Positions 1 through 64,000 of a DNA stretch of 64,000 nt are shown here, piece after piece. How positions within the stretch are numbered: the first letter of the stretch is position 1; each line of letters begins with the position of its first letter. Both the position numbers and the translations under genes were made by a program. A model generated the notes under the pieces. It saw nothing but the letters and a program-made list of their open reading frames with translations. It made no database searches and had not been told where the DNA came from. The DNA comes from Oscillospiraceae bacterium (GTDB lineage Bacteria; Bacillota; Clostridia; Oscillospirales; Ruminococcaceae): positions 120,177-184,176 of the forward strand of contig JAGAJN010000005.1 of the NCBI GenBank assembly GCA_017828975.1, in the 5' to 3' direction.

Positions 1-53
1 GAGCAGGTACAGTCCACAAGCCTGTAATCCTGCCATCTGTCGGCAATTCTCAT
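1..53 (-). CDS. Class I SAM-dependent methyltransferase-like protein, N-terminal fragment
   Basis: Seventeen codons run off the left edge. The reading starts at an ATG (51-53) preceded by an AAAGGA ribosome binding site at a normal distance. The N terminus (M-R-I-A-D-R-W-Q-D-Y) resembles the start of a SAM-dependent RNA methyltransferase family of Ruminococcaceae that I know from memory. It lies 31 bp after glmM on the same strand and is probably its operon partner. The fragment is too short to prove the family. Confidence 0.45.
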   Translation of the reverse strand, partial: MRIADRWQDYRLVDCTC

Positions 54-84
54 TGTTTAGCATCCTTTTCAGTTTATTTTTTCG

Positions 85-1440
85 TTAATCAGCGGGACAA
101 CATTCCTTTATTTTATCGGCGATCTTAACGGCAATATCGTTGATAAGGTCAAAACGCTTGCCCTCCACCATCACTCTTACAAGAGGCTCCGTGCCGCTTT
201 CTCTTACAAGGATACGTCCCGTAGAACCGAGCTTTTTCTGATAAAGGTCGATCATCTGCTCTATCTCGTCAACGTTTTTCCAGTTTTCCTTCCACTTGGA
301 AGCTATCTTCACATTTATCATCACCTGCGGATAACGCTCCATAATTCCCGCCAGCGAGGACATCGTATTTTCGGACAATTTAAGGATATTCATCAGCTGA
401 ACGGCTGTAAGCTGTCCGTCGCCCGTCTTGGCAAATTCACGGAAAATAATATGTCCCGACTGTTCGCCGCCCAGCGAGTAATCGTTCAGAAGCATCTGCT
501 CCAGAATGTACCTGTCACCGACCTTGGTAGTCAGCATATTTATGCCGTTTGCCTTTGCGAAATTGGTAAAGCCGAGGTTTGTCATTACCGTAACAACGGC
601 GGTATTGCGGTTAAGCTTGCCGTTATCCCGCATATGCTTTGCGAAGATTGCTATAAGCTTGTCGCCGTCAATAACTTCGCCGTTTTCGTCAACGGCAAGG
701 CATCTGTCCGCATCTCCGTCAAAGGCAACGCCCAGATGACACTTATTTGAACGGACAAATTCCGAAATAGCCGCAAGATAGGTAGAGCCGCACTTCTCGT
801 TGATGTTCGTACCGTCAGGCTCTGCGTGGATAAGAATAACATTTGCACCCAGACCTTTGAAAATACGCTCTGCGGTAACGGAAGCAGAACCGTTTGCGCA
901 GTCGATAGCAACCTTTATGCCCGAAAGGTCGCCGTCAATGGTCTTTATAATGTGACGGATATAGTCCCATGCAGCGTCCTTTGCGTAAGAAATACGTCCA
1001 ACATCGCAGCCGCTTGCAAGGGAGATATTTTCGGGATTGTCGAGGATAAGCGCTTCAATTTCCTCCTCGACTTCGTCCGAAAGCTTGTAGCCCGTATGGT
1101 CAAAAAGCTTGATACCGTTGAACTCAACGCTGTTATGGGAAGCGGAGATCATAACGCCCGCATCGGCTTCGTATTTTTCAACGAGGAACGCTACCGCAGG
1201 CGTAGGTACAACGCCAAGAATAACAGCGTCCGCACCGATGGAGCAAATGCCCGCAACAAGTGCCGCTTCAAGAATATCCGAGGAAATTCTTGTGTCCTTT
1301 CCGATGATTATCTTAGGCTTATGCTTTGTTTTCTTTGCCAGAACGATAGCCGCCGCTCTGCCTATCTGCATTGCTGTTTCGCAGGTAAGTTCTGTTACGG
1401 CAACTCCTCTTGCACCGTCTGTTCCGAATAATCTGCCCAT
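85..1440 (-). CDS. glmM: Phosphoglucosamine mutase
   Basis: Converts glucosamine-6-phosphate to glucosamine-1-phosphate in the cytosol, en route to UDP-GlcNAc for peptidoglycan. The 451-residue length is usual for the family. Visible motifs are the ISASHN active-site loop with the phosphoserine at S101, the metal-binding DGDADR at 241-246, and a C-terminal RESGTEP phosphate-binding loop. The ATG follows a GGAG site in a 31-bp gap after ruvB, so it is probably co-transcribed with the ruv genes. No sign of damage. Confidence 0.96.
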   Translation of the reverse strand: MGRLFGTDGARGVAVTELTCETAMQIGRAAAIVLAKKTKHKPKIIIGKDTRISSDILEAALVAGICSIGADAVILGVVPTPAVAFLVEKYEADAGVMISASHNSVEFNGIKLFDHTGYKLSDEVEEEIEALILDNPENISLASGCDVGRISYAKDAAWDYIRHIIKTIDGDLSGIKVAIDCANGSASVTAERIFKGLGANVILIHAEPDGTNINEKCGSTYLAAISEFVRSNKCHLGVAFDGDADRCLAVDENGEVIDGDKLIAIFAKHMRDNGKLNRNTAVVTVMTNLGFTNFAKANGINMLTTKVGDRYILEQMLLNDYSLGGEQSGHIIFREFAKTGDGQLTAVQLMNILKLSENTMSSLAGIMERYPQVMINVKIASKWKENWKNVDEIEQMIDLYQKKLGSTGRILVRESGTEPLVRVMVEGKRFDLINDIAVKIADKIKECCPAD

Positions 1441-1471
1441 TCCGTAAAATCTCCTTTATATATGTTAATTG

Positions 1472-2539
1472 TTATTTAAGAAATGACATCTGTCCGTCAT
1501 CGCCGCTGCCGCCCTTGTATTCGTATCCGAGATGAGCGTAAGCAAGCGCCGTTGCACAGCGTCCCCGGGGTGTTCGTGCGATAAATCCCAGCTGCATAAG
1601 ATACGGCTCACAGACGTCCTCCAGAGTGACCGACTCCTCGCCGATAGCCGAAGCCAGCGTTTCAAGTCCCACGGGACCTCCGCCGTAGCCCTTTATCATC
1701 ATTTCCAACATTCTCTTGTCAAGACTGTCAAGACCGAGAGGGTCAATTTCCAGACGGTCAAGGGCAATTGAAGCTATCTCCTGAGTTACCTTTCCGTTTC
1801 CCATTACCTCGGCGAAATCTCTTACACGCCGAAGCAGCCTGTTTGCGATACGGGGAGTTCCTCTCGAACGCTTTGCAAGCTCCATAGCACCGCTCTTGTC
1901 ACAGGCAATGCCGAGGATAACCGCCGAACGCATTATAATATCGCACAGCTGCTCGTGAGTATATAACTCCAGCCTTTGGATAACGCCGAAACGATCTCTC
2001 AAAGGCGCAGTCAGCTGACCCGCTCTGGTGGTCGCCCCGATAAGGGTGAACTTAGGTATATCTATCCGCAAAGAACGTGCCGACGGGCCTTTTCCCACAA
2101 TAATATCCAGCACATAGTCCTCCATTGCGGGATAAAGAACCTCCTCAATGGAACGGGACAGCCTGTGTATCTCGTCGATAAAAAGCACGTCATTTTCCGC
2201 AAGATTAGTCAGCAGCGCCGCCAGATCTCCCGGCTTTTCGATTGCGGGACCGGACGTTATTCTGATATTAACGCCCATTTCGTGAGCGATAATGGCAGAA
2301 AGCGTAGTTTTTCCCAGACCGGGAGGGCCGTAAAGCAGAACGTGGTCAAGGGGTTCTCCCCTGCCCTTTGCCGCCTTGATGAAAATGGACATATTCTCCT
2401 TGACCTTATCCTGCCCGATATACTCGGCAAGCGTCTTGGGACGCAGAGAAAAATCCAGGTCATTTTCCTCGGGGGCAGCCTGCGGGGACACCATTCTGCC
2501 GACCGCTTCTTCAAATTCTATTTCATTAGTTTCAAGCAT
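1472..2539 (-). CDS. ruvB: Holliday junction branch-migration ATPase RuvB
   Basis: Hexameric AAA+ motor that drives branch migration with RuvA. From the chosen ATG the protein is 355 residues, with Walker A GPPGLGKT at about 71-78, Walker B DEIH at about 122-125, a GATTRAG sensor and a C-terminal winged helix. The reading frame extends to a TTG at 2548, but that codon overlaps the GAGGA ribosome binding site, whereas the ATG at 2539 sits 9 bases after it, so I start there. It is separated from ruvA by a phosphodiesterase gene, an unusual order. Confidence 0.96.
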
Positions 2540-2555
2540 TTGTTTCAATCCTCAA

Positions 2556-3761
2556 TTATATGTTTCCGTACATCATTTCGAGATAGCTTTCCTGTGCCGC
2601 CGTAGTTTCGGTTATTTCCGTGGGGACGATTATCAGCGGCACGGTCATTTCATCATCGGTAAGACCTGCATGAGAAGCAAGGTGTTTGGACTTCGGCTTG
2701 GAATTGAGCGTCCTGTATCTTATGACCTTTTTACCGATAGCACAGGCAACGAAATCTCCCAGAAAATCGTAAGTCTTTCGGTGGGTGCGTCCCCCGCCCA
2801 GAATCTGCTTGTCAAGAAGCTCTCCCGATGTCATCAGCTTGAAATCCTTGCCGAGAGCCTTGTTGAACTGCCAGCGGAATTCGTCCATAAGCTCGCTCTT
2901 TACAAAGAACGCCGCCGCTCTGCCCTCTATGGAAGGCGGCATGGACAGGCAGCTGTCTATCTCGGGAATGGCATTGATGAAAACCTCTTCCTCAATGTCG
3001 ATCATGCCGTGATCGGCGGTGATGATAAGCAGCGTATCTGTCAGCGACTCTGCCAGCTGCTGCAAGCCCTCGTTGAATTCCAGCATTGCTGCCTTTGTTT
3101 CGGCAGATGTACAGCCAGTTTTGTGCATAATTTCGTCGGGATTAGTCCAGTAAGCAAGCGTCAGAGTGTTCTGCTCGGTGGCGCATATCTTTTTGATAAG
3201 ACTACACATTCCGCCAAAGCTGTCCGCCCTCTTGCGGATAACTCCCATTTCGGGGATATTCACGCCCGCAGGCTGTATGGCAAACGGCTGAACGGCTATC
3301 TTCCGTGACACGGCAATGTCCTTGAAAATGGTTTCGTAAGGCATAACGAAGCTTCCGATATTAGGCTGGGTCATAGGCTGCTTGGTGAAGCTGTCATTAT
3401 TTGTAAGCACATCGATGCAGCGGCAGAATTCCTTGAAAAACAGCGACCAGCCCAGCCAGCCGTGTTCATTGGGAGATACGCCTGTGTATATGGAAGTCAT
3501 AGCAGCAGCGGTGGTGCTTGGATAGACCGTGGTTATCTTCTGGGAAATATTCTTCCGCAGAAAGTCCCCTCTGCCGAGATTTTTTTCGATGACAGAAGCT
3601 CCCATACCGTCCATTACGATAAGGACGATGTTTTTGTAACCCCTGTCAAGCTCCTTGTCAAGAACAGGCAGCGTTTTGTATTCGATCGGTGTGGAATAAT
3701 ACCGTCTTATGGAGGAAATGACGTTAAGCAAACATTTATCGTAATTAGGATAGACCAGCAT
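2556..3761 (-). CDS. Alkaline-phosphatase superfamily phosphodiesterase/nucleotide pyrophosphatase-like protein
   Basis: A 401-residue protein of the type I phosphodiesterase/nucleotide pyrophosphatase fold. Near the N terminus IVMDGMG supplies a metal-binding Asp, STTAAAMTS supplies the likely Thr nucleophile, and ITADHGMID supplies later metal ligands. There is no signal peptide or membrane segment, so it is likely cytosolic. It sits 13 bp after ruvA and 7 bp before the extended ruvB frame, inside the operon. The substrate is unknown; a nucleotide or phosphosugar diester is possible. Nothing visible explains a role in recombination. Confidence 0.8.
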   Translation of the reverse strand: MLVYPNYDKCLLNVISSIRRYYSTPIEYKTLPVLDKELDRGYKNIVLIVMDGMGASVIEKNLGRGDFLRKNISQKITTVYPSTTAAAMTSIYTGVSPNEHGWLGWSLFFKEFCRCIDVLTNNDSFTKQPMTQPNIGSFVMPYETIFKDIAVSRKIAVQPFAIQPAGVNIPEMGVIRKRADSFGGMCSLIKKICATEQNTLTLAYWTNPDEIMHKTGCTSAETKAAMLEFNEGLQQLAESLTDTLLIITADHGMIDIEEEVFINAIPEIDSCLSMPPSIEGRAAAFFVKSELMDEFRWQFNKALGKDFKLMTSGELLDKQILGGGRTHRKTYDFLGDFVACAIGKKVIRYRTLNSKPKSKHLASHAGLTDDEMTVPLIIVPTEITETTAAQESYLEMMYGNI

Positions 3762-3774
3762 AACGCTCCCCCTC

Positions 3775-4383
3775 TCAAAGCCTCATTCCGATTTTTTTCA
3801 GCGACTGCTTGATAAGCTCCTCGGTAGACAGCGAAGCGTCCAGACCGGAAACGACCGTCGCAGCCTCCGCCTGAGTATATCCGAGGACAACAAGAGCGGC
3901 AATGGCTTCTCCCGTGTTGGTATTTGCCACCGCTTCCGTAACTGCGGAAAAATCCACCGAGGAGGGCGCTGAAAGCTGTTCCTTTGCGATCTTGTCTTTC
4001 AGCTCCAGAACTATCCTCTGAGCGGTTTTCGTGCCGATTCCCTTTGATTTGGTGATGGTCTTGTAATCTCCCGTTGCAACGGTAAGTGCAAATTTTTCGG
4101 GAGATATGTCCGACAAGATGGACAGAGCCGCCTTCGGTCCCACGCCCGACACAGAAAGAAGCATCTGAAAGCATCTCAGCTCCTGCTGTTCGTAAAAGCC
4201 GAACAGGTCAATGCCGTCCTGAGTAACGTTCAGATATGTATAAAGCTTTGCCTCGGAGCCAATGCCCTTCAGCTTTGACAATGTTGTAAATGTTGTTCGG
4301 CAGGCATAGCCAACACCACCGCATTCGATTACCGCAAGATTCGGTTCGGTATGAACTACCTCACCCTTTACGCTGTATATCAT
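3775..4383 (-). CDS. ruvA: Holliday junction DNA-binding protein RuvA
   Basis: Tetrameric junction-binding subunit that loads RuvB. The 202 residues show the family layout: an N-terminal OB-fold beginning MIYSVKGEV, two helix-hairpin-helix motifs in the middle (VSGVGPKAALSIL and SKGIGTKTAQRIV), and a C-terminal RuvB-contacting domain after a flexible linker. It follows ruvC by 16 bp and precedes the phosphodiesterase, in one transcription unit read leftward. Confidence 0.96.
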   Translation of the reverse strand: MIYSVKGEVVHTEPNLAVIECGGVGYACRTTFTTLSKLKGIGSEAKLYTYLNVTQDGIDLFGFYEQQELRCFQMLLSVSGVGPKAALSILSDISPEKFALTVATGDYKTITKSKGIGTKTAQRIVLELKDKIAKEQLSAPSSVDFSAVTEAVANTNTGEAIAALVVLGYTQAEAATVVSGLDASLSTEELIKQSLKKIGMRL

Positions 4384-4399
4384 CAGAAAAACTCCCTTG

Positions 4400-4900
4400 T
4401 CATTCTAAATTATATTTTACGCTCGCCGACGAATGTCCGTGACAAATAGCAATAGCCAGCGCATCAGCCGTATCATCGGGCTTCGGAACGGAAGCAAGAC
4501 CGAGTATCTGCCTTGTCATCTCCATGACCTGCGGCTTTTCCGCACGCCCATATCCGACTACCGACTGCTTCACCTGCAAAGGCGTATACTCAAAAACGGG
4601 AATTCCCCTCTGCGCCGCCGCAAGCACCGTAACACCTCTCGCCTGCGCCACGTCGATGCCCGTTTTCTGATTGGTGTTGAAAAACAGCTTTTCAATTGCC
4701 ATGCACTCGGGCTTGTATTTGTCCAAGATCTCGCACATATCGGTGTATATGTCATTCAGACGGAGCTCAAACTTAACTCCCGCTTCGGTAGTTATCGCTC
4801 CGAATGCTGCGGGACGGAATTTGTAACCATCATAATCCAGCACGCCGAAGCCCACAATTGCATAGCCCGGGTCAATTCCAAGAATTCTCAAATATTTCAC
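4400..4900 (-). CDS. ruvC: Holliday junction resolvase RuvC
   Basis: Dimeric RNase-H-fold endonuclease that cuts Holliday junctions. The 166 residues carry the four catalytic acids in the expected spacing: D10 (GIDPG), E70 (IEKLFF), D143 and D146 (PDDTADA). The start is a GTG with an AAGGA ribosome binding site 5 bases upstream. It is the first gene of the ruv-glmM operon and is divergent from pheA; the shared 140-bp gap holds a promoter for each side. Confidence 0.96.
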   Translation of the reverse strand: MKYLRILGIDPGYAIVGFGVLDYDGYKFRPAAFGAITTEAGVKFELRLNDIYTDMCEILDKYKPECMAIEKLFFNTNQKTGIDVAQARGVTVLAAAQRGIPVFEYTPLQVKQSVVGYGRAEKPQVMEMTRQILGLASVPKPDDTADALAIAICHGHSSASVKYNLE

Positions 4901-4941
4901 TCCGTTCCTTCGTCATATTCAAAAATGCTCTTAGATAATTT

Positions 4942-4970
4942 ATTATACCACAAACTGATAAATTAAGCAA
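4942..4970 (-). promoter_or_regulatory. Sigma-A promoter of the ruvC-ruvA-ruvB-glmM operon
   Basis: Minus strand: -35 TTGCTT, 17-bp spacer, -10 TATAAT with an extended TG one base upstream (TGGTATAAT). It lies about 40 bases before the ruvC GTG. Confidence 0.7.
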
Positions 4971-5008
4971 GAATTTTATTTAAACTTAGAGAAATTTCTC
5001 AAAAGTTC

Positions 5009-5037
5009 TTGTAATTCACGGCGAAATCAGTTATAAT
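5009..5037 (+). promoter_or_regulatory. Sigma-A promoter of the pheA-ispD-ispF operon
   Basis: -35 TTGTAA, 17-bp spacer, -10 TATAAT. Transcription should begin near 5044, which makes the upstream ATG at 5043 an unlikely start for pheA and supports the ATG at 5082. Confidence 0.7.
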
Positions 5038-5081
5038 ATACTATGAAATACTTTGCAGAAATGATGAAAGGCTTGAAAATA

Positions 5082-6197
5082 ATGGATTTAACAGATCTCA
5101 GAAACGAAATCGACAGCATTGACGAGGACATACTTAAACTGTTTCTCAAAAGAATGGACGTATGCAGGCAGGTAGCCGACTACAAAAGAGCGCACTCCCT
5201 CCCCGTTATGCAGGGCGGACGTGAAGCGCAGGTCATCGAGCGCATCAGGGAAATGTCCCCCGATAACATCAAGGACGGCTCCGAGGTGTTGTTTGCGAAC
5301 ATTATGGACATCAGCAAAAGCTTACAGCAGATAGAGCTTGCCAAGACAGCCGAATTTCCCGTACCCGAGAGATTTATCCCCGAAAATGCAAAGCTTATCG
5401 CCGTTCCCGGGACTGTCGGCTCATATTCCGAAAAGGCATGCAGAAAGCTGTTCCCAAATCAGGAGATAAGATTCTACCGTGAATTTTCCGATGTGTGCAG
5501 GGCTGTCGAAAACGGCGAAACAGACTTTGGCATACTTCCAATACAGAATTCCACCGCAGGCACGGTCGATGAAACCTACGATCTCATGGGCAAATTCGAT
5601 TTTTACATAACCTCTATGATACGGGTAAGCATCTCCCACTGTCTTGCCGCCAAGCAGGACACCGATGTTTCGGAGATAACCGCAGTCTATTCCCACGAAC
5701 AGGCGCTTCACCAATGCTCCGAATTTCTCCGTGAAAGCGGTCTGACCACACATGAATACGCAAATACCGCACTTTCTGCGGAGTTAGTAAAGAACAGTCC
5801 CGAAAAGCTCGCCTGCATCTGCTCCGAGGACTGTGCCAAGCTGAACGGTCTGAAAATTATCAGATCGGACATTGCCAATGCGGGAAGAAATTCCACAAGG
5901 TTTATCTGCATTTCCAAGAAATATATGGTTTCCGATGACGCCGATACGGTTTCCGTTTCCCTCAGCATTCCCCATGTCAAGGGTTCGCTTTACCGTCTGC
6001 TTTCGAGATTTTACGTTAACGGACTTAATCTTCGGAGGATCGAAAGCAAGCCCATTGCGGGAAAGGATTTTGAGGCTGTTTTCTATCTGGATTTCGACGG
6101 AAATTACGGAAATGTCAAAACTGTTTCGCTTATCAGAGAGCTTCAAAGGGAGCTTTCCTTCTTCAAATATATGGGAAATTTCAAGGAGATAATGTAA
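5082..6197 (+). CDS. pheA: Bifunctional chorismate mutase/prephenate dehydratase (P-protein)
   Basis: Makes phenylpyruvate from chorismate for phenylalanine synthesis. The 371 residues begin with an AroQ chorismate mutase domain (DLTDLRNEIDSIDEDIL, about 1-85). A prephenate dehydratase domain follows, with GTVGSYSE and the NSTAGTVDET motif. A C-terminal ACT domain ends the protein, where IESKP corresponds to the phenylalanine-binding ESRP motif, so feedback inhibition is likely. I start at 5082 because AAAGG lies 10 bases before it and the promoter -10 overlaps the region just before the earlier ATG at 5043. The stop is directly followed by ispD. Confidence 0.93.
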   Translation: MDLTDLRNEIDSIDEDILKLFLKRMDVCRQVADYKRAHSLPVMQGGREAQVIERIREMSPDNIKDGSEVLFANIMDISKSLQQIELAKTAEFPVPERFIPENAKLIAVPGTVGSYSEKACRKLFPNQEIRFYREFSDVCRAVENGETDFGILPIQNSTAGTVDETYDLMGKFDFYITSMIRVSISHCLAAKQDTDVSEITAVYSHEQALHQCSEFLRESGLTTHEYANTALSAELVKNSPEKLACICSEDCAKLNGLKIIRSDIANAGRNSTRFICISKKYMVSDDADTVSVSLSIPHVKGSLYRLLSRFYVNGLNLRRIESKPIAGKDFEAVFYLDFDGNYGNVKTVSLIRELQRELSFFKYMGNFKEIM

Positions 6198-6887
6198 ATG
6201 ACGGTTTCAGCCATAATTGCGGCGGCGGGCTCTGCCTCAAGAATGAACGGTATCAACAAGCAGACGGCTTTGCTGGGCGGCATTCCCGTGCTTGCAAGGT
6301 CAATGCAGCTGCTCCAAAGCTGTGACGAGGTCACGGAGATAATCGTTTCCGCCCGCAAAGAGGATTTTCAGATTTTTTCGGGATATGCGGAGCAGTACGG
6401 CATTACAAAGTTTGTCTGCTGTGCCGAGGGCGGTGATACACGTCAGCAGTCGGTTATAAATGCGCTGAAACACATATCTAAGGAAACACAGCTTATTGCC
6501 GTTCACGACGGCGCACGTCCCCTTGCCGCCCCTAAGATGATCTCACAGTGTATCAAGGACGCTTCGATTTTCGGTGCCTCGGTCCCCGGCGTTCCCGTAA
6601 AGGACACGCTTAAAACCGTCAGCGGAGATATGATTACAGACACTCCCGACCGCTCACGCCTGTTTATTATCCAGACACCGCAGATTTTCCGCAAAAAGGA
6701 GTATTACGCAGGAGTAAATTTTGCCAATGAACACGGCCTTGATTTCACCGACGACTGCCAGCTTGTGGAAGCGGTGGGCGTTAAGGTAAATCTCACCCGT
6801 TCGGATTATCGGAATATCAAAATTACCACCCCCGAAGATCTGGCAATTGCGGAAGCAATACTCTCGGCAAAGGAAGGTAAAATATGA
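6198..6887 (+). CDS. ispD: 2-C-methyl-D-erythritol 4-phosphate cytidylyltransferase
   Basis: Third step of the MEP isoprenoid pathway, joining CTP to MEP. The 229 residues open with the nucleotide-binding AAAGSASRM...KQ loop and contain VHDGARPL, both diagnostic of IspD. The ATG directly follows the pheA stop and the end overlaps ispF by an ATGA, so the three are translationally coupled. Grouping ispDF with pheA has no obvious metabolic logic. Confidence 0.94.
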
Positions 6888-7366
6888 GCAGTATTCGCAT
6901 TGGTCACGGCTATGACGTTCACAGACTTGTTCCCGAAAGGAAGCTGATTCTCGGCGGCGTTCATATCCCCTATGAGCTGGGACTTCTGGGACATTCCGAC
7001 GCAGATGTTCTGCTTCACGCCCTTGCAGATGCCATTCTCGGTGCGCTGGCTATGGGCGACATCGGGAAGCATTTTCCCGACAGCGACCCCGCATACAAAA
7101 ATGCCGACAGCCGCAAGCTTCTGAAAGCAGTCGCAGATATGGCGGAAAATGCGGGCTATAAGCTTGGAAATGCCGACTGCACCATTCTCTGTCAAAAGCC
7201 GAAGCTTGCGCCCTATATCGAGGATATGCGGAAAAATATCGCCGAAATATTTTCTGCGGATATAAGTTCTGTCAGCGTAAAAGCGACCACCGAGGAAGGT
7301 CTTGGCTTCACAGGCGACGGCAGCGGTATCGCCGTTCACGCGGTCTGCATTATGATATCCGACTAG
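6884..7366 (+). CDS. ispF: 2-C-methyl-D-erythritol 2,4-cyclodiphosphate synthase
   Basis: Trimeric cyclase of the MEP pathway, acting two steps after IspD. The 160 residues contain the GHGYDVH motif with metal ligands D11 and H13, H45 in DADVLLH, and the conserved [11 protein letters not shown] loop. It overlaps ispD by four bases (ATGA). It is a separate ORF rather than the IspDF fusion found in some bacteria. Confidence 0.95.
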
Positions 7367-7374
7367 GAGATGAT

Positions 7375-7800
7375 ATTATCGACAAAAAAGTTCTCGCTCC
7401 CGTATTGACGGGAATTTGCAGCGTTGCGGCGGTGACTGCCATAACCGTTTATCAGGACAGATATGACGAACGCTCGGCTGTTGAAGCTGCCGTTTATCCT
7501 GCTTCGGAAACGCTTTATGAGGTCATTGAGATGCCATCCTCCGTAACATCTGCTTTGGAAAATTCCGAAAAAATGTCAGAAACGGAGCAGCACGCAGTTT
7601 CCGACGAGATAATATCCGCCGTAATAAACAAAAACAGCAAGTGCTTCCACGCCGACGCCGAATGTTCGAGGGCAAAAAGCATCTCCGAGGAAAATCTGCT
7701 TATTATCGCCGATAAAACGGTGTCGGAGCTTGCCGCAGAGGGCTATTGGGCATGCAGCAGCTGTTCAAAGCAGTATTCGGAGATCGCCCCTAAGCCGTAA
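7375..7800 (+). CDS. Small secreted or membrane-anchored protein with Cys-rich tail; possible ATT start
   Basis: No function recognised. If translation starts at the ATT at 7375, 5 bases after AGGAG, the protein is 141 residues. It begins IDKKVLAPVLTGICSV, a convincing basic-plus-hydrophobic export segment. The first conventional start in frame, TTG at 7405, would cut off the charged part. An ATG at 7370 is in another frame and stops after 12 codons. The C terminus has a C-FHADAEC-SRAKS...GYWACSSC pattern seen in many small exported Firmicutes proteins. The gene follows ispF by 8 bp. The start is the main doubt: a rare ATT, a frameshift or a sequence error. Confidence 0.6.
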   Translation: MIDKKVLAPVLTGICSVAAVTAITVYQDRYDERSAVEAAVYPASETLYEVIEMPSSVTSALENSEKMSETEQHAVSDEIISAVINKNSKCFHADAECSRAKSISEENLLIIADKTVSELAAEGYWACSSCSKQYSEIAPKP

Positions 7801-7834
7801 AATTGTATAGTTTCGACAATAATTATTGTTGCTT

Positions 7835-7863
7835 TTGGCAATGGAAAATTTTCACATTATGTA
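7835..7863 (+). promoter_or_regulatory. Possible promoter of the NYN/LOTUS gene
   Basis: TTGGCA, 17-bp spacer, TATGTA (a weak -10). Just upstream, at 7816-7829, is a perfect 14-bp palindrome (ACAATAATTATTGT) that could be an operator. Confidence 0.35.
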
Positions 7864-7912
7864 GTATTATATAAAAAAGATTCAATATAACCCCGTCAGA
7901 ATTGAGGTATTT

Positions 7913-8647
7913 ATGAACAACGATAAAAGATTTGCCGTGCTTATTGACGCAGACAATGTTTCCGACAGATATATCAAAAACATTATGGACGAGCTTGCCA
8001 ATGAAGGCATTGTCACCTATAAGAGGATTTACGGCGATTGGACAAAGCCCGCCCTCGCCTCCTGGAAAAACGTCCTGCTGAACCATTCCATCACCCCCAT
8101 TCAGCAGTACAGCTATACCACAGGAAAAAACGCCACTGATTCCGCTATGATAATAGACGCTATGGACATTCTCTATTCGGGAAATGTGGAGGGCTTCTGC
8201 ATAGTTTCCAGCGACAGCGATTTCACAAGGCTGGCATCACGCCTTCGGGAGTCGGGAATGTACGTCATCGGAATGGGCGAACGGAAAACTCCCCAGCCCT
8301 TTGTGAACGCCTGCAACCGTTTCAAGTATCTGGAGGTCATTTCGGGCAGCCTTGATAAGGAAAAGAAGAGCCAGGGCGAAAGCATTGAGCACGTTTCCGA
8401 TTTTATGCCCCCCGATGCCGTCAAGAAGGCCATCTTCACCATTCTTGATGAGGTTTCCGACGAGGACGGCTGGGCACTGCTCAGTGAAGTCGGAAATATC
8501 CTTATAAAGCGGTGCCCCAGCTTTGACGTAAGAAACTACGGATACAGCAAGCTTACCCCCTTCGTTGACTCGCTGAATGCCTTTGATATAAGCTCTATCC
8601 CCGGCGCAAAGGGCGGAGTCAAGTATATCTATATCAAAAAGAAATAA
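7913..8647 (+). CDS. NYN (LabA/DUF88) ribonuclease-like domain protein with C-terminal LOTUS/OST-HTH domain
   Basis: The first ~150 residues form a NYN PIN-like domain. Acidic residues expected to bind metal occur in LIDADN (12-14), TDSAMIIDAMD and SSDSDF. After a linker of about 25 residues, the last 75 residues resemble an OST-HTH/LOTUS RNA-binding domain. Known relatives of this NYN-LOTUS layout are thought to act on RNA; the target here is unknown. It stands between an ispF-adjacent gene and a HAD phosphatase that starts 13 bp later, so those two are probably co-transcribed. Confidence 0.82.
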   Translation: MNNDKRFAVLIDADNVSDRYIKNIMDELANEGIVTYKRIYGDWTKPALASWKNVLLNHSITPIQQYSYTTGKNATDSAMIIDAMDILYSGNVEGFCIVSSDSDFTRLASRLRESGMYVIGMGERKTPQPFVNACNRFKYLEVISGSLDKEKKSQGESIEHVSDFMPPDAVKKAIFTILDEVSDEDGWALLSEVGNILIKRCPSFDVRNYGYSKLTPFVDSLNAFDISSIPGAKGGVKYIYIKKK

Positions 8648-8660
8648 GGAGCGATCTCCG

Positions 8661-9299
8661 ATGATAGATTTTAAAGCCGCCGTTTTCGACCTTGACGGGA
8701 CCATTGCCGATTCAAATCCCATATGGGAGAAAATTGACGGGGATTATCTCAGAGCGCACGGCATAACCCCGTCGGAAAGCGACCTGAAAAGATACGCCGC
8801 CCTTACCTACGAGGAATGTGCGGAGGAATTTGTCCGTCTTGGCGTTGAAACTACGGTCAGCGAGCTTATGGAGGAATTCAACCGCCGTGCCGTTCGGGAA
8901 TACCGCTGTTCCGTCATGCTGAAAAACGGCGCAAAGGAGTATATCTCAAAGCTGAAAGCCATGGGAAAGCGAATCGCCCTTGCCACCGCTTCGCCGAAGG
9001 AGCTTTACGAGCCTGTGCTGCTTCATCACGGAATTTACGGTATGTTCGACGTTTTCTGTACCGTTGATGATGTCCCCCGTGGAAAGGGATTTCCCGATAT
9101 TTATCTGCTGGCGGCTGCACAGATGGGCGTACCGATAACCGAATGTGCCGTTTTCGAGGACACGCTGAACGGCGTTATCGGAGCAAAAAATTCAAGAGCG
9201 TTTACCGTTGGCGTTTACGATAAGGCTTCAGAAGCGGATCTGCCGAGAATTATGCAGATCTCCGACCTGTTCATCAACGATTTTGAGGAGCTTATTTGA
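8661..9299 (+). CDS. HAD-family hydrolase, beta-phosphoglucomutase-like
   Basis: A 212-residue haloacid dehalogenase superfamily phosphatase. It has the motif I FDLDGT (nucleophile D10, acid/base D12), a four-helix cap after it, a motif II threonine in LATAS, a lysine in the PRGKGFPDIYL segment, and EDTLNGVIGAK as motif IV. This is the layout of the beta-phosphoglucomutase/phosphoglycolate phosphatase branch. The substrate cannot be read from sequence. It is 13 bp after the NYN gene with a GGAG ribosome binding site. Confidence 0.85.
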   Translation: MIDFKAAVFDLDGTIADSNPIWEKIDGDYLRAHGITPSESDLKRYAALTYEECAEEFVRLGVETTVSELMEEFNRRAVREYRCSVMLKNGAKEYISKLKAMGKRIALATASPKELYEPVLLHHGIYGMFDVFCTVDDVPRGKGFPDIYLLAAAQMGVPITECAVFEDTLNGVIGAKNSRAFTVGVYDKASEADLPRIMQISDLFINDFEELI

Positions 9300-9377
9300 C
9301 AGCGACGGTTGTCTGCGAATATTTTTTTACAAAAATCGCAAAATACACAAATTATTAACATATTTTTCGATTCTGTG

Positions 9378-9386
9378 TGTTATAAT
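9378..9386 (+). promoter_or_regulatory. Extended -10 promoter of the EAL-HDOD gene
   Basis: TGTTATAAT (extended -10). The best -35 match, TTAACA at 9355, is 20 bp away, so recognition probably relies on the extended -10. Confidence 0.45.
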
Positions 9387-9446
9387 AGTATCAATTGCAG
9401 AACTATCGCCGTAAAGCGGCGAAATCTTCCGAAAAGGAGAGATAAT

Positions 9447-10691
9447 ATGGAATCCTATATCGTGCGTCAGCCTATCCTTGATGCCGAACAGAAATCAATA
9501 GGCTACGAGATACTGTATCAGGAGGAGCTTTCAAGTGCCGACCAATCTGATGCTAACGCTGCTAATGCTATTGAAAGCTTTCTGTCCTCTATGGACAGCG
9601 GAAAGATACTTGATAATAAAACAGCGTTTCTTACCTTTACAAGAAATCTGCTGGTGAAAAATGTACCGAAAATTTTCTCCACACAGAAGCTTGTTATCCA
9701 GATAGAGGACGCTCTTATCGTCAATCCCCTTGCCCATGCCCTTATTATGAAATATAAGGCAAAGGGATATAAGATAGCCGTTGTGGACTTTGAGTTTGCT
9801 CCGAGATTTTTCGGCGTTCTGGATATTGTGGACTACATAAAGGTAAACTTTGCCGACCCGTCCAACACTTCGGTGGAGAATATCGTTAAGATAGGCACGT
9901 CCTTCAATAAGACTATCATCGCATATAACGTTGATACTCAGGAAGCTTACGAAAAGGCTGTTGCTTACGGCTGCAAGTATTTCCAGGGTGCTTATGTTGC
10001 GGAGAAAATGCCTTCAACTATCCGCAAGATGAACCATATGCAGGGCAACTTCTTTATGCTGATGGTGGCTATCACCAAGGACGAGCCGGATATTGACGAG
10101 ATCGAGGAGATCATCTCACGTGATGTTACCCTGACCTTCTCGCTGCTGAGGCTTGTTAACTCCGCTTATTTTGCCCTGAAGAACCGTGCAAAGTCCGTTA
10201 AGCAGGCTCTTGTTGTTCTCGGTCTGGGACAGCTGAAACAATGGATATACCTGCTCAGCTTCAAGCAGGACGACGGCTCTATGCCCGATGAGCTTATCAA
10301 AACATCTTTCCTGAGAGCAAATTTTGCGGGCGAATTGGTTGAATATGCGTCGGATATGACCATTTCCCGTTCGGAAGCGTACCTTATGGGTATGTTCTCC
10401 ACTCTCGGAAAGCTTATGGGTATCCCCCTTGAGGACGCATTAAGGGAGCTTCCCATTGCACAGGAGATCAAGGACGCTCTGCTGAAACACGAAGGCAGAA
10501 GCGGTCTGCTCTACGACGTTATCCTCTCCTACGAAAAAGCGGATTGGAAGAAAATGTCCTCCAGTGCCGCCGAGCTTGACATTCCTCTGAACATTATCAC
10601 ACAGAAATATTTTGAATGTGTTGAATTTGTCAACACCACTTGGAACGGTCTTATGCAGGCTAATCCCAATGCGGTCGATGATGAGAATTAA
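9447..10691 (+). CDS. EAL-HDOD signalling protein with degenerate EAL domain
   Basis: A 414-residue YuxH-type protein: N-terminal EAL-like domain (~1-190) and C-terminal HDOD domain (~200-400, including the SLLRLVNSAYF helix). The EAL motif is replaced (YEILYQ), and expected catalytic segments appear as IQIEDA, VVDFEF and YIKVNF, so most metal-binding acids are gone. It is probably a c-di-GMP binder or protein scaffold rather than a phosphodiesterase; this is inference. The frame extends 46 codons upstream, but those cross the promoter. ATG 9447 has an AAGGAGAG ribosome binding site. A terminator follows. Confidence 0.85.
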   Translation: MESYIVRQPILDAEQKSIGYEILYQEELSSADQSDANAANAIESFLSSMDSGKILDNKTAFLTFTRNLLVKNVPKIFSTQKLVIQIEDALIVNPLAHALIMKYKAKGYKIAVVDFEFAPRFFGVLDIVDYIKVNFADPSNTSVENIVKIGTSFNKTIIAYNVDTQEAYEKAVAYGCKYFQGAYVAEKMPSTIRKMNHMQGNFFMLMVAITKDEPDIDEIEEIISRDVTLTFSLLRLVNSAYFALKNRAKSVKQALVVLGLGQLKQWIYLLSFKQDDGSMPDELIKTSFLRANFAGELVEYASDMTISRSEAYLMGMFSTLGKLMGIPLEDALRELPIAQEIKDALLKHEGRSGLLYDVILSYEKADWKKMSSSAAELDIPLNIITQKYFECVEFVNTTWNGLMQANPNAVDDEN

Positions 10692-10707
10692 ACTTGTACA
10701 ACATTTA

Positions 10708-10742
10708 AAGGGTGTTCCCCGTCTTTGGCGGAGAACACCCTT
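10708..10742. terminator. Bidirectional terminator between EAL-HDOD and DUF3021 genes
   Basis: AAGGGTGTTC pairs with GAACACCCTT around a short inner stem. T-rich tails on both strands (TTTTATTATT on plus) serve the two converging genes. Confidence 0.8.
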
Positions 10743-10745
10743 TTA

Positions 10746-11174
10746 TTATTTATCCTTATATTTTTCCTTCAAAGCCTTGTTAAATTCGTCCGCCTGATGC
10801 TTGGCACTGATATAGCTGATAACATAGGTAAACAGGTAAACCAGCGCAACCGAAACTGTCATCATTATTATACCGCCTATGTTAAGGTCCATCCAGCCGA
10901 AGGAAACGCCCATAAAGATCATTATCGCACAGATCAGGATATAGTGAATTATCACCATCGCAATAAACTTCTTTTTAGTGTTGCATTCCCGCCTGTACAC
11001 CAACGCCGTAACAAACGCAGTCGCTGCACCTGCGCCCACTATCTCCCACAGCGTAACACCCACCTCAAGCGACTCTCCGTGAGTTTCCGAGAGGGAAATA
11101 TTTATTGCACAGATGATCAGGACACCCGTTGTTATTATGACAAAATATTCCAAAAACTCTGTAATAAACTTCAT
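10746..11174 (-). CDS. DUF3021 family four-helix membrane protein
   Basis: A 142-residue protein with four predicted membrane segments (around 11-29, 42-58, 70-88 and 98-120) and a charged C-terminal tail. DUF3021 proteins are typically encoded beside a LytTR regulator and are thought to control its activity. Here the start overlaps the stop of the LytTR gene by ATGA. Both follow an ABC exporter, so a membrane stress or substrate-sensing role is plausible but unproven. Confidence 0.82.
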   Translation of the reverse strand: MKFITEFLEYFVIITTGVLIICAINISLSETHGESLEVGVTLWEIVGAGAATAFVTALVYRRECNTKKKFIAMVIIHYILICAIMIFMGVSFGWMDLNIGGIIMMTVSVALVYLFTYVISYISAKHQADEFNKALKEKYKDK

Positions 11175-11623
11175 CGTCCGCCCTCCGATATATTGAGTTT
11201 TCTTTTCATTTCGGGAACATATTGACGGGAAATTACCGTCTTTTCGCCGTTTTTCAGATGTGCTTCAAACCGTCCGTTGAATGAGGGCGATATTTTCACT
11301 ATCTTTGAAACGTTCACTATGACCGATTTTCCCACCCGAATGAAATCGGAATTCGCAAAGCTTTCCTCCAGCTCATAAAGCTTCTGCTTGACCTCGTAGA
11401 CGCTCTTTTCGCAGTACGCAAACACCTTGTTGTCCACCGCTTCAAAGTAGAATATCTCCTTCGGGGACAGCTTCACAATGCCGTCCTCGGTGTATGCGGT
11501 CAGCTTGCTTCTTCCCGATTTGAGTGCGTAAATAAGCTCCATCAGTTCGCTGTCCAGCTCGGCACAGCGGTTAACTATCTCGTCCTCCGCCCCCTGCTCG
11601 GGAGTTTCGATTATTATTTTCAT
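11171..11623 (-). CDS. LytTR-domain transcriptional regulator
   Basis: A 150-residue DNA-binding protein. The LytTR domain occupies about residues 45-145 (IVKLSPKEIFYFEAVDNKVFAY through the FIRVGKSVIVNV segment). The first ~45 residues are not a receiver domain, so it belongs to the stand-alone LytTR type paired with DUF3021. Such regulators usually bind direct repeats upstream of their own operon. It follows the permease gene by 23 bp. Confidence 0.87.
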   Translation of the reverse strand: MKIIIETPEQGAEDEIVNRCAELDSELMELIYALKSGRSKLTAYTEDGIVKLSPKEIFYFEAVDNKVFAYCEKSVYEVKQKLYELEESFANSDFIRVGKSVIVNVSKIVKISPSFNGRFEAHLKNGEKTVISRQYVPEMKRKLNISEGGR

Positions 11624-11646
11624 TCAATTACCCCAATCTGCGGATA

Positions 11647-12558
11647 TTATCTGTCTGTCTTTCTGCTGTGCTCGGTAACAAGTGCACCGAATACGAGGAA
11701 CAATCCGCCGAATACCAGCAGTATCACAATGTCCGCCGCACAGGAAACGTTATTGTCAAACACAGTCAGCGTAATGCCCATTGCCTCGGAATATTCGCCG
11801 ATAATGTCCGCCGAGATCCCGTCAAAGGTGCGGCTGAGCATATCCTCGGTCATTATCTGACGGAACATTGATGCGCCGTAAATGATAGGCGTGCATTTCA
11901 GACCGTTCCCGATGCTTTCCGCAAGAGCTCCGATGGGCAGATAGATGCCGCCCAGAAATCCCACAAGAGTACCCGCAACCGTTCCAAAGCCACTCCATGC
12001 ACCCTCTGTTTTTGCGAGAAATGAAGCAAAGTACATCAGCGACGAATAGGCAAAGGAGTTAACGGCAATCATTCCCAAAAGCTGCAAATGCGCCGTAACG
12101 GAAAACGCCTCCGCCCCCTGAGATACACAGTAAATCTCCGAAATGACCAGAGCAGCCGTGCACATTATCACGGAGGACACCCACGCCGAGCAGATATACG
12201 CCGCCGAAATGGTAAAACGGCTTACGGGTGCGGAATAGATGGAATTAATCTTCCCCGTTGTCCTGTCCTTTATCATAGCGGACAGGCTTGCAAAGCTGAC
12301 AGTCACGGCGTTGATGGAAACTATTCCCGCCGACGTCCACATTAGCACCAGAAGCTTTGCATTCTCCTCGTCTGCGGCAGCGTCACGTCCCGGGAATTTT
12401 CCAAGAATATCGGTTATCGCTTCAATATTCATATCCCCCAGAAAAAACAGCATCAGCCCAATAACGATAAGCATCGAAAGCAGCGAAAAGAACACCGCTC
12501 CCCTGTCCCTGAGATATAATCTGACATTTCTTTTGACCAGCTCAAAAAACTGCTGCAT
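11647..12558 (-). CDS. ABC-2 type transporter permease
   Basis: A 303-residue integral membrane protein with six hydrophobic segments and the ABC-2 arrangement. A cytosolic N terminus (QQFFELVKRNVRLYLRDRG) comes before the first helix. I start at ATG 12558, 8-10 bases after GAAAGGA; the longer frame to 12639 adds 27 residues that run back through the ribosome binding site toward the previous gene. It pairs with the ATPase upstream. The substrate is unknown; drug or peptide export is the usual guess for this class. Confidence 0.85.
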   Translation of the reverse strand: MQQFFELVKRNVRLYLRDRGAVFFSLLSMLIVIGLMLFFLGDMNIEAITDILGKFPGRDAAADEENAKLLVLMWTSAGIVSINAVTVSFASLSAMIKDRTTGKINSIYSAPVSRFTISAAYICSAWVSSVIMCTAALVISEIYCVSQGAEAFSVTAHLQLLGMIAVNSFAYSSLMYFASFLAKTEGAWSGFGTVAGTLVGFLGGIYLPIGALAESIGNGLKCTPIIYGASMFRQIMTEDMLSRTFDGISADIIGEYSEAMGITLTVFDNNVSCAADIVILLVFGGLFLVFGALVTEHSRKTDR

Positions 12559-12607
12559 AATAAAACCGTCCTTTCGGTATTGTACCATATTTTTATAAAA
12601 ATTGCAA

Positions 12608-13528
12608 TCATTTTTCGGGAGATACGCCGCCCGCCGCATTCAGGAAAACATCGTCCATAGTTCCCTGCAATACCTCGAAGCCGTCTGCCAAAGCCCTGAC
12701 TTCATTCAGCGGTTCGATAGCTTCAATTGTGGAGGGTACGGGGAAATCCAGCCCTAAGTCCGTCCTTTCGGGAGCAAAGCCCATTCCCGCAAGTTTGTAG
12801 GAAATTCTGCCCACAGCTTCGGGCTTGCAGAAAATCCTCACGTGGTCGGAAGCGTACTTTTCTTTCAGTTCAAAAGGCGTTCCGCTGTCGATTATCCGTC
12901 CCTTGCCGATGATGATTATCTTTCCCGCAGCGGCGGCTTCTTCCATATAATGAGTGGTGAGAAAAACGGTCATTCCCGTGTTTTTTCGGAGATCTTCAAC
13001 GGTTTTCCATACATCCTTTCGGGTGGCGGGGTCAAGTCCCGTGGTGGGTTCGTCAAGGAAAAGTATCTCGGGCGTGTGCATAAGTGCGGCGGCAATTTCG
13101 CAGCGGCGTTTCTGTCCGCCGGAAAGAGTTCCGTAACGTTTGCCGAGAATGTCATCAAGTGTAAGTATGCCGCTGAGCCGTTCAAGGCTTTCGGCAGCCT
13201 TTTTCTTTGATGCGCCGTGAAGCACTCCCCTGCATATGAGATTTTCCCTGACCGTCAGAATATCGTCAAGGCAGTTCTGCTGATAGACAATGCCTATCCT
13301 TCTGCGTATCTCGCCGTTGTCCTTGCCAAGCTGCATACCGCATATCTCAGCCGTTCCGCCGTCGGGTTCTATAAGCGTTGAAAGCATATTCACCGTTGTG
13401 GATTTTCCCGCACCGTTTACTCCGAGAAATCCCGCAAGAGTACCTTTCTCAACGGTAAAGGATATGCCGTCCACAGCGGTGAAGCTGCCGTATTTTTTGG
13501 TAAGACCTTCGGTTCTTATGATGTCCAT
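12608..13528 (-). CDS. ABC transporter ATP-binding protein (drug-export type)
   Basis: A 306-residue ATPase of the DrrA/CcmA class. It has Walker A GVNGAGKST, signature LSGGQKRR, Walker B ILFLDEPTTGLD and the H-loop LTTHYMEE, plus a ~70-residue C-terminal extension typical of DrrA-like proteins. First gene of a four-gene leftward operon (ATPase, permease, LytTR, DUF3021). The promoter in front is at 13561-13589. Confidence 0.92.
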   Translation of the reverse strand: MDIIRTEGLTKKYGSFTAVDGISFTVEKGTLAGFLGVNGAGKSTTVNMLSTLIEPDGGTAEICGMQLGKDNGEIRRRIGIVYQQNCLDDILTVRENLICRGVLHGASKKKAAESLERLSGILTLDDILGKRYGTLSGGQKRRCEIAAALMHTPEILFLDEPTTGLDPATRKDVWKTVEDLRKNTGMTVFLTTHYMEEAAAAGKIIIIGKGRIIDSGTPFELKEKYASDHVRIFCKPEAVGRISYKLAGMGFAPERTDLGLDFPVPSTIEAIEPLNEVRALADGFEVLQGTMDDVFLNAAGGVSPEK

Positions 13529-13560
13529 AGTTTTTCTCCTTTGATTTATTTTCTGAGTTC

Positions 13561-13589
13561 ATTATAGCAAGGCTTTTTTGACAATGCAA
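13561..13589 (-). promoter_or_regulatory. Promoter of the ABC-LytTR-DUF3021 operon
   Basis: Minus strand: TTGCAT, 17-bp spacer, TATAAT, about 30 bases before the ATPase start. Confidence 0.6.
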
Positions 13590-13688
13590 GCGGTTTTCGC
13601 CAAGCTGTTATTTTAGTAAGGTAAGCTGCAAATTTCGAACAGCAAAAATTACACAGCGGTTAAAAAGCGTTACAGTTTGGAACAGTCA

Positions 13689-13717
13689 TTGAAACGCCGA
13701 ATAAGCTGTGCTATAAT
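13689..13717 (+). promoter_or_regulatory. Sigma-A promoter of the lipoprotein gene at 13752
   Basis: TTGAAA, 17-bp spacer, TATAAT. The expected start of transcription near 13724 excludes the longer reading frame and supports the TTG start at 13752. Confidence 0.75.
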
Positions 13718-13751
13718 TATTTTGACAAATACAAAATACGGGGTGATATAT

Positions 13752-15140
13752 TTGAAAATAAAAGCAATGCCTGCGCTGCTTACCTGTGCGCTTCTATGTT
13801 CATGCAACGGAAATAATTCTGTTTCAATGCAAACAGAAACAACATCTGTCGGTACTGAAACAAGCCTGACTACTTCTGCTGTGACCTCATCGGAAGCAAA
13901 TCCCACCGAGGAATTTCCCTCGGATAACGCTCCCTATGTCGATGAAAACGGTATGCTGACCGACAGCGGCAAGCGCAGAATAACCGAATTATCCGAAAAA
14001 AGTTACACGGGACTTTTCGACTTTGACGGCGACGGCGTTCCCGAGGTTTACACCGTCCCCGAGAAAAATACCGAAAAGCCTGTCACCTGCTCACTTTTCC
14101 ACCTTGAAACGGGAGAAATCATCGGCGAATTTTATGGCTGTGCAGACTCACGATTAAGCAGAGGTGACGGCTGTGTTTATGTTCATAATTTCATCGAAAC
14201 GGCAAACAGCCGATATGAGGACGTGCAAAAAATCGTTATGTCCGATGACGGCTTATCTTCCAAAAGAATTCTCGCAAATGAAGCAAAAACCGCAAACGGA
14301 CGGCTCAACAACAGCTATTACATAGGCGGAAATATGCCCGCAGATATGGAAGCCTACACCGTAGAATTTGTCAAATGGCAGACTGTCGGACTTAACAGAT
14401 TCCGTCTTGCAAATGAAGTCTGCCTGCCCTCTGCCGACGCATATAACGAGTATATCCGGCTGAAGGAAGGCTTCGGTGACGATACTGCCCTTTTTATGTT
14501 CGGAGATTTTGACGGTAACGGCTCATACGAAGCCTTTGTGCAAAAATCGGGCGAAGCACTGTATTTCGTATCGGAAGATACTGTCACCGAGATAGAAAAT
14601 GCCGAACAGATAAATATTGCATATCCGCTGGACAAAATGTGCGTTTTTCAGTCCGAGATAAGCCCCGCTCTTATCTTCACTGTAAAGAACGGACAGCCCG
14701 TTGAAACCGAGCTTTCAAAAATCGGCATTGAAGCGAAAAGGTCCGAAAGCTTTATTGGCGATTACACCATGCTCTGCTCCGCCCGTGACAGCAGCGGAAC
14801 GGAAAGCGACCGCACGATCTATGGTGCAAATACTTATAAGCCCTACTTTTTTTATTTCGATGAAAAATCCGGAAAATATGCCGAATACAACGTTAATGAA
14901 TTATCAGAAAACGAGTTGTCCAATTTGACCGGCGGCTCTGAGATCATCTCAAAAATCAATGAGGAAAACGGTACTGTCAGAGAAATATATCTGCGAGGTG
15001 AAAAGCTTATCACCGTAAACTACACCTTCCCCGAGGAAAACAGCATAGCCAACAAGTGCCTTGTCTGCGAATTTACGGGCGGTAAGCTGACAGTATCGGA
15101 CAAATACGACGGCATCTATCTCCTCTCCGCAAAGCCTTAA
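13752..15140 (+). CDS. Predicted lipoprotein of unknown function with FG-GAP-like segments
   Basis: The TTG start lies just after GGGGTGAT and gives a 462-residue protein with a lipoprotein signal (basic start, hydrophobic stretch, lipobox LLCSC). A Thr/Ser-rich linker follows. Two segments with D-F-D-G-D-G (TGLFDFDGDGVPEV) and D-F-D-G-N-G (MFGDFDGNGSYEA) look like calcium-binding FG-GAP/VCBS-type loops. No enzyme motif was found. It is probably an exposed surface lipoprotein. There is no clear terminator before the DUF3343 gene 110 bp downstream. Confidence 0.72.
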   Translation: MKIKAMPALLTCALLCSCNGNNSVSMQTETTSVGTETSLTTSAVTSSEANPTEEFPSDNAPYVDENGMLTDSGKRRITELSEKSYTGLFDFDGDGVPEVYTVPEKNTEKPVTCSLFHLETGEIIGEFYGCADSRLSRGDGCVYVHNFIETANSRYEDVQKIVMSDDGLSSKRILANEAKTANGRLNNSYYIGGNMPADMEAYTVEFVKWQTVGLNRFRLANEVCLPSADAYNEYIRLKEGFGDDTALFMFGDFDGNGSYEAFVQKSGEALYFVSEDTVTEIENAEQINIAYPLDKMCVFQSEISPALIFTVKNGQPVETELSKIGIEAKRSESFIGDYTMLCSARDSSGTESDRTIYGANTYKPYFFYFDEKSGKYAEYNVNELSENELSNLTGGSEIISKINEENGTVREIYLRGEKLITVNYTFPEENSIANKCLVCEFTGGKLTVSDKYDGIYLLSAKP

Positions 15141-15250
15141 CAAAATTTAACCTCCCTGCATAACATACTAGTGACAGACTGCAAAGGGACATTCCCGAAT
15201 CCTGTCGATTATCCGAATGAAAACGCACCGTTATGCAAGAGGTGAACAAT

Positions 15251-15469
15251 ATGAAAAACTATATAATTGCGCTTGCTTCCATCACCTATGCTATGAAAGC
15301 GCAGACGCTTCTCCGCACATCGGGAATAAAGTGCGACGTTATCCGAACGCCTAAAAACCTTGCTTCCGGCTGCGGTTACAGCATAAAAGCGTGGGGCGAC
15401 ATAGAAAAAATTGCGGCTATTCTGGAAAGCGGCGGAATAGTCCAGCGAGGAATTACGGAAGGCTCATGA
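15251..15469 (+). CDS. DUF3343 protein, putative sulfur/selenium carrier
   Basis: A 72-residue protein of the DUF3343 family, described as Se/S carrier-like. Notable is the GCGYSIKAWG segment with one cysteine that could carry persulfide. The ATG at 15251 follows GAGGTG; an ATG at 15233 is in frame but has no such site. It ends just before the cysteine desulfurase start, a pairing seen in many Clostridia. That supports a desulfurase-partner role, which is inference. Confidence 0.8.
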   Translation: MKNYIIALASITYAMKAQTLLRTSGIKCDVIRTPKNLASGCGYSIKAWGDIEKIAAILESGGIVQRGITEGS

Positions 15470-15470
15470 G

Positions 15471-16595
15471 ATGATAAACTTTGACAACTCAGCCACCACC
15501 TTTCCAAAGCCTCGCTCCGTCAAGGCAGCCGCCGCTCTTGCGCTTGAAAGATACGGCGGAAATCCGGGCAGAAGCGGACACGCGCTGTCCCTGAAAGCGG
15601 CGGAAGCAGTATTCTCCGCAAGAAAAAACATTGCGGAAATGTTTTCGGCAGAACCCGAAAACGTCATTTTCACCCTCAACTGCACTCACGCCCTCAACCT
15701 TGCCATCAAGGGGATAGTTAAGCCCTCAGACCATGTTATAATCTCGTCCTTTGAGCACAACTCGGTCGCACGTCCCGTTTATGCTATGTCGAAAACGGGA
15801 GTAAAGTTCAGCATTGCCGAGGTTTTTCCCGAAGATAAGCTGACTCTGGCATCATTCAGAGCGCTGATACGTCCCGAAACAAAGGCGATAATCTGCACTG
15901 CGGGAAGCAACGTTACGGGGCAGATACTTCCGTTTCGTGAAATAGCCGAAATTGCGGCGGAAAACAAACTGTGCTTCATTGTTGACGGTGCGCAGGCGTG
16001 CGGAGTTATCCCAATAAGCATGTCGGACGGCATCAACGTCCTCTGCACAGCAGGACACAAGGCGCTTTACGGTCCCACGGGAACAGGCTTGCTCATTACC
16101 GACGGAAAATACCCCATCTCCCCTATTATCCAAGGCGGCACGGGCAGCACCTCTGTCGAACTGGAACAGCCCACATTTCTCCCCGATGCCCTCGAAAGCG
16201 GCACGGTGAACACAGCGGGGATAATCGCCCTGAACGCAGGCGTTTCCTACGTAAAACGGCTTACGCCCGAGCGCATTTACCGATACGAAAGCGAGCTTTG
16301 CCGCCGTTTTATTTCGGGAATTGCACCTCTCGCAAATGTTATCATCTACCGTGAAAACGGCGCAAGCTATCTCCCCATAGTTCTTTTCAATATCAGGGGA
16401 ATGCCGTCCAACGAGACCGCTTCAAGGCTCAGCGATATGGGCTTTGCTCTCCGAGGCGGGCTGCACTGCTCGGGGCTTGCACACAAAAGCATCGGCACAC
16501 TTCCAGACGGCGGCGTCCGTTTTGCACCGTCAACACTAAACAAACCCGAAGAGGTCGACGGACTTATCCATGCCGTCAAAAAGCTCGCAAAATAA
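15471..16595 (+). CDS. Class V aminotransferase, cysteine desulfurase family
   Basis: A 374-residue PLP enzyme that would release sulfur or selenium from (seleno)cysteine. The PLP lysine is K197 in AGHKALYGPTG, the Asp-Gly-Ala-Gln cofactor motif is VDGAQ near 171-175, and the persulfide-forming Cys lies in GGLHCSGLAHK (about 343). The layout matches the desulfurase subgroup that pairs with DUF3343. The start follows the DUF3343 stop by one base. A strong terminator follows the gene. Confidence 0.88.
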   Translation: MINFDNSATTFPKPRSVKAAAALALERYGGNPGRSGHALSLKAAEAVFSARKNIAEMFSAEPENVIFTLNCTHALNLAIKGIVKPSDHVIISSFEHNSVARPVYAMSKTGVKFSIAEVFPEDKLTLASFRALIRPETKAIICTAGSNVTGQILPFREIAEIAAENKLCFIVDGAQACGVIPISMSDGINVLCTAGHKALYGPTGTGLLITDGKYPISPIIQGGTGSTSVELEQPTFLPDALESGTVNTAGIIALNAGVSYVKRLTPERIYRYESELCRRFISGIAPLANVIIYRENGASYLPIVLFNIRGMPSNETASRLSDMGFALRGGLHCSGLAHKSIGTLPDGGVRFAPSTLNKPEEVDGLIHAVKKLAK

Positions 16596-16602
16596 GAAAT
16601 CA

Positions 16603-16640
16603 AAAGCCGCACACAAGGGCTTTCCTCTGTGTGCGGCTTT
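16603..16640 (+). terminator. Rho-independent terminator of the DUF3343-desulfurase operon
   Basis: Perfect 13-bp stem (AAAGCCGCACACA / TGTGTGCGGCTTT) with a 12-base loop, starting 7 bases after the desulfurase stop. The trailing T-run is short (TTT). Confidence 0.8.
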
Positions 16641-16651
16641 CCTATGCAGTA

Positions 16652-16754
16652 ATACTAAACACCCATTAATCACGGGAATATCTCGGCGTAAAAAACCATA
16701 TACGCAAGTTTTTTACGCCGATTTCTTCTCCGTGATTTAAATGGTGTTTAGTAT
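16652..16754. repeat. MITE-like nested palindrome, 103 bp
   Basis: The outer arms (16652-16675 and 16730-16754) are near-perfect inverted copies: ATACTAAACACC is identical in both and the remainder differs by a one-base slip. An inner perfect 13-bp pair (CGGCGTAAAAAAC / GTTTTTTACGCCG) lies at 16684-16696 and 16708-16720. The whole segment can fold into one long hairpin. It fills the gap between two converging genes just after a separate terminator. It could be a MITE or a very long bidirectional terminator; no clear target-site duplication is visible. Confidence 0.6.
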
Positions 16755-16770
16755 AAAATATTATGGGGAA

Positions 16771-18798
16771 TTAAAGTTCAAAGCTTCCGATAAGCTCCTT
16801 GAGCATTCCCGCCTGTCCCGAAAGCTCTTCGGAAGCGGCTGCGCTTTCCTCGGCAGTTGCGGAATTCGCCTGAACAACGTTGGAAATGCGGTCTATCTCA
16901 CTGTTGACCGTCTGTATCATTTCAGACTGCTGAACGCTTGCCTCGGCAATGCTCTCCACCAGCTGCTTGACGGATTCGGTATATTCACTGAGAGAACGTA
17001 TGGCGGTGGCAGTTTCCGCAGTAATGCCTGTACCGCTGTTTACCGCTTCTATTGAGCTTTCAATAAGCGCAGTCGTGTCATTTACAGCTTCTGCGGATTT
17101 AGCTGCCAGGTTGCGGACTTCATCTGCAACTACCGCAAAGCCCTTGCCCGCTGCGCCTGCTCTTGCTGCTTCAACTGCGGCATTGAGCGCAAGAATATTT
17201 GTCTGGAATGCAATATCCTCGATGGTCTTGATGATATTTCCTATCTTCGTGGACGTGTCGTTGATGTTTTCCATTGCCAAAGTCAGCTTTGTCATCTTTT
17301 CGTTTACATCGTTTGCATAATCGGAAGTCTTTTCGATAAGACGGCGTGCCTCGGTGCAGTTTTCGGAATTTGCCATGACCTGAGCATCAAAGTCCCTGAT
17401 ATTGTGCGCCAGCTCCTCAATAGAGGAGGTCTGCTCGATAGTTCCCTGAGAGAGCATCTGCGCACCGGACGCCACCTCACCCGAGCCGCTGTTTACCTGT
17501 TCTGCAGCGGTAACGATATTGCCCATTACATCAACAAGGTTTGTCTGGATTCTCCGCAGATCATCGAGCAGTTCACCAAGATCTCCCGCATAATAACCGC
17601 TGTTTTGCTCGGTATCAACAGCAAGATTTTTGTTCGCCATTTCCCCGAGGATACGTCCAATATCACCGACAGCATTTTTCAGATTGGAGCAAAGCTGCTG
17701 TGTGGCAGCCGCAATGTGACCGATCTCGTCATTTCTGGCTGTCAGACCTACGATCTCATCGGCAGCATCTAGCTGAATATTTCCTATGCTGACAATAGTG
17801 TTCTCAACGGCTTTTATGGGACGAATAGCTCTTCCGATAACAAAGTAGACAATTACCGAAAGCACTATCGCACCGAGAATGCAGAATATTGAAAGCATTA
17901 TCCTGAGATTATTTGCAGAAGCAAAAACCTCTTTGGTGTTGTCCGCCATAATAAATACCCAGCCCTGACTGCTAATGCTGTTAAATGCGGCAATATATTC
18001 CGTTCCTGCTTCCTTGTATTTTATGTAATCGCAGACCTCACCGCCGCTGTCCTTTACCTTTGCGATAATGTCGGTCACGAACTGTTCCTCGGCAATAGTC
18101 GTTATCTTTTCCGCATCGGGGTGGAAGATATACTCGCCTGTATTAACGTTGACAAGGTAATACTGCGCAGACGGCATTCCCTCAAGACCAAGCTTGTCAA
18201 GCTTTTCCACAAGACCGTCTGTGAAAATTCCGATACCGCCAAGACCGATATATTCGCCCGCATCATTCTTCACGGCTTTATACATGGAAATGATCTGCAA
18301 ACCGCTGGCGGGCGATATAAGGATACCCGTGTTGTAAACTCCGTCAGTTGCGGTGATCGCATCATGAAGCTGTTTGCGCTTGTCCTCGTCGGGACGGGTG
18401 ACCTTTCCGACCACCTTTGAGTTGGTATGAGTAAGCATCTGAGTTCCCCAGTTGCTTGCGTAAATTCCCTCAAGGTGCGACAGATCCTTGCTGAAATTCT
18501 CCGTATATTTCTGCGCTGCGGCAACATATTCTTCATTTGAGCTGTCGCTTAAAAGATTATAGATCTGCTCGGCTTTCAGATATGCAGTCAGCGTGTCCTC
18601 CGTAGACTGAATATAATTCTCGATGATCTCCGAACGGTCAATGACTGCTGTTTTTATGCTGCTTTCCGCACTGTTGTTCATCGTAGATGTCAGTGAATTA
18701 TTGACAAACAGAAATAGCAGCAAGAAGACAGCTGCCTGTACTATCAGAACAGCCAGCGTAACCTTTAATCCTATACGGCAAATATTTCGCTTTTTCAT
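16771..18798 (-). CDS. Methyl-accepting chemotaxis protein with dCache-like sensor
   Basis: A 675-residue chemoreceptor. It has a transmembrane helix at about 12-33, an extracellular double-Cache-like domain (about 40-290), a second transmembrane helix (about 296-318), a HAMP-like linker, and the cytoplasmic signalling domain. The hairpin tip sequence ([21 protein letters not shown]) is canonical and binds CheA/CheW. It gives ligand-directed control of flagellar motion; the ligand is unknown. It is divergent from a LysR-type regulator, and the promoters overlap. Only the flagellin and FliB genes of the motility system appear elsewhere in this window. Confidence 0.92.
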
Positions 18799-18830
18799 AG
18801 ATGCACCCTCGCCTTGTGATACTTTTTATT

Positions 18831-18859
18831 ATTATAACACAATAATACTTGAAAGTGAA
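18831..18859 (-). promoter_or_regulatory. Promoter of the chemoreceptor gene
   Basis: Minus strand: TTCACT, 17-bp spacer, TATAAT with extended TG (TGTTATAAT). It overlaps the oppositely oriented LysR promoter. Confidence 0.5.
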
Positions 18860-18877
18860 ATAAAGATATGTTATAAT
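18849..18877 (+). promoter_or_regulatory. Promoter of the LysR-type regulator gene
   Basis: TTGAAA, 17-bp spacer, TATAAT. Transcription would begin near 18884, inside the palindrome at 18879-18895. Confidence 0.7.
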
Positions 18878-18878
18878 A

Positions 18879-18895
18879 AATAACAAATAGTTATT
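18879..18895. promoter_or_regulatory. Candidate LysR-type operator
   Basis: AATAAC, 5-bp centre, GTTATT: an interrupted palindrome of the T-N11-A type. It covers the predicted transcription start of the regulator gene, as expected for autorepression. Confidence 0.5.
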
Positions 18896-18938
18896 AATGC
18901 AAAAAACATAGGTTATTAAACGGAGGAAAATACAATAT

Positions 18939-19823
18939 ATGAATACTTTTCAGCTGGAATGTTTTCTTACTGTTGCAGAAACGCTGAACTTTGCAAAAGC
19001 TGCGGAAATATTGAACGTCACACAGCCTGCGGTAACAAAGCAAATAAAAAATCTTGAGGACGAGCTGCATACACGTCTTTTCAAGCGTTCCACCAGAAGC
19101 GTTGAGCTGACTCCCGCAGGAATCCTGCTGATAAACGATGCCGAAGTAATTATCAGGACGAGTGCCAGAGCAAAAAACCGCTTTGCCGATTTACATAACG
19201 AATCAAAGCAGCTTTCGATAGGAATAAGACTTACCTCCCATATAAAGCTGCTGTACGAGCCTTTAAAGGAACTGCTTTCGAAACACGACAAATGCTGCCC
19301 CAGGCTGAGGGTAGACAGTATGATACAGCTTTTCAGGGCACTTTATGATGAACAGCTTGATATGGTAATTGATATAGAAAACATTGCTTCTGATTATAGC
19401 CAAATATCATTCAAGAGGCTGTTCAATGAACATATTTATTGCGTCTGCACCGACAAATATCCTATTTACAATTATGAATCGATAACTATCGAGCAGATCA
19501 GAGCACTTGAACAGTATCCGCTGCTCCTTATGACAGCCCCAAAAACATTAATGGATATTTCAGTTGCACAAAATGCGTTTATCGGAAGCAGAACACATTC
19601 AATGGTACACTTCTGCTCCACCGCCGAGGAGATCACCCTTATGACAGAGCTTGGCTGCGGTATTGCAATTGTACCGGAAAAAATAATTCCCGACAGTCCG
19701 AACGTTAACAGCATTCTCGTTACCGACTGTGATGATGTATCCATAGGCGTGTATTACAAGAGCAGCAGTTCAAATGAGCTGACTAAGCAGTTCATCGATA
19801 TTCTGAAAAATCATTTTAACTGA
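18939..19823 (+). CDS. LysR-family transcriptional regulator
   Basis: A 294-residue regulator with an N-terminal winged helix (LECFLTVAETLNFAKAAEIL and TQPAVTKQIKNLE are classic LysR segments) and a C-terminal two-lobe effector domain from about residue 90. The ATG follows GGAGG by about 13 bases. It is divergent from the chemoreceptor gene and shares its control region, so that gene is the most likely target besides itself. The effector is unknown. Confidence 0.92.
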   Translation: MNTFQLECFLTVAETLNFAKAAEILNVTQPAVTKQIKNLEDELHTRLFKRSTRSVELTPAGILLINDAEVIIRTSARAKNRFADLHNESKQLSIGIRLTSHIKLLYEPLKELLSKHDKCCPRLRVDSMIQLFRALYDEQLDMVIDIENIASDYSQISFKRLFNEHIYCVCTDKYPIYNYESITIEQIRALEQYPLLLMTAPKTLMDISVAQNAFIGSRTHSMVHFCSTAEEITLMTELGCGIAIVPEKIIPDSPNVNSILVTDCDDVSIGVYYKSSSSNELTKQFIDILKNHFN

Positions 19824-19828
19824 AAAAA

Positions 19829-19862
19829 GCACCCTTACCGCCGATCACAGCGGCAAGGGTGC
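19829..19862. terminator. Bidirectional terminator between LysR gene and surface-protein gene
   Basis: GCACCCTT...CCGC pairs with GCGG...AAGGGTGC. A run of six A on the left gives a T-tail for the minus strand; the plus strand tail is weaker (TGTTGTTT). Confidence 0.75.
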
Positions 19863-19882
19863 CTGTTGTTTATATTTTGCGT

Positions 19883-22800
19883 TTACTTGCGTATACGTCT
19901 GCGGATAAATACAAATGCAGTTCCCGCTGACAGAACAATAGCTGCGATAACAAACGCAGATACAGGCTCTGCCTCGACCGCTTCGGAAATATCCTCAGCA
20001 CCTGCTCCGGAAGAAACATCCTCGGTGCCTTCCTCAGGTTTTGTTTCGGGCAATGGCGTGAAGATCACACCCGGTCCTTCACTGGGAAGTGTGGGACGTA
20101 TTCCGGGATTAGTGTCCGGCTTGTCCTGAGGTACATCACTGGGATTGTCCTCAGGCTGATCACCGGGCTTATCTTCGGGCTGATCGCCGGGCTTGTCCTC
20201 GGGTTGATCTCCGGGCTTGTCCTCGGGCTGATCGCCGGGCTTGTCCTCGGGCTGATCGCCGGGATTGTCCTCGGGTGAAGCCTCATCAAACATTATTACG
20301 GAGTCTGTCTTGATGCCGTTTACCAAAATATTCTTTGAGGAAGTAACAGTAAACCGAATATCCGTTGCAACAAGATAACCTTCGGGAGCGACCTCCTCGT
20401 GCATGATGTATTCACCTTCGGGAAGTCCCTCAATAACAGTCGATGATCGTCCCGAAATGTATGTCATAGAAGTGCCGTCCTTTGAAACAAGACGAGCGCC
20501 CGAGCCAAGCTTGATATTAATATCCGAGCTTGTGAAATCAGTACCCGATACAACGATCTTCGCACCTGCCAGCTCACCGCCGCCGAAGCTGCGCTTACTG
20601 AGAATTACCTTTGAAGGAGCTGGACCGTTGGATTTGGCTTCATCGACCATAGTTACAGCATTTACCTCGCTGCCGCCAACAAGTACCTTGCCATCTGCGG
20701 TCACGGTAAATGTAATATCATTTGCAACAAGGTAGCCATCGGGAGCTGCGTCCTCGTGCATGGTGTAGTTACCTGCGGAAAGTCCCTTGATAACTGTGGG
20801 TGTTGTGCCTGAAATGTAAGTGATGTAATAACGTGCATTGGCAACTAAAGAAGCGCCTGTTCCAAGCTGGATATCAACACTCTGGCTTCTGAAATCTCCG
20901 CCCTTGATAGTTATCTTTGCACCGGGCAGTTCATTGCCGCCTACATCTGTTTTGCTGAGAGTAACCGCAAACGGAACAGTTACCTCAGGCTTTGCTTCAT
21001 CGACCATTGTTACGGAATTTACTTCATTGCCGCCAACAAGTACCTTGCCGTCTGCGGTCACGGTAAATGCAATATCCGTCGCAACAAGATAGCCGTCGGG
21101 GGCTGCTTCCTCGTGCATGGTGTAGCTGCCTGCGGGGAGTCCCTTGATAACTGTTGGTGTCGTTCCCGAAATGTAGGTCAGAGATGTGCTGTTCTTAATA
21201 ACACCCGAGCCGTTTTCGCCGTAATTAACGGTTATATCGGATCTTGTAAAATCAGCACCGCTGACGGTGATCTTTGCACCTGCCAGCTCATTGCCGCCAA
21301 CATTCTGCTTGCTGAGCGTTACGGTTGACGTAACAACAGTCACGCCCTGCTCCTTATCAACCATAGTAACAGCTGTTACCGCACCGCCGTCTACAAGGAC
21401 CTTGCCGCCGTCGGTTATAACGAAGGTAATGTCGGTAGACTTGAGATAGCCGTCGGGAGCTGCTTCCTCGTGCATCTTGTATGTGCCTGCGGGAAGTCCC
21501 TTGATAACTGTGGGTGCAGTTCCCGAAATATAGGTCATGGAAACATTGTTTTTGCTGATAAGGGAAGCACCTGTACCGAACACTGTGGTAATACCCGAAT
21601 CTGTGAAATCTGCGCCGATAATGGAGATCTTGGCACCTGCCAGCTCTTCCCCGCCGACATTCTTCTTGCTGAATGTTACAACAGAGGGCAGCTGAACGGT
21701 ACCGGGAACATTTTCAATTTCAAGCCTGTCATCGCTCACAAGAGATTCCACACCGGGGTAATTTGTTGTATTTCCCACCGATTTGAAGATGATATACTCG
21801 GGGAAATCACTGCCCACAGCAAATCCGTCGGGAACGACGGTTTCCGTCACCTTATAAACAACATCGTTCTTGAAGCCGACTGCTGTGTTGGTGAGCTGAC
21901 CGTCAGCACCTGTGTAGGGCTTACTTGTGATAGTTGGGTAAAGCGTGGGGTCCATAGGATTTCCCGTAACTGCCCCGCCTGCATACTCAACAGGTGTAAA
22001 TGTGAATTCCGCACCCGAAAGCTTTATGCTTAAGCCGCTTGAATTCTTGTAGAATTTTCTGATATTAATGGAAAGATTGTTGCCTGTTCCGCTGAATTTA
22101 CTTTCAAGGACTACGCCAAAGCTTTCCTTGAACACATTAGCAGCAGTATCGGAGCCGTAAAGCAGCTCAACACGGTTTCCGCCCTCCTCATCGGTCAGGA
22201 CATCGCCCACCTGCTTGCCAACGATCTTTGCGTAATAGGTTATCTTAATTCGCTTGCCGTCGGGAAGTCCCGAAATGGTGAAGCTGTGTGCGGAGTTTTC
22301 GGTAAATGTGTAAGTAGTATACTCCGTTCCGTAGTCTATCTCCACCTTCATCGGATAATTTTCGTTTTTCAGAAGAGTAAGGCAGCTGCCGAGAGTATCT
22401 CTGATAGAAATATCTCCGCCAAGCACAGCACCCGAATTATTCGCAATTATCTCATACTTAACAACATTCTGGCTGCTGTCGGTACTGTAAATGTAATCCT
22501 TTTTGAGCATATCGGAAACATTTCTGTCCTTGTATTCCCATCTGAGGACATTGTTTCCCACAACGCCGTCAAGCTTCATGTCCGCATAATTCCAGACATA
22601 GCAGCTGTTCCAGCCCTCAACATAGAACTTTTCGGGATCATACTCTGCATTGTAAACAAGGTCAACGTTCTTGTTTGCTGCGAATAAGCCTGCCAACTCA
22701 GGGGTAATTGTAACGGTAAAGTCAGTTCTCAACTCTCCTGTTACAGTATTGCTTGACATTCCGACAGATGTCGCCAGAGCCGAACCGTCACAGTAAAGAG

Positions 22801-24712
22801 CTGCATCTGTGATATTCGCACCCAGATCAAGCTTGTCCGAAGCAGTCCATGAATTCATATCTGCCGCAGAATTTGCCCACTTGTTTGAGATCACCATTCT
22901 GTCGCTTATCTCTATGACCTGACCTACCGTTGCGGAAGCAAGCTCGCTGCCATTGAGCGTGATAGTCCACTTGGACTTAGGCATTTTTCCCAGACTTCCG
23001 TCACTTTTCTTATCTGCGATACCGTCAATAACGTCAACAGAATTCTCGGCATAGTCACTTACCGTTACATCATTGCCGTCTGCAGTTTCTTTAAAAACAG
23101 CATTAACGGTGTTAGGATAGGTTTCGGCTGCGCCTGTAAAAGCATTTGCCTTAGTGAAATATGTAAGCTCTATAATACTTCCGACAGCAAGTGAACTTAC
23201 ATTATTCAGCTTAATGTTAAGAGTGCTCCAGTCACCCATATAGGTATCTTTAGTGTAATCGGAGGTTTCGCTGCCGTTAATCTTAACGATTATTGGATAT
23301 GCCGAATCGTCAACTACGGGTTTATGCTTGTTAACAATTAAATCTTGGAATTCCAAAGAATACAGCGGTGTCTTGACCTCATAGGTGACCTTCCACTGCA
23401 TATATCCGTTAGAGCTTACATTTCCGACTGCTTCCTTAGAAACAGAAGTGGGAACGCCAACGACCTCTACGGATACATCGCCCGTACGAACAGGCTTACC
23501 CTCAATTGTGCCTTCCACAGAGTTTTTGTAATACTTCTTGGAAGCAGATGTTGAAGGTGTAAATGTAGTCTTATAGGTATATTCGTAATACGGGAGCCAA
23601 CCGCTGACATATGTAGCATTGTCAATGAATGTGCCCGCAGAAACAGCTGCCCCGCCTGCAAAAATGCTGCCCGGATCGGTCTGTTCTGCACCGAGAGTAT
23701 CGGTAAAGCTATCACCGCCCAGCAGAGCCTTATCCTGCTCCTTGTCACCGGTGAAAAAGCTGTGGCGCACCTGTACCTTCCAGGTGATCTCACCCGTAGT
23801 ATTATCGGCAGTACCGCTCTTACCGATGCTTGCATTTGTATAATAATTATACTTTACCTCGGGGGTAGTCTTTTCGGCGGAAACACCGTTCTTATTGAAG
23901 GTGACCTTTGCCTTGTTGGAGCCTGTACCCGCAGTGATTGAAGCCTTGGGTATCTCCTGAGTATAATTAATGGTTCTCTCCTCATTGGGATTCAGCGAAG
24001 CAATATCCACAGGGAATGATGCACCTGTAATATCACCAAGACCGGTGGCAATATCCTCAATATGGATATCGGTTATGGGAACATCTCCCTTTGCTGTCAC
24101 CTTAATGGTGTAATCCTGATAATACTTCCCGCCTACAAAGCGAACATTTCCGTTTGCCCACTTCTGAATGTCAAGGTCGCTGACAGTTACAACGGGAATG
24201 TTGGGAACAAGCGCACCCGACACATTTGCAAAGCCTACATTGACCTTCTGGTCGGGATCGCCTGTCTTTACAACTGTGACCTTACCGTTAGACTCACCCT
24301 TGAATGTGATATTGCTGTGCCTGCTGGCGTAATTACTGTCAAGAGAGAGATTAACAGTTCCGTCTGTGATGGAAATTGTTCCGAGGAACTCGCCTAATTC
24401 ATCATTGAGTACCACGTCCCCGCTTGAATCAAGCTGAACATTAGTCTGACCGAGCGGACATGAGAAATTCAGCTGCCCCGATGTCAGTGCCGCATTGTCA
24501 ACAGTTCCTTTGAAACGGAGCACCACGCGTTCTCCGCCGCTTATTGAAGTAACCGAACTTGCATTAACACCGTCAATAGTAAATTCGAGAACTTCAAAAG
24601 CTATTGCATCAGCCGCCGAGCTCTGCACCGTCCCCAAAGGCACAGAAAAGAACACAAGAAGCACTGCCAGCACCACATTCAATATTCCGGTACCGATGGA
24701 TTTTCTTTCCAT
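19883..24712 (-). CDS. Large cell-surface protein with tandem SpaA/prealbumin-like domains
   Basis: A 1609-residue exported protein. After a signal peptide (about 1-35) come several Cna/adhesin-like beta domains (about 40-870). Five SpaA-like prealbumin domains follow: one near 870-990 and four units of about 120 residues starting near 1007, 1127, 1247 and 1367 (each with GGxELxGAKI and MHEEAAPDGYL). A P-E-D-K-P-G-D-Q tandem linker comes next. A membrane helix ends in RRRIRK. Such domains usually carry intramolecular isopeptide bonds and form adhesive stalks. No standard LPXTG lies next to the helix and no sortase is nearby, so the anchoring mode is unclear. It has its own consensus promoter. 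Confidence 0.85.
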   Translation of the reverse strand: MERKSIGTGILNVVLAVLLVFFSVPLGTVQSSAADAIAFEVLEFTIDGVNASSVTSISGGERVVLRFKGTVDNAALTSGQLNFSCPLGQTNVQLDSSGDVVLNDELGEFLGTISITDGTVNLSLDSNYASRHSNITFKGESNGKVTVVKTGDPDQKVNVGFANVSGALVPNIPVVTVSDLDIQKWANGNVRFVGGKYYQDYTIKVTAKGDVPITDIHIEDIATGLGDITGASFPVDIASLNPNEERTINYTQEIPKASITAGTGSNKAKVTFNKNGVSAEKTTPEVKYNYYTNASIGKSGTADNTTGEITWKVQVRHSFFTGDKEQDKALLGGDSFTDTLGAEQTDPGSIFAGGAAVSAGTFIDNATYVSGWLPYYEYTYKTTFTPSTSASKKYYKNSVEGTIEGKPVRTGDVSVEVVGVPTSVSKEAVGNVSSNGYMQWKVTYEVKTPLYSLEFQDLIVNKHKPVVDDSAYPIIVKINGSETSDYTKDTYMGDWSTLNIKLNNVSSLAVGSIIELTYFTKANAFTGAAETYPNTVNAVFKETADGNDVTVSDYAENSVDVIDGIADKKSDGSLGKMPKSKWTITLNGSELASATVGQVIEISDRMVISNKWANSAADMNSWTASDKLDLGANITDAALYCDGSALATSVGMSSNTVTGELRTDFTVTITPELAGLFAANKNVDLVYNAEYDPEKFYVEGWNSCYVWNYADMKLDGVVGNNVLRWEYKDRNVSDMLKKDYIYSTDSSQNVVKYEIIANNSGAVLGGDISIRDTLGSCLTLLKNENYPMKVEIDYGTEYTTYTFTENSAHSFTISGLPDGKRIKITYYAKIVGKQVGDVLTDEEGGNRVELLYGSDTAANVFKESFGVVLESKFSGTGNNLSINIRKFYKNSSGLSIKLSGAEFTFTPVEYAGGAVTGNPMDPTLYPTITSKPYTGADGQLTNTAVGFKNDVVYKVTETVVPDGFAVGSDFPEYIIFKSVGNTTNYPGVESLVSDDRLEIENVPGTVQLPSVVTFSKKNVGGEELAGAKISIIGADFTDSGITTVFGTGASLISKNNVSMTYISGTAPTVIKGLPAGTYKMHEEAAPDGYLKSTDITFVITDGGKVLVDGGAVTAVTMVDKEQGVTVVTSTVTLSKQNVGGNELAGAKITVSGADFTRSDITVNYGENGSGVIKNSTSLTYISGTTPTVIKGLPAGSYTMHEEAAPDGYLVATDIAFTVTADGKVLVGGNEVNSVTMVDEAKPEVTVPFAVTLSKTDVGGNELPGAKITIKGGDFRSQSVDIQLGTGASLVANARYYITYISGTTPTVIKGLSAGNYTMHEDAAPDGYLVANDITFTVTADGKVLVGGSEVNAVTMVDEAKSNGPAPSKVILSKRSFGGGELAGAKIVVSGTDFTSSDINIKLGSGARLVSKDGTSMTYISGRSSTVIEGLPEGEYIMHEEVAPEGYLVATDIRFTVTSSKNILVNGIKTDSVIMFDEASPEDNPGDQPEDKPGDQPEDKPGDQPEDKPGDQPEDKPGDQPEDNPSDVPQDKPDTNPGIRPTLPSEGPGVIFTPLPETKPEEGTEDVSSGAGAEDISEAVEAEPVSAFVIAAIVLSAGTAFVFIRRRIRK
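20126..20277 (-). repeat. 24-bp tandem repeats coding for a Pro/Asp/Gly linker
   Basis: About six imperfect copies of a 24-base unit encode P-E-D-K-P-G-D-Q (some with N for K) before the membrane helix of the surface protein. Repeats of this kind change copy number by slippage and would vary stalk length. Confidence 0.85.
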
Positions 24713-24902
24713 AATATGGTTCTTCCTTTCTTAATAGAATTCTCCCGCAATAAACAAGAGCAATAAGCGATAATAACGTCGTAAAGTTGTAAGCTTTACA
24801 CTCACTTCCGCCGTGCATTGCCGAATTAATCGTACTGTCCGACCTGTTTTAACCTGTAAAGCTATTGACCTTGTATCCGCAGTATGCAATCGCCTATTGT
24901 TA
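24713..24902 (-). other. Long 5-prime leader of the surface-protein mRNA
   Basis: About 190 bases separate the predicted transcription start (near 24902) from the ATG. A small hairpin (GTAAAG / CTTTAC) lies near 24780-24800 and an AAAGGAAG ribosome binding site is close to the start. I do not recognise a riboswitch class. The rest of the 388-bp gap to the ABC gene (24938-25100) holds only AT-rich promoter DNA. Confidence 0.4.
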
Positions 24903-24908
24903 ATCAAG

Positions 24909-24937
24909 ATTATACATCACTTCCCCTCAAATGTCAA
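24909..24937 (-). promoter_or_regulatory. Consensus sigma-A promoter of the surface-protein gene
   Basis: Minus strand: TTGACA, 17-bp spacer, TATAAT, a perfect match to consensus. Confidence 0.85.
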
Positions 24938-25100
24938 TAGCTTTTCCAACAAATTTTACAAAATATACTGTTTGAGGATATTTTCTTATATTCGACGGCC
25001 GATTGGATAAATTAAGAAAAAATTCCATTATTATAAATAGTGTTATGATAATAAAGTGTTATACTATAATAATTATGATGTCAATAAGGGAGAGGATAAT

Positions 25101-26816
25101 TTGAAGAAGCTTCTTGCTTATCTTAAATCTTATACAAAGGAGAGTATTCTGGGACCGCTTTTCAAATGCTTTGAGGCAGTCCTTGAACTGTTCGTGCCGC
25201 TGGTCATCGCCGCAGTTATTGACAACGGCGTTGCTCTCGGAGATAAGGGCTATATTGCCAAAATGTGCCTGCTGCTGGTAGTGATCGGCATCGTAGGACT
25301 GGCATTTTCCATAACGGCGCAGTATTTCTCCGCAAAAGCCGCCGTGGGATTTGCAAGGGACGTAAAGCATGACCTTTTCAAGCATATCCAGTCCCTTTCA
25401 TACTCCGAAATAGACACCCTCGGCACCTCTACACTTATCACCCGAATGACCAGCGATATGAACCAGGTGCAGTCGGGAATAAATCTTACGCTTCGACTGC
25501 TGCTGCGTTCACCCTTTGTGGTATTCGGTGCAATGATAATGGCATTTACGCTGGACTTTGACTCTGCACTTATCTTTGCGGCGGCTATTCCCGCACTGTC
25601 GGTGGTGGTGTTCGGCATAATGCTGTGGTGCATACCATTATATAAAAAGGTGCAGCAAAGGCTTGACAAGGTCGTCAGCATTACACGCGAAAATCTTACG
25701 GGAATTCGTGTTATCAGAGCATTCTGCAAGGAAAATGAGGAGATCGCCGAGTTTGAAAGCAGAAATGAAGAGCTTACCAAAATTCAGAAGTTTGTGGGAC
25801 GTATCTCCGCATTGATGAACCCCCTCACCTATATTATCATTAACCTTGCAATCATCTGGCTTGTCTATACAGGCGCTGTCCGTGTTGAAACGGGGATTCT
25901 TACTCAGGGAACTGTTGTTGCACTGTATAACCTGATGTCCCAGATACTTGTCGAGCTTATCAAGCTGGCGAACCTTATCATCAACATCACAAAGAGCGTT
26001 GCCTGCGGAAACAGAATTCAGTCTGTTTTCGAGATAAAGTCAAGCCTTGAAAACGGTAATTCGGAAAACGGCAGCGGCGAATATGCCGTTGAATTCCGCC
26101 ACGCTTCTCTTAAATACGCAAATGCGGGCGCAAATGCACTTACGGATATGAACTTTACCGTAAAAAAAGGCGAAACTGTCGGCATTATCGGCGGAACAGG
26201 CTCGGGAAAATCCTCTCTTGTCAATATGATACCGAGATTTTACGATGCCGCCGAGGGCGAAGTTCTGGTAAACGGTGTAAATGTCAAAGACTTTACAATT
26301 GATGATCTCCGTGATAAGATAGGCATCGTCCCCCAGAAAGCCGTTCTTTTCAAAGGAACTATCCGTGAAAATATGCAGTGGGGCAAGACCGACGCCACCG
26401 ACATTGAGATATTCTCTGCGCTGGAAACCGCACAGGCAAAGGCGGTCGCAGACAGCAAGGGCGGACTTGACTTTATGATAGAACAGGGCGGAAAGAACCT
26501 TTCGGGCGGTCAGCGTCAGAGATTTACCATTGCAAGAGCGCTTGTCAAAAAGCCCGAGATACTCATTCTGGACGACAGTGCCTCGGCTCTTGACTTTGCC
26601 ACCGATGCGGCACTCAGAAAGGCGCTCCGCTCAATGGACTATTCCCCCGCCGTGTTTATCGTATCGCAGAGAACCTCGTCCATACGCCACGCAGACAAGA
26701 TAATCGTGCTGGACGACGGCGAAATAGTCGGCATCGGCACTCATGACGAGCTTCTGGAATCCTGCGATATTTACAAGGAAATTCATAGCTCACAGTTCAA
26801 AAAGGAGGCGGTCTGA
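25101..26816 (+). CDS. Heterodimeric ABC exporter, subunit with degenerate ATPase site
   Basis: A 571-residue half-transporter: six-helix membrane domain (~1-310) then the ATPase domain. Walker A is GGTGSGKSS and the signature NLSGGQRQR is canonical, but Walker B reads ILILDDSAS (Asp where the catalytic Glu should be) and the H-loop reads VSQRTSS (Gln for His). This is the pattern of the non-catalytic site in LmrC/TM287-type heterodimers. I start at TTG 25101, preceded by GGGAGAGG; the longer frame begins at 25056. The stop TGA abuts the ATG of the partner. The substrate is unknown. Confidence 0.9.
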   Translation: MKKLLAYLKSYTKESILGPLFKCFEAVLELFVPLVIAAVIDNGVALGDKGYIAKMCLLLVVIGIVGLAFSITAQYFSAKAAVGFARDVKHDLFKHIQSLSYSEIDTLGTSTLITRMTSDMNQVQSGINLTLRLLLRSPFVVFGAMIMAFTLDFDSALIFAAAIPALSVVVFGIMLWCIPLYKKVQQRLDKVVSITRENLTGIRVIRAFCKENEEIAEFESRNEELTKIQKFVGRISALMNPLTYIIINLAIIWLVYTGAVRVETGILTQGTVVALYNLMSQILVELIKLANLIINITKSVACGNRIQSVFEIKSSLENGNSENGSGEYAVEFRHASLKYANAGANALTDMNFTVKKGETVGIIGGTGSGKSSLVNMIPRFYDAAEGEVLVNGVNVKDFTIDDLRDKIGIVPQKAVLFKGTIRENMQWGKTDATDIEIFSALETAQAKAVADSKGGLDFMIEQGGKNLSGGQRQRFTIARALVKKPEILILDDSASALDFATDAALRKALRSMDYSPAVFIVSQRTSSIRHADKIIVLDDGEIVGIGTHDELLESCDIYKEIHSSQFKKEAV

Positions 26817-28589
26817 ATGTCGGAAAAGAAAACTCAGGGTATTCAGAAAGCCACCCTTAAAAAGGTTTTCGGATATATCAAAAATTACCGTATACTGATG
26901 CTGCTGTCGATTATAATGGCAGCAGCTACGGTAATTTGCAGCCTTTATGTCCCCATTTTGATAGGACGGGCAATCGACCTTATCATTGACAAGGGAAATG
27001 TTGATTTTGAGGGGCTATCCGTCCTTCTTCCGCAAATCGCTGTTGTTGCCCTCGCAGTCGCTATTATCCAATGGCTGATGAACACCGTCAACAACCGCAT
27101 TACCTATCATATTGTACGTGATATTCGTGACGAAGCCTTCCGAAAAATCGAAATTCTCCCCCTCAGCTATGTTGATTCGCATCCCGCAGGCGGTATCGTA
27201 AACCGTGTTATCGCAGATGCAGATCAGTTCGCAGACGGTCTGCTTATGGGGTTTACACAACTTTTCACGGGTGTTGTGACCATTCTCGGAACGCTGCTTT
27301 TTATGCTGACTATCAACTGGAAAATTGCGCTGGTGGTAGTCGTGCTCACTCCACTTTCTCTGTTTATTGCGAAATTCATTGCGGGACGCACCTATAAAAT
27401 GTTCCGTTTACAGTCGGAAACAAGGGGCGAACAGACTGCATTCATTGATGAAATGATCGGAAATCAGAAGGTAGTTCAGGCGTTTTCACACGAGGCTGAG
27501 GCTCTCGAAAAATTCGACGAGATAAACGACCGCCTTGCTGACTGCTCCCTGCAAGCCACCTTTTATTCATCTATCACAAACCCCGCTACACGTTTCGTGA
27601 ACAGCATGGTTTATGCGGGAGTTGCCGCTGCGGGAGCTGTTGCCTGCATTGCCACCGCAGGAACGGTCAATCCCTTTACAGTAGGACAGCTTTCCTGTTT
27701 CCTCTCATATGCCAATCAGTACACAAAGCCGTTCAATGAGATCTCGGGCGTTGTTACCGAATTGCAGAACGCTCTTGCCTGTGCTTCAAGACTGTTTGAG
27801 CTTATCGAAGAACAGCCGCAGATACCCGATGCAGAAAACGCTGCTGTTCTCGAAAATGTCAAAGGCTCCGTTTCTCTCGAAAACGTGGATTTCTCCTACA
27901 CTCTAGAGCGGGAGCTTATCAAAGATCTCAGCCTGAACGTTAAGCCCGGTCAAAGAATTGCTATTGTCGGTCCCACAGGCTGCGGAAAGACCACCATTAT
28001 TAATCTGCTTATGAGATTTTACGATGTAAACAGCGGTGCTGTCAAGGTCGAGGGTGAGGACATACGGAATGTCACCCGAAACAGCCTTCGCAGCAGCTAT
28101 GGAATGGTTTTGCAGGAAACATGGCTGAAATCGGGTACTGTCAGGGACAATATCACCATGGGCAAGCCCGATGCCACCGATGAGGAGGTTATCGCCGCTG
28201 CAAAGGCGTCCCACGCACACAGCTTTATCAAGCGCCTGCCCGACGGATATAACACCGTTATCGGTGAGGACGGCGGAAGTCTTTCACAGGGACAGAAGCA
28301 GCTGCTCTGTATTGCTAGGGTAATGCTCTGTCTGCCGCCTATGCTTATCCTGGACGAAGCCACATCATCTATCGACACAAGAACCGAGCTGAAGATTCAG
28401 GAAGCATTTGCCAGAATGATGAAGGGCAGGACAAGCTTTATCGTTGCCCACAGGCTTTCGACCATCCGTGAAGCCGACGTTATCCTTGTTATGAAGGACG
28501 GTCACATCATCGAACAGGGACGCCACGAGGAGCTGCTTGAGCTGGACGGCTTCTATGCAAAGCTGTACAACAGTCAGTTTGCTGTCTGA
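26817..28589 (+). CDS. Heterodimeric ABC exporter, subunit with intact ATPase site
   Basis: A 590-residue partner of the preceding gene: six-helix domain (~20-320), Walker A GPTGCGKTT, Walker B MLILDEATSS with the catalytic Glu, and H-loop IVAHRLST. Its signature is SLSQGQKQL, so the composite site formed by this signature and the partner's Walker motifs is further degraded. The ATG directly follows the stop of the first subunit. Exporters of this kind move drugs, lipids or peptides. Confidence 0.92.
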   Translation: MSEKKTQGIQKATLKKVFGYIKNYRILMLLSIIMAAATVICSLYVPILIGRAIDLIIDKGNVDFEGLSVLLPQIAVVALAVAIIQWLMNTVNNRITYHIVRDIRDEAFRKIEILPLSYVDSHPAGGIVNRVIADADQFADGLLMGFTQLFTGVVTILGTLLFMLTINWKIALVVVVLTPLSLFIAKFIAGRTYKMFRLQSETRGEQTAFIDEMIGNQKVVQAFSHEAEALEKFDEINDRLADCSLQATFYSSITNPATRFVNSMVYAGVAAAGAVACIATAGTVNPFTVGQLSCFLSYANQYTKPFNEISGVVTELQNALACASRLFELIEEQPQIPDAENAAVLENVKGSVSLENVDFSYTLERELIKDLSLNVKPGQRIAIVGPTGCGKTTIINLLMRFYDVNSGAVKVEGEDIRNVTRNSLRSSYGMVLQETWLKSGTVRDNITMGKPDATDEEVIAAAKASHAHSFIKRLPDGYNTVIGEDGGSLSQGQKQLLCIARVMLCLPPMLILDEATSSIDTRTELKIQEAFARMMKGRTSFIVAHRLSTIREADVILVMKDGHIIEQGRHEELLELDGFYAKLYNSQFAV

Positions 28590-28603
28590 ACCGAAAAAAA
28601 ACA

Positions 28604-28632
28604 TTGCTTTTTGCGGACAAGTATGGTATAAT
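28604..28632 (+). promoter_or_regulatory. Promoter of the CE2-like esterase gene
   Basis: TTGCTT, 17-bp spacer, TATAAT with extended TG (TGGTATAAT). It is nearly the same design as the ruvC promoter. Confidence 0.7.
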
Positions 28633-28681
28633 TGTTTTATTATGATTTGCTGGTTTTTGTAATCGGTTTTGGAGGAATTAT

Positions 28682-29893
28682 ATGAAGAAAACATTCAAGC
28701 AGATATGCCGCACTGCCGCACTCTTCTGCGTTCTGCCGCTTCTCTGCGGCTGCGGCTCAGACTCCCCCGCCCCTGCGGAGGAAACGGAAACATCAACATC
28801 AATTGTAACGGAGGTAAACGGAATGAGAAAGATCATCGCAGATTCATCAAACGTAAAGCAGCTGGGACGCACCCATCTTATGGACGAAACACTTTGGCTT
28901 GCTTTTTCGGGCACAGGTGCAGATTTTGACTATACAGGCAAAAAGCTTGACATCACCTTAAAGGGTGACGGCTCCTCTCTCCTGCCCAAGGACGGCGAAA
29001 ACTGCGCAAGAGTTGCCATCTACGTTGACGGAGAACGTGTTGTAGATGATCTGATAGATAAGCCCGAGGAGGTCTACACCGTATTTGAAAGCGACGAGAC
29101 AAAGACTGTCAATGTTAAGATAGTTAAGCTTTCCGAAACTGCCATGTCCACCTTCGGAATCAAGCCTATTGAGATACAGCCCGATGAAAACATTGTCCCC
29201 GCTGCCGAGAAATCCCACAAAATTGAGTTTGTCGGCGACTCCATCACCTGCGGCTACGGCGTTGATGACGAAGTTGCGGAGCACCACTTCCACACCTCCA
29301 CCGAGGACGTTACCAAGGCATACGCCTACAAGACCGCACAGGCTCTGGACGCTGATTACAGCATGGTTTCCATCAGCGGCTACGGTGTTATCTCGGGCTG
29401 GACTGCAAACCCAAATAACAAGGTTCCCAATCAGACCATTCCTCAGTATTACACCAAGCTGGGATTTTCATATAATAAGTTTGCAAATACCACTCCTCCC
29501 TCTGCACTTGACTGGGATTTCAGCAAATTTGTCCCCGAGGTCATCGTTGTAAATCTCGGAACAAATGACGACAGCTATTGCCAGGGAAATGCCGAAAAAC
29601 AGAAGGAATATTCCGAAGCCTATGCGGAATTTCTCAAGGTCATCAGAGAAAAGAACCCCAATGCCGAAATTTTCTGCACTCTTGGAATTATGGGACAGCG
29701 TCTTTTCCCCGGCGTTGAGGACGCTGTAAAGATTTACACCGAAGCGACCGGCGATACTAAGGTACATACCTTTATGTTTGACGCTCAGGACGGTTCCCTC
29801 GGCTATGCCGCAGACTGGCACCCCTCCGCCGCAACTCACGACAAGGCTTCCGAGGCTCTTGCTGCCGAAATAAAATCTGTAATGGGCTGGTAA
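28682..29893 (+). CDS. Lipoprotein SGNH esterase, CE2-like acetyl esterase
   Basis: A 403-residue lipoprotein with lipobox LLCGC (Cys 24). A jelly-roll-like region (~50-175) is followed by an SGNH hydrolase domain. The nucleophile S187 sits in VGDSITCGYG, and D378/H380 form the DWHP motif; LGTND carries the conserved Asn block. The jelly-roll plus SGNH layout matches carbohydrate esterase family 2, which removes acetyl groups from xylan or mannan at the cell surface. The ATG follows GGAGG. The CE4 gene starts 6 bp after the stop, suggesting joint expression. Confidence 0.83.
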   Translation: MKKTFKQICRTAALFCVLPLLCGCGSDSPAPAEETETSTSIVTEVNGMRKIIADSSNVKQLGRTHLMDETLWLAFSGTGADFDYTGKKLDITLKGDGSSLLPKDGENCARVAIYVDGERVVDDLIDKPEEVYTVFESDETKTVNVKIVKLSETAMSTFGIKPIEIQPDENIVPAAEKSHKIEFVGDSITCGYGVDDEVAEHHFHTSTEDVTKAYAYKTAQALDADYSMVSISGYGVISGWTANPNNKVPNQTIPQYYTKLGFSYNKFANTTPPSALDWDFSKFVPEVIVVNLGTNDDSYCQGNAEKQKEYSEAYAEFLKVIREKNPNAEIFCTLGIMGQRLFPGVEDAVKIYTEATGDTKVHTFMFDAQDGSLGYAADWHPSAATHDKASEALAAEIKSVMGW

Positions 29894-29899
29894 TCTGAA

Positions 29900-30688
29900 A
29901 TGAAAAGGAGCATACTTGCACTGATTATGACAATATCAATGACAATATCGGCAGGCTGCGGAAATTCCGAGCTGCCCGACGAAACAACTCAGACAACGGA
30001 AACAACGACTGCCGCAGAAACAACAGTCACCGAATCCGCCGTCAAAAAGCTTGACTATGAGGTCGACCCAAGCAAGCCCGTAATCGCACTGACCTTTGAC
30101 GACGGTCCCAACACGTCCACTACAAAAATGGTGCTGGACAAGCTGGAGAAATACGGCGTTCGTGCTTCCTTCTTCCTTATTGGAAATAACATCAACGACG
30201 AAAGTGCGAAAATTGTCAAGCGTGCTTACGATATGGGCTGCGAGATAAACAATCACTCAAAGACCCACGGCTATATGAACAGCATGACCGCAGAGGAGAT
30301 AAAGTCGGAGGTGGATTTTGTTTCCGATAAGGTCATGGAAATAACGGGAGAACCGACAAAATTCTTCCGTCCGCCCTATATTGCCGTAAATGAAACTATG
30401 TATGAAAACATAGATATGCCGTTTATCGCAGGCTTCGGCTGCAACGACTGGGACGCAAAGGTCACCGCCGATGAACGTGCAAAGAAAACGCTGGAACAGG
30501 CAGCGGACGGCGCAATTATCCTGCTGCATGACGCTCAGGGCAATTTGCAGACTGTCACAGCGCTGGACAAGATCATTCCCCCGCTTCTGGAGGAGGGCTA
30601 TCAGTTTGTCACCGTTTCCGAGCTTTTTGAGATAAAAGGCAAAGAAATAAACGGAAGCGACACAAATCTTTACTCTATTGTTGAATAA
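29900..30688 (+). CDS. Lipoprotein polysaccharide deacetylase (CE4)
   Basis: A 262-residue lipoprotein: lipobox ISAGC (Cys 20), a Thr/Glu-rich linker, then a NodB domain. Motif 1 is TFDDGPN (catalytic base and metal Asp), motif 2 is NNHSKTHG with the two metal His, motif 3 is FFRPPY, and motif 5 is ILLHDA. The substrate could be GlcNAc of peptidoglycan or acetylated xylan. The neighbouring CE2-like esterase favours plant hemicellulose; this is inference. A strong terminator follows. Confidence 0.9.
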   Translation: MKRSILALIMTISMTISAGCGNSELPDETTQTTETTTAAETTVTESAVKKLDYEVDPSKPVIALTFDDGPNTSTTKMVLDKLEKYGVRASFFLIGNNINDESAKIVKRAYDMGCEINNHSKTHGYMNSMTAEEIKSEVDFVSDKVMEITGEPTKFFRPPYIAVNETMYENIDMPFIAGFGCNDWDAKVTADERAKKTLEQAADGAIILLHDAQGNLQTVTALDKIIPPLLEEGYQFVTVSELFEIKGKEINGSDTNLYSIVE

Positions 30689-30692
30689 TCCG

Positions 30693-30730
30693 ACCTCCGC
30701 AGACCGTAAAAAATATCTGCGGAGGTTTTT
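30693..30730 (+). terminator. Terminator of the CE2-CE4 operon
   Basis: Perfect 11-bp stem (ACCTCCGCAGA / TCTGCGGAGGT), 12-base A-rich loop, then TTTTT. Confidence 0.9.
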
Positions 30731-30747
30731 CAAATAAGGAAGATACC

Positions 30748-33330
30748 ATGAAACGAATTACCATTGGAATGACCGCCCACGTTGATGCGGGAAAAACCAC
30801 ACTTTCCGAAGCTATCCTCTATCAAAGCGGAGAAATACGCTCTCTGGGTCGGGTCGATAAGGGAAACACCTTTCTTGACACCTTTGAAATTGAGAAAAAA
30901 CGAGGGATAACCATCTTCTCAAAGCAGGCGGTGGCGCATTTCGGAAGCGGCGAATATACCCTTCTGGACACTCCGGGACACGTCGATTTTTCCGCCGAAA
31001 CGGAACGTGCGCTCAGCGTCCTTGACTGCGCCGTGCTGGTCATAAGCGGAACGGACGGCGTTCAGAACCATACGGAAACCCTCTGGCGGCTGCTTTCGAG
31101 ATACCATATCCCCGTGTTCATTTTCGTAAATAAGATGGACATTTCCCACCTTGAACGGCAAAGTCTTTTAAACGAGCTGAAAACCCGTCTGAACGGCAGC
31201 TGCATTGATATGGACCCCCGCCGTGAACCCGATGAAATGTTTGACGAGCTTGCTCTTTGCGGCGAGGATATGATGGACAGTTTTCTTGAAAACGGTACTG
31301 TCCCGGACAGTATGATACAAACAGCCGTTGCGGAAAGACGGCTGTTCCCCTGCTATTTCGGCGCTGCCTTGAAGCAGCAGGGCGTTGCCGAGCTTATGGA
31401 GGGCATTGACAGGTATTTTCCCGAACCGAAACGGTCTGCTGAATTCGGTGCAAAGGTCTTTAAGATAACCGAGGACGAGCAGGGAAACAGGCTCACTCAT
31501 CTCAAAATAACAGGCGGCAGCCTTAAGGTCAGGACTGCCCTTGAAAGCGGCGAAAAGGTCAATCAGCTGCGTATATATTCGGGTACGAAATTCACCACAG
31601 TCCCCGAAGTCTTTGCGGGAACGATATGCGCTGCGACGGGACTTTCCGAAACTAATGCGGGCGACGGTCTGGGATTTGAAAAGAACTCCGCCCGACCTGC
31701 TCTGGAGCCTGTTTTGTCCTACAAGGTGATTCTTCCTCCAGAAGTCAGCGTAAATACCGCACTTATTCAACTCCGAAAGCTGGAGGACGAGGATCCGCAG
31801 CTGCAAATTTCCCTGAATGAAAAGCTTAACGAAATTCACCTGCGGCTTATGGGCGAGATTCAGCTGGAGGTGCTGAAAAATGTCATTGCTGAACGCTTCG
31901 GATATAACGTAGAGTTCGGACGGGGCAGCATTGCGTACAAGGAAACAATTTCGGGAATTGCCGAGGGTGTGGGACATTACGAACCCCTGCGGCATTATGC
32001 GGAGGTGCATCTTATCCTGTCCGAGGGTGAACCGAACAGCAGTCTGCGCTTTGAAACCAACTGCCGTGAAGAAATTCTCGACAAAAACTGGCAGCGGCTT
32101 ATTCTCACCCATCTTGAAGAAAAAACGCACCTCGGCGTTCTGACAGGCTCGCCCATAACCGATATGAAAATCACTCTTGCTTCGGGACGGGCACATCTGA
32201 AACACACGGAGGGCGGTGATTTCCGTCAGGCGACCTATCGGGCTGTCCGTCAGGGACTCAGAAGTGCGCAAAGTGTCCTGCTTGAACCGTGGTATGATTT
32301 CACTTTGGAAATACCTAAAGAGTGTGCGGGACGTGCGCTGAACGATCTTCAGAATATGTCCGCAGAGTTCACATCTCCCGAGATCATTGAGGAAAACGCC
32401 GTTATAAAGGGGTCTGCACCCGTTTCGGAGATAATGGATTATCAGTCGGAGGTAACTGGCTATTCACGGGGAAAAGGACGTATCTCCTGCGAATATAAGG
32501 GATACTTCCCCTGCCACAACAGCGATAAAGTCATCTCGGAAATTGCCTATGACTGCGACGGCGACCTCGATAATTCCGCCGACAGTATCTTCTGTTCCCA
32601 CGGCGCAGGATTTAACGTAAAATGGAACGAAGTCCCGCAGTATATGCACCTTGAAAGTGCGCTAAAGCCGAAAAAAGAAGAAGAAACCGTCCGTGAGCGC
32701 CATCCCGCATACAGCGGAAAGCCTGCGGACGACAAGGAGCTTATGGAGATATTCGAGCGAACCTACGGCAAAATAGACCGAAATCCCCGCTATGCAATGA
32801 AAACGGAAAAAACCGTTCAGCCAAAGCCGCCGAAAGCATCTCCTATGCCAACAGGTCCCGAGTACCTCCTTGTGGACGGCTACAACATAATTTTTGCATG
32901 GGACGAGCTGAAAAAAATCGCCGCAGACAACCTTGACCTTGCCCGAAGTATGCTCATAAACGCCCTTGCGAATTACCGAGGATATAAGCAAAACAACGTA
33001 ATTCTGGTCTTTGACGCATACAAGCTAAAGGGAAACACGGGCAGCGTTGAGGACGCATCGGGAATAAGCGTCGTGTACACAAAAGAGGCTGAAACCGCCG
33101 ATATGTATATCGAAAAAACCACCCATCAGCTGGCGAAAAACTGCCGTGTCCGAGTTGCAACCTCGGACGGCGCAGAACAGATGATAATCCTCGGCAGCGG
33201 CGCATTCCGAATGTCCGCAGCTGAATTATACGAGGAGATAAAGACTGCCGAAAAGGCTATCCGAAATATGGTGGACAAGCTGCCAACAGGCGGGCGGCAG
33301 TTCCATAAAATTGAGCGAAAGGAAGATTAA
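30748..33330 (+). CDS. EF-G/TetM-like ribosomal GTPase fused to YacP/Rae1-like NYN nuclease domain
   Basis: An 860-residue protein. Residues 1 to about 640 form a TetM-class translational GTPase: AHVDAGKTT (10-18), RGIT (52-55), DTPGH (74-78), NKMD (128-131), then EF-G domains II-V ending with a CSHGAGFNVKW segment. After a ~60-residue charged linker, residues ~704-850 match YacP/Rae1. They carry LLVDGYNIIFAW, VFDAYK, ETADMYIEKT and VATSDGAEQ, so all acidic residues expected at the active site are present. TetM relatives enter the ribosomal A site and Rae1 cuts mRNA there. The fusion suggests GTP-driven delivery of the nuclease; this is inference. It should not be annotated as simple tetracycline resistance. 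It has its own GGAAG ribosome binding site after a terminator. Confidence 0.88.
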   Translation: MKRITIGMTAHVDAGKTTLSEAILYQSGEIRSLGRVDKGNTFLDTFEIEKKRGITIFSKQAVAHFGSGEYTLLDTPGHVDFSAETERALSVLDCAVLVISGTDGVQNHTETLWRLLSRYHIPVFIFVNKMDISHLERQSLLNELKTRLNGSCIDMDPRREPDEMFDELALCGEDMMDSFLENGTVPDSMIQTAVAERRLFPCYFGAALKQQGVAELMEGIDRYFPEPKRSAEFGAKVFKITEDEQGNRLTHLKITGGSLKVRTALESGEKVNQLRIYSGTKFTTVPEVFAGTICAATGLSETNAGDGLGFEKNSARPALEPVLSYKVILPPEVSVNTALIQLRKLEDEDPQLQISLNEKLNEIHLRLMGEIQLEVLKNVIAERFGYNVEFGRGSIAYKETISGIAEGVGHYEPLRHYAEVHLILSEGEPNSSLRFETNCREEILDKNWQRLILTHLEEKTHLGVLTGSPITDMKITLASGRAHLKHTEGGDFRQATYRAVRQGLRSAQSVLLEPWYDFTLEIPKECAGRALNDLQNMSAEFTSPEIIEENAVIKGSAPVSEIMDYQSEVTGYSRGKGRISCEYKGYFPCHNSDKVISEIAYDCDGDLDNSADSIFCSHGAGFNVKWNEVPQYMHLESALKPKKEEETVRERHPAYSGKPADDKELMEIFERTYGKIDRNPRYAMKTEKTVQPKPPKASPMPTGPEYLLVDGYNIIFAWDELKKIAADNLDLARSMLINALANYRGYKQNNVILVFDAYKLKGNTGSVEDASGISVVYTKEAETADMYIEKTTHQLAKNCRVRVATSDGAEQMIILGSGAFRMSAAELYEEIKTAEKAIRNMVDKLPTGGRQFHKIERKED

Positions 33331-33331
33331 A

Positions 33332-33793
33332 ATGCTTGAACCAAACACAAAAGCACCCGATTTCACTTTGAACGACAAGGACGGAAACACCGTTTCCCTG
33401 TCCGATTTTACGGGCAAAAAGGTCGTTCTCTACTTCTATCCCAAGGACAACACTCCCGGCTGCACCCGTCAGGCGTGCGCATTTGCGGCAGCTTATGAGG
33501 ATTTCAAAAAGCTGGACGTGACCGTTATCGGCATAAGCAAGGACAGTGCCGAATCCCACCGAAAATTTGCGGAAAAGCACGGCCTACCCTTTATCCTGCT
33601 GTCCGACCCCGATTTGCAGGCAATTCAGGCTTATGACGTTTGGCAGGAAAAGAAGCTTTACGGCAAGGTGTCCATGGGAGTTGTCCGCACAACATACATC
33701 ATCGGCGAAAACGGACTTATCGAAAAGACAATGCCAAAGGTCAAGCCCGACACCAATGCCGCCGAGATACTTGCCTATCTGAAAGGCGAATAA
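33332..33793 (+). CDS. bcp: Thioredoxin-dependent peroxiredoxin, BCP/PrxQ type
   Basis: A 153-residue atypical 2-Cys peroxiredoxin that reduces peroxides in the cytosol. The peroxidatic cysteine is C44 in TPGCT and the resolving cysteine C49 is five residues on, as in PrxQ. The ATG at 33332 follows GAAAGGAAG and overlaps nothing; seven earlier codons in frame lie inside the preceding gene. It is followed by trmO after one base. Confidence 0.93.
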   Translation: MLEPNTKAPDFTLNDKDGNTVSLSDFTGKKVVLYFYPKDNTPGCTRQACAFAAAYEDFKKLDVTVIGISKDSAESHRKFAEKHGLPFILLSDPDLQAIQAYDVWQEKKLYGKVSMGVVRTTYIIGENGLIEKTMPKVKPDTNAAEILAYLKGE

Positions 33794-33794
33794 T

Positions 33795-34469
33795 ATGCCC
33801 GAGATGAAGATAATCGCCCATATAGAAAGCGATTTCACCGAAAAATTCGGAATTCCCCGTCAGAGCGGACTTGTTGAGGACCTTGTTTCAAGGATAGTTT
33901 TTGAAAAGGAATACCGTGTTCACGAAGCGTTTCGGGGATTGGAGGATTTTTCGCATATCTGGATAATATGGCAGTTTTCCGAAGCGGTCATGGAAGATTG
34001 GTCACCTACTGTACGTCCCCCAAGGCTTGGCGGGAACAAGCGAATGGGCGTGTTTGCCACACGTTCACCGTTTCGCCCGAATTCCATCGGATTGTCCTCC
34101 GTAAAACTGCTGAAAATCGACTTTGACTGTCCCGAAGCGCCTGTTTTGTATGTTTCGGGGGCGGATATGCTCAACGGAACTCCCATTTTCGACATCAAAC
34201 CATATCTCCCCTACACCGACTCTCACCCCGAAGCAAGCGGCGGGTTCGCATTGCAGCAGAAGGAAGGCGTTCTTGAGGTAGATTTCCCGCCCAAACTGCT
34301 GGAAAAAGTCCGTCCCGAGCTGAGGAACGGGCTTATCGAGGTGTTGGCACAAGACCCTCGTCCGCAGTATCAGAATTCACCTGAAAGAGTCTATACCTTT
34401 GATTTTGCAGAATATTCGGTAAGCTTTACCGTTCGGGATAACACTTTGTATGTTTCCGAAATAAAATAA
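33795..34469 (+). CDS. trmO: tRNA (N6-threonylcarbamoyl-A37) methyltransferase TrmO/YaeB family
   Basis: A 224-residue protein of the UPF0066/TsaA family, which methylates t6A37 of tRNA-Thr using SAM. The N-terminal beta-barrel has the conserved HIESDF start, a GxPRQSG segment, a WxxWQFSE region and the RPPRLGG..GVFATRSPFRPN block; the latter is the family hallmark. A shorter C-terminal domain with DPRPQYQ follows. It starts one base after bcp and is followed by a terminator. Confidence 0.9.
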   Translation: MPEMKIIAHIESDFTEKFGIPRQSGLVEDLVSRIVFEKEYRVHEAFRGLEDFSHIWIIWQFSEAVMEDWSPTVRPPRLGGNKRMGVFATRSPFRPNSIGLSSVKLLKIDFDCPEAPVLYVSGADMLNGTPIFDIKPYLPYTDSHPEASGGFALQQKEGVLEVDFPPKLLEKVRPELRNGLIEVLAQDPRPQYQNSPERVYTFDFAEYSVSFTVRDNTLYVSEIK

Positions 34470-34472
34470 ATA

Positions 34473-34504
34473 TCGGCGGCAATTAAAAACTGCCGCCGAT
34501 TTTC
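34473..34504. terminator. Terminator between trmO and the DUF4097 gene
   Basis: TCGGCGGCA / TGCCGCCGA stem with a 9-base loop and TTTTCTTA on the plus strand; T-rich DNA also follows on the minus strand. Confidence 0.8.
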
Positions 34505-35560
34505 TTATCCGTTGATATCAACGTCTGACATATTCGCCGAAATGGTGATAGGTATCGCACCATTCGGATTTTCCCTGACAAAATCTGACAGATCCTCTCC
34601 GTTGACCGTTATATCGGACATTTTGGAACCGCTTTCCTTGATGCTGTACTCACCCGGAGAACGGTTGAGATTTAACTCAACATCTCCCATACTTACGTTG
34701 ATGTCCGCTCCCGATTCGATCGCTCCGCTGTATGAAATATCTCCCGCCTTGCAGCCGATATTCAGCTTATCTGCATTTACATTGCTCATCTCGCAGTTTC
34801 CGCCTGTGGAACTTACCGTCAGATTAACCGAAAGAAGATCGTTTATGATCATATCTCCCGCTGCGATCTCAGAGGTAAAGCCTTCGGCAGTACAGCCGTC
34901 AAGATGCGCATCACCCGCATTGACTGTAACCGACGCATTGTCCGCTTTCAGATTGTAGACCGAAAGCTCACCTGCATTTAAATTCAGCTTGACGGTTCCG
35001 CAGCTGAGGTCGGACACAGAAGCCGTTCCCAGATTAACGGTAACATCAAAATTATCAACTATCATCTGCGGAACGGTTATATAAAGCATTCCGCCGTCAT
35101 TATCGAAAAAGCTTTCATCGGAATTTATGCCGTATTCAATACTCATAATTCCATCAGTCATGCTTCTGTTATATTGCAGAACATCTGAAGTATTTTCAAC
35201 GCTGAACGAATCTCCCGATACTATCTCTACCTCTCCCGCATTGCATGTGATATTTACGGCAGTGATGCCGCTCATATCAATTATCTCCGCATTGCCCGAG
35301 GGAGCGTATTCCTCTGCAACATAAGTGGTTTCCATTGTCGTAGCCGTATCGGCGGAATAACGTGATGAACTCGCACCCGCAATTCCGATAGCCATAATTG
35401 CAGCCCCCGCAACCACCAAACTTCCCGCCACAATAAGCGGGTTTTTCTTTTTTCCTGCGGGACGATCGGGCAAAGCTTTCTCCTCCTGAACGGCAGCATA
35501 CTGAAAATCGCCTACCTGCATTTCGGCATACTGTTGCTGTTCCTTTTCCTCATATTTCAT
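34505..35560 (-). CDS. DUF4097-type membrane protein with extracellular beta-helix
   Basis: A 351-residue protein with a ~40-residue cytosolic start, one membrane helix (~41-62) and an outer domain of short beta-strand repeats rich in Asn, Asp and Ser (DUF4097, adhesin-like right-handed beta-helix). It overlaps the DUF1700 gene by ATGA. PadR-DUF1700-DUF4097 operons are common in Firmicutes and thought to respond to envelope stress; the exact role is unknown. Confidence 0.8.
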   Translation of the reverse strand: MKYEEKEQQQYAEMQVGDFQYAAVQEEKALPDRPAGKKKNPLIVAGSLVVAGAAIMAIGIAGASSSRYSADTATTMETTYVAEEYAPSGNAEIIDMSGITAVNITCNAGEVEIVSGDSFSVENTSDVLQYNRSMTDGIMSIEYGINSDESFFDNDGGMLYITVPQMIVDNFDVTVNLGTASVSDLSCGTVKLNLNAGELSVYNLKADNASVTVNAGDAHLDGCTAEGFTSEIAAGDMIINDLLSVNLTVSSTGGNCEMSNVNADKLNIGCKAGDISYSGAIESGADINVSMGDVELNLNRSPGEYSIKESGSKMSDITVNGEDLSDFVRENPNGAIPITISANMSDVDING

Positions 35561-36495
35561 TGAAATCTGTCCCTCCGTTCAAAAAATTCACGGATCTTTT
35601 TATATGTATTTCCTATCCAGCCGCCAAGTGCGGGGATTCCCTTTTTGATGACCTGCTTAACAAGAAGTCCGAGAGCAATGGCAAATCCCGCCGAAAGCAG
35701 CGCACCGCCCACAGCCATTGCCGCAGCAAACAATCCATCATTGATAAGCAGCGGAACAGACGCTATCAGCAGAGAGGGAGCAGCAAGCACCAGTCCCACC
35801 TCGATAAATCCCAGCATAAGCAGTCCCATCACAATAAAAACTGCCAGAATGACCGCCGCAACACCGCCGATAACGATAAAGGGCAAAAGGAAAATAAGCC
35901 CCATGAGCGCACCGATAAGCGAGTAAACGCCCTTGGAACTGCCGCTTGTCCTGCCCGTCTGAGCGGTATTTGTCTGCTGACTGCCGTAATTGTAGTTATA
36001 GTTGTAATTCACATTTGCCGCATCGGAATTGTTTGCGTTTCCGCCGTCGCCATGAGAATGGGGCTGATAGGAAGAATTATTCTCCTGCGGCTTGCTAAGG
36101 TCGATAAATCCGCCGCTGTTATTTCCCGACGGCTGAGAAGCGACCTTTATCTCCATATCGGGCACAGGCTCGGGCTCCTTGTATTCCTGAGCACGGAAGC
36201 CTATGCTGTAAGGCTCATATCCCTCGTCCTCCGCCTTTTCTCTGCGGCAATTCTCGACAAAAAGCCGCTGAGATGCAGTTTCATTCTTTATGCTCCGTGA
36301 ATAATCGGAATTATCACAGAGAATAGCCCTTGCAAGCTCCACGGGACTGCCCAGATCGGCAATTACCGACTTAGCATTCTCCTCCCCTGCGTCGTTGAAC
36401 ATTTCTTCATAGAATGCGATCGCATTTTCACGGTCCTCAACGGGCATAGCGAGAAGCTCCGCCCGAAGCTGTGAAATGTAATCCTCCTTATTCAT
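35557..36495 (-). CDS. DUF1700-family membrane protein
   Basis: A 312-residue protein. The first ~75 residues are the DUF1700 helical domain (NKEDYISQLRAELLAMP, a conserved start). A polar, Asn-rich linker then leads to three or four membrane helices (~190-290) rich in Gly and Ala. I choose ATG 36495 because it lies 7 bases after GAGGTG, while the ATG two codons earlier is too close. It overlaps padR by 8 bases. It probably acts with the DUF4097 protein in the envelope. Confidence 0.8.
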   Translation of the reverse strand: MNKEDYISQLRAELLAMPVEDRENAIAFYEEMFNDAGEENAKSVIADLGSPVELARAILCDNSDYSRSIKNETASQRLFVENCRREKAEDEGYEPYSIGFRAQEYKEPEPVPDMEIKVASQPSGNNSGGFIDLSKPQENNSSYQPHSHGDGGNANNSDAANVNYNYNYNYGSQQTNTAQTGRTSGSSKGVYSLIGALMGLIFLLPFIVIGGVAAVILAVFIVMGLLMLGFIEVGLVLAAPSLLIASVPLLINDGLFAAAMAVGGALLSAGFAIALGLLVKQVIKKGIPALGGWIGNTYKKIREFFERRDRFQ

Positions 36496-36811
36496 CGCCA
36501 TTCACCTCGTCGTAAATAACATTGTCAATTCTGACCTTGAAAAGCTTCCATTCCTCCTGATAGAGCTTGAGCTGGAGCCTGCCCTTTTCGGAAACCCGAT
36601 AATAACGCCTGTTTCTGCCCATATACTCCATATCGTAGGATTCCAGACATTCGTCCTTTAAAAGCCTTCTCAGCACGGGATAAAGGGTGGATTCGGACAT
36701 TTCGATAGCCTTTCGTATTTCCTGAGTGATCTTATAACCGTAAGTATCCTCCTTTGCCACGATAGATAGCACAAGAGCGTCAAGCAGCGCTGCACTGACG
36801 GGAAATACCAT
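36488..36811 (-). CDS. PadR-family transcriptional regulator
   Basis: A 107-residue winged-helix repressor. The segment YGYKITQEIRKA, ESTLYPVLRRLLKD and the GRNRRYYRVSEKGR wing are diagnostic of PadR. It is the first gene of the PadR-DUF1700-DUF4097 operon. It lies just after a perfect sigma-A promoter whose spacer and -10 form a palindrome, so autorepression is likely. Confidence 0.92.
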   Translation of the reverse strand: MVFPVSAALLDALVLSIVAKEDTYGYKITQEIRKAIEMSESTLYPVLRRLLKDECLESYDMEYMGRNRRYYRVSEKGRLQLKLYQEEWKLFKVRIDNVIYDEVNGDE

Positions 36812-36868
36812 TTAACCGCTTCCTTTCAACCGCCGCTGTACACACGGCGATAATCTGACTTTACTTAT

Positions 36869-36897
36869 ATTATATCTTATATAATATAATTTGTCAA
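36869..36897 (-). promoter_or_regulatory. Consensus promoter and candidate operator of the PadR operon
   Basis: Minus strand: TTGACA, 17-bp spacer, TATAAT. ATTATAT-CTT-ATATAAT at 36869-36885 is a perfect interrupted palindrome covering the -10 and much of the spacer, a fitting repressor site. Confidence 0.75.
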
Positions 36898-37009
36898 TAG
36901 GTTTTTGATTTTTTTCGGGATATTTTACCCTGTTGGTTTCCTAAGCCTTCTATTGTCTTTTTTCTCGCCGGACACTTCCCTGTTTTCATTCAAAATTTGA
37001 TAAAACCAC

Positions 37010-37038
37010 TTGCAATATATCTCCATATATGGTACAAT
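37010..37038 (+). promoter_or_regulatory. Promoter of the small membrane protein-fliB operon
   Basis: TTGCAA, 17-bp spacer, TACAAT with extended TG. It is a sigma-A type, not a sigma-28 site. Confidence 0.6.
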
Positions 37039-37072
37039 GTAGATATATACATACCGAAAAGGAGCAGCTGCC

Positions 37073-37273
37073 ATGGCGACGGAAACCGAGCGGAAGATCA
37101 AGGAATTTGAAGCGGAGCTGAAAAAAATGCAGGAGGAAACAGAAATGCTCACCGCCGAGCTTGAAAACCGTCCCCTGCCCGAACAGAAAAAGCCTTTTCC
37201 CCTGATGCCCGTTCTGGCTGTTTCGGCGGCGGCTGTTTTGATGATAATTGTTATAATTGGAGTGATTTTATGA
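37073..37273 (+). CDS. Small coiled-coil membrane protein
   Basis: 66 residues: a charged N-terminal helix (~1-38) with heptad character, a Pro-rich turn, then one membrane helix (~44-64). The ATG follows GGAGCAG. It overlaps the fliB start by four bases (ATGA), so it is co-translated with it. No family recognised; a membrane tether or small partner is possible. Confidence 0.7.
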   Translation: MATETERKIKEFEAELKKMQEETEMLTAELENRPLPEQKKPFPLMPVLAVSAAAVLMIIVIIGVIL

Positions 37274-38517
37274 ATCTGAATATTATCGAGCCGAATTATT
37301 TTAAGGATTTTCACTGTATTGGGGGGCAATGTAAGCAGAATTGCTGCAGCTGCTGTTGGAAAATAGAATTCAACAAAAAAGACTATTTAACCGCAAAGAA
37401 TGCAAAAAAATCCAAAGAATTACAAGAATTATGCACACACGCTTTCCGCAGAATAAAAAAGTCCAATAATCCTAACGTTTATGCCGAAATGCGCTTAAAT
37501 GAATCCGGCAGCTGTCATTTTCTTGGTGAAGACGGATTGTGTAAGCTTCAACAGGAATGCGGTTACAAGGTGCTTCCTGGTATATGCAAAAAATTTCCTC
37601 GTCAATACTTTGTATATTTAAATACATTTGAGCAATATCTTTCAACAGGTTGTGAAGAAGTTGTTCGTTTACTTATGAATCTGCCGGGAGGTATTGAACT
37701 TACAAACGGTTTAAGCATCGGAGATAATAATTCTATTCAAGCTCTGCTTGCAATTCAGACTCCGGAAGCTGCAAGCACTGTTCCTTTTAAATACTATTGG
37801 GATATAAAAACTTTACTGATCTCAATAATGAAAAATCGCAATTATTCCTTTGAGGACAGGCTTATTCTGCTAGGAATTGCATTTAAACATATTGATGAGC
37901 TTATAGCTGCCAATAATGGCGATAAAATACCCGCTTACATTGACGGACTTATTGCCGCATGTGCCGATGATAAATCTATGCTTGACGACATTAGGGATAT
38001 TGAAACTAAGACAAACCAGAATGCAATAAATTTTGCAAGTATGCTACAAACAATGACAGAATTAAATACGGTCCCAAAGTATTTCAGCAATAAAATAGAG
38101 TTAGCTTATGGCATTGTATATGGGACAACAGAAGGAAACGAATATAACACCATTCAAATATCTCATAATAAAGTAGAAAAACAGCTTGGTTATCTTTTTA
38201 ATATGCTGTCCGGCAGAGAATTTATTTTTGAAAATATTATGCTTAACGCAATACTGCACCTTAATCTTCCATTTACTGATACAAATATGAGCTTCTGGGA
38301 GAGTTATATTTTCTTTTGTCAGATTTACAGTATGATGGTTTTTATGGTAGCAGGCAATCTTACAGAAACTTCCAACGATGATGATATTATAGAAGCATTT
38401 GTAATATCTTCACGAGCATTGCTCCACAATAAAATACTGAAAAATAAAATAATGGAATTTATCAAAGAACATAAATCTACAACCTTAGGCTCAATGGTTT
38501 ACCTAATAAAATTCTAA
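37270..38517 (+). CDS. fliB: Flagellin lysine-N-methylase FliB-like protein
   Basis: A 415-residue protein of the FliB family, which methylates surface lysines of flagellin and probably uses an Fe-S cluster. The N-terminal cysteine pattern (C-x4-C-x3-CC-x-CC) is visible at about 16-28, with further cysteines in CHFLGEDGLC and CGYKVLPGICKKFP. Codon use is markedly more AT-rich than in neighbouring operons. The flagellin gene lies 830 bp downstream on the other strand, a matching substrate. A terminator follows. Confidence 0.85.
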   Translation: MNLNIIEPNYFKDFHCIGGQCKQNCCSCCWKIEFNKKDYLTAKNAKKSKELQELCTHAFRRIKKSNNPNVYAEMRLNESGSCHFLGEDGLCKLQQECGYKVLPGICKKFPRQYFVYLNTFEQYLSTGCEEVVRLLMNLPGGIELTNGLSIGDNNSIQALLAIQTPEAASTVPFKYYWDIKTLLISIMKNRNYSFEDRLILLGIAFKHIDELIAANNGDKIPAYIDGLIAACADDKSMLDDIRDIETKTNQNAINFASMLQTMTELNTVPKYFSNKIELAYGIVYGTTEGNEYNTIQISHNKVEKQLGYLFNMLSGREFIFENIMLNAILHLNLPFTDTNMSFWESYIFFCQIYSMMVFMVAGNLTETSNDDDIIEAFVISSRALLHNKILKNKIMEFIKEHKSTTLGSMVYLIKF

Positions 38518-38521
38518 TTTC

Positions 38522-38556
38522 TCGGGAAACGGCAAATGTCGTTTCCCGATTTTTTT
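38522..38556 (+). terminator. Terminator of the fliB operon
   Basis: Perfect 10-bp stem TCGGGAAACG / CGTTTCCCGA with an 8-base loop, followed by seven T. Confidence 0.92.
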
Positions 38557-38564
38557 GACATAAT

Positions 38565-38597
38565 AAAACCGCCGCCCTCCACACAGGAGAGCGGCGG
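38565..38597 (-). terminator. Terminator of the DUF4160-DUF2442 pair (copy 1 of a 33-bp direct repeat)
   Basis: Minus strand: CCGCCGCTCTCC loop GGAGGGCGGCGG followed by TTTTATTAT. The 33 bases are identical to those at 39249-39281. Confidence 0.85.
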
Positions 38598-38631
38598 AAA
38601 ATTATGCGGGTTCGGAAGCAGTATAATCAAC

Positions 38632-38901
38632 TCAGCAGGTGTATAGAGTTTCGGGAGCAATATCTATATCTCCATCATTCCACACAACTGTTCCGCAATC
38701 AACATATGCACCGTCAAAAACAGTCTTATCCTTTAGCGGCTGATAACAGGGCATATCCAAAAATGGTTTCATATCAAACAGCTTTCTGCTCCCATCGGCA
38801 AACAGCAGCAGCAGCTTATATTCGCTGACTGTGCGCACCGATTTTACGGAAACAGTCATTTTAGGCTCGCCCGCATACGCAATACCATCAATAATATACA
38901 T
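38632..38901 (-). CDS. DUF2442 domain protein
   Basis: An 89-residue protein of the DUF2442 family, with the pattern LLFADGSRKLFDMKPFL and ...VVWNDGDIDIAPETLY. DUF2442 and DUF4160 proteins are frequently encoded side by side and have been proposed, not shown, to form a toxin-antitoxin-like pair. The start follows GAGGTG, 11 bp after the DUF4160 stop. Confidence 0.82.
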   Translation of the reverse strand: MYIIDGIAYAGEPKMTVSVKSVRTVSEYKLLLLFADGSRKLFDMKPFLDMPCYQPLKDKTVFDGAYVDCGTVVWNDGDIDIAPETLYTC

Positions 38902-38912
38902 ATCCCGTCACC

Positions 38913-39179
38913 TCATTTCAGCGGTTCTATCTTTCCAAATTGTTCTCCCTTTACGGCACTGTTCCAAGCCTTGTAAAGCTCATCTTCATGTATAATCAGC
39001 CATGCTTGAAGCAGCTTTAACTGTTTAATCGGCAAAGAACCTGCAAGCAATTCCCCGTCTATGCCTACCGATGCTTCATATTCTCCGTAATACACATGAA
39101 TATGCGGCTTGTTATGCTGAACATTATCCATATAAAGCATTTTTATTATCATTCCCATAAATCGGCTAAGCTCAGGCAT
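38913..39179 (-). CDS. DUF4160 domain protein
   Basis: An 88-residue protein with the DUF4160 hallmark N-KPHIHVYYGEYEASVGIDG and L-LQAWLIIHEDEL. I start at the ATG at 39179 after GGAGTG; a longer frame reaches 39218 but crosses the promoter. It is the first gene of a two-gene unit with DUF2442. The pair lies between two identical terminators in an otherwise flagellar locus. Confidence 0.82.
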   Translation of the reverse strand: MPELSRFMGMIIKMLYMDNVQHNKPHIHVYYGEYEASVGIDGELLAGSLPIKQLKLLQAWLIIHEDELYKAWNSAVKGEQFGKIEPLK

Positions 39180-39206
39180 ATTATCACTCCATTTTACTTT
39201 TTCTTT

Positions 39207-39235
39207 ATTATAACACATAGTGAACAGAAATACAA
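39207..39235 (-). promoter_or_regulatory. Promoter of the DUF4160-DUF2442 pair
   Basis: Minus strand: TTGTAT, 17-bp spacer, TATAAT with extended TG. Confidence 0.6.
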
Positions 39236-39248
39236 TAGTTTAAATAAA

Positions 39249-39281
39249 AAAACCGCCGCCCTCCACACAGGAGAGCGGCGG
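39249..39281 (-). terminator. Flagellin terminator (copy 2 of a 33-bp direct repeat)
   Basis: Minus strand hairpin CCGCCGCTCTCC / GGAGGGCGGCGG, then TTTTTTTATTT. It is 70 bases after the flagellin stop and is identical to the copy at 38565-38597. Confidence 0.88.
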
Positions 39282-39350
39282 CAAGCGCTTTTGTTATGTT
39301 ATGCGGCGTTTAAGCCGCTGTCAGTTCCTTTTTGGGTAAGTGTATTAAAC

Positions 39351-41258
39351 TTACTGGAGGAGCTGGAGAACGCCCTGAGGCAGCTGGTTTGCCTGAGCAA
39401 GCATAGCCTGAGAAGCCTGGCTGAGGATCTGGGACTTTGTAAAGTTCATCATTTCCTTTGCCATATCGGTATCTCTGATAGCGGACTCTGCTGCTGTCAG
39501 GTTTTCGGAAGCAACGTTCAGGTTGTCTACCTTGTGTTCAAGTCTGTTCTGCATAGCACCGAAGCTGCCGCGTACCATAGAAACCTTGTTGATAGCGTTG
39601 TCGATCTTGTCGATAGCTGCGTTAGCGTCCTTCTGAGTAGCGAGGGACAGCTTATCAGTTCCAAGACCTCTGGCGGAGCAGTCAAGATCAGCCTTGAGAT
39701 CGCCGAGACCATTGGAATCATACTTGAATGTGAAGTTTACAGCATCCTTAGTTCTTGCGCCAACCTGAAGAGTAATGTTGTTAGTGTAAGTCATAACAGC
39801 AGCACTCTTATTAAAAGCATTGGAGTGTGAAACAGCACCGTCTACAGGTTCCTTAACTTCAACACTAGGAGATGTGGACTTGTCATAAGAGTTATGATCA
39901 AGGCTAATCTTCCAACTTCTTGTACCAGAAGTATCACTATCAGCAGAACCTACCTTAGTTGCAGTAAAGGTTGCAAGTTTAGTTCCAATAGCTGTTCCAG
40001 CTGTATCAAGCAGACCAATCTCAAATGTGCCAGCTGTAGCATCGAACTTATAACCAGCCTTATACTTTTCGCCGTCCTTGTAGAACTCAAAAGCGTGTAC
40101 AGTATTATCTGCGGCTTCAAATGTAGTCTTATCATCATCGCCAAGGGATATGCTCAAACTCTTGTCACCTGCAGCTGCAGCAGTATTAGCCTTAAGAGTC
40201 TCAGTGAAAGTAGCACCATTCAAAATGTCATAAATTGCATTTACTGTTTCTGTCATATTGGCGTCAGTTACAGTTTCTAAAGAAGTAGTAAGGTTAATGT
40301 CCTCAGTTTTATAAGCAGTTGTCTTAACTCCGCCCTTCATTGTGTCGCTAATTACCTCTGCACCAATATTTGTTGCAGCAGCAACGCTTCCCTTGGGGTT
40401 GTTAAGAGTAAGAACTACCTTATCTCCATTTGTAAGCTTAGTCTGATCTAAAACTACTGTACCAATAGTCTTACCACCAGCTGTAAGAGTGAAACCACCA
40501 TTCTTAGTTGCTGTAGCAGTAATATTATCTGCAATAGCACCATTTGTAGCACCACTAACCTGCCAGAACTTAGTGCCGTCATCTCCACCTGTAGCGTCAT
40601 ATGTTATCTCTACATCTACGCTCTCTGGACCATCATTTGCAGATGAAGCATCTGTTCTGTCCCAAGTAGTATTGAGCGCAGACCAAACAGCATTCATGTT
40701 AGTTGTATTTGAGGAATCGTCAACAGTCTGGTCGTCAACAACACTTACATAAGAGGAATCAAGCTGCATAGGATCTCTAACGTAGTTCTTGTAATTGAAC
40801 TCACCATCAACAGCCTTAAGACCATCAGCCATCTGACCGCCGTTCAGAACTACAACACCGTTAAAGTCGGTATCAGCGATCTGATTCAGCTCGTCGTTCA
40901 GCTGGTTAAATTCGAGCTGGATAGCTTCACGGTCAACGTCGTCCTGGTATGTGCCGTTAGCGGACTGAGCTGCCAGTGTTCTCATTCTCTGGAGGATAGA
41001 ATCTGTTTCTGTAAGAGCACCTTCAAAGGTCTGTACCATGGAGATACCGTCCTGAGCGTTCTTAACAGCCTGATCGATACCGGAGATCTGAGCTCTCATC
41101 TTCTCTGAAACTGCCAGACCTGCAGCGTTATCGCCTGCACGGTTGATTGCCAGACCGGAAGAAAGCTTTTCAATAGACTTAGACATCTTAGAGTTGTTGA
41201 TACCGAGATGTCTGTACGCATTCGTTGCGGGTAAATTGTGATTAACTACCATTGCCAT
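39351..41258 (-). CDS. fliC: Flagellin
   Basis: A 635-residue filament subunit. The conserved D0/D1 regions lie at the N terminus (~1-140, with KLSSGLAINRAGDNAAGLAVSEKM) and the C terminus (~545-635, ending SQASQAMLAQANQLPQGVLQLLQ). The central ~400 residues are variable, Thr/Asp-rich and exposed, making this a long flagellin. There is no signal peptide, as expected for type III export. A strong AGGAGG precedes the ATG. It is expressed from a sigma-28 promoter as a single gene, and the nearby FliB is a likely modifier. Confidence 0.95.
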   Translation of the reverse strand: MAMVVNHNLPATNAYRHLGINNSKMSKSIEKLSSGLAINRAGDNAAGLAVSEKMRAQISGIDQAVKNAQDGISMVQTFEGALTETDSILQRMRTLAAQSANGTYQDDVDREAIQLEFNQLNDELNQIADTDFNGVVVLNGGQMADGLKAVDGEFNYKNYVRDPMQLDSSYVSVVDDQTVDDSSNTTNMNAVWSALNTTWDRTDASSANDGPESVDVEITYDATGGDDGTKFWQVSGATNGAIADNITATATKNGGFTLTAGGKTIGTVVLDQTKLTNGDKVVLTLNNPKGSVAAATNIGAEVISDTMKGGVKTTAYKTEDINLTTSLETVTDANMTETVNAIYDILNGATFTETLKANTAAAAGDKSLSISLGDDDKTTFEAADNTVHAFEFYKDGEKYKAGYKFDATAGTFEIGLLDTAGTAIGTKLATFTATKVGSADSDTSGTRSWKISLDHNSYDKSTSPSVEVKEPVDGAVSHSNAFNKSAAVMTYTNNITLQVGARTKDAVNFTFKYDSNGLGDLKADLDCSARGLGTDKLSLATQKDANAAIDKIDNAINKVSMVRGSFGAMQNRLEHKVDNLNVASENLTAAESAIRDTDMAKEMMNFTKSQILSQASQAMLAQANQLPQGVLQLLQ

Positions 41259-41452
41259 AATAAATACCTCCTGTAATTCTCAGAAGCGAATCCTTTCGCT
41301 TCTCTTAAAAAAGTTTGGAATTTTCTTTGCCTTTCCGTGACCGTACGCTTCATTTCAAGGCGGTCGAAGAACGCTCGTTCCCGTAAGAAGAACTAGCCGG
41401 AGAAAACCTGTTTCGGAAGCCCTCAACTTTGTTCTCCTTACTTCTGTTATAT

Positions 41453-41479
41453 ATATCGGCAGGTCGAAAAAAAACTTTA
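41453..41479 (-). promoter_or_regulatory. Sigma-28 (SigD/FliA) promoter of flagellin
   Basis: Minus strand: TAAA, exactly 15 bases, GCCGATAT, identical to the Bacillus SigD consensus. The leader is about 190 nt and contains a hairpin near 41283-41301 (AAGCGAA / TTCGCTT). Confidence 0.92.
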
Positions 41480-41737
41480 GCTTTTTTTATAAAAAATTTT
41501 CCTCTTTTTCCGATTTTTTTATTTGATAGAGAGAAAATGCCCTATTTTAGGGATTTTTTGACGTAAATATTTTTTTGAAAATCACAAAAGATAGAAAATC
41601 TATCCCCGAAGGACGAGCTATGCAGAGCCGAAGCAGATAAGTGTCCCTCAAAAATGACGGGAAATTTTCTGACGCATGACAGGAACAATGCTGTGCTTTT
41701 TTGCAGACCTCACAAAAGCAAAATCTCAAAAAGAAAA
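41480..41737. other. Non-coding gap between flagellin promoter and cellobiose phosphorylase terminator
   Basis: No convincing gene. AT-rich to about 41585, then GATAG-aaaat-CTATC (41590-41604) and a GC-richer stretch (41605-41665) in which GGAC (about 41612) could pair with GTCC near 41642. It might be an independent small RNA or nothing. Confidence 0.3.
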
Positions 41738-41766
41738 CGGAAGCAGAACAAACTGCCCTGCTTCCG
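41738..41766. terminator. Terminator of the cellobiose phosphorylase gene
   Basis: CGGAAGCAG / CTGCTTCCG stem with an 11-base loop. The minus strand tail is TTTTCTTTTT; a shorter T-tail exists on the plus strand. Confidence 0.88.
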
Positions 41767-41792
41767 CATTTTTATAGTGGTTTAGCCGAAAA

Positions 41793-44243
41793 TCAGCCCA
41801 TTACTACCTCAACGGTATGCTCTGCACCGTCGGAGAACACGGGAACTACCTTGCCGTCAACAGCCTTGCCGTCAACGGTCAGGGACTTAACGCCCTTGTT
41901 AACGTGGTTGGGGTTCTTAACGGTAATGTTGTAGGTTGCTCCTCTGAACTTTCTTGAAGCGGTGAAGCCGTCCCAAGCGGAAGGAATGGAGGGGTCTATC
42001 TTAAGACCGTTCCAATCGGGAGCGATACCGAGGATATACTGAGAAACAGCAACAAAGTTCCAAGCGGCAGTACCTGTCAGCCAGGAGTTCTTAGCTTCGC
42101 CCATTCTGCCGGCGTCCTTACCTGCGATCATCTGAGCGTAAACGTAGGGTTCGGTGCGGTGGAGGTCGGAAATATCCTCAAGATATGCGGGAGCGATCTT
42201 GGAATAGTACTCGAACGCCTTATCTCCTCTGCCTGCGTAAGCTTCTGCACAGATTATCCATGCATTGTTATGGCAGAACACGCCTGCGTTCTCCTTATAG
42301 CCTGCGGGATATGTGGAGATCTCGCCGTATTCGATATAGTACTTAGTGAATGCAGGATTGTTGAGAACAAGACCATAGGGGCAGTTCAGATACTTGTCGA
42401 TGCTGTCAAGAGCCTTGATGTCAGCACCAACGTCCTTGCCGACCTCGGACATTACCATAAAGCCCTGAGGTTCGATAAAGATCTTGCCTTCCTCGCACTC
42501 CTTGGAGCCCATCTTTCTGCCGAGATCGTCGTATGCACGGATAAACCACTCGCCGTCGAAGCCGTGCTCCATGATGTTCTTCTTCATTGTATCGATAGCT
42601 GCCTGAGCCTTTTCAGCCTCGGCGGTATCGCCCTTATACTTGCAGAGGTCAACGAATGCGGGGCCTGTAAATGTGAACAGACCTGCAACCATGAGGGACT
42701 CTGCTATCTTACTGTACTTATCCTCGCCGTACTTGGGAGATGTGGAGGTCTGGAAGGACTCACCCGGCTCCTCGGAGAAGCAGCTGAGGTTGATGCAGTC
42801 GTTCCAGTCGGCACGCATTGCCAGAGGAAGTCCGTGAGGACCAACGTTTGTGCATACACGGTAGAAGCTCTGCTTCAGGTGGTGCATCATGGTCTGAGCC
42901 TTGCTCTCATCGTTGTCGTAGGGAACCATTTCGTCGAGGATACCGTAGTCGCCTGTTTCCTTGATGTATGCGGCAACGGAAAGGATCATCCACAGCGGGT
43001 CATCGGAGAAGTCGCCGCCGATCTCGTTGTTGCCCTTCTTGGTAAGAGGCTGATACTGATGATAGCAGCCGCCGTCCTCAAACTGAGTGGAAGCAAGGTC
43101 GATAAGACGCTCTCTTGCTCTGTCGGGGATCTGGTGAACGAAGCCAAGGAGGTCCTGATTGGAATCTCTAAAGCCCATTCCTCTGCCGATACCGCTCTCG
43201 AAGTAAGATGCGGAACGGGACATATTGAATGTAACCATGCACTGGTACTGATTCCAGATGTTTACCATTCTGTTCATCTTATCGTCGGGAGTATTTACAG
43301 CATACTTGGAAAGGAGATCGTTCCACATCTTCTTGTTTTCAGCAAATGCGGCGTCAACCTTTTCTACTGTATTGAACTGCTCGATCATAGCGTAAGCCTT
43401 GGACTTGTTCATTGTTCCGTCGGAATTCCACTTGTCCTTGCCGTTCTCAACATATCCGAGGATAAATACGAGGGTCTTGGACTCGCCTGCTTCAAGGGTG
43501 ATGTTCAGGCTGTGAGATGCGATAGGCGACCAGCCGTCAGCCTTGGAGTTCTTGGACTTGCCCTCCATTACTGCATCGGGGTTCTCAAAGCCGTTGTACA
43601 GTCCCATGAAGGACTCTCTGTCGCAGTCGTAGCCGTCGATCGCGCTGTTTACGGTATAGAATGCGAAGTGGTCACGGCGCTCCTTATATTCGGTCTTGTG
43701 GAAGAGAGTAGAGCCTTCTACCTCGACCTCACCTGTGTTAAAGTTTCTCTGGAAGTTTGTGGAATCGTCCTGAGCGTTCCACAGGCACCACTCGATGAAT
43801 GAGAACAGAGTGAAGTTCTTCTTTTCGCTGCTTTCGTTGGTGAGAACTACCTTCTGAACCTCACCCTTATAGTTCTGAGGAACGAAGAATGTGACTTCTG
43901 CTTTCAGTCCGTTGGACTTACCTGTGATAATGGTATAGCCCATACCGTGGCGGCACTCGTAGGAATCAAGATCCTTCTTAACGGGCGACCAGCCGGGGTT
44001 CCAAACGCTGCCGTTTTCGTTTATGTAGAAATAGCGTCCGCCCATATCAACGGGAACATTGTTGTAGCGGTAACGTGTAATTCTTCTAAGACGTGCGTCC
44101 TTATAGAAGTGATAACCGCCCGCTGTATTGGAGATCAGGGAGAAAAAGTCCTGAGTTCCGAGATAGTTTATCCAGGGATAAGGGGTTTTGGGGGAAGTGA
44201 TAACGTATTCTTTGTTTGCGTCGTCAAAAAATCCAAATTTCAT
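41793..44243 (-). CDS. cbpA: Cellobiose phosphorylase (GH94)
   Basis: An 816-residue cytosolic enzyme that splits cellobiose with phosphate into glucose-1-phosphate and glucose, saving ATP. It matches cellobiose phosphorylases end to end: N-terminal [15 protein letters not shown], an N-terminal beta-sandwich, linker helices and the (alpha/alpha)6 barrel. The general acid Asp is in RADWND (about residue 482), and the [21 protein letters not shown] substrate segment precedes it. There is no signal peptide. It is monocistronic, with its own promoter, a palindrome in the spacer, and a terminator. Together with the GH3 enzyme it handles imported cellodextrins. Confidence 0.95.
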
Positions 44244-44331
44244 TTTGCCAACCTCTTTTTTTCATATTATACCGAAGCCGAATGGACATTTGTGCATAGA
44301 ATTCCCGTCGGCTGACAGTATTTCAAGTACA

Positions 44332-44360
44332 ATTATACAATACTAAACGTTTAATTACAA
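44332..44360 (-). promoter_or_regulatory. Promoter and candidate operator of cellobiose phosphorylase
   Basis: Minus strand: TTGTAA, 17-bp spacer, TATAAT. The spacer contains a perfect 10-bp palindrome TAAACGTTTA (44344-44353), suitable for a LacI/GntR-type regulator. Confidence 0.65.
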
Positions 44361-44422
44361 GAGCTTTTTGGAAAATTCACATAAAATTTTTATTTGTGAT
44401 TTTCGGCAATTTGCACAAATAA

Positions 44423-45679
44423 TTATTGAAGCCTGCACCTTTTCAGTACCTCCGCCGCCAGATACAGCGAACCGCAGACCATAACAAGCCCGTTCTCCCC
44501 CGCCATTCCCACGGCTTTTTTCAGACTGTTTTCCACCGTTTCGTAGCAAGACACCTTGAACATAGGCTGCAGTCTGCCCGAGAAAACCGACTTAGGGTGA
44601 AAGCCGTCCACGCATACCGCTCCGTCGGCGTAAGGGGCTATCTCCCGAACGGTCTTTTCAAAATCCTTTTCCTCCAGCATACCTATGACAAGCACCTTGG
44701 GATAATTGGGTATCCCCCTGACAATATCCGCAAACGCCCTCATTCCCGCAGGATTGTGCGCACCGTCCACAAGGATAAGCGGCTTTGTCCCGATAATCTG
44801 ACAGCGGGCAGTCACCTCCGCAAGGCGGATACCATCGTAAATGTTCAGGTCGGACAGCGAAAAGCCCTGCTCACGGAGGATATTCAGCGTTTCTATCGCC
44901 GTGACTGCATTAATTATCTGATGTGCGCCCATCATTTTCGTCCGATAGAGTGTACCCTTGTATCTGAATGTGTTCCCCGAAAAATCGCAGCCTTCCACCG
45001 CTACCTTGTCAAGGTCGGGGACAATGAGCCTGTCGCCGCAAAGAGCCGCCTTATGCCGCACCGCCGACTGCGCCTCGGGCGGATTTTCGGGTGCCATTAT
45101 GACCGTGCTTCCCTGCTTGATTATCCCCGCTTTCTGCGCTGCTATCTCATAAATAGTGTTGCCCAGCAGCGCCGTGTGGTCGTATGAGATAGAAGTGATG
45201 ACCGTCGCATAGGGTGCCTTGATAATATTGGTGCAGTCCAGCAAACCTCCCACGCCCGTTTCCAGCACGACAACATCGCAGCCTATCCGCTTGAACCATA
45301 TAAACGCCAGAGCCGTTGTTATCTCAAACTGCGAATAGCCCGCATCCTCACGGTATCTGACTGCGTTCATTATCTCCGGGACTATCTCCGCTATCTCTTC
45401 ATCGGAGATGTTCTCGCCGTTTACCCTGATGCGGTCGTTGTAGCATAGCATAAAGGGCGATGTGAACTCTCCCGTGCGGTAACCCGTCTGCATAAGGGCA
45501 CGGGCTATCATTCGGACGGTGGAGCCTTTTCCGTTTGTTCCCGCAACATGGACAAATCTCAGACTGTCCTGCGGATTTCCCAGCCTGTCCATCAGAAACT
45601 GAAATCTGCTCAGGTCCTCAACACGCTTTCCCGATTTCCCGAAGCTGTTTATAAACTGCATTGCTTCCTTGATTTTCAA
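44423..45679 (-). CDS. folC: Folylpolyglutamate synthase / dihydrofolate synthase
   Basis: Adds glutamate to folates (and possibly to dihydropteroate). The protein has 419 residues from TTG 45679, with the P-loop GTNGKGST, the omega-loop region, the TTALAFIWF and ETGVGG(L)LDCTN motifs, and the Mur-ligase C-terminal domain with DGAHNP. The TTG lies 6 bases after GGGGGAA; a longer frame to 45733 would start inside promoter DNA, and an ATG at residue 7 is possible. No neighbouring folate genes. Confidence 0.92.
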   Translation of the reverse strand: MKIKEAMQFINSFGKSGKRVEDLSRFQFLMDRLGNPQDSLRFVHVAGTNGKGSTVRMIARALMQTGYRTGEFTSPFMLCYNDRIRVNGENISDEEIAEIVPEIMNAVRYREDAGYSQFEITTALAFIWFKRIGCDVVVLETGVGGLLDCTNIIKAPYATVITSISYDHTALLGNTIYEIAAQKAGIIKQGSTVIMAPENPPEAQSAVRHKAALCGDRLIVPDLDKVAVEGCDFSGNTFRYKGTLYRTKMMGAHQIINAVTAIETLNILREQGFSLSDLNIYDGIRLAEVTARCQIIGTKPLILVDGAHNPAGMRAFADIVRGIPNYPKVLVIGMLEEKDFEKTVREIAPYADGAVCVDGFHPKSVFSGRLQPMFKVSCYETVENSLKKAVGMAGENGLVMVCGSLYLAAEVLKRCRLQ

Positions 45680-45739
45680 AGCTATTCCCCCATTCGATAA
45701 TATTATTTTAGCATATTCAAAAAAAATTTTCAATACCCC

Positions 45740-45768
45740 TTGACAAATGTATATACAAAGGTTATAAT
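45740..45768 (+). promoter_or_regulatory. Consensus promoter of the GntR-ABC operon
   Basis: TTGACA, 17-bp spacer, TATAAT: a perfect match to consensus. Confidence 0.88.
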
Positions 45769-45787
45769 GTATATATCCGATATGTAC
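45747..45787. promoter_or_regulatory. Candidate GntR (YtrA-type) operator
   Basis: AATGTATATA occurs at 45747 and again at 45767, 20 bp apart, across the promoter. The first lies in a perfect palindrome TGTATATACA (45749-45758); a second imperfect one runs TGTATATATC-CGATATGTACA. This fits autorepression. Confidence 0.6.
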
Positions 45788-45804
45788 ATTTAGGAGGTAA
45801 AGCT

Positions 45805-46176
45805 TTGCAGATACTTATTAATAATTCCGACGGCGTACCTATTTATGAACAGATACTCCGTCAGATAAAGGAAATGATCCTCTCGGGCGAATTGAAGGAG
45901 GGCGACCCGCTCCCCTCAATGCGGCTTCTCGCCCAGCAGCTGAGGATAAGCGTTATCACCACCAAGCGGGCATATGAGGAGCTTGAACGGGAAGGCTTTA
46001 TCGAATCCTTTACGGGAAAAGGCAGCTTCGTGCGGTCAAAAAGCTCCGAGCTTATCAGGGAGGCAAATCTCAAAATTATTGACGAATCGCTTGCCAAGGC
46101 GTGTGAATCGGCAAAAAAGTGCGGCATATCCGCCGATGAACTGAAAGATATTATCGACATTATCTACAACGATTAA
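45805..46176 (+). CDS. GntR-family regulator, YtrA subfamily
   Basis: A 123-residue regulator: N-terminal winged helix (PIYEQILRQIKEMILSGELKEGDPLPSMRLLAQQL) and a short C-terminal helical tail of ~45 residues, the YtrA subfamily that lacks a ligand domain. It starts at TTG 8 bases after AGGAGG. It heads an operon with an ABC ATPase and two membrane subunits and is likely their repressor, released by cell-envelope antibiotic stress as in ytr systems (inference). Confidence 0.92.
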   Translation: MQILINNSDGVPIYEQILRQIKEMILSGELKEGDPLPSMRLLAQQLRISVITTKRAYEELEREGFIESFTGKGSFVRSKSSELIREANLKIIDESLAKACESAKKCGISADELKDIIDIIYND

Positions 46177-46193
46177 CGAAAGGAACGGTCATT

Positions 46194-47069
46194 ATGGCAT
46201 CTACATTCGCAGCGGAAATAAAAAATGTTTGCAAGCAGAGGAAGGATTTCAAAATAGACAACGTTTCCTTCACCCTTCCCTCGGGCACGGTAACAGGCTT
46301 TGTGGGCGAGAACGGTGCGGGAAAAACTACCGTCATTGATCTGATACTGGACGTTATCAAGCGGGACAGCGGCGAGATACTCATTTTCGGAACGGATAAT
46401 ATCGCCCACCGCACCGAGATACACGAGGACATTGGTGTGGTTTTCGACGTTATAGGATTTCCCGAAATACTGAAGATCCCCCAGCTTGACAAAATTATGT
46501 CGGGCATATACAAAAACTGGAGCAGCGAGGAATTCAGAAGCCGCTGCAAGGAATTTGACCTTCCCGAAGGCAAAAAGTTCTCCGAATATTCCCGAGGAAT
46601 GACAATGAAGCTGTCCATTGCCGCAGCAATTTCCCACAAGGCAAAGCTGCTTATCCTTGACGAGCCGACAGGGGGACTTGACCCTGCCGCAAGAAGCGAA
46701 ATTCTGGATATTATCCGAAGCTTTGTCTGCGATGACGAACACACCGTCCTGTTCTCCTCCCATATCACCAGCGACCTTGAACATATTGCCGACAGAGTGG
46801 TATTTATCAAAAACGGCAAAATTATCCTTGAAGAGGACATCATCACCCTTTCGGAAACAAGAGCGATCGCCAAGTTCGGTGAGGATATGCTTTCTGTAAT
46901 ATCTCCCGATGATATTACGGGACTTAGGAAAAATGCCTTTGGCTGTGAAGCCCTTGTTTCCGACAGAAAGGCCTTCTCGAAAAAATATCCCGATGTAATG
47001 CTCTGCAATGCGTCCATTGAAGATATAATAGTATTCAGCGGAAAGAAAAAAGGAGCTGATATGGTATGA
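46194..47069 (+). CDS. ABC transporter ATP-binding protein
   Basis: A 291-residue ATPase with Walker A GENGAGKTT, Walker B LLILDEPTGGLDP and H-loop LFSSHITSD; the signature is the relaxed YSRGMTMK typical of YtrB-like ATPases. It starts 17 bp after the GntR stop with AAAGGAA. A C-terminal extension follows residue ~215. It pairs with the next two membrane proteins; ATGA overlap at its end. Confidence 0.9.
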   Translation: MASTFAAEIKNVCKQRKDFKIDNVSFTLPSGTVTGFVGENGAGKTTVIDLILDVIKRDSGEILIFGTDNIAHRTEIHEDIGVVFDVIGFPEILKIPQLDKIMSGIYKNWSSEEFRSRCKEFDLPEGKKFSEYSRGMTMKLSIAAAISHKAKLLILDEPTGGLDPAARSEILDIIRSFVCDDEHTVLFSSHITSDLEHIADRVVFIKNGKIILEEDIITLSETRAIAKFGEDMLSVISPDDITGLRKNAFGCEALVSDRKAFSKKYPDVMLCNASIEDIIVFSGKKKGADMV

Positions 47070-47791
47070 TGTCAAAGCTTATTTACAGGCACTTTGCGGC
47101 GGGCAAAAGAGCCATTTTCCTTTCCGTCTGCATATCACTTGCAATATTCGCCATAGCCCTGCTTCTGCATCTCAGCACAATTTTCGGAAATCTAAAGGAC
47201 ACGGGGATAACCGAGCATCCGGTTTACCCGTACCTTTTCTCGGTAACGCTAATGCTTTCGGCAATGACACCTATGTTGTCAGACTTTGTGTCCGCTTCCA
47301 TTAAATCGGACTATGCAAGCGGATTTGCAAGATATATCTCCGCATCACCCGTTACACCCTCCGAGGACGTTTTCTCCTGCTATGCGGCGGCGGTGTTCCA
47401 TACTCTGGCAATGCTTCTGCTCACTGCGGCATATCTGGCTGTTTTTATCGCTCTGGGTGTCATTAAATCTGAGCCTTCTGTTTTTCTGCCGCTAATTGTT
47501 ATGGGTGTTGCGGATATGTCGGTCATTGCGGTGATGATACCATGTATGCTGGCAAAGGACGAGGTCAAGGCTTACTTTCTCCAGTTTATTCTGGTAACAG
47601 TTCCGATCGTACTTCTTTCGGGCAGTCCCGGGGACGAGGTGGAAGCGTTTGTAACAAAGCTGTCAGCAATGTTCAATATTTTCCCGGCGGCGGGTGCTGC
47701 CATATCTGCGGTAGTTCCCGCTTTGTTTCTGGCAATATCATTTGCCGTATCTGTAAAAATAAAGAAAGGCAGGCTGTACAGCGATGGTTAA
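47066..47791 (+). CDS. ABC-2 type membrane subunit
   Basis: A 241-residue membrane protein with six hydrophobic helices and a short cytosolic loop after the second (DFVSASIKSDYASGFARYISASP, a common ABC-2 coupling segment). It overlaps the ATPase gene by four bases and the next gene by eight. Probably half of a heteromeric channel. Confidence 0.82.
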   Translation: MMSKLIYRHFAAGKRAIFLSVCISLAIFAIALLLHLSTIFGNLKDTGITEHPVYPYLFSVTLMLSAMTPMLSDFVSASIKSDYASGFARYISASPVTPSEDVFSCYAAAVFHTLAMLLLTAAYLAVFIALGVIKSEPSVFLPLIVMGVADMSVIAVMIPCMLAKDEVKAYFLQFILVTVPIVLLSGSPGDEVEAFVTKLSAMFNIFPAAGAAISAVVPALFLAISFAVSVKIKKGRLYSDG

Positions 47792-48446
47792 GGAACTTAT
47801 TAAAAAAGACGTTATTCTGCTGGACGCACATCTTAGCAAGGTCCAAAAGCTGCTCCTTCTCTTAATGATGATAGTTTTTCCTGTTATTGCATTTACTGAA
47901 AGCGAGATGTCTGCATCTGCCGCAGTAATGCCAATATTAGCAACAATTATCATAATGATGCCGAGCGAGATCGAAAAGAAAAGCAAATTTCCCCGCTATC
48001 TGCTGTCAGCAACCGTTACCGTAAAGGATTTAGCCGCAGCAAACTTCATTTTTTATTTTGCCGTTATTACGATAACCTCTCTTTTTGCCGCTGTCATAAC
48101 CGCCGCAGCAATGCTTATTCACGGAAACACACCAACCATCGGTGAATTTGAGCCGCTTTTCTGGATAGCGGGATTTCTGTTTACCTTCAACGCCATATAT
48201 ATTCCCGTTTCGCTGAAATTCGGCGATAATACAGCGGTCATTGCAGCAGCAGTATTTTTTGTATCCCTGGTAGTATTTGCGCTTATTTACGCACTTTTCG
48301 GAGATATTGAGCTTGCGGAACAAATCTTTGACGCCATACAAAAATCAACTAACAGATCCTACTACGCCCTAGCCTTTGACGCATTTTCCGTAATAGCAAT
48401 GCTTATCGGATATTTTGCGGGCAGCAGGATAAAATACCTTTATTGA
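47784..48446 (+). CDS. ABC-2 type membrane subunit, second
   Basis: A 220-residue membrane protein with six hydrophobic segments and the family-like start MVKELIKKDVILL. Similar in size and topology to the preceding subunit but distinct in sequence; the two likely form the membrane part. It is the last gene of the GntR operon, followed by a terminator. Confidence 0.8.
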   Translation: MVKELIKKDVILLDAHLSKVQKLLLLLMMIVFPVIAFTESEMSASAAVMPILATIIIMMPSEIEKKSKFPRYLLSATVTVKDLAAANFIFYFAVITITSLFAAVITAAAMLIHGNTPTIGEFEPLFWIAGFLFTFNAIYIPVSLKFGDNTAVIAAAVFFVSLVVFALIYALFGDIELAEQIFDAIQKSTNRSYYALAFDAFSVIAMLIGYFAGSRIKYLY

Positions 48447-48450
48447 AAAA

Positions 48451-48487
48451 CGTCCCACGGTCTGGTAAGACTGTGGGACGCTTTTTT
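48451..48487 (+). terminator. Terminator of the GntR-ABC operon
   Basis: CGTCCCACgg / gtGGGACG stem (CGTCCCAC pairs with GTGGGACG) with a partly paired loop, then six T. Confidence 0.88.
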
Positions 48488-48493
48488 CGGAAA

Positions 48494-49129
48494 TCAATCA
48501 TATATCTGTGCTTCTGAGATTTCAAAACCGTCAACGACCTCAAATCTCTGCGGTATTTTTTCCGCCAGCTGCTTTCGTATCATATCTGCGGTCATTGCCA
48601 GAATGTCCATAGTGATATTTTCGGGAATGGAAAGGCAAAGACATTCCAGCGTACAAGAAGCAACTGCTCCAAGTTCGTAAATGTTGTCGTTATCATCATG
48701 CAGACTAATGCTTACGCACTGACCGTCATAGAAATATTCGGGTGTCATTGAGCAAAGGGGCTTTTCGGCGTTTTCCATTTCCTTCATAAAATCCGATACG
48801 CAAAGCTCAACGCACTCAATGTTCCTCTTAACAGGCTCGAAAGAATTTGGTTCAAAGCGGTACAGCAAAGGCAGCTTGGCACCCGCCGCCTGTGAGTTTA
48901 TGTACACCGCCGAAAGATTTCCGTCGGTGTAGACCGCTTCTGTGTCCTTTAAAATGTCCCTGACCATAGGCTGATAAATGCAATGCTGCCTGTATCTTCC
49001 GCAAACATATGTAAAAATATCTGCCTTATCATCGTAATCAATAACAACACAGCCTGCCGAATCTGCGGGAAGCTGTTCCAGGGTATATACCCCCGTTTTA
49101 AACTCTGTGGGTATTCTTATTTGACTCAT
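48494..49129 (-). CDS. Protein of unknown function, 211 residues
   Basis: No family recognised. It is soluble, mildly acidic and has many Cys (about 11), but no paired metal-binding motif. The ribosome binding site is weak (AGACGGA, 9 bases before ATG). It lies at the left edge of the AT-rich accessory block and shares its strand with endonuclease V, 50 bp away. It could be an immunity-type protein or an orphan; no basis to choose. Confidence 0.6.
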   Translation of the reverse strand: MSQIRIPTEFKTGVYTLEQLPADSAGCVVIDYDDKADIFTYVCGRYRQHCIYQPMVRDILKDTEAVYTDGNLSAVYINSQAAGAKLPLLYRFEPNSFEPVKRNIECVELCVSDFMKEMENAEKPLCSMTPEYFYDGQCVSISLHDDNDNIYELGAVASCTLECLCLSIPENITMDILAMTADMIRKQLAEKIPQRFEVVDGFEISEAQIYD

Positions 49130-49179
49130 AATTATCCGTCTTTCTGTTTTTTAAATTGCAAAATATCGTTAAGATATAG

Positions 49180-49890
49180 CTAGGTTTGAAATGCATCGCT
49201 ATGATTACCTGACAGAGCAGCACGCATTTTATGCGTTTCCAAATCTGCAAGCCGTGTCGGTATCGGTATACGGCTTTCCTCATTGACCATATCTAAAGTA
49301 ATTTTTACAGCAGTATCAAGGGAAATATTATTACCGACCGATACAAAAACAGGCTTTATGCCATTATGTGTTCTTAGTGCTCTTCCGTAAACCTCACCGT
49401 TCCATTCAATGTCAGTATAGCTGCCGGCAGAAGTATTCGGCTCGATATAATCAAGCCCTTTTTCAACTCTGAAATACGTTTTTGCGACACCAATAGTAGG
49501 TGCATTAAGATAAAAAGAAGCATGCGTTGCGATTCCCATATGCCGTGGGTGAAGATAACCATTTCCATCGAACATATACAGATCAGGTTTGTTTTCAAGC
49601 AGTTCGGCTGTTTTAATAACCAGCGGCAATTCACGGAACGCAAGAAATCCGGGCATATATGGAACCTCGATTTTATCACTGTATGATTTTGTTTCAATCA
49701 ATTTATGAGTTGTTTTATCAATAATTACAATGCAGCAAACGGCATATTCTTGATCGTTATTGTCGTTCCAATACGCAAGGTCAACACCTGCAACAGTTTT
49801 TACAGCATTGAAATCAAATTTGTCCTCACAAACAATTTTTTTCATTAGTGAATTTTGAATTTGAATAAATTCATTTTCATTGTACTGCAT
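49180..49890 (-). CDS. nfi: Endonuclease V (deoxyinosine 3-prime endonuclease)
   Basis: Repairs deaminated adenine by nicking near hypoxanthine. The 236-residue protein shows the family motifs: VAGVDLAY with a metal Asp, the VPYMPGFLAFRE wedge, DGNGYLHPRHMGIATH (the usual DGHG has become DGNG), and IGVAK. I start at ATG 49890 after AAAGGAC; the frame also allows a GTG at 49920 overlapping the upstream gene. More AT-rich than the core genes. Confidence 0.88.
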   Translation of the reverse strand: MQYNENEFIQIQNSLMKKIVCEDKFDFNAVKTVAGVDLAYWNDNNDQEYAVCCIVIIDKTTHKLIETKSYSDKIEVPYMPGFLAFRELPLVIKTAELLENKPDLYMFDGNGYLHPRHMGIATHASFYLNAPTIGVAKTYFRVEKGLDYIEPNTSAGSYTDIEWNGEVYGRALRTHNGIKPVFVSVGNNISLDTAVKITLDMVNEESRIPIPTRLADLETHKMRAALSGNHSDAFQT

Positions 49891-49909
49891 AATTTCTTTG
49901 TCCTTTTGA

Positions 49910-50354
49910 TTAACGTTCACCTTGTGAAATTATTTTTCCATTCTCATCGTATTCAATATACTTTTTATGACTTCCATGGTCGGATAATTCCATTATCTCG
50001 CTGATAGTTCCATTTCTGAACCATTTTATAATTAATGCTGTTGAGTCGGGTTTACTATAATTAGTATATTCAGAAATAGTACCGTCATCATAGAAATGAA
50101 CATCTTCCCCCTCTTGATAGCCGTCCTTGTAAAAGCTGTATCCGGATACGATTCCATTAGGATATAACCCATAAAGCAATCCTGAAAAAGGCGCTTTTTC
50201 ATTATTATTGTAATAAAAAAGCCTTTCATAATGATCGAATCCATCTTCCCAATAAGATTCAAACGAAAATCTTTCACCGTCAAATAATATACCCCTGTTT
50301 TTTAACCTCGCTTGGTGTTAGAATTTTATCATAACTGAAATCAAATTTAAACAT
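49910..50354 (-). pseudogene. Frameshifted MORN-like repeat protein
   Basis: A full-length gene would start at ATG 50354 (GGAGG 9 bases upstream, MFKFDFSYDK) and end at 49910. The first part stops after 25 codons at a TGA. Deleting one base in the six-T run at 50298-50303 (an A-run on the coding strand) joins it to the downstream frame, giving ~147 residues. The product has MORN-like repeats (YPNGIVSGYSFYKDG, YDDGTISEYTN, FRNGTISEIMEL, YDENGKIISQG). Such antitoxin- or immunity-like repeat proteins often sit among SUKH and Imm genes. Slippage, real decay and sequencing error are all possible. Confidence 0.72.
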
Positions 50355-50383
50355 ATCATTTCCTCCAAATTCAGCCCTGTTCC

Positions 50384-50977
50384 TTAATCTTTTAGATTTT
50401 CAAAATCAAATATTTCCTCAAAAACCAAACCCGTTATACCATTTGATTCTATGAAATCTTTAAATTCATCGGTCACATACATTCTCATGCTATGAACATT
50501 TCCCTCATGCTTTAGCTTGAATATAGGATAATATTCAACATCTGTTCTGAAAACATATTTGTAAATTGAACTCGGTATTCTTGAATCGGGTATGAAGCTG
50601 CATTCCGATTTATTTAAATCCAATCCTTCCACACTTCTGAACGGATTAAGGAAGTAATACTTTTCGGAAGGTGCATCATCATTTACCGCATCAAGAAACT
50701 GAATGCAATCAGAAAATCTATTCTCTAATGCAGCCTTGCTTTTCTCATCTGCAATTGCAAACAGTAAATCATAGTGCATAATATTGCGGGGTTTGCCCAC
50801 CCTATTTTTCAATCTCTTGGTGCAAAAATGCGATATGTCCCAATTATCAAAAAGCATATCAGAATTAATATCCGACATATATTTATTCAAAAATTCCGAA
50901 CTGCTTATTTTATTCTTCTCATTAGAAAAAATACATGAAATCGCTCTTTCATCATAAAGTAATCTGTATATTTTCAA
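50384..50977 (-). CDS. Imm11-like (DUF1629) putative immunity protein
   Basis: A 197-residue cytosolic protein. The second half has the pattern of Imm11/DUF1629 proteins: YYFLNPFRSVEGLDLNKSE, IFKLKHEGNVHSMRMYVTDEF and SNGITGLVFEEIFDF. The start is a TTG with GGAG 8 bases upstream. It lies in a row with SUKH-3-like and MORN-like genes, as in polymorphic-toxin immunity clusters, but no toxin is visible in the window. The function is inferred from that resemblance. Confidence 0.65.
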   Translation of the reverse strand: MKIYRLLYDERAISCIFSNEKNKISSSEFLNKYMSDINSDMLFDNWDISHFCTKRLKNRVGKPRNIMHYDLLFAIADEKSKAALENRFSDCIQFLDAVNDDAPSEKYYFLNPFRSVEGLDLNKSECSFIPDSRIPSSIYKYVFRTDVEYYPIFKLKHEGNVHSMRMYVTDEFKDFIESNGITGLVFEEIFDFENLKD

Positions 50978-50998
50978 AATAGCTGCTCCTTTGATATG

Positions 50999-51502
50999 TT
51001 AAATAAATTGCTCAACAGTCTGCGTAAACATCGTTCTTCCTTTTCCCTCTTTTAATTCTTCCCATGTTGCAAATCCACGCACAGTGCCGTAATACTCATT
51101 CCAAAGCTGATCTGAATTTTCAGCTGCCAAGCCGCCAACTCGTTCATTTTGATAAAATTTTCCGTCTTCCGATATGTACATACAAGTTTCCATATGATAC
51201 AGCATTGCCACGGGTACAATATCACGACCGACTAATTCACGAACTTCCTCAGGCATAGGAAAAGTAAACTGAATAGCCTCAGTAGAAGATTGATGTGTTA
51301 ATACTCGTTTTTTTCCATAAACATCAATATAAAAGCTATCCTCAATATACAGATCTCCAAATTCCTCAACAAATCTTCTTGCTGCCGGGAAAAAATTATA
51401 TCCGTATTTTTCATAAACATTTTCATATTGAGAGATGTTAATTTTTCTTCCGGGATACCACCCCGCTTTTATCAGTTGCTGCTTTGCTATTCCTTCGATC
51501 AT
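50999..51502 (-). CDS. SUKH-3-like putative immunity protein
   Basis: A 167-residue protein. L-I-KAGWYPGRKIN at the N terminus, the FEEFGDL-like VEEFGDLYIED, and the closing ATWEELKEG resemble SUKH-3 family immunity proteins, which neutralise nuclease or other toxins. The ATG has no strong ribosome binding site beyond GGAG-like GGAGATGA. First gene in a leftward run with the Imm11-like and MORN-like genes. Confidence 0.7.
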   Translation of the reverse strand: MIEGIAKQQLIKAGWYPGRKINISQYENVYEKYGYNFFPAARRFVEEFGDLYIEDSFYIDVYGKKRVLTHQSSTEAIQFTFPMPEEVRELVGRDIVPVAMLYHMETCMYISEDGKFYQNERVGGLAAENSDQLWNEYYGTVRGFATWEELKEGKGRTMFTQTVEQFI

Positions 51503-51670
51503 TGATTTTCATCTCCATTATTGTCAGGATTTCAATGCTTTTCTGAATAATTCAAATAATCGGGACTATTGAACAGAAGTCATATCCAGACACTTTACGC
51601 TAATACTCTATCATAAAACATTCAAAAAGTCAAGGAAAGATTTCCCATTTAACAAGAAATAATATAAAAA

Positions 51671-51702
51671 CACCCCCGACATAAACCGCTCTGCCGAGAG
51701 TG
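51671..51702 (-). terminator. Probable terminator of the unknown gene at 51745
   Basis: Minus strand: CACTCTCG pairs with CGGGGGTG using G-U pairs, 16-base loop, then TTTTTATATT. Confidence 0.5.
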
Positions 51703-51744
51703 CAAAAAATTCATCAAATCATAATGACTAAGAACGACCATAAT

Positions 51745-52248
51745 CTATAATACGCTTACGTCAATTTCCGTGCGATTTTCAACAATTTCAAGATCGGGAT
51801 CATTAATAGAAACATATTTATACAACATTACATTTCCATATTCAAATGACATTCCATCTGCAAAACCATTTTGTTTATAATAATTATATTTTTCAACCTC
51901 GTTTAATGTGCTTATGGGCAGAGTATATATTCGCACCATTTCATCTCTGTTATACTTAACGCTCAGATCATTGCCGATGTATGTATCTATGCAGTAAGTG
52001 CTTCCCTTGTACTTTGCTGTCGTTTCTATTTTATACGCTTTTGTTATTTCACTTTTGGGAACTTCTTTTTCGCAACTAAATCCAAACTTTTTCATAAAGT
52101 TCTCCGATTCATAGCATATAAATCCGTTTTTTAAGTCACTCTTTTCCCAAGAAATAATTCTAACAAAGCTGCCTTGCATTAATTTTGTGCTTTTTTTGTA
52201 CTCTTTTCCCATGTAAATAACATACTCGCCTTTTTTAAAGTTCTTCAT
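51745..52248 (-). CDS. Protein of unknown function, 167 residues
   Basis: No family recognised. I start at the ATG after GGAGG (52248), giving MKNFKKGEYVIYMGKEYK. The first ~65 residues look like a small beta-barrel or SH3-like fold (VIYMGKEYK, SFVRIISW). Segments YCIDTYIGNDLSVKYN and YYKQNGFADGMSF follow. AT-rich like the immunity block beside it. It may be another immunity protein; nothing decisive is visible. Confidence 0.6.
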   Translation of the reverse strand: MKNFKKGEYVIYMGKEYKKSTKLMQGSFVRIISWEKSDLKNGFICYESENFMKKFGFSCEKEVPKSEITKAYKIETTAKYKGSTYCIDTYIGNDLSVKYNRDEMVRIYTLPISTLNEVEKYNYYKQNGFADGMSFEYGNVMLYKYVSINDPDLEIVENRTEIDVSVL

Positions 52249-52335
52249 TAAAAGCCCTCCAATCGTACTTTTTTTGGAAATACGCTGATTTATTCCACAT
52301 TTCTGCTTTTCTGTTGCCTGAGTGACGTATCTATG

Positions 52336-52370
52336 TGGGTGTTCCCCCGCCTTCGACAGGGGAACACCCA
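52336..52370. repeat. Strong hairpin, GGGTGTTCCCC type
   Basis: Perfect 12-bp stem (TGGGTGTTCCCC / GGGGAACACCCA) with an 11-base loop and no T-tail. A related stem occurs at 10709 and 62067. Confidence 0.7.
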
Positions 52371-52395
52371 TTAATCAGTACTCACCCTGCACACA

Positions 52396-52427
52396 GCCCC
52401 CAAGCAGTACGGAAACTGTTTGGGGGC
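52396..52427. other. Hairpin just downstream of the GH3 gene
   Basis: GCCCCCAA-g-CAGT pairs with ACTG-t-TTGGGGGC. There is no strong T-run on either strand, so it may be an mRNA 3-prime end stabiliser rather than an efficient terminator. Confidence 0.5.
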
Positions 52428-52438
52428 GTTTCAAAAAA

Positions 52439-55234
52439 TCATATCAATTCAAACGAATACAATCCGCAGCTGCCCGAAAGCTCCATCACCAGCCCGAAAT
52501 TTCCCTTTACGGGACGGTCAAATTCCGCCACATATTCCGTGAAGCTTTCCGCCGAGGGCGAGCATTTTATCTCCGCTTCGGCTGATACCGTTTCGGCGGA
52601 TATTTTTATCTTCGCAGGTGCGGCGGGTGCGGAAACGGTAAGGCGTACTGCACAGACCTCATTTTCGGCGGAAAATCCATCGTAGAAAAGCGTTCCGCCC
52701 CAGTCGCTTGTGCGGATATACCAATCATTTTCCGACTTTGCAAAATCAAGAGAAGCCCTGTCGCAGCGGTCGAAGTTTTTCGCCTTGACAATGCCGTTTG
52801 TGCTTCTCGGCAGTATTTCCAAACCGTTCAAACTGGCAGTTCCCAAAAGGCGAATATCCGCCGAGGAAGCACCTGCAAGGAGCTTGTAAACGCCCGAGGG
52901 AGTGACCATTTTTTCTGTTCTCACATCGTAAATCTCAAGCGACCTTGCACTTACGGGAATGATAACATCGACCGTTTCCCCCGCCTTGATATGCACACGT
53001 TTAAAGCCGCAAAGCTTCTTTTTCGGCCAAATTTCCCCGTCGTCAACACGGTTGAAATAAACCTGAACGACCTCATCGCCGTCAATTTCGGAGATATTTT
53101 TCACCGTAACATTAACGGTACAGCCTCCGATCTTTGCGGGAACGATCTCCATTTTCTCATACTTGAATTTGGAATAGGACAGCCCGTGACCGAACGGAAA
53201 GAGCGGCTCGCCCTTGAAATACATATATGTAACGCCGTTTTTCTCAATGTCATAATCCGCAATATCGGGCAGATCGTACTCGCTCTTATACCAAGTCAAC
53301 GGCAAACGTGCGGCGGGATTTGTCAGACCGAAAACGGCGGCAGCAGCGGCATTTCCCAGCTCGTCCCCTGCATGAGAGGTGCTGATAATCGCCCCTGCAA
53401 ACTCCTTTTCACGGCAAATTGCGTAAGGGTAGCTTGAAACCAGCATAAGCACCATTCGGGGATTTTCATATGCCGCTTCAAAAAGCTCCGCCTGATGACG
53501 GGGCAGTTCGAGAGTTGCTCTGTCAATGCACTCTCTTGCGCCTATCATCGGGTCGTTTCCGCAGCAAAGAATAAGGCTCTCACACTCGCCTGCCAGCTTT
53601 GCGATACGGTCGCTGCCCTTTGAAATCACGCAAATTTCAAACGCCTGTTTGTCTGCGGAAATGCCTGTCCTTACATTGACAAGAACTCCGCTATCATCTA
53701 CACCAATGATGTTTTCTAACCTGTCCCTGAAACGGTAATTTCCGTCCAAACAAGCATCTCCGTTAAACAAAGCTTTGACGAACCATTCAAAGACAGTTTC
53801 ACCCTCTGCACGGAATTTATCGCCGACTTCAACAAGATATTTCCCGCTTTTCACTTCACGGAAAAGATTGTTGCCCTCGCCCCGGTCAATACGCTCAAAT
53901 TCGGCGGCGTTGTCAATATCACCGTCGGCAATGACAGCTCCGTCCTCGGCTATCCTGATGAAATTTCCCGTAAATGCTGACCTTATGCGGACAATATCAT
54001 TTCCGTTATCAAAGACAACATTTTCCTTGCCGATAAGACGCTCAAATCCCTCTTTCACAGTAACGCTGTACTTTGAACAGCCGCAGTACCAGTCCTTGAA
54101 GCACTCGTCCGCATTAGGTCCCACAACAGCAAGCTTTGCTCCCGATTTAAACTTTTCAATGTTCAGAGGAAGAAGCTCGTCATTCTTCAAAAGGCATATC
54201 TGTTCATCTGCGGCACGGCGGTTTATGCGCCTTGCTTCCTCGGAATTCACCTCGATATCAAGGTGGTTATAGGGACATTCCTCGTCAAATTCGCCCAGAA
54301 GGAATCTAGCCTTAAACACGTTTGTCAATGCCTTGTCAAGGTCAGCTTCGGTGATAATTTCACGTTCCAGACCGTCACAGACGGCGGCATAAACTATGTC
54401 CTCCATATCGGTCATAGTGTCACAGCCGTTTTTCAGACACCATTTCAGAGCCACGGCGTGAGTTTCGCAGAACCGATGGTCGTTCACATTCTGAGAAAAA
54501 TCTCCGCCGTCGGTGACAACAAAGGTAAGCCCCCACTCGTCCTTCAAAAGCTTCTGCAGATCGGGATTCATACACGCAGGAACGCCGCTCAGCTCGTTAT
54601 ATGCCGTCATAACGGACGCCGCCCTGCCCTCTCGTATCGCATATTCAAAGGGTCGGTAATAATATTCTCTCAAAAGCTTCGGCGTAATATTTGACGAACC
54701 ATCAACACGGTTGAATTCGCTGTTGTTTGCGCAGAAATGCTTGAGCGTCGGCACGGTTTTCAGATAGAACTCGTCATCTCCCGCAAGACCTCGTGTGTAT
54801 GCCGCCGACATCTGTCCCGCAAGATAAACGTCCTCGCCGTAAGCCTCCTCGGTGCGTCCCCAGCGTGGGTCACGTTCGGGATCGACGGTCGGTCCCCAGA
54901 CGCACAGCCAGCGGTTTCTGCCGCTTTTGTCCCAGTAATATCTCGACTCGTCCGAAGCGATTTTTCCGATCTCCTCCATAAGCTCTGTATCAAAGGTGGA
55001 AGCAAGTCCCACAGGCTGAGGAAATACCGTAGACGGCTCGCTTTCATCTCTCGAAACAAAGCCCCTTGCGATCTCGCAGCCGATATGATATTCATTTATT
55101 CCAAGCCGAGGCACGCCCGCCTGATTATGTGACATCATCTGTGCCTTTTCATCTGCCGTCAGACGGGAAAGCAGGTCGGCGATCCTATCCTCTATCGGTA
55201 ATTTGCTGTTTCTGAAAGGATAATTTTCGCTCAT
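52439..55234 (-). CDS. GH3 beta-glucosidase-type glycosidase, multidomain
   Basis: A 931-residue cytosolic enzyme with no signal peptide. The GH3 TIM-barrel (~1-330) has KHFCANN and the nucleophile Asp in VVTDGGDF (about 239). An alpha/beta sandwich domain follows (~350-660), interrupted at ~405-530 by an inserted beta domain of fascin-like character where PA14 is found in other enzymes. A fibronectin III-like domain (~670-800) and a CBM6-like C-terminal domain (~820-931) complete the protein. It probably hydrolyses cello-oligosaccharides or other beta-glucosides after import. Upstream, a perfect 14-bp palindrome (TGATTTATAAATCA, 55301-55314) may be an operator. No clear -35 was found. Confidence 0.9.
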   Translation of the reverse strand: MSENYPFRNSKLPIEDRIADLLSRLTADEKAQMMSHNQAGVPRLGINEYHIGCEIARGFVSRDESEPSTVFPQPVGLASTFDTELMEEIGKIASDESRYYWDKSGRNRWLCVWGPTVDPERDPRWGRTEEAYGEDVYLAGQMSAAYTRGLAGDDEFYLKTVPTLKHFCANNSEFNRVDGSSNITPKLLREYYYRPFEYAIREGRAASVMTAYNELSGVPACMNPDLQKLLKDEWGLTFVVTDGGDFSQNVNDHRFCETHAVALKWCLKNGCDTMTDMEDIVYAAVCDGLEREIITEADLDKALTNVFKARFLLGEFDEECPYNHLDIEVNSEEARRINRRAADEQICLLKNDELLPLNIEKFKSGAKLAVVGPNADECFKDWYCGCSKYSVTVKEGFERLIGKENVVFDNGNDIVRIRSAFTGNFIRIAEDGAVIADGDIDNAAEFERIDRGEGNNLFREVKSGKYLVEVGDKFRAEGETVFEWFVKALFNGDACLDGNYRFRDRLENIIGVDDSGVLVNVRTGISADKQAFEICVISKGSDRIAKLAGECESLILCCGNDPMIGARECIDRATLELPRHQAELFEAAYENPRMVLMLVSSYPYAICREKEFAGAIISTSHAGDELGNAAAAAVFGLTNPAARLPLTWYKSEYDLPDIADYDIEKNGVTYMYFKGEPLFPFGHGLSYSKFKYEKMEIVPAKIGGCTVNVTVKNISEIDGDEVVQVYFNRVDDGEIWPKKKLCGFKRVHIKAGETVDVIIPVSARSLEIYDVRTEKMVTPSGVYKLLAGASSADIRLLGTASLNGLEILPRSTNGIVKAKNFDRCDRASLDFAKSENDWYIRTSDWGGTLFYDGFSAENEVCAVRLTVSAPAAPAKIKISAETVSAEAEIKCSPSAESFTEYVAEFDRPVKGNFGLVMELSGSCGLYSFELI

Positions 55235-55300
55235 AAAATATTCCTCCGCAACATGATGTAATCGTATTCATTATAACATTTTCCGCAGCTGAATTTGTTA

Positions 55301-55314
55301 TGATTTATAAATCA
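55301..55314. promoter_or_regulatory. Candidate operator near the GH3 promoter
   Basis: Perfect palindrome TGATTTATAAATCA, 67 bp before the GH3 start and about 90 bp from the divergent C39 promoter. A TATAAT in minus orientation lies at 55270-55275. Confidence 0.4.
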
Positions 55315-55407
55315 AATCGTAAACAACATTTCATAACGCTTAGTATAAAATGTTTAAATAGCATAATAGTTTATTTCCGTCAAAAAATGTTTCATTACTT
55401 CTGCATA

Positions 55408-55436
55408 TAGACAATTCTGTGTATTTATGTTATAAT
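55408..55436 (+). promoter_or_regulatory. Promoter of the C39-DUF1294-HD operon
   Basis: TAGACA, 17-bp spacer, TATAAT with extended TG (TGTTATAAT). Confidence 0.75.
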
Positions 55437-55466
55437 TTGGATATACTGATTATTTGGAGCTATATT

Positions 55467-56507
55467 ATGGACATGAAAAAAACAGCAGCCTGCCTGCTTG
55501 CAGCTGCACTTATGGTTAGGACAATCCCCTCGGTCACGGCAGAAGCGGTAACATCATCAAAAGCCACCTCATCGGTGGAAGCAATAAGGCGCAGGAACAA
55601 AAAGCAAACCGAAGAAAGTGTTGAATCAGCCAAGCCTTCGGAAGTAAAAATTTCCGTAAATGTACAGCATCAGCGAATAGAGAACGACAGCATTATCGAA
55701 GTACGCATCATATCTCCCGACAGGTCGGATAAATACGAGATAAGCCTTGACGGCGGCAAAAGATTTTCCGATATGTCCGCATATTCCGTGAAATATGTGG
55801 GCAAGCCTGTGGGCGAATATTCCGTGATAGTGCGGTCAAAAAGCAACAAAGAGCTTGCTTCAAAAGCGGTGAATGTGTCCGTTGGTATCGCAGCCCTGCC
55901 CGATAAATGGTTTATAAATGTGCCGAGGATACTCCAGAATCCCGAGCTTCCCACAGGCTGCGAGGTCACCTCCCTTGCAATGGCTCTGCAGTATGCCGGA
56001 TTTCCCGCAACACATATTGAACTGGCAGATAAATGGCTTGACAAGGGAGAATACAGAGCCAGCGATTACCGAAAGGTTTTCGTGGGTGAACCTACATCGG
56101 CATTTGCATACGGCTGCTTTGCCGGTGTTATCGAACGCTGCGCAAACAAGTATCTTGAAAGCAGAAATTCATCGGCAGAAGTGAAAAACATAACAGGCTG
56201 CGCACCGAAGCAGCTTTACCGATACATCGCAAACGGTATTCCCGTTATCATCTGGGCAACAGGTGATATGAAGGAATGTTACTACGACAAGCAATGGATA
56301 GACAAGGAAACGGGAAACGTTATTACCTGGATACGCAACGAGCATTGTATGGTGCTGACAGGCTATGATTTCGAGCAGAAGCTCATATATGTAAACGACC
56401 CGCTCAAAGGACGCACCGCTTATCCTATGGAACTGTTCGAGCATCGTTTCAAGCAGATGGAAAGCCAAGCGATCGTTATTATCCCGGAGAATGAAAATGA
56501 CGATTGA
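55467..56507 (+). CDS. Exported C39-like cysteine peptidase-family protein
   Basis: A 346-residue protein with a signal peptide (~1-25, cleaved near TAEA). A ~110-residue linker and beta region follow, then a papain-like C39_2 domain. The cysteine is C165 in PTGCEVTSLAM and the histidine is H293 in EHCMVLTGYD, with VNDP after it, the order of C39 domains. The role could be cleavage of extracellular peptides or cell-wall links. The ATG at 55467 follows GGAG; earlier codons lie within the promoter. DUF1294 overlaps its end. Confidence 0.82.
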   Translation: MDMKKTAACLLAAALMVRTIPSVTAEAVTSSKATSSVEAIRRRNKKQTEESVESAKPSEVKISVNVQHQRIENDSIIEVRIISPDRSDKYEISLDGGKRFSDMSAYSVKYVGKPVGEYSVIVRSKSNKELASKAVNVSVGIAALPDKWFINVPRILQNPELPTGCEVTSLAMALQYAGFPATHIELADKWLDKGEYRASDYRKVFVGEPTSAFAYGCFAGVIERCANKYLESRNSSAEVKNITGCAPKQLYRYIANGIPVIIWATGDMKECYYDKQWIDKETGNVITWIRNEHCMVLTGYDFEQKLIYVNDPLKGRTAYPMELFEHRFKQMESQAIVIIPENENDD

Positions 56508-56790
56508 TATAAAAACATTTTTGGCGGTATATTTCATCATTGTGAATATAGTCGGATTTATTATGTCGGCTGTCGATAAATCGGCGGCAAAACGTCACAA
56601 GTGGCGTGTTCCCGAAAAAAATCTCTTTGCAGTTTCGCTTCTGGGCGGCGCCGTGGGGACGCTTATCTCAATGCTTCTTTTCAGGCATAAAACAAAGCAT
56701 AAGCGGTTTATGATCGGAATCCCGCTGATAATTTTGGCGCAGATATTACTGTTACATTTCTTATTATTTAAAGGAGTTATTGCCCTATGA
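56497..56790 (+). CDS. DUF1294 membrane protein
   Basis: A 97-residue protein with three membrane helices (~5-25, 45-60, 70-90). The KxxAKRHKWRVPEKNLF segment and GGAVGTLISM...HKTKH are DUF1294 hallmarks. The ATG lies 7 bases after GGAG and overlaps the C39 gene by 11 bases; an ATG two codons earlier is too close. Function unknown. ATGA overlap with the HD gene. Confidence 0.85.
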   Translation: MTIDIKTFLAVYFIIVNIVGFIMSAVDKSAAKRHKWRVPEKNLFAVSLLGGAVGTLISMLLFRHKTKHKRFMIGIPLIILAQILLLHFLLFKGVIAL

Positions 56791-57230
56791 TCTACACCGA
56801 TCTGACAAGAAAAGCAATTGTTTACGCCTATAATGCTCATCAGGGACAGCTTGACAGGGGCGGTATCCCCTACATATTCCACCCCTATCACCTTGCCGAG
56901 CAGATGACCGACGAGCTGACTGCCTGCGCCGCACTTTTGCACGATGTTATTGAGGATACATCGACGACTGCCGACGATCTGCGCAAAGAGGGTTTTCCCG
57001 AGGAAGTCATTGAAGCCGTCACTCTTCTCACTCACGACGAAGATCTCGGTTATATGGATTACGTTGCAAGGCTGTCAAAGAATAAGATAGCAAAAACGGT
57101 AAAGCTTGCAGACCTTGCCCATAACAGCGACCTTACCCGTACCCCCGCAAATTCCGAGCCTGCCGAGAAAACTGCCGAACGTATGAAGAAATACGCCGCA
57201 GCAAGAGAATTCCTTATAAACTCCGACTGA
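56787..57230 (+). CDS. HD-domain hydrolase, SpoT/Mesh1-like
   Basis: A 147-residue stand-alone HD domain like the alarmone-hydrolase part of RelA/SpoT. It contains YAYNAHQGQLDRGGIPYIFHP, LLHDVIEDT (HD plus ED), and KLADLAHN. Small relatives hydrolyse (p)ppGpp or related nucleotides; activity here is inferred. There is no synthetase domain. The start overlaps the DUF1294 stop by ATGA, so it is part of the C39 operon. Confidence 0.85.
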   Translation: MIYTDLTRKAIVYAYNAHQGQLDRGGIPYIFHPYHLAEQMTDELTACAALLHDVIEDTSTTADDLRKEGFPEEVIEAVTLLTHDEDLGYMDYVARLSKNKIAKTVKLADLAHNSDLTRTPANSEPAEKTAERMKKYAAAREFLINSD

Positions 57231-57303
57231 TTTTTTCTTAAATCGCCATAAAAGCACTCCCTGTCAAACTATATATTGTAAACATACTGATCGGAGGTGC
57301 CCT

Positions 57304-58344
57304 ATGAAAAAACTATTCTCTCTTCTGCTTGCAGCTGTTACTGCCGCAATTCTCCCTGGCTGCAATAATGAGCTTCCAAAGGATATTCCCGAAACCGACA
57401 CTACTGCGAGCAATACCGAACCGACTGCCCCGGAAACAGAAAAAGCGGAAGTCCCCTTCGACATCAGCGGCTTTACCGTTATCGGCAAAATTACGGAAAA
57501 TGTTGACGATAAGCGCATCACCTACGAAAAGGAAATATCCGAAGCCGAAAGCATTGAAAAGCTTGGTGAGATACTTGACACCTTAAAGGACGCCGAACCT
57601 GTCGATACCGACTATCTCACCGAATTTTATTCCGTTACATTCAGAAACGATGAAACCGGCGAAACTATCGGTATGGAGTATGTTTCGCTGTTTATCGAAA
57701 ATAATGGCGTATGCACCACCGAAAGAGGCTTTCTTTTCGATAAAAACGGACAGATTACGCTGTACAGCACAGGTTACGGGTGGCAAAACTCTGTATTTTC
57801 CAAGCTTCTTTCAGCCGAGCTTATTTCCGAGGAAAATATCATCGAAACAAAAGAAGCCCCCTGTTATGACGAAAATTATTCGGCAAACGGTGAAGAGTTT
57901 GAAAAGGGCAGGATAGTTTTTGTCAGCGAATATTACAACTACGCATGGGGCTATCAACATTCGGGCAGCTTTACAGACGATCTCGGAAATATTTATTACT
58001 TTGACCTTGCCTGTCTTGAAAATAAAGATGACGGACGAACACTGCTTGATATTCTTTATGACGAGGTTTATTACAAAAGCCGTCCCGCTGCGCATACCGA
58101 CCCCGAAGAAATCATAAAGTGTACCGAAAAGATAACCCAAATAAATACTTCCGCAGAAATGAAGGGCGATTTTGCCGCCTGCGACGCAGGAATAGATACC
58201 CTGTATATCGTCGATGAAAACAACAAGCTTATCGTACTCAGCAAATGGGGCGACTGGGAGGGAACTCTCGACGACTCCGCCGCAAAAGTCATAGTAAAGA
58301 CATACGATTCAATGCCGCAGGAAAGATACAGGATAAACCGATAA
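57304..58344 (+). CDS. Predicted lipoprotein of unknown function
   Basis: 346 residues with a lipoprotein signal (MKKLFSLLLAAVTAAILPGC, Cys 20), a Thr/Glu-rich linker, and then an acidic domain without any recognised motif. GGAGG precedes the ATG. It is followed by a strong terminator. It shares overall style with the lipoprotein at 13752 but no clear sequence. Confidence 0.75.
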   Translation: MKKLFSLLLAAVTAAILPGCNNELPKDIPETDTTASNTEPTAPETEKAEVPFDISGFTVIGKITENVDDKRITYEKEISEAESIEKLGEILDTLKDAEPVDTDYLTEFYSVTFRNDETGETIGMEYVSLFIENNGVCTTERGFLFDKNGQITLYSTGYGWQNSVFSKLLSAELISEENIIETKEAPCYDENYSANGEEFEKGRIVFVSEYYNYAWGYQHSGSFTDDLGNIYYFDLACLENKDDGRTLLDILYDEVYYKSRPAAHTDPEEIIKCTEKITQINTSAEMKGDFAACDAGIDTLYIVDENNKLIVLSKWGDWEGTLDDSAAKVIVKTYDSMPQERYRINR

Positions 58345-58345
58345 A

Positions 58346-58388
58346 AACACCGTTCACACTGCCTTTTTGCAGCAGCGTGAACGGTGTT
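58346..58388. terminator. Bidirectional terminator between lipoprotein and TetR genes
   Basis: AACACCGTTCAC / GTGAACGGTGTT 12-bp stem plus CTGC/GCAG inside; the minus-strand tail is TTTTAT and the plus-strand tail CTTATTT. Confidence 0.8.
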
Positions 58389-58389
58389 C

Positions 58390-59007
58390 TTATTTCTCAA
58401 CTTCAATTCGGAAATCACGGATAATGCTTCTGACATTTGCAAAAAGATACGGCTTTATCGTTTCAATGTCAACAGGCTCTTTGTAAAGTATTGGACTGTA
58501 ACATACAGAGCTTACTAACTCAACAATGGTAAAAAGCATTATCTCCGGCTGAGAATATTTCTCCAGACTTCTGGCAAGATAATTTGCATAAAGCTGGCTG
58601 AAATTAAATTCTTCGTTGTAAACAGGAGTGCTGAGGGCTGTTTTGAAAATTCCCCAGCTTAGATTTTTCGATATAAATTTCAGAAGATCGGGATTGGCTA
58701 TAAGCTGATTTAAAATACTGTCGATGATGAAAACCATTCTGTCCTCAAAGCTTGGAATACCGTCGGGCTGAGTGCTCAGTTCAAGAGCCGCCTGACGGAA
58801 AAGCTCACTCGCCTTGTGGCAGATAAGCCTGTCGTAAATATCGTATTTATCCTTAAAATAGAGATAAAACGTTCCCTTTGCGACACCTGCCCGATCTACT
58901 ATATCCGAGATAGATGTCTTGCTAATTCCCTTTGTCATAAACAGCTGAAATGCTGTTTCTAGCAATGCGTCCTGTTTCTGCTTTTTGTTGTCGTCCAGCT
59001 TGCCCAT
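58390..59007 (-). CDS. TetR-family transcriptional regulator
   Basis: A 205-residue repressor. The N-terminal helix-turn-helix (TAFQLFMTKGISKTSISDIVDRAGVAKGTFYLYFKDK) is canonical, and the C-terminal helices form a ligand pocket. The target is unknown; no efflux gene is adjacent. It is probably autoregulated through the palindrome over its -35 box. Confidence 0.92.
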   Translation of the reverse strand: MGKLDDNKKQKQDALLETAFQLFMTKGISKTSISDIVDRAGVAKGTFYLYFKDKYDIYDRLICHKASELFRQAALELSTQPDGIPSFEDRMVFIIDSILNQLIANPDLLKFISKNLSWGIFKTALSTPVYNEEFNFSQLYANYLARSLEKYSQPEIMLFTIVELVSSVCYSPILYKEPVDIETIKPYLFANVRSIIRDFRIEVEK

Positions 59008-59035
59008 TATCCGACCCCCGTTCTGTATTTACATA

Positions 59036-59064
59036 ATCATACACTATTTTCCTCCCGATGTCAA
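59036..59064 (-). promoter_or_regulatory. Promoter of the TetR gene
   Basis: Minus strand: TTGACA, 17-bp spacer, TATGAT. Confidence 0.75.
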
Positions 59065-59075
59065 TAGAAATGACA
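59059..59075. promoter_or_regulatory. Candidate TetR operator
   Basis: TGTCA, 7-bp centre, TGACA, a 17-bp interrupted palindrome overlapping the -35 box of the regulator gene. Confidence 0.5.
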
Positions 59076-59100
59076 AATAAAACTTCCGATTTTTTGAAAA

Positions 59101-59135
59101 CAGAAAAGCAGCCCTGCCATAACGGAAAGGGCTGC
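59101..59135 (-). terminator. Terminator of the GGDEF gene
   Basis: Minus strand: GCAGCCCT / AGGGCTGC stem, 12-base loop, then TTTTCTG. Confidence 0.8.
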
Positions 59136-59141
59136 CGAAAA

Positions 59142-61085
59142 TCATCTTCTTGCGTGTTCTCTGACCTTGTTGTTCTTGACCTTGTACATTATCCTGTCGG
59201 CGATCTTAATGTAATCGTCCAGGGAGCTGCCTTTTTCGGGAATGACAATGTGAGTTCCTATGCTGGCAGATACCTTGTACTTCTTGCCCGAGGTGCTGTT
59301 GAAATCGTTCAGATGTTCCGTAACTGCCCGAACAAAGTCCTCACCCTCAGAATCATCTGCCACAATTCCTGCTGCAACAAATTCATCTCCGCCGAATCTC
59401 GCAACGATGTACTTTTCGCCGCACGCTTCTTTCAGAGCACTTGAAACAGTGATGATGGCAACATCTCCTTCATTATGGCCAAACACATCGTTGATATATT
59501 TCAGCTCGTCCATATCCGCAGAAGCGACCAGCAGCTTTTTGTTTTCGGAAACACATTCTTTGATAATGGACGGGACTATACGGTAAAATCCGCGGCGATT
59601 GAAGGTATTTGTCATGGAGTCGTGGACATACATTTCCTCCAGCTTGCGGACCGAAGCCCTCAGTTCGCCCTGAATTCTGACATTTTCCAATACCAGCGAC
59701 AGATTTTTCCGCCAGGAATTAAGGTTGTAGAAATTGTAATAATTTGTAGTACCCATATTAGCTATGTAGTCAATGACCATATAGCCAATGCTTCTGTCCT
59801 GAAAATGGAGCGGTATGAATATCAGCGTTCCAAGTTCATCTATCTCTTTATAAAAATCGGGGATAAGCTCTGCCGAGGTGAAATCTCCGAGCGGCTTTAT
59901 CTCTTTATTCTCAGCATACAGGAAGGGCGTGATCTTTTCGGTATATCCCTCCTTGATATAGGCACTGCGCAGTTCTTCATCTCCGCCGAAAAGAACCTTG
60001 TCGGAATAATTCTCACAAAGGCATATCCATATTTTTTTTGCCCAGATATGCTCAATGTACGGCTTGATGCGTTCGGCGGTCTTTTTCATGGAACCAAAGC
60101 CTGTAAGGTCCTCGACCATTCGGCTTATGGTATTGGAGTACTCGTTAAGATTGTCGATCTCCACATAAAGACGGTGCTTTAGGTCGTTATCATAGCTGCC
60201 TGAGATCTCACGGCACCCGCAGGACTGAGCATAGTCCATATGCGGCTCGATCTCCGTCCTTTTTTGCGGTTTTCCGCCTTCAAGTATCTCTTTGAATATC
60301 CTTACGACCTCTTCTCCGACCTTTTCCGTATTCAGTCTGCCGGTAGTGATGGAGGGTGTGTGAACGGATGCCTCCTTTATTCCGTCAATTCCCGAAACGG
60401 CAATATCTTCGGGTACTTTAAATCCAAGCTCATTGAGCTTTGCGCAGACACCGATAGCCATAGAATCGTTGGCACAGACAAAGGCTTCGGGCATTTCCAT
60501 TCCCGAATCATAGAACCGCTGAACGGCTTCTGCGGCAGGATTACCCCAGAAAAATCCGTAATCCACACGTTCGGGCTCATATTTTATCCCGTGTGCTTCA
60601 AGGGCTTTTTTGTATACTTCAAAGCGCTCCTCCGACTGAGGATTGCCCTTCATTCCGCTGATAAAATTTATTTTCGTAAATCCGTGATGGTCAAGAAAAT
60701 GGGACATGATATTTTCCATTGCGTTGTTATAGCCCATAGCAACGGTGTAGCAGTCATCAATATCCACATCAATGGAAATAACGGGGATATCCGCTTCCTT
60801 GCTGCGTTTGACAAGCTTCTCGATAGCTCCTGCGTGCTTGATGCTGAGGCTGACGATAACAAGACCGTCCAGCAGGGAACAGTTTACAAGATTGAAAATA
60901 TTGCCCTCACCGCGATCACTGAGATCGTCGCTGTAATAGGAAGAAAATGCCTGAAAAGCTGCGACAGTAAAGCCCGAAGCGACGGCGGCATGGGATATTG
61001 AATTGAATATCTTTGTCTGGTATTCGCTGTCTATACCCGAAAAGCAAAGACCGATAACGGGCTTTCTTCCCTCGATTTTTTTCAT
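59142..61085 (-). CDS. Cytosolic LacI-type sugar sensor fused to diguanylate cyclase (GGDEF)
   Basis: 647 residues without a signal peptide or membrane helix. Residues ~9-290 form a periplasmic-binding-protein-like domain of LacI regulators (PVIGLCFSG, a YDSGMEMPEAFVCANDSMA hinge, IAVSGIDG), but the DNA-binding headpiece is missing. A GAF-like linker (~330-480) leads to a GGDEF domain with an intact FGGDEF at 564-569 (A-site). There is no RxxD inhibitory site just before it. The likely role is c-di-GMP synthesis controlled by an intracellular sugar. It has its own weak promoter and a terminator. Confidence 0.88.
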   Translation of the reverse strand: MKKIEGRKPVIGLCFSGIDSEYQTKIFNSISHAAVASGFTVAAFQAFSSYYSDDLSDRGEGNIFNLVNCSLLDGLVIVSLSIKHAGAIEKLVKRSKEADIPVISIDVDIDDCYTVAMGYNNAMENIMSHFLDHHGFTKINFISGMKGNPQSEERFEVYKKALEAHGIKYEPERVDYGFFWGNPAAEAVQRFYDSGMEMPEAFVCANDSMAIGVCAKLNELGFKVPEDIAVSGIDGIKEASVHTPSITTGRLNTEKVGEEVVRIFKEILEGGKPQKRTEIEPHMDYAQSCGCREISGSYDNDLKHRLYVEIDNLNEYSNTISRMVEDLTGFGSMKKTAERIKPYIEHIWAKKIWICLCENYSDKVLFGGDEELRSAYIKEGYTEKITPFLYAENKEIKPLGDFTSAELIPDFYKEIDELGTLIFIPLHFQDRSIGYMVIDYIANMGTTNYYNFYNLNSWRKNLSLVLENVRIQGELRASVRKLEEMYVHDSMTNTFNRRGFYRIVPSIIKECVSENKKLLVASADMDELKYINDVFGHNEGDVAIITVSSALKEACGEKYIVARFGGDEFVAAGIVADDSEGEDFVRAVTEHLNDFNSTSGKKYKVSASIGTHIVIPEKGSSLDDYIKIADRIMYKVKNNKVREHARR

Positions 61086-61157
61086 AGCGTCAGCTTCTTT
61101 CCTGTGATCTCGATTTTTATGCGGTATGCTGTAAAGTTTTCAATTCTACACATAGTA

Positions 61158-61187
61158 ATTATAACATATGACGAACGCAAATTTACA
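61158..61187 (-). promoter_or_regulatory. Possible promoter of the GGDEF gene
   Basis: Minus strand: TGTAAA, 18-bp spacer, TATAAT with extended TG (TGTTATAAT). Confidence 0.4.
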
Positions 61188-61259
61188 GCTATATTGTTAA
61201 TTCTTTATGACTTTTTATATAAACAATCTATTTTTTGCCGAGAAATGCTGTCCGAAATC

Positions 61260-61288
61260 TTGACAAAATGCGCAGATTGCATTATAAT
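61260..61288 (+). promoter_or_regulatory. Consensus promoter of the dCMP deaminase operon
   Basis: TTGACA, 17-bp spacer, TATAAT: perfect consensus. It sets the start of the deaminase at ATG 61311. Confidence 0.88.
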
Positions 61289-61310
61289 AATAGGCATAGA
61301 GGTGAGAAAA

Positions 61311-61793
61311 ATGAAATATCTCGATTACATATCCTGGGACGATTATTTTATGGGAGTTGCCCTTCTTGCCGCAAAACGCAGCAAGGACCCTAACACCAGA
61401 GTTGGCGCTTGTATCGTCAGCAATCACAACATTATCATTTCCACAGGCTATAACGGTTTCCCAAAAGGCTGTGATGACGATGTTTATCCCTGGGAAAGAG
61501 AGGGAGAATACAGCGACACCAAATACCCCTATGTAGTGCATGCCGAGCTGAACGCTATACTGAATTCCGAGGGGCGTTCGCTGCTGGGTTCACGGCTTTA
61601 TGTCAGTCTTTTTCCTTGTAATGAATGTGCGAAAGCGATCATTCAGTCAGGCATCAGCGAGATAGTGTACCTTGGCGATAAGTATGCGGATTCCGACAGT
61701 ACAAAGGCATCAAAGCGTATGCTGGCATCTGCGGGGATCAAAATTCGCAAATTAGAGCCGAAAAATGATAAGATAGAACTTGAATACAAGTAA
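61311..61793 (+). CDS. dCMP deaminase (ComEB-like)
   Basis: A 160-residue zinc deaminase. H77 and E79 occur in VHAEL and C103/C106 in PCNEC, the CDA zinc site. SWDDYFMGVALLAAKRSKDPNTRVGACIV and the YNGFPKGCDD loop mark the dCMP deaminase branch, supplying dUMP for thymidylate. The reading frame extends 69 codons further upstream, but GAGGTG and the promoter point to the ATG at 61311. A small gene follows 15 bp later. Confidence 0.92.
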   Translation: MKYLDYISWDDYFMGVALLAAKRSKDPNTRVGACIVSNHNIIISTGYNGFPKGCDDDVYPWEREGEYSDTKYPYVVHAELNAILNSEGRSLLGSRLYVSLFPCNECAKAIIQSGISEIVYLGDKYADSDSTKASKRMLASAGIKIRKLEPKNDKIELEYK

Positions 61794-61808
61794 ACGGAGG
61801 TAATTGTT

Positions 61809-62012
61809 ATGGAAGATAAAGCAAAAATGAGCGAGCAGGAGCTTGTGGATATGCTGGATAAGCTCTTTGACGAGGGCGGCGGACATGTAAATGTGCATAC
61901 CTCGGGCGACGGCGGATTTAACGTAGACACTTTCAGAGCCAGCGACGGTGCCTGCAAAAACGGTGCCTGCTTACAGCCTACTGAGTATCTTGAAAAATAC
62001 GATAACGAGTAA
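61809..62012 (+). CDS. Small acidic protein of unknown function
   Basis: 67 residues, strongly acidic. A helical start (SEQELVDMLDKLFDEGG) is followed by HVNVHTSGDGGFNVDTF and then a C-x4-C pair. GGAGG lies 6-10 bases before the ATG, and it follows the deaminase gene directly, so it is very likely translated. No family recognised. Confidence 0.7.
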   Translation: MEDKAKMSEQELVDMLDKLFDEGGGHVNVHTSGDGGFNVDTFRASDGACKNGACLQPTEYLEKYDNE

Positions 62013-62031
62013 TTTTCAAAAATCGTCAATA

Positions 62032-62092
62032 CCGACTGATTATTTCGACTAGGGAAATAATTAGTCGGTGTTCCCCGCCGAAACGGGGCACC
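62032..62092. repeat. Tandem hairpins between the deaminase operon and recombinase
   Basis: Stem 1 has 15-bp arms CCGACTGATTATTTC and GAAATAATTAGTCGG (one G-U) with a 7-base loop. Stem 2, which follows it without a gap, is GGTGttCCCCG / CGGGGCACC. There is no T-run. It may be a transcript end or an att-type site of the recombinase element. Confidence 0.55.
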
Positions 62093-62132
62093 TCATAAAG
62101 AAGTATTTGACTTATCATATAAGACAGCACCG

Positions 62133-63677
62133 TCAAGCCGACTGTGCTGTCTTTCCTTTTTTGTAAAAATCCCTGCTCTCAAAGCTAACACTTGAAACAC
62201 CAACGCTGAAACGATAGTAAATATCCACCTGCTGCTTCCTGTGACCGCTTGACTTGTCGGGAGCATGAACAACGATTTTCTCAATAAACTCGTGCATTAT
62301 CTCGGGAGTAAGCTCCGTTATGTTCGTGTACTTGCGGACGATTGAAAGAAACTGCGTCACATCAGCGATTTTCTGTTCCTTGCTCTCAATAAATGCCGAC
62401 AGCTCCGAAAGGTTCTTTCTTATCTCCTGCTGTTCGGTTTCGTACTTTCGGGACAGCATATCAAACCGTTCATCTGATATCTTCCCCGAAACATTGTCCT
62501 CGTAAAGCCTTATGAAAAGCCTGTCAAGCTCTGATGTGCGTTTGCTGTATTGACTTGCAAGCTTTTTCGCCTTTTTCAGTTCATCGTCCTGCCGAAGCCG
62601 AGAGCTTTCAAGTGCTTCATTAGAAAAACCTTCCTCGTCAATACCGATTTTCTCAATAATTCGGTTTATCTCGGAAAGAATTATCTGCCGAAGTACAGCT
62701 GTACGTATAAAATGTGCGGAACACTCGTCCTTGTCATTTGCATATGTAGAGCATTTCAGATGCTCCTGATCTTCCGAAAGACTACGTGAACGGCAAAGGT
62801 ACATTTTCTTTCCACAGTCCGCACAATAAACCATTCCCGAAAAGGGATTGACCTTGTCGGATTTCTGCGGTCTGTGTTTGTGGCGGCGAAGTTCCTGTAC
62901 CAAATCATAGTCGTGCTGTGAAATGATCGGCTCGTGTGTATTTTCGAATATTTCCCATTCGGATCTGTTATTGTTGATTCTTTTCTTGTTCTTATAGGAC
63001 TTGACGTGTGTTCTGAAATTTACGGTGTGACCGATATATTCAGGCTTTTCAAGTATACCCTCAACAGTTTTATTACACCAACGGGTCGGTTTTTTAAAGG
63101 AGTGGCTTGATGTATGTCCTTTGGATTCGGCATAAGCAGACGGGATAAGAATATTGTCCTCGGATAGCATTCTTGCGATCCGGCTCGGTCCGTAACCATC
63201 AATGCAGAGCTTGAATATTCTCCGCACAACAGCGGCCGCTTCATCATCTATCACCCAATGATTCTTGTCGTTTTCGTCCTTCATATAACCATAAGGCGGA
63301 TTAGTGGTCAGCGGTTTTCCCGACTGTCCCTTTGCTTTGAAAACGGCACGGATTTTTTTGGAAGTGTCCCTGGCAAACCAGTCATTGAAAATGTTCTTGA
63401 ACGCCATCAGCTCGTTTTCGCTTTTGAATGTGTCAACCCCGTCATTTATGGCAATATATCTCACATCATAATCGGGAAACACCATTTCAATATACTGTCC
63501 CGTCAGGAGATAATCTCTGCCGAGGCGTGACAAGTCCTTTGTTATCACTATACCGACTTTTCCCGATTCCACATCAGCGATCATACGCATAAAGTCGGGA
63601 CGGTTGAAGTTCGTGCCCGAAAAACCGTCATCTATGTAAACGCTGTCTTTGATACAAGGAAAATCCCCAATAAACAA
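62133..63677 (-). pseudogene. Large serine recombinase lacking its N-terminal catalytic segment
   Basis: The 514-residue frame contains most of a large serine integrase. It has YIDDGFSGTNFNRP, the arginine-containing TKDLSRLGRDYL, a recombinase domain (PPYGYMKDE...), a zinc ribbon (CADCGKKM...LKCSTY), and a coiled-coil C-terminal half. The first ~40-50 residues with the catalytic Ser (Y-x-R-x-S) are absent. On the coding strand a TGA stop lies just upstream of the first in-frame TTG, and no ribosome binding site is present. Unrelated DNA with a plus-strand terminator abuts the junction near 63670-63680. It probably does not catalyse recombination unless repaired. Confidence 0.85.
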
Positions 63678-63719
63678 GGGCTTTCAGCGGTATTGCTCCG
63701 CCGGAAGCCCTCTTTTTTT
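63677..63719 (+). terminator. Orphan terminator at the recombinase break point
   Basis: AGGGCTT...GCGG pairs with CCGC...AAGCCCT, followed by seven T, on the plus strand. No plus-strand gene precedes it in the window, only the antisense of the recombinase. Confidence 0.75.
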
Positions 63720-64000
63720 ATGCCCGTTTTCAGTTTTTCAGCGACTTTGCCCGCGAGGATATGAACCACGGTGAACCTTCGATTTGAACCCCTACGAGGG
63801 AAAATCAAAATGTATAGGCAAAATCAAAATGTGTGAGGAATAATCAAAAGGTATTCTTACACCTACTATAATAAATTTAGACGTTAAATCCATGACAAGC
63901 CAGGCATGGTTTACACGTACTTGTTACATAAGCTATAATGAAAGCAGTGATTGGACTAACGAGTATCACCTTGGGACACCACGCCCGTTCGTGAGACTGT
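63720..64000. other. Right-end DNA without a recognisable gene
   Basis: Contains the 19-bp tandem repeats at 63801-63856 and a TATAAT at 63867-63872. A 36-codon reading frame from ATG 63892 stays open to the window edge (ending GTPRPFVRL) and could be the start of a gene; I do not recognise it. The rest is unassigned. Confidence 0.35.
63801..63856 (+). repeat. Three tandem 19-bp repeats
   Basis: AAAATCAAAATGTATAGGC, AAAATCAAAATGTGTGAGG, then a diverged AATAATCAAAAGGTATTC. Multiple short repeats of this kind are found at transposase-bound ends of insertion sequences such as IS21 relatives; no transposase is visible. Confidence 0.55.

Follow-up and report, generated by a model that had tools for sequence, protein, structure and literature searches.

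A Tet-like translational GTPase joined to a YacP/Rae1-type nuclease domain in Oscillospiraceae and other Clostridia: a candidate ribosome-directed endonuclease

A gene at 30748..33330 on the forward strand of the window (the whole 64,000-nucleotide stretch of Oscillospiraceae DNA analysed here) forms a single intact open reading frame, stop included, whose 860 residues comprise an EF-G/TetM-type GTPase, a linker and a YacP/Rae1-type NYN nuclease domain. The protein may be a ribosome-directed endonuclease in one polypeptide, in which the GTPase would enter the ribosomal A site and leave it again and the tethered NYN domain would then cut the mRNA, a reading to which we give an even chance. The fusion itself has been in print since 2015 and its observation is not new. 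In the available parts of Atkinson 2015 (PMC4342817), Tet proteins with a YacP-like NYN domain are reported from ten Clostridiales species, and the fusion is interpreted, before Rae1 was described, as possible RNase-aided antibiotic resistance. That group shares, as far as those parts describe it, the architecture and bacterial group of the window protein; the window protein has the domain order that defines this clostridial group of Tet-like GTPases with a YacP-like NYN domain, and the two are very probably the same group. The present work adds the wide recurrence of the fusion, the invariance of key residues, the failure to reach Tet cut-offs together with Lys485, and the missing C-terminal tail; the survey, tail, loop and selection analyses are from this study and, as far as is known from the same parts of Atkinson 2015 (PMC4342817), none is in that paper. 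A literature search returned no further report of the fusion, which Condon 2018 on Rae1 may already mention, and no description of a GTPase-delivered sensing-and-cutting factor.

Architecture and sequence constraint

The features of the gene are as follows, with residue numbers referring to the encoded protein.

30748..33330 (+): whole fusion gene, 860 aa (ORF)
30754..31422 (+): G domain (GTP_EFTU), residues 3-225 (profile match)
31444..31671 (+): EF-G-type domain II, residues 233-308 (profile match)
31768..31920 (+): EF-G-type domain III, residues 341-391 (profile match)
31927..32271 (+): EF-G-type domain IV, residues 394-508 (profile match)
32185..32226 (+): domain IV tip loop, G480-R493, GRAHLKHTEGGDFR (alignment)
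32275..32523 (+): EF-G C-terminus domain (V), residues 510-592 (profile match)
32500..32649 (+): C-terminal module, G585-H634, GYFPCHN ... FCSHGAGFNVKW ... H (alignment, model)
32650..32859 (+): linker, residues 635-704, model confidence mostly low (alignment, model)
32731..32769 (+): conserved linker helix EL..IFERTYG, residues 662-674 (alignment, model)
32860..33285 (+): YacP/Rae1-type NYN nuclease domain, residues 705-846 (profile, alignment, fold)
33286..33327 (+): final 14 residues, without the LExxR[RK] tail (pattern, alignment)

The preliminary description had read the gene as a complete TetM/EF-G-like GTPase, a linker and a complete YacP/Rae1-like NYN domain, and the open reading frame, domain profiles and conservation confirm this. 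The NYN domain scores 166.7 bits against PF05991 (YacP-like NYN; cut-off 24.6) over profile positions 1-142 of 166 and contains the four acidic residues and the Rae1 fold; profile match, alignment of the catalytic aspartates and fold agree on the YacP/Rae1 assignment made at the outset. A chance reading frame or an assembly chimera was set aside, as the fusion recurs in separate genomes. The linker is disordered, with a length of 76-105 residues across the 56 sequences measured, and the predicted structure (pTM 0.57) gives no relative placement of the GTPase and NYN parts. A search of a viral structure library returned distant GTPases only, and the list of structures matching the whole model is filled by the GTPase, so that missing YacP chains there carry no meaning. 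The linker helix occurs in fused sequences only (E664 in 67/70, I668 in 68/70) and could dock to the nuclease or the ribosome. The module at G585-H634 (FC..G.G..V.W) is common to the fused proteins and their unfused sister GTPases; C589 is present in 69, and C616 and W626 in all, of the 70 fused sequences. This Cys/His module (32500-32649) is a possible metal site and is absent from the Tet gene and the EF-G with which it was aligned.

Judged from their sequences, both halves look active. Residues K16, T17, D74, G77 and H78 of the GTPase and D710, D756, D785 and D807 of the nuclease are invariant in 70/70 fused sequences. In the closest pair (L054-L057), dN/dS was 0.060 for the GTPase, 0.049 for the NYN domain and 0.149 for the linker; the remaining pairs are more divergent with mostly saturated dS, including L083-L086, with values of 0.244, 0.080 and 0.428, respectively, in which the GTPase is less constrained than the NYN domain.

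Distribution, genomic context and unfused relatives

A profile search of the window genome (94.67% complete) returned the fusion as its sole YacP match. Within a family sample of 197 genomes, 86 contain YacP above the cut-off, in 79 of them in frames of at least 800 aa, which were counted as fusions here and in the larger samples below (architecture confirmed in the frames retrieved and taken from length in the remainder); no clear stand-alone YacP gene was found among the other seven YacP-bearing genomes. These seven comprise the interrupted genes of G111 and G012 described below, a YacP gene broken by a run of N (G039), a short contig with the two halves out of frame with each other (G193) and matches at contig ends (G007, G008 and G130). 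One genome of the sample (G094) has an additional YacP match below threshold. YacP is dispensable, because 111/197 family genomes lack it. One member of the same genus (G111), whose GTPase is 94% identical to that of the window, has a fusion gene cut by one in-frame TGA (L068, G111:C20:2000-12000, 3508-6192), which is either an error or real. In another genome (G012), an insertion of ~11 kb splits the fusion near the PCHNA motif (L175, G012:C33:8500-18600; L037, G012:C33:18500-29000) and carries a Tet-type gene that passes the curated Tet cut-offs.

At class level, 249 of 391 genomes have a YacP match and, among 150 of these 249 that were listed, 78 frames are of at least 800 aa, 63 of at most 220 aa and 9 intermediate. 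Two matches occur in 5/249 genomes (G522, G329, G332, G396 and G437), with one fused-length and one short frame in G522 and two fused-length frames in G329. On the preliminary question of whether a stand-alone YacP is absent where the fusion is present, the window genome has none and the family sample no clear one, but the absence is not general in the class, where G522 has both. The phylum sample has YacP matches in 208/398 genomes, with both frame sizes and some fused-length frames outside the class. Named relatives among the best 80 of 590 matches are Clostridia-type records and include Ruminococcus flavefaciens FD-1, Intestinimonas butyriciproducens, Anaerovorax odorimutans DSM 5092 and Fusibacter sp. 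3D3.

The upstream neighbours of the fusion are two genes for ABC transporters, a GDSL-type esterase carrying a CE2 domain and a polysaccharide deacetylase; a peroxiredoxin and TrmO follow downstream. Elsewhere in the window, a PadR regulator, a HAAS-domain protein and a DUF4097 protein are encoded consecutively at 34505-36811 (-), and an ORF of 1609 aa lies at 19883-24712 (-). No neighbour family that could be an operon partner was present in at least four of 56 loci, except the fusion itself, in a survey of ORFs of at least 90 aa within about 3-5 kb, with some loci cut by contig ends and an overlapping ORF retained instead of the fusion in two. Stand-alone YacP genes have an rlmB-like neighbour cluster in 16/19 loci, with Mini-III and sigH, as read from sequence, among their other neighbours; MrnC, Rae1 and SigH lie in one region in B. 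subtilis according to the part of PMC8266666 available. The rlmB-like locus of the window genome (L285), whose matches among the stand-alone loci were limited to rlmB-like ORFs, has no YacP beside the rlmB-like gene. The tmRNA and SmpB genes of this genome adjoin each other on contig C10. A role in anti-phage defence was set aside, with 0 PADLOC families at E 0.01.

Quick trees, supported by SH-aLRT only, were inferred for both domains. When Tet and EF-G outgroups were included, the GTPase tree had very long outgroup branches and some fused sequences at its base, an unreliable root, so the tree without outgroups was used. This places 19 unfused GTPases on one side (SH-aLRT 100) and 70 fused sequences on the other, where G060 and G012 are members in which the connection has been lost. 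In the NYN tree the 70 fused domains group together with two stand-alone YacPs (L166 and L172) at the base or inside; both retain the tail discussed below, and L166 sits inside the fused side. Genome G438 encodes L166 and an unfused GTPase (L155) on different contigs, a pair that may represent fission or the ancestral state. These trees are most simply explained by a single old fusion followed by losses; fission or exchange after one fusion, or two fusions, are the alternatives.

The unfused sister GTPases of Clostridia share the domain IV tip and the FC..G.G..V.W module with the fusion, but form a separate clade and lack the linker helix and the nuclease. Sixteen full-length cases were found in the family sample (two genomes with the GTPase in pieces, G169 and G182, being excluded), none with YacP, 15 at 43-50% identity and G060 at 56%. 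In the class, nine of the 15 listed genomes with an unfused GTPase have YacP and six do not, excluding G402, whose frame contains stops. The GTPase can do a job without the nuclease, because this sister clade exists and often occurs without YacP. Ligilactobacillus salivarius megaplasmids also encode a nuclease-free GTPase, with ~49% identity over residues 1-636; among 13 L. salivarius plasmid sequences, all outside the GTPase tree, H3 is named translation factor GTPase and the others TetM/W/O/S.

Comparison with Rae1 and the missing tail

Rae1 is described as a ribosomal A-site endonuclease in the available parts of three papers (PMC6613710, PMC12320835, PMC8266666). B. subtilis Rae1/YacP (5MQ8, 5MQ9) represents the stand-alone form, which is tailed and usually lies in an rlmB-containing cluster, whereas the nuclease described here is joined to a GTPase, has no tail and is encoded away from rlmB. 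In all 24 stand-alone YacPs compared, 64-67 residues follow the final catalytic Asp, and 21 of these proteins end in the pattern [hydrophobic][EQ]x[hydrophobic]R[K/R/L], the remaining three having near variants by eye. Among fused sequences, the pattern occurs in 1/70, and 45/70 have at most 50 residues beyond that Asp; the window protein, with 53 residues there, lacks the pattern. A stricter pattern was found in 6/24 stand-alone and 0/70 fused sequences. As the fused sequences are related, this tail loss represents few independent events.

Residue R166 of B. subtilis Rae1 is the last Arg of the LExxR[RK] motif. As far as the accessible text of PMC6613710 goes, rae1 R166P was found among efp suppressors, alongside frameshifts in rae1 and yacO, and this suppressor class was concluded to be loss of function. 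We infer from these comparisons that the tail assists stand-alone Rae1 in its action on the ribosome, and that in the fusion docking may have passed to the GTPase. Tail loss would then be indirect support for delivery of the nuclease by the GTPase; alternatively, it could reflect loss of ribosome-dependent action in the fused nuclease.

Readings of the fusion

The suggestion of Atkinson 2015 would have the fusion protect the ribosome from an A-site drug, tetracycline or another, with help from the added RNase. Consistent with this, TetO and TetM are the nearest solved proteins, and the five-domain EF-G-type GTPase is shared with Tet(M)/Tet(O), at ~28% identity to the one Tet gene aligned. The accessible text of Atkinson 2015 (PMC4342817) also classes such proteins as Tet, and annotation pipelines apply the Tet name to relatives: the fused copy on an Agathobacter rectalis megaplasmid is labelled TetM/TetW/TetO/TetS resistance, which bears out the earlier warning that the gene is easily misannotated, and the Monoglobus pectinilyticus copy is annotated as a translation factor GTPase family protein. 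However, the fusion protein scores below both curated cut-offs (NF012153, 408 of 775 bits; NF033148, 272.5 of 1100), while a control Tet gene from this bacterial family clears both (824.8/775 and 1293.3/1100, respectively). TetM Pro509, a drug-displacing residue that overlaps bound tetracycline in the source material available, is replaced by K485, a Lys in 69/70 fused and 19/19 unfused sequences. Several family genomes carry a further Tet-like gene as well as the fusion. Tet(M)/Tet(O) differ in having the Pro509 loop and no nuclease; identity as a Tet-type protection protein was set aside on the cut-offs, the replaced Pro509 and the passing control, and drug protection as such seems improbable. 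EF-G proper has the same domain order but was set aside as well, the fusion scoring 287.5 of the 659.4 bits required by TIGR00484; a separate EF-G gene lies on contig C4 of the same genome. His483, present in 70/70 fused sequences, aligns with the tip His of EF-G, which is important in that factor.

In the A-site endonuclease reading, the GTP-bound EF-G/TetM-type GTPase would enter a paused or blocked ribosome at its A site; there domain IV, with its conserved H-x-K-H-T loop, would probe or clear the decoding centre. GTP hydrolysis would release the GTPase, and the NYN domain, kept near by the flexible linker, would occupy the A site and cut the mRNA there, after which the cut complex would pass to tmRNA-SmpB. 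The two parts would have to act in turn, because both cannot share one A site. Ribosome binding, this order of action, mRNA cleavage and rescue by the fusion are inferred. The missing tail, the TetM loop test and the constraint on both halves speak for the Rae1-based reading. Against it stand the sister GTPase clade without a nuclease, the dispensability of YacP in the family, the two tailed stand-alone YacPs near the fused clade, the lack of relative placement of the two parts in the model, the single A site expected for both, and the weaker GTPase constraint in L083-L086. A stronger version, a GTP-driven, self-delivering A-site endonuclease in which recognition, clearance and cutting are timed as one, is tentative, and we lean against it; it would give many gut Clostridia a main factor of ribosome quality control, concealed behind a tetracycline-resistance name.

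The GTPase might instead only recruit the NYN domain to ribosomes or nascent subunits, with rRNA, tRNA precursors or free mRNA as targets. An older prediction for YacP, given in the part of PMC4342817 available, was rRNA and tRNA maturation, and the lost Rae1-type tail, the unplaced NYN part in the structure model and the long linker are in keeping with such a role; the fold and catalytic Asp residues match Rae1, described as an A-site cutter, and recruitment alone is unlikely. It is improbable that two independent functions were fused for co-expression, with GTPase and nuclease acting separately. The GTPase does occur without NYN, with or without YacP elsewhere, a stand-alone YacP is found in much of the class, and the connection was lost in G060 and G012, but the linker helix is conserved in fused sequences only, the tail is missing from them, and fused and unfused GTPases form separate clades.

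If the A-site endonuclease reading is true, many Clostridia use one translation factor for both sensing and cutting, and a GTPase has replaced a short tail in docking the nuclease on the ribosome. The resistance label would be corrected, as current Tet naming would distort resistome counts.
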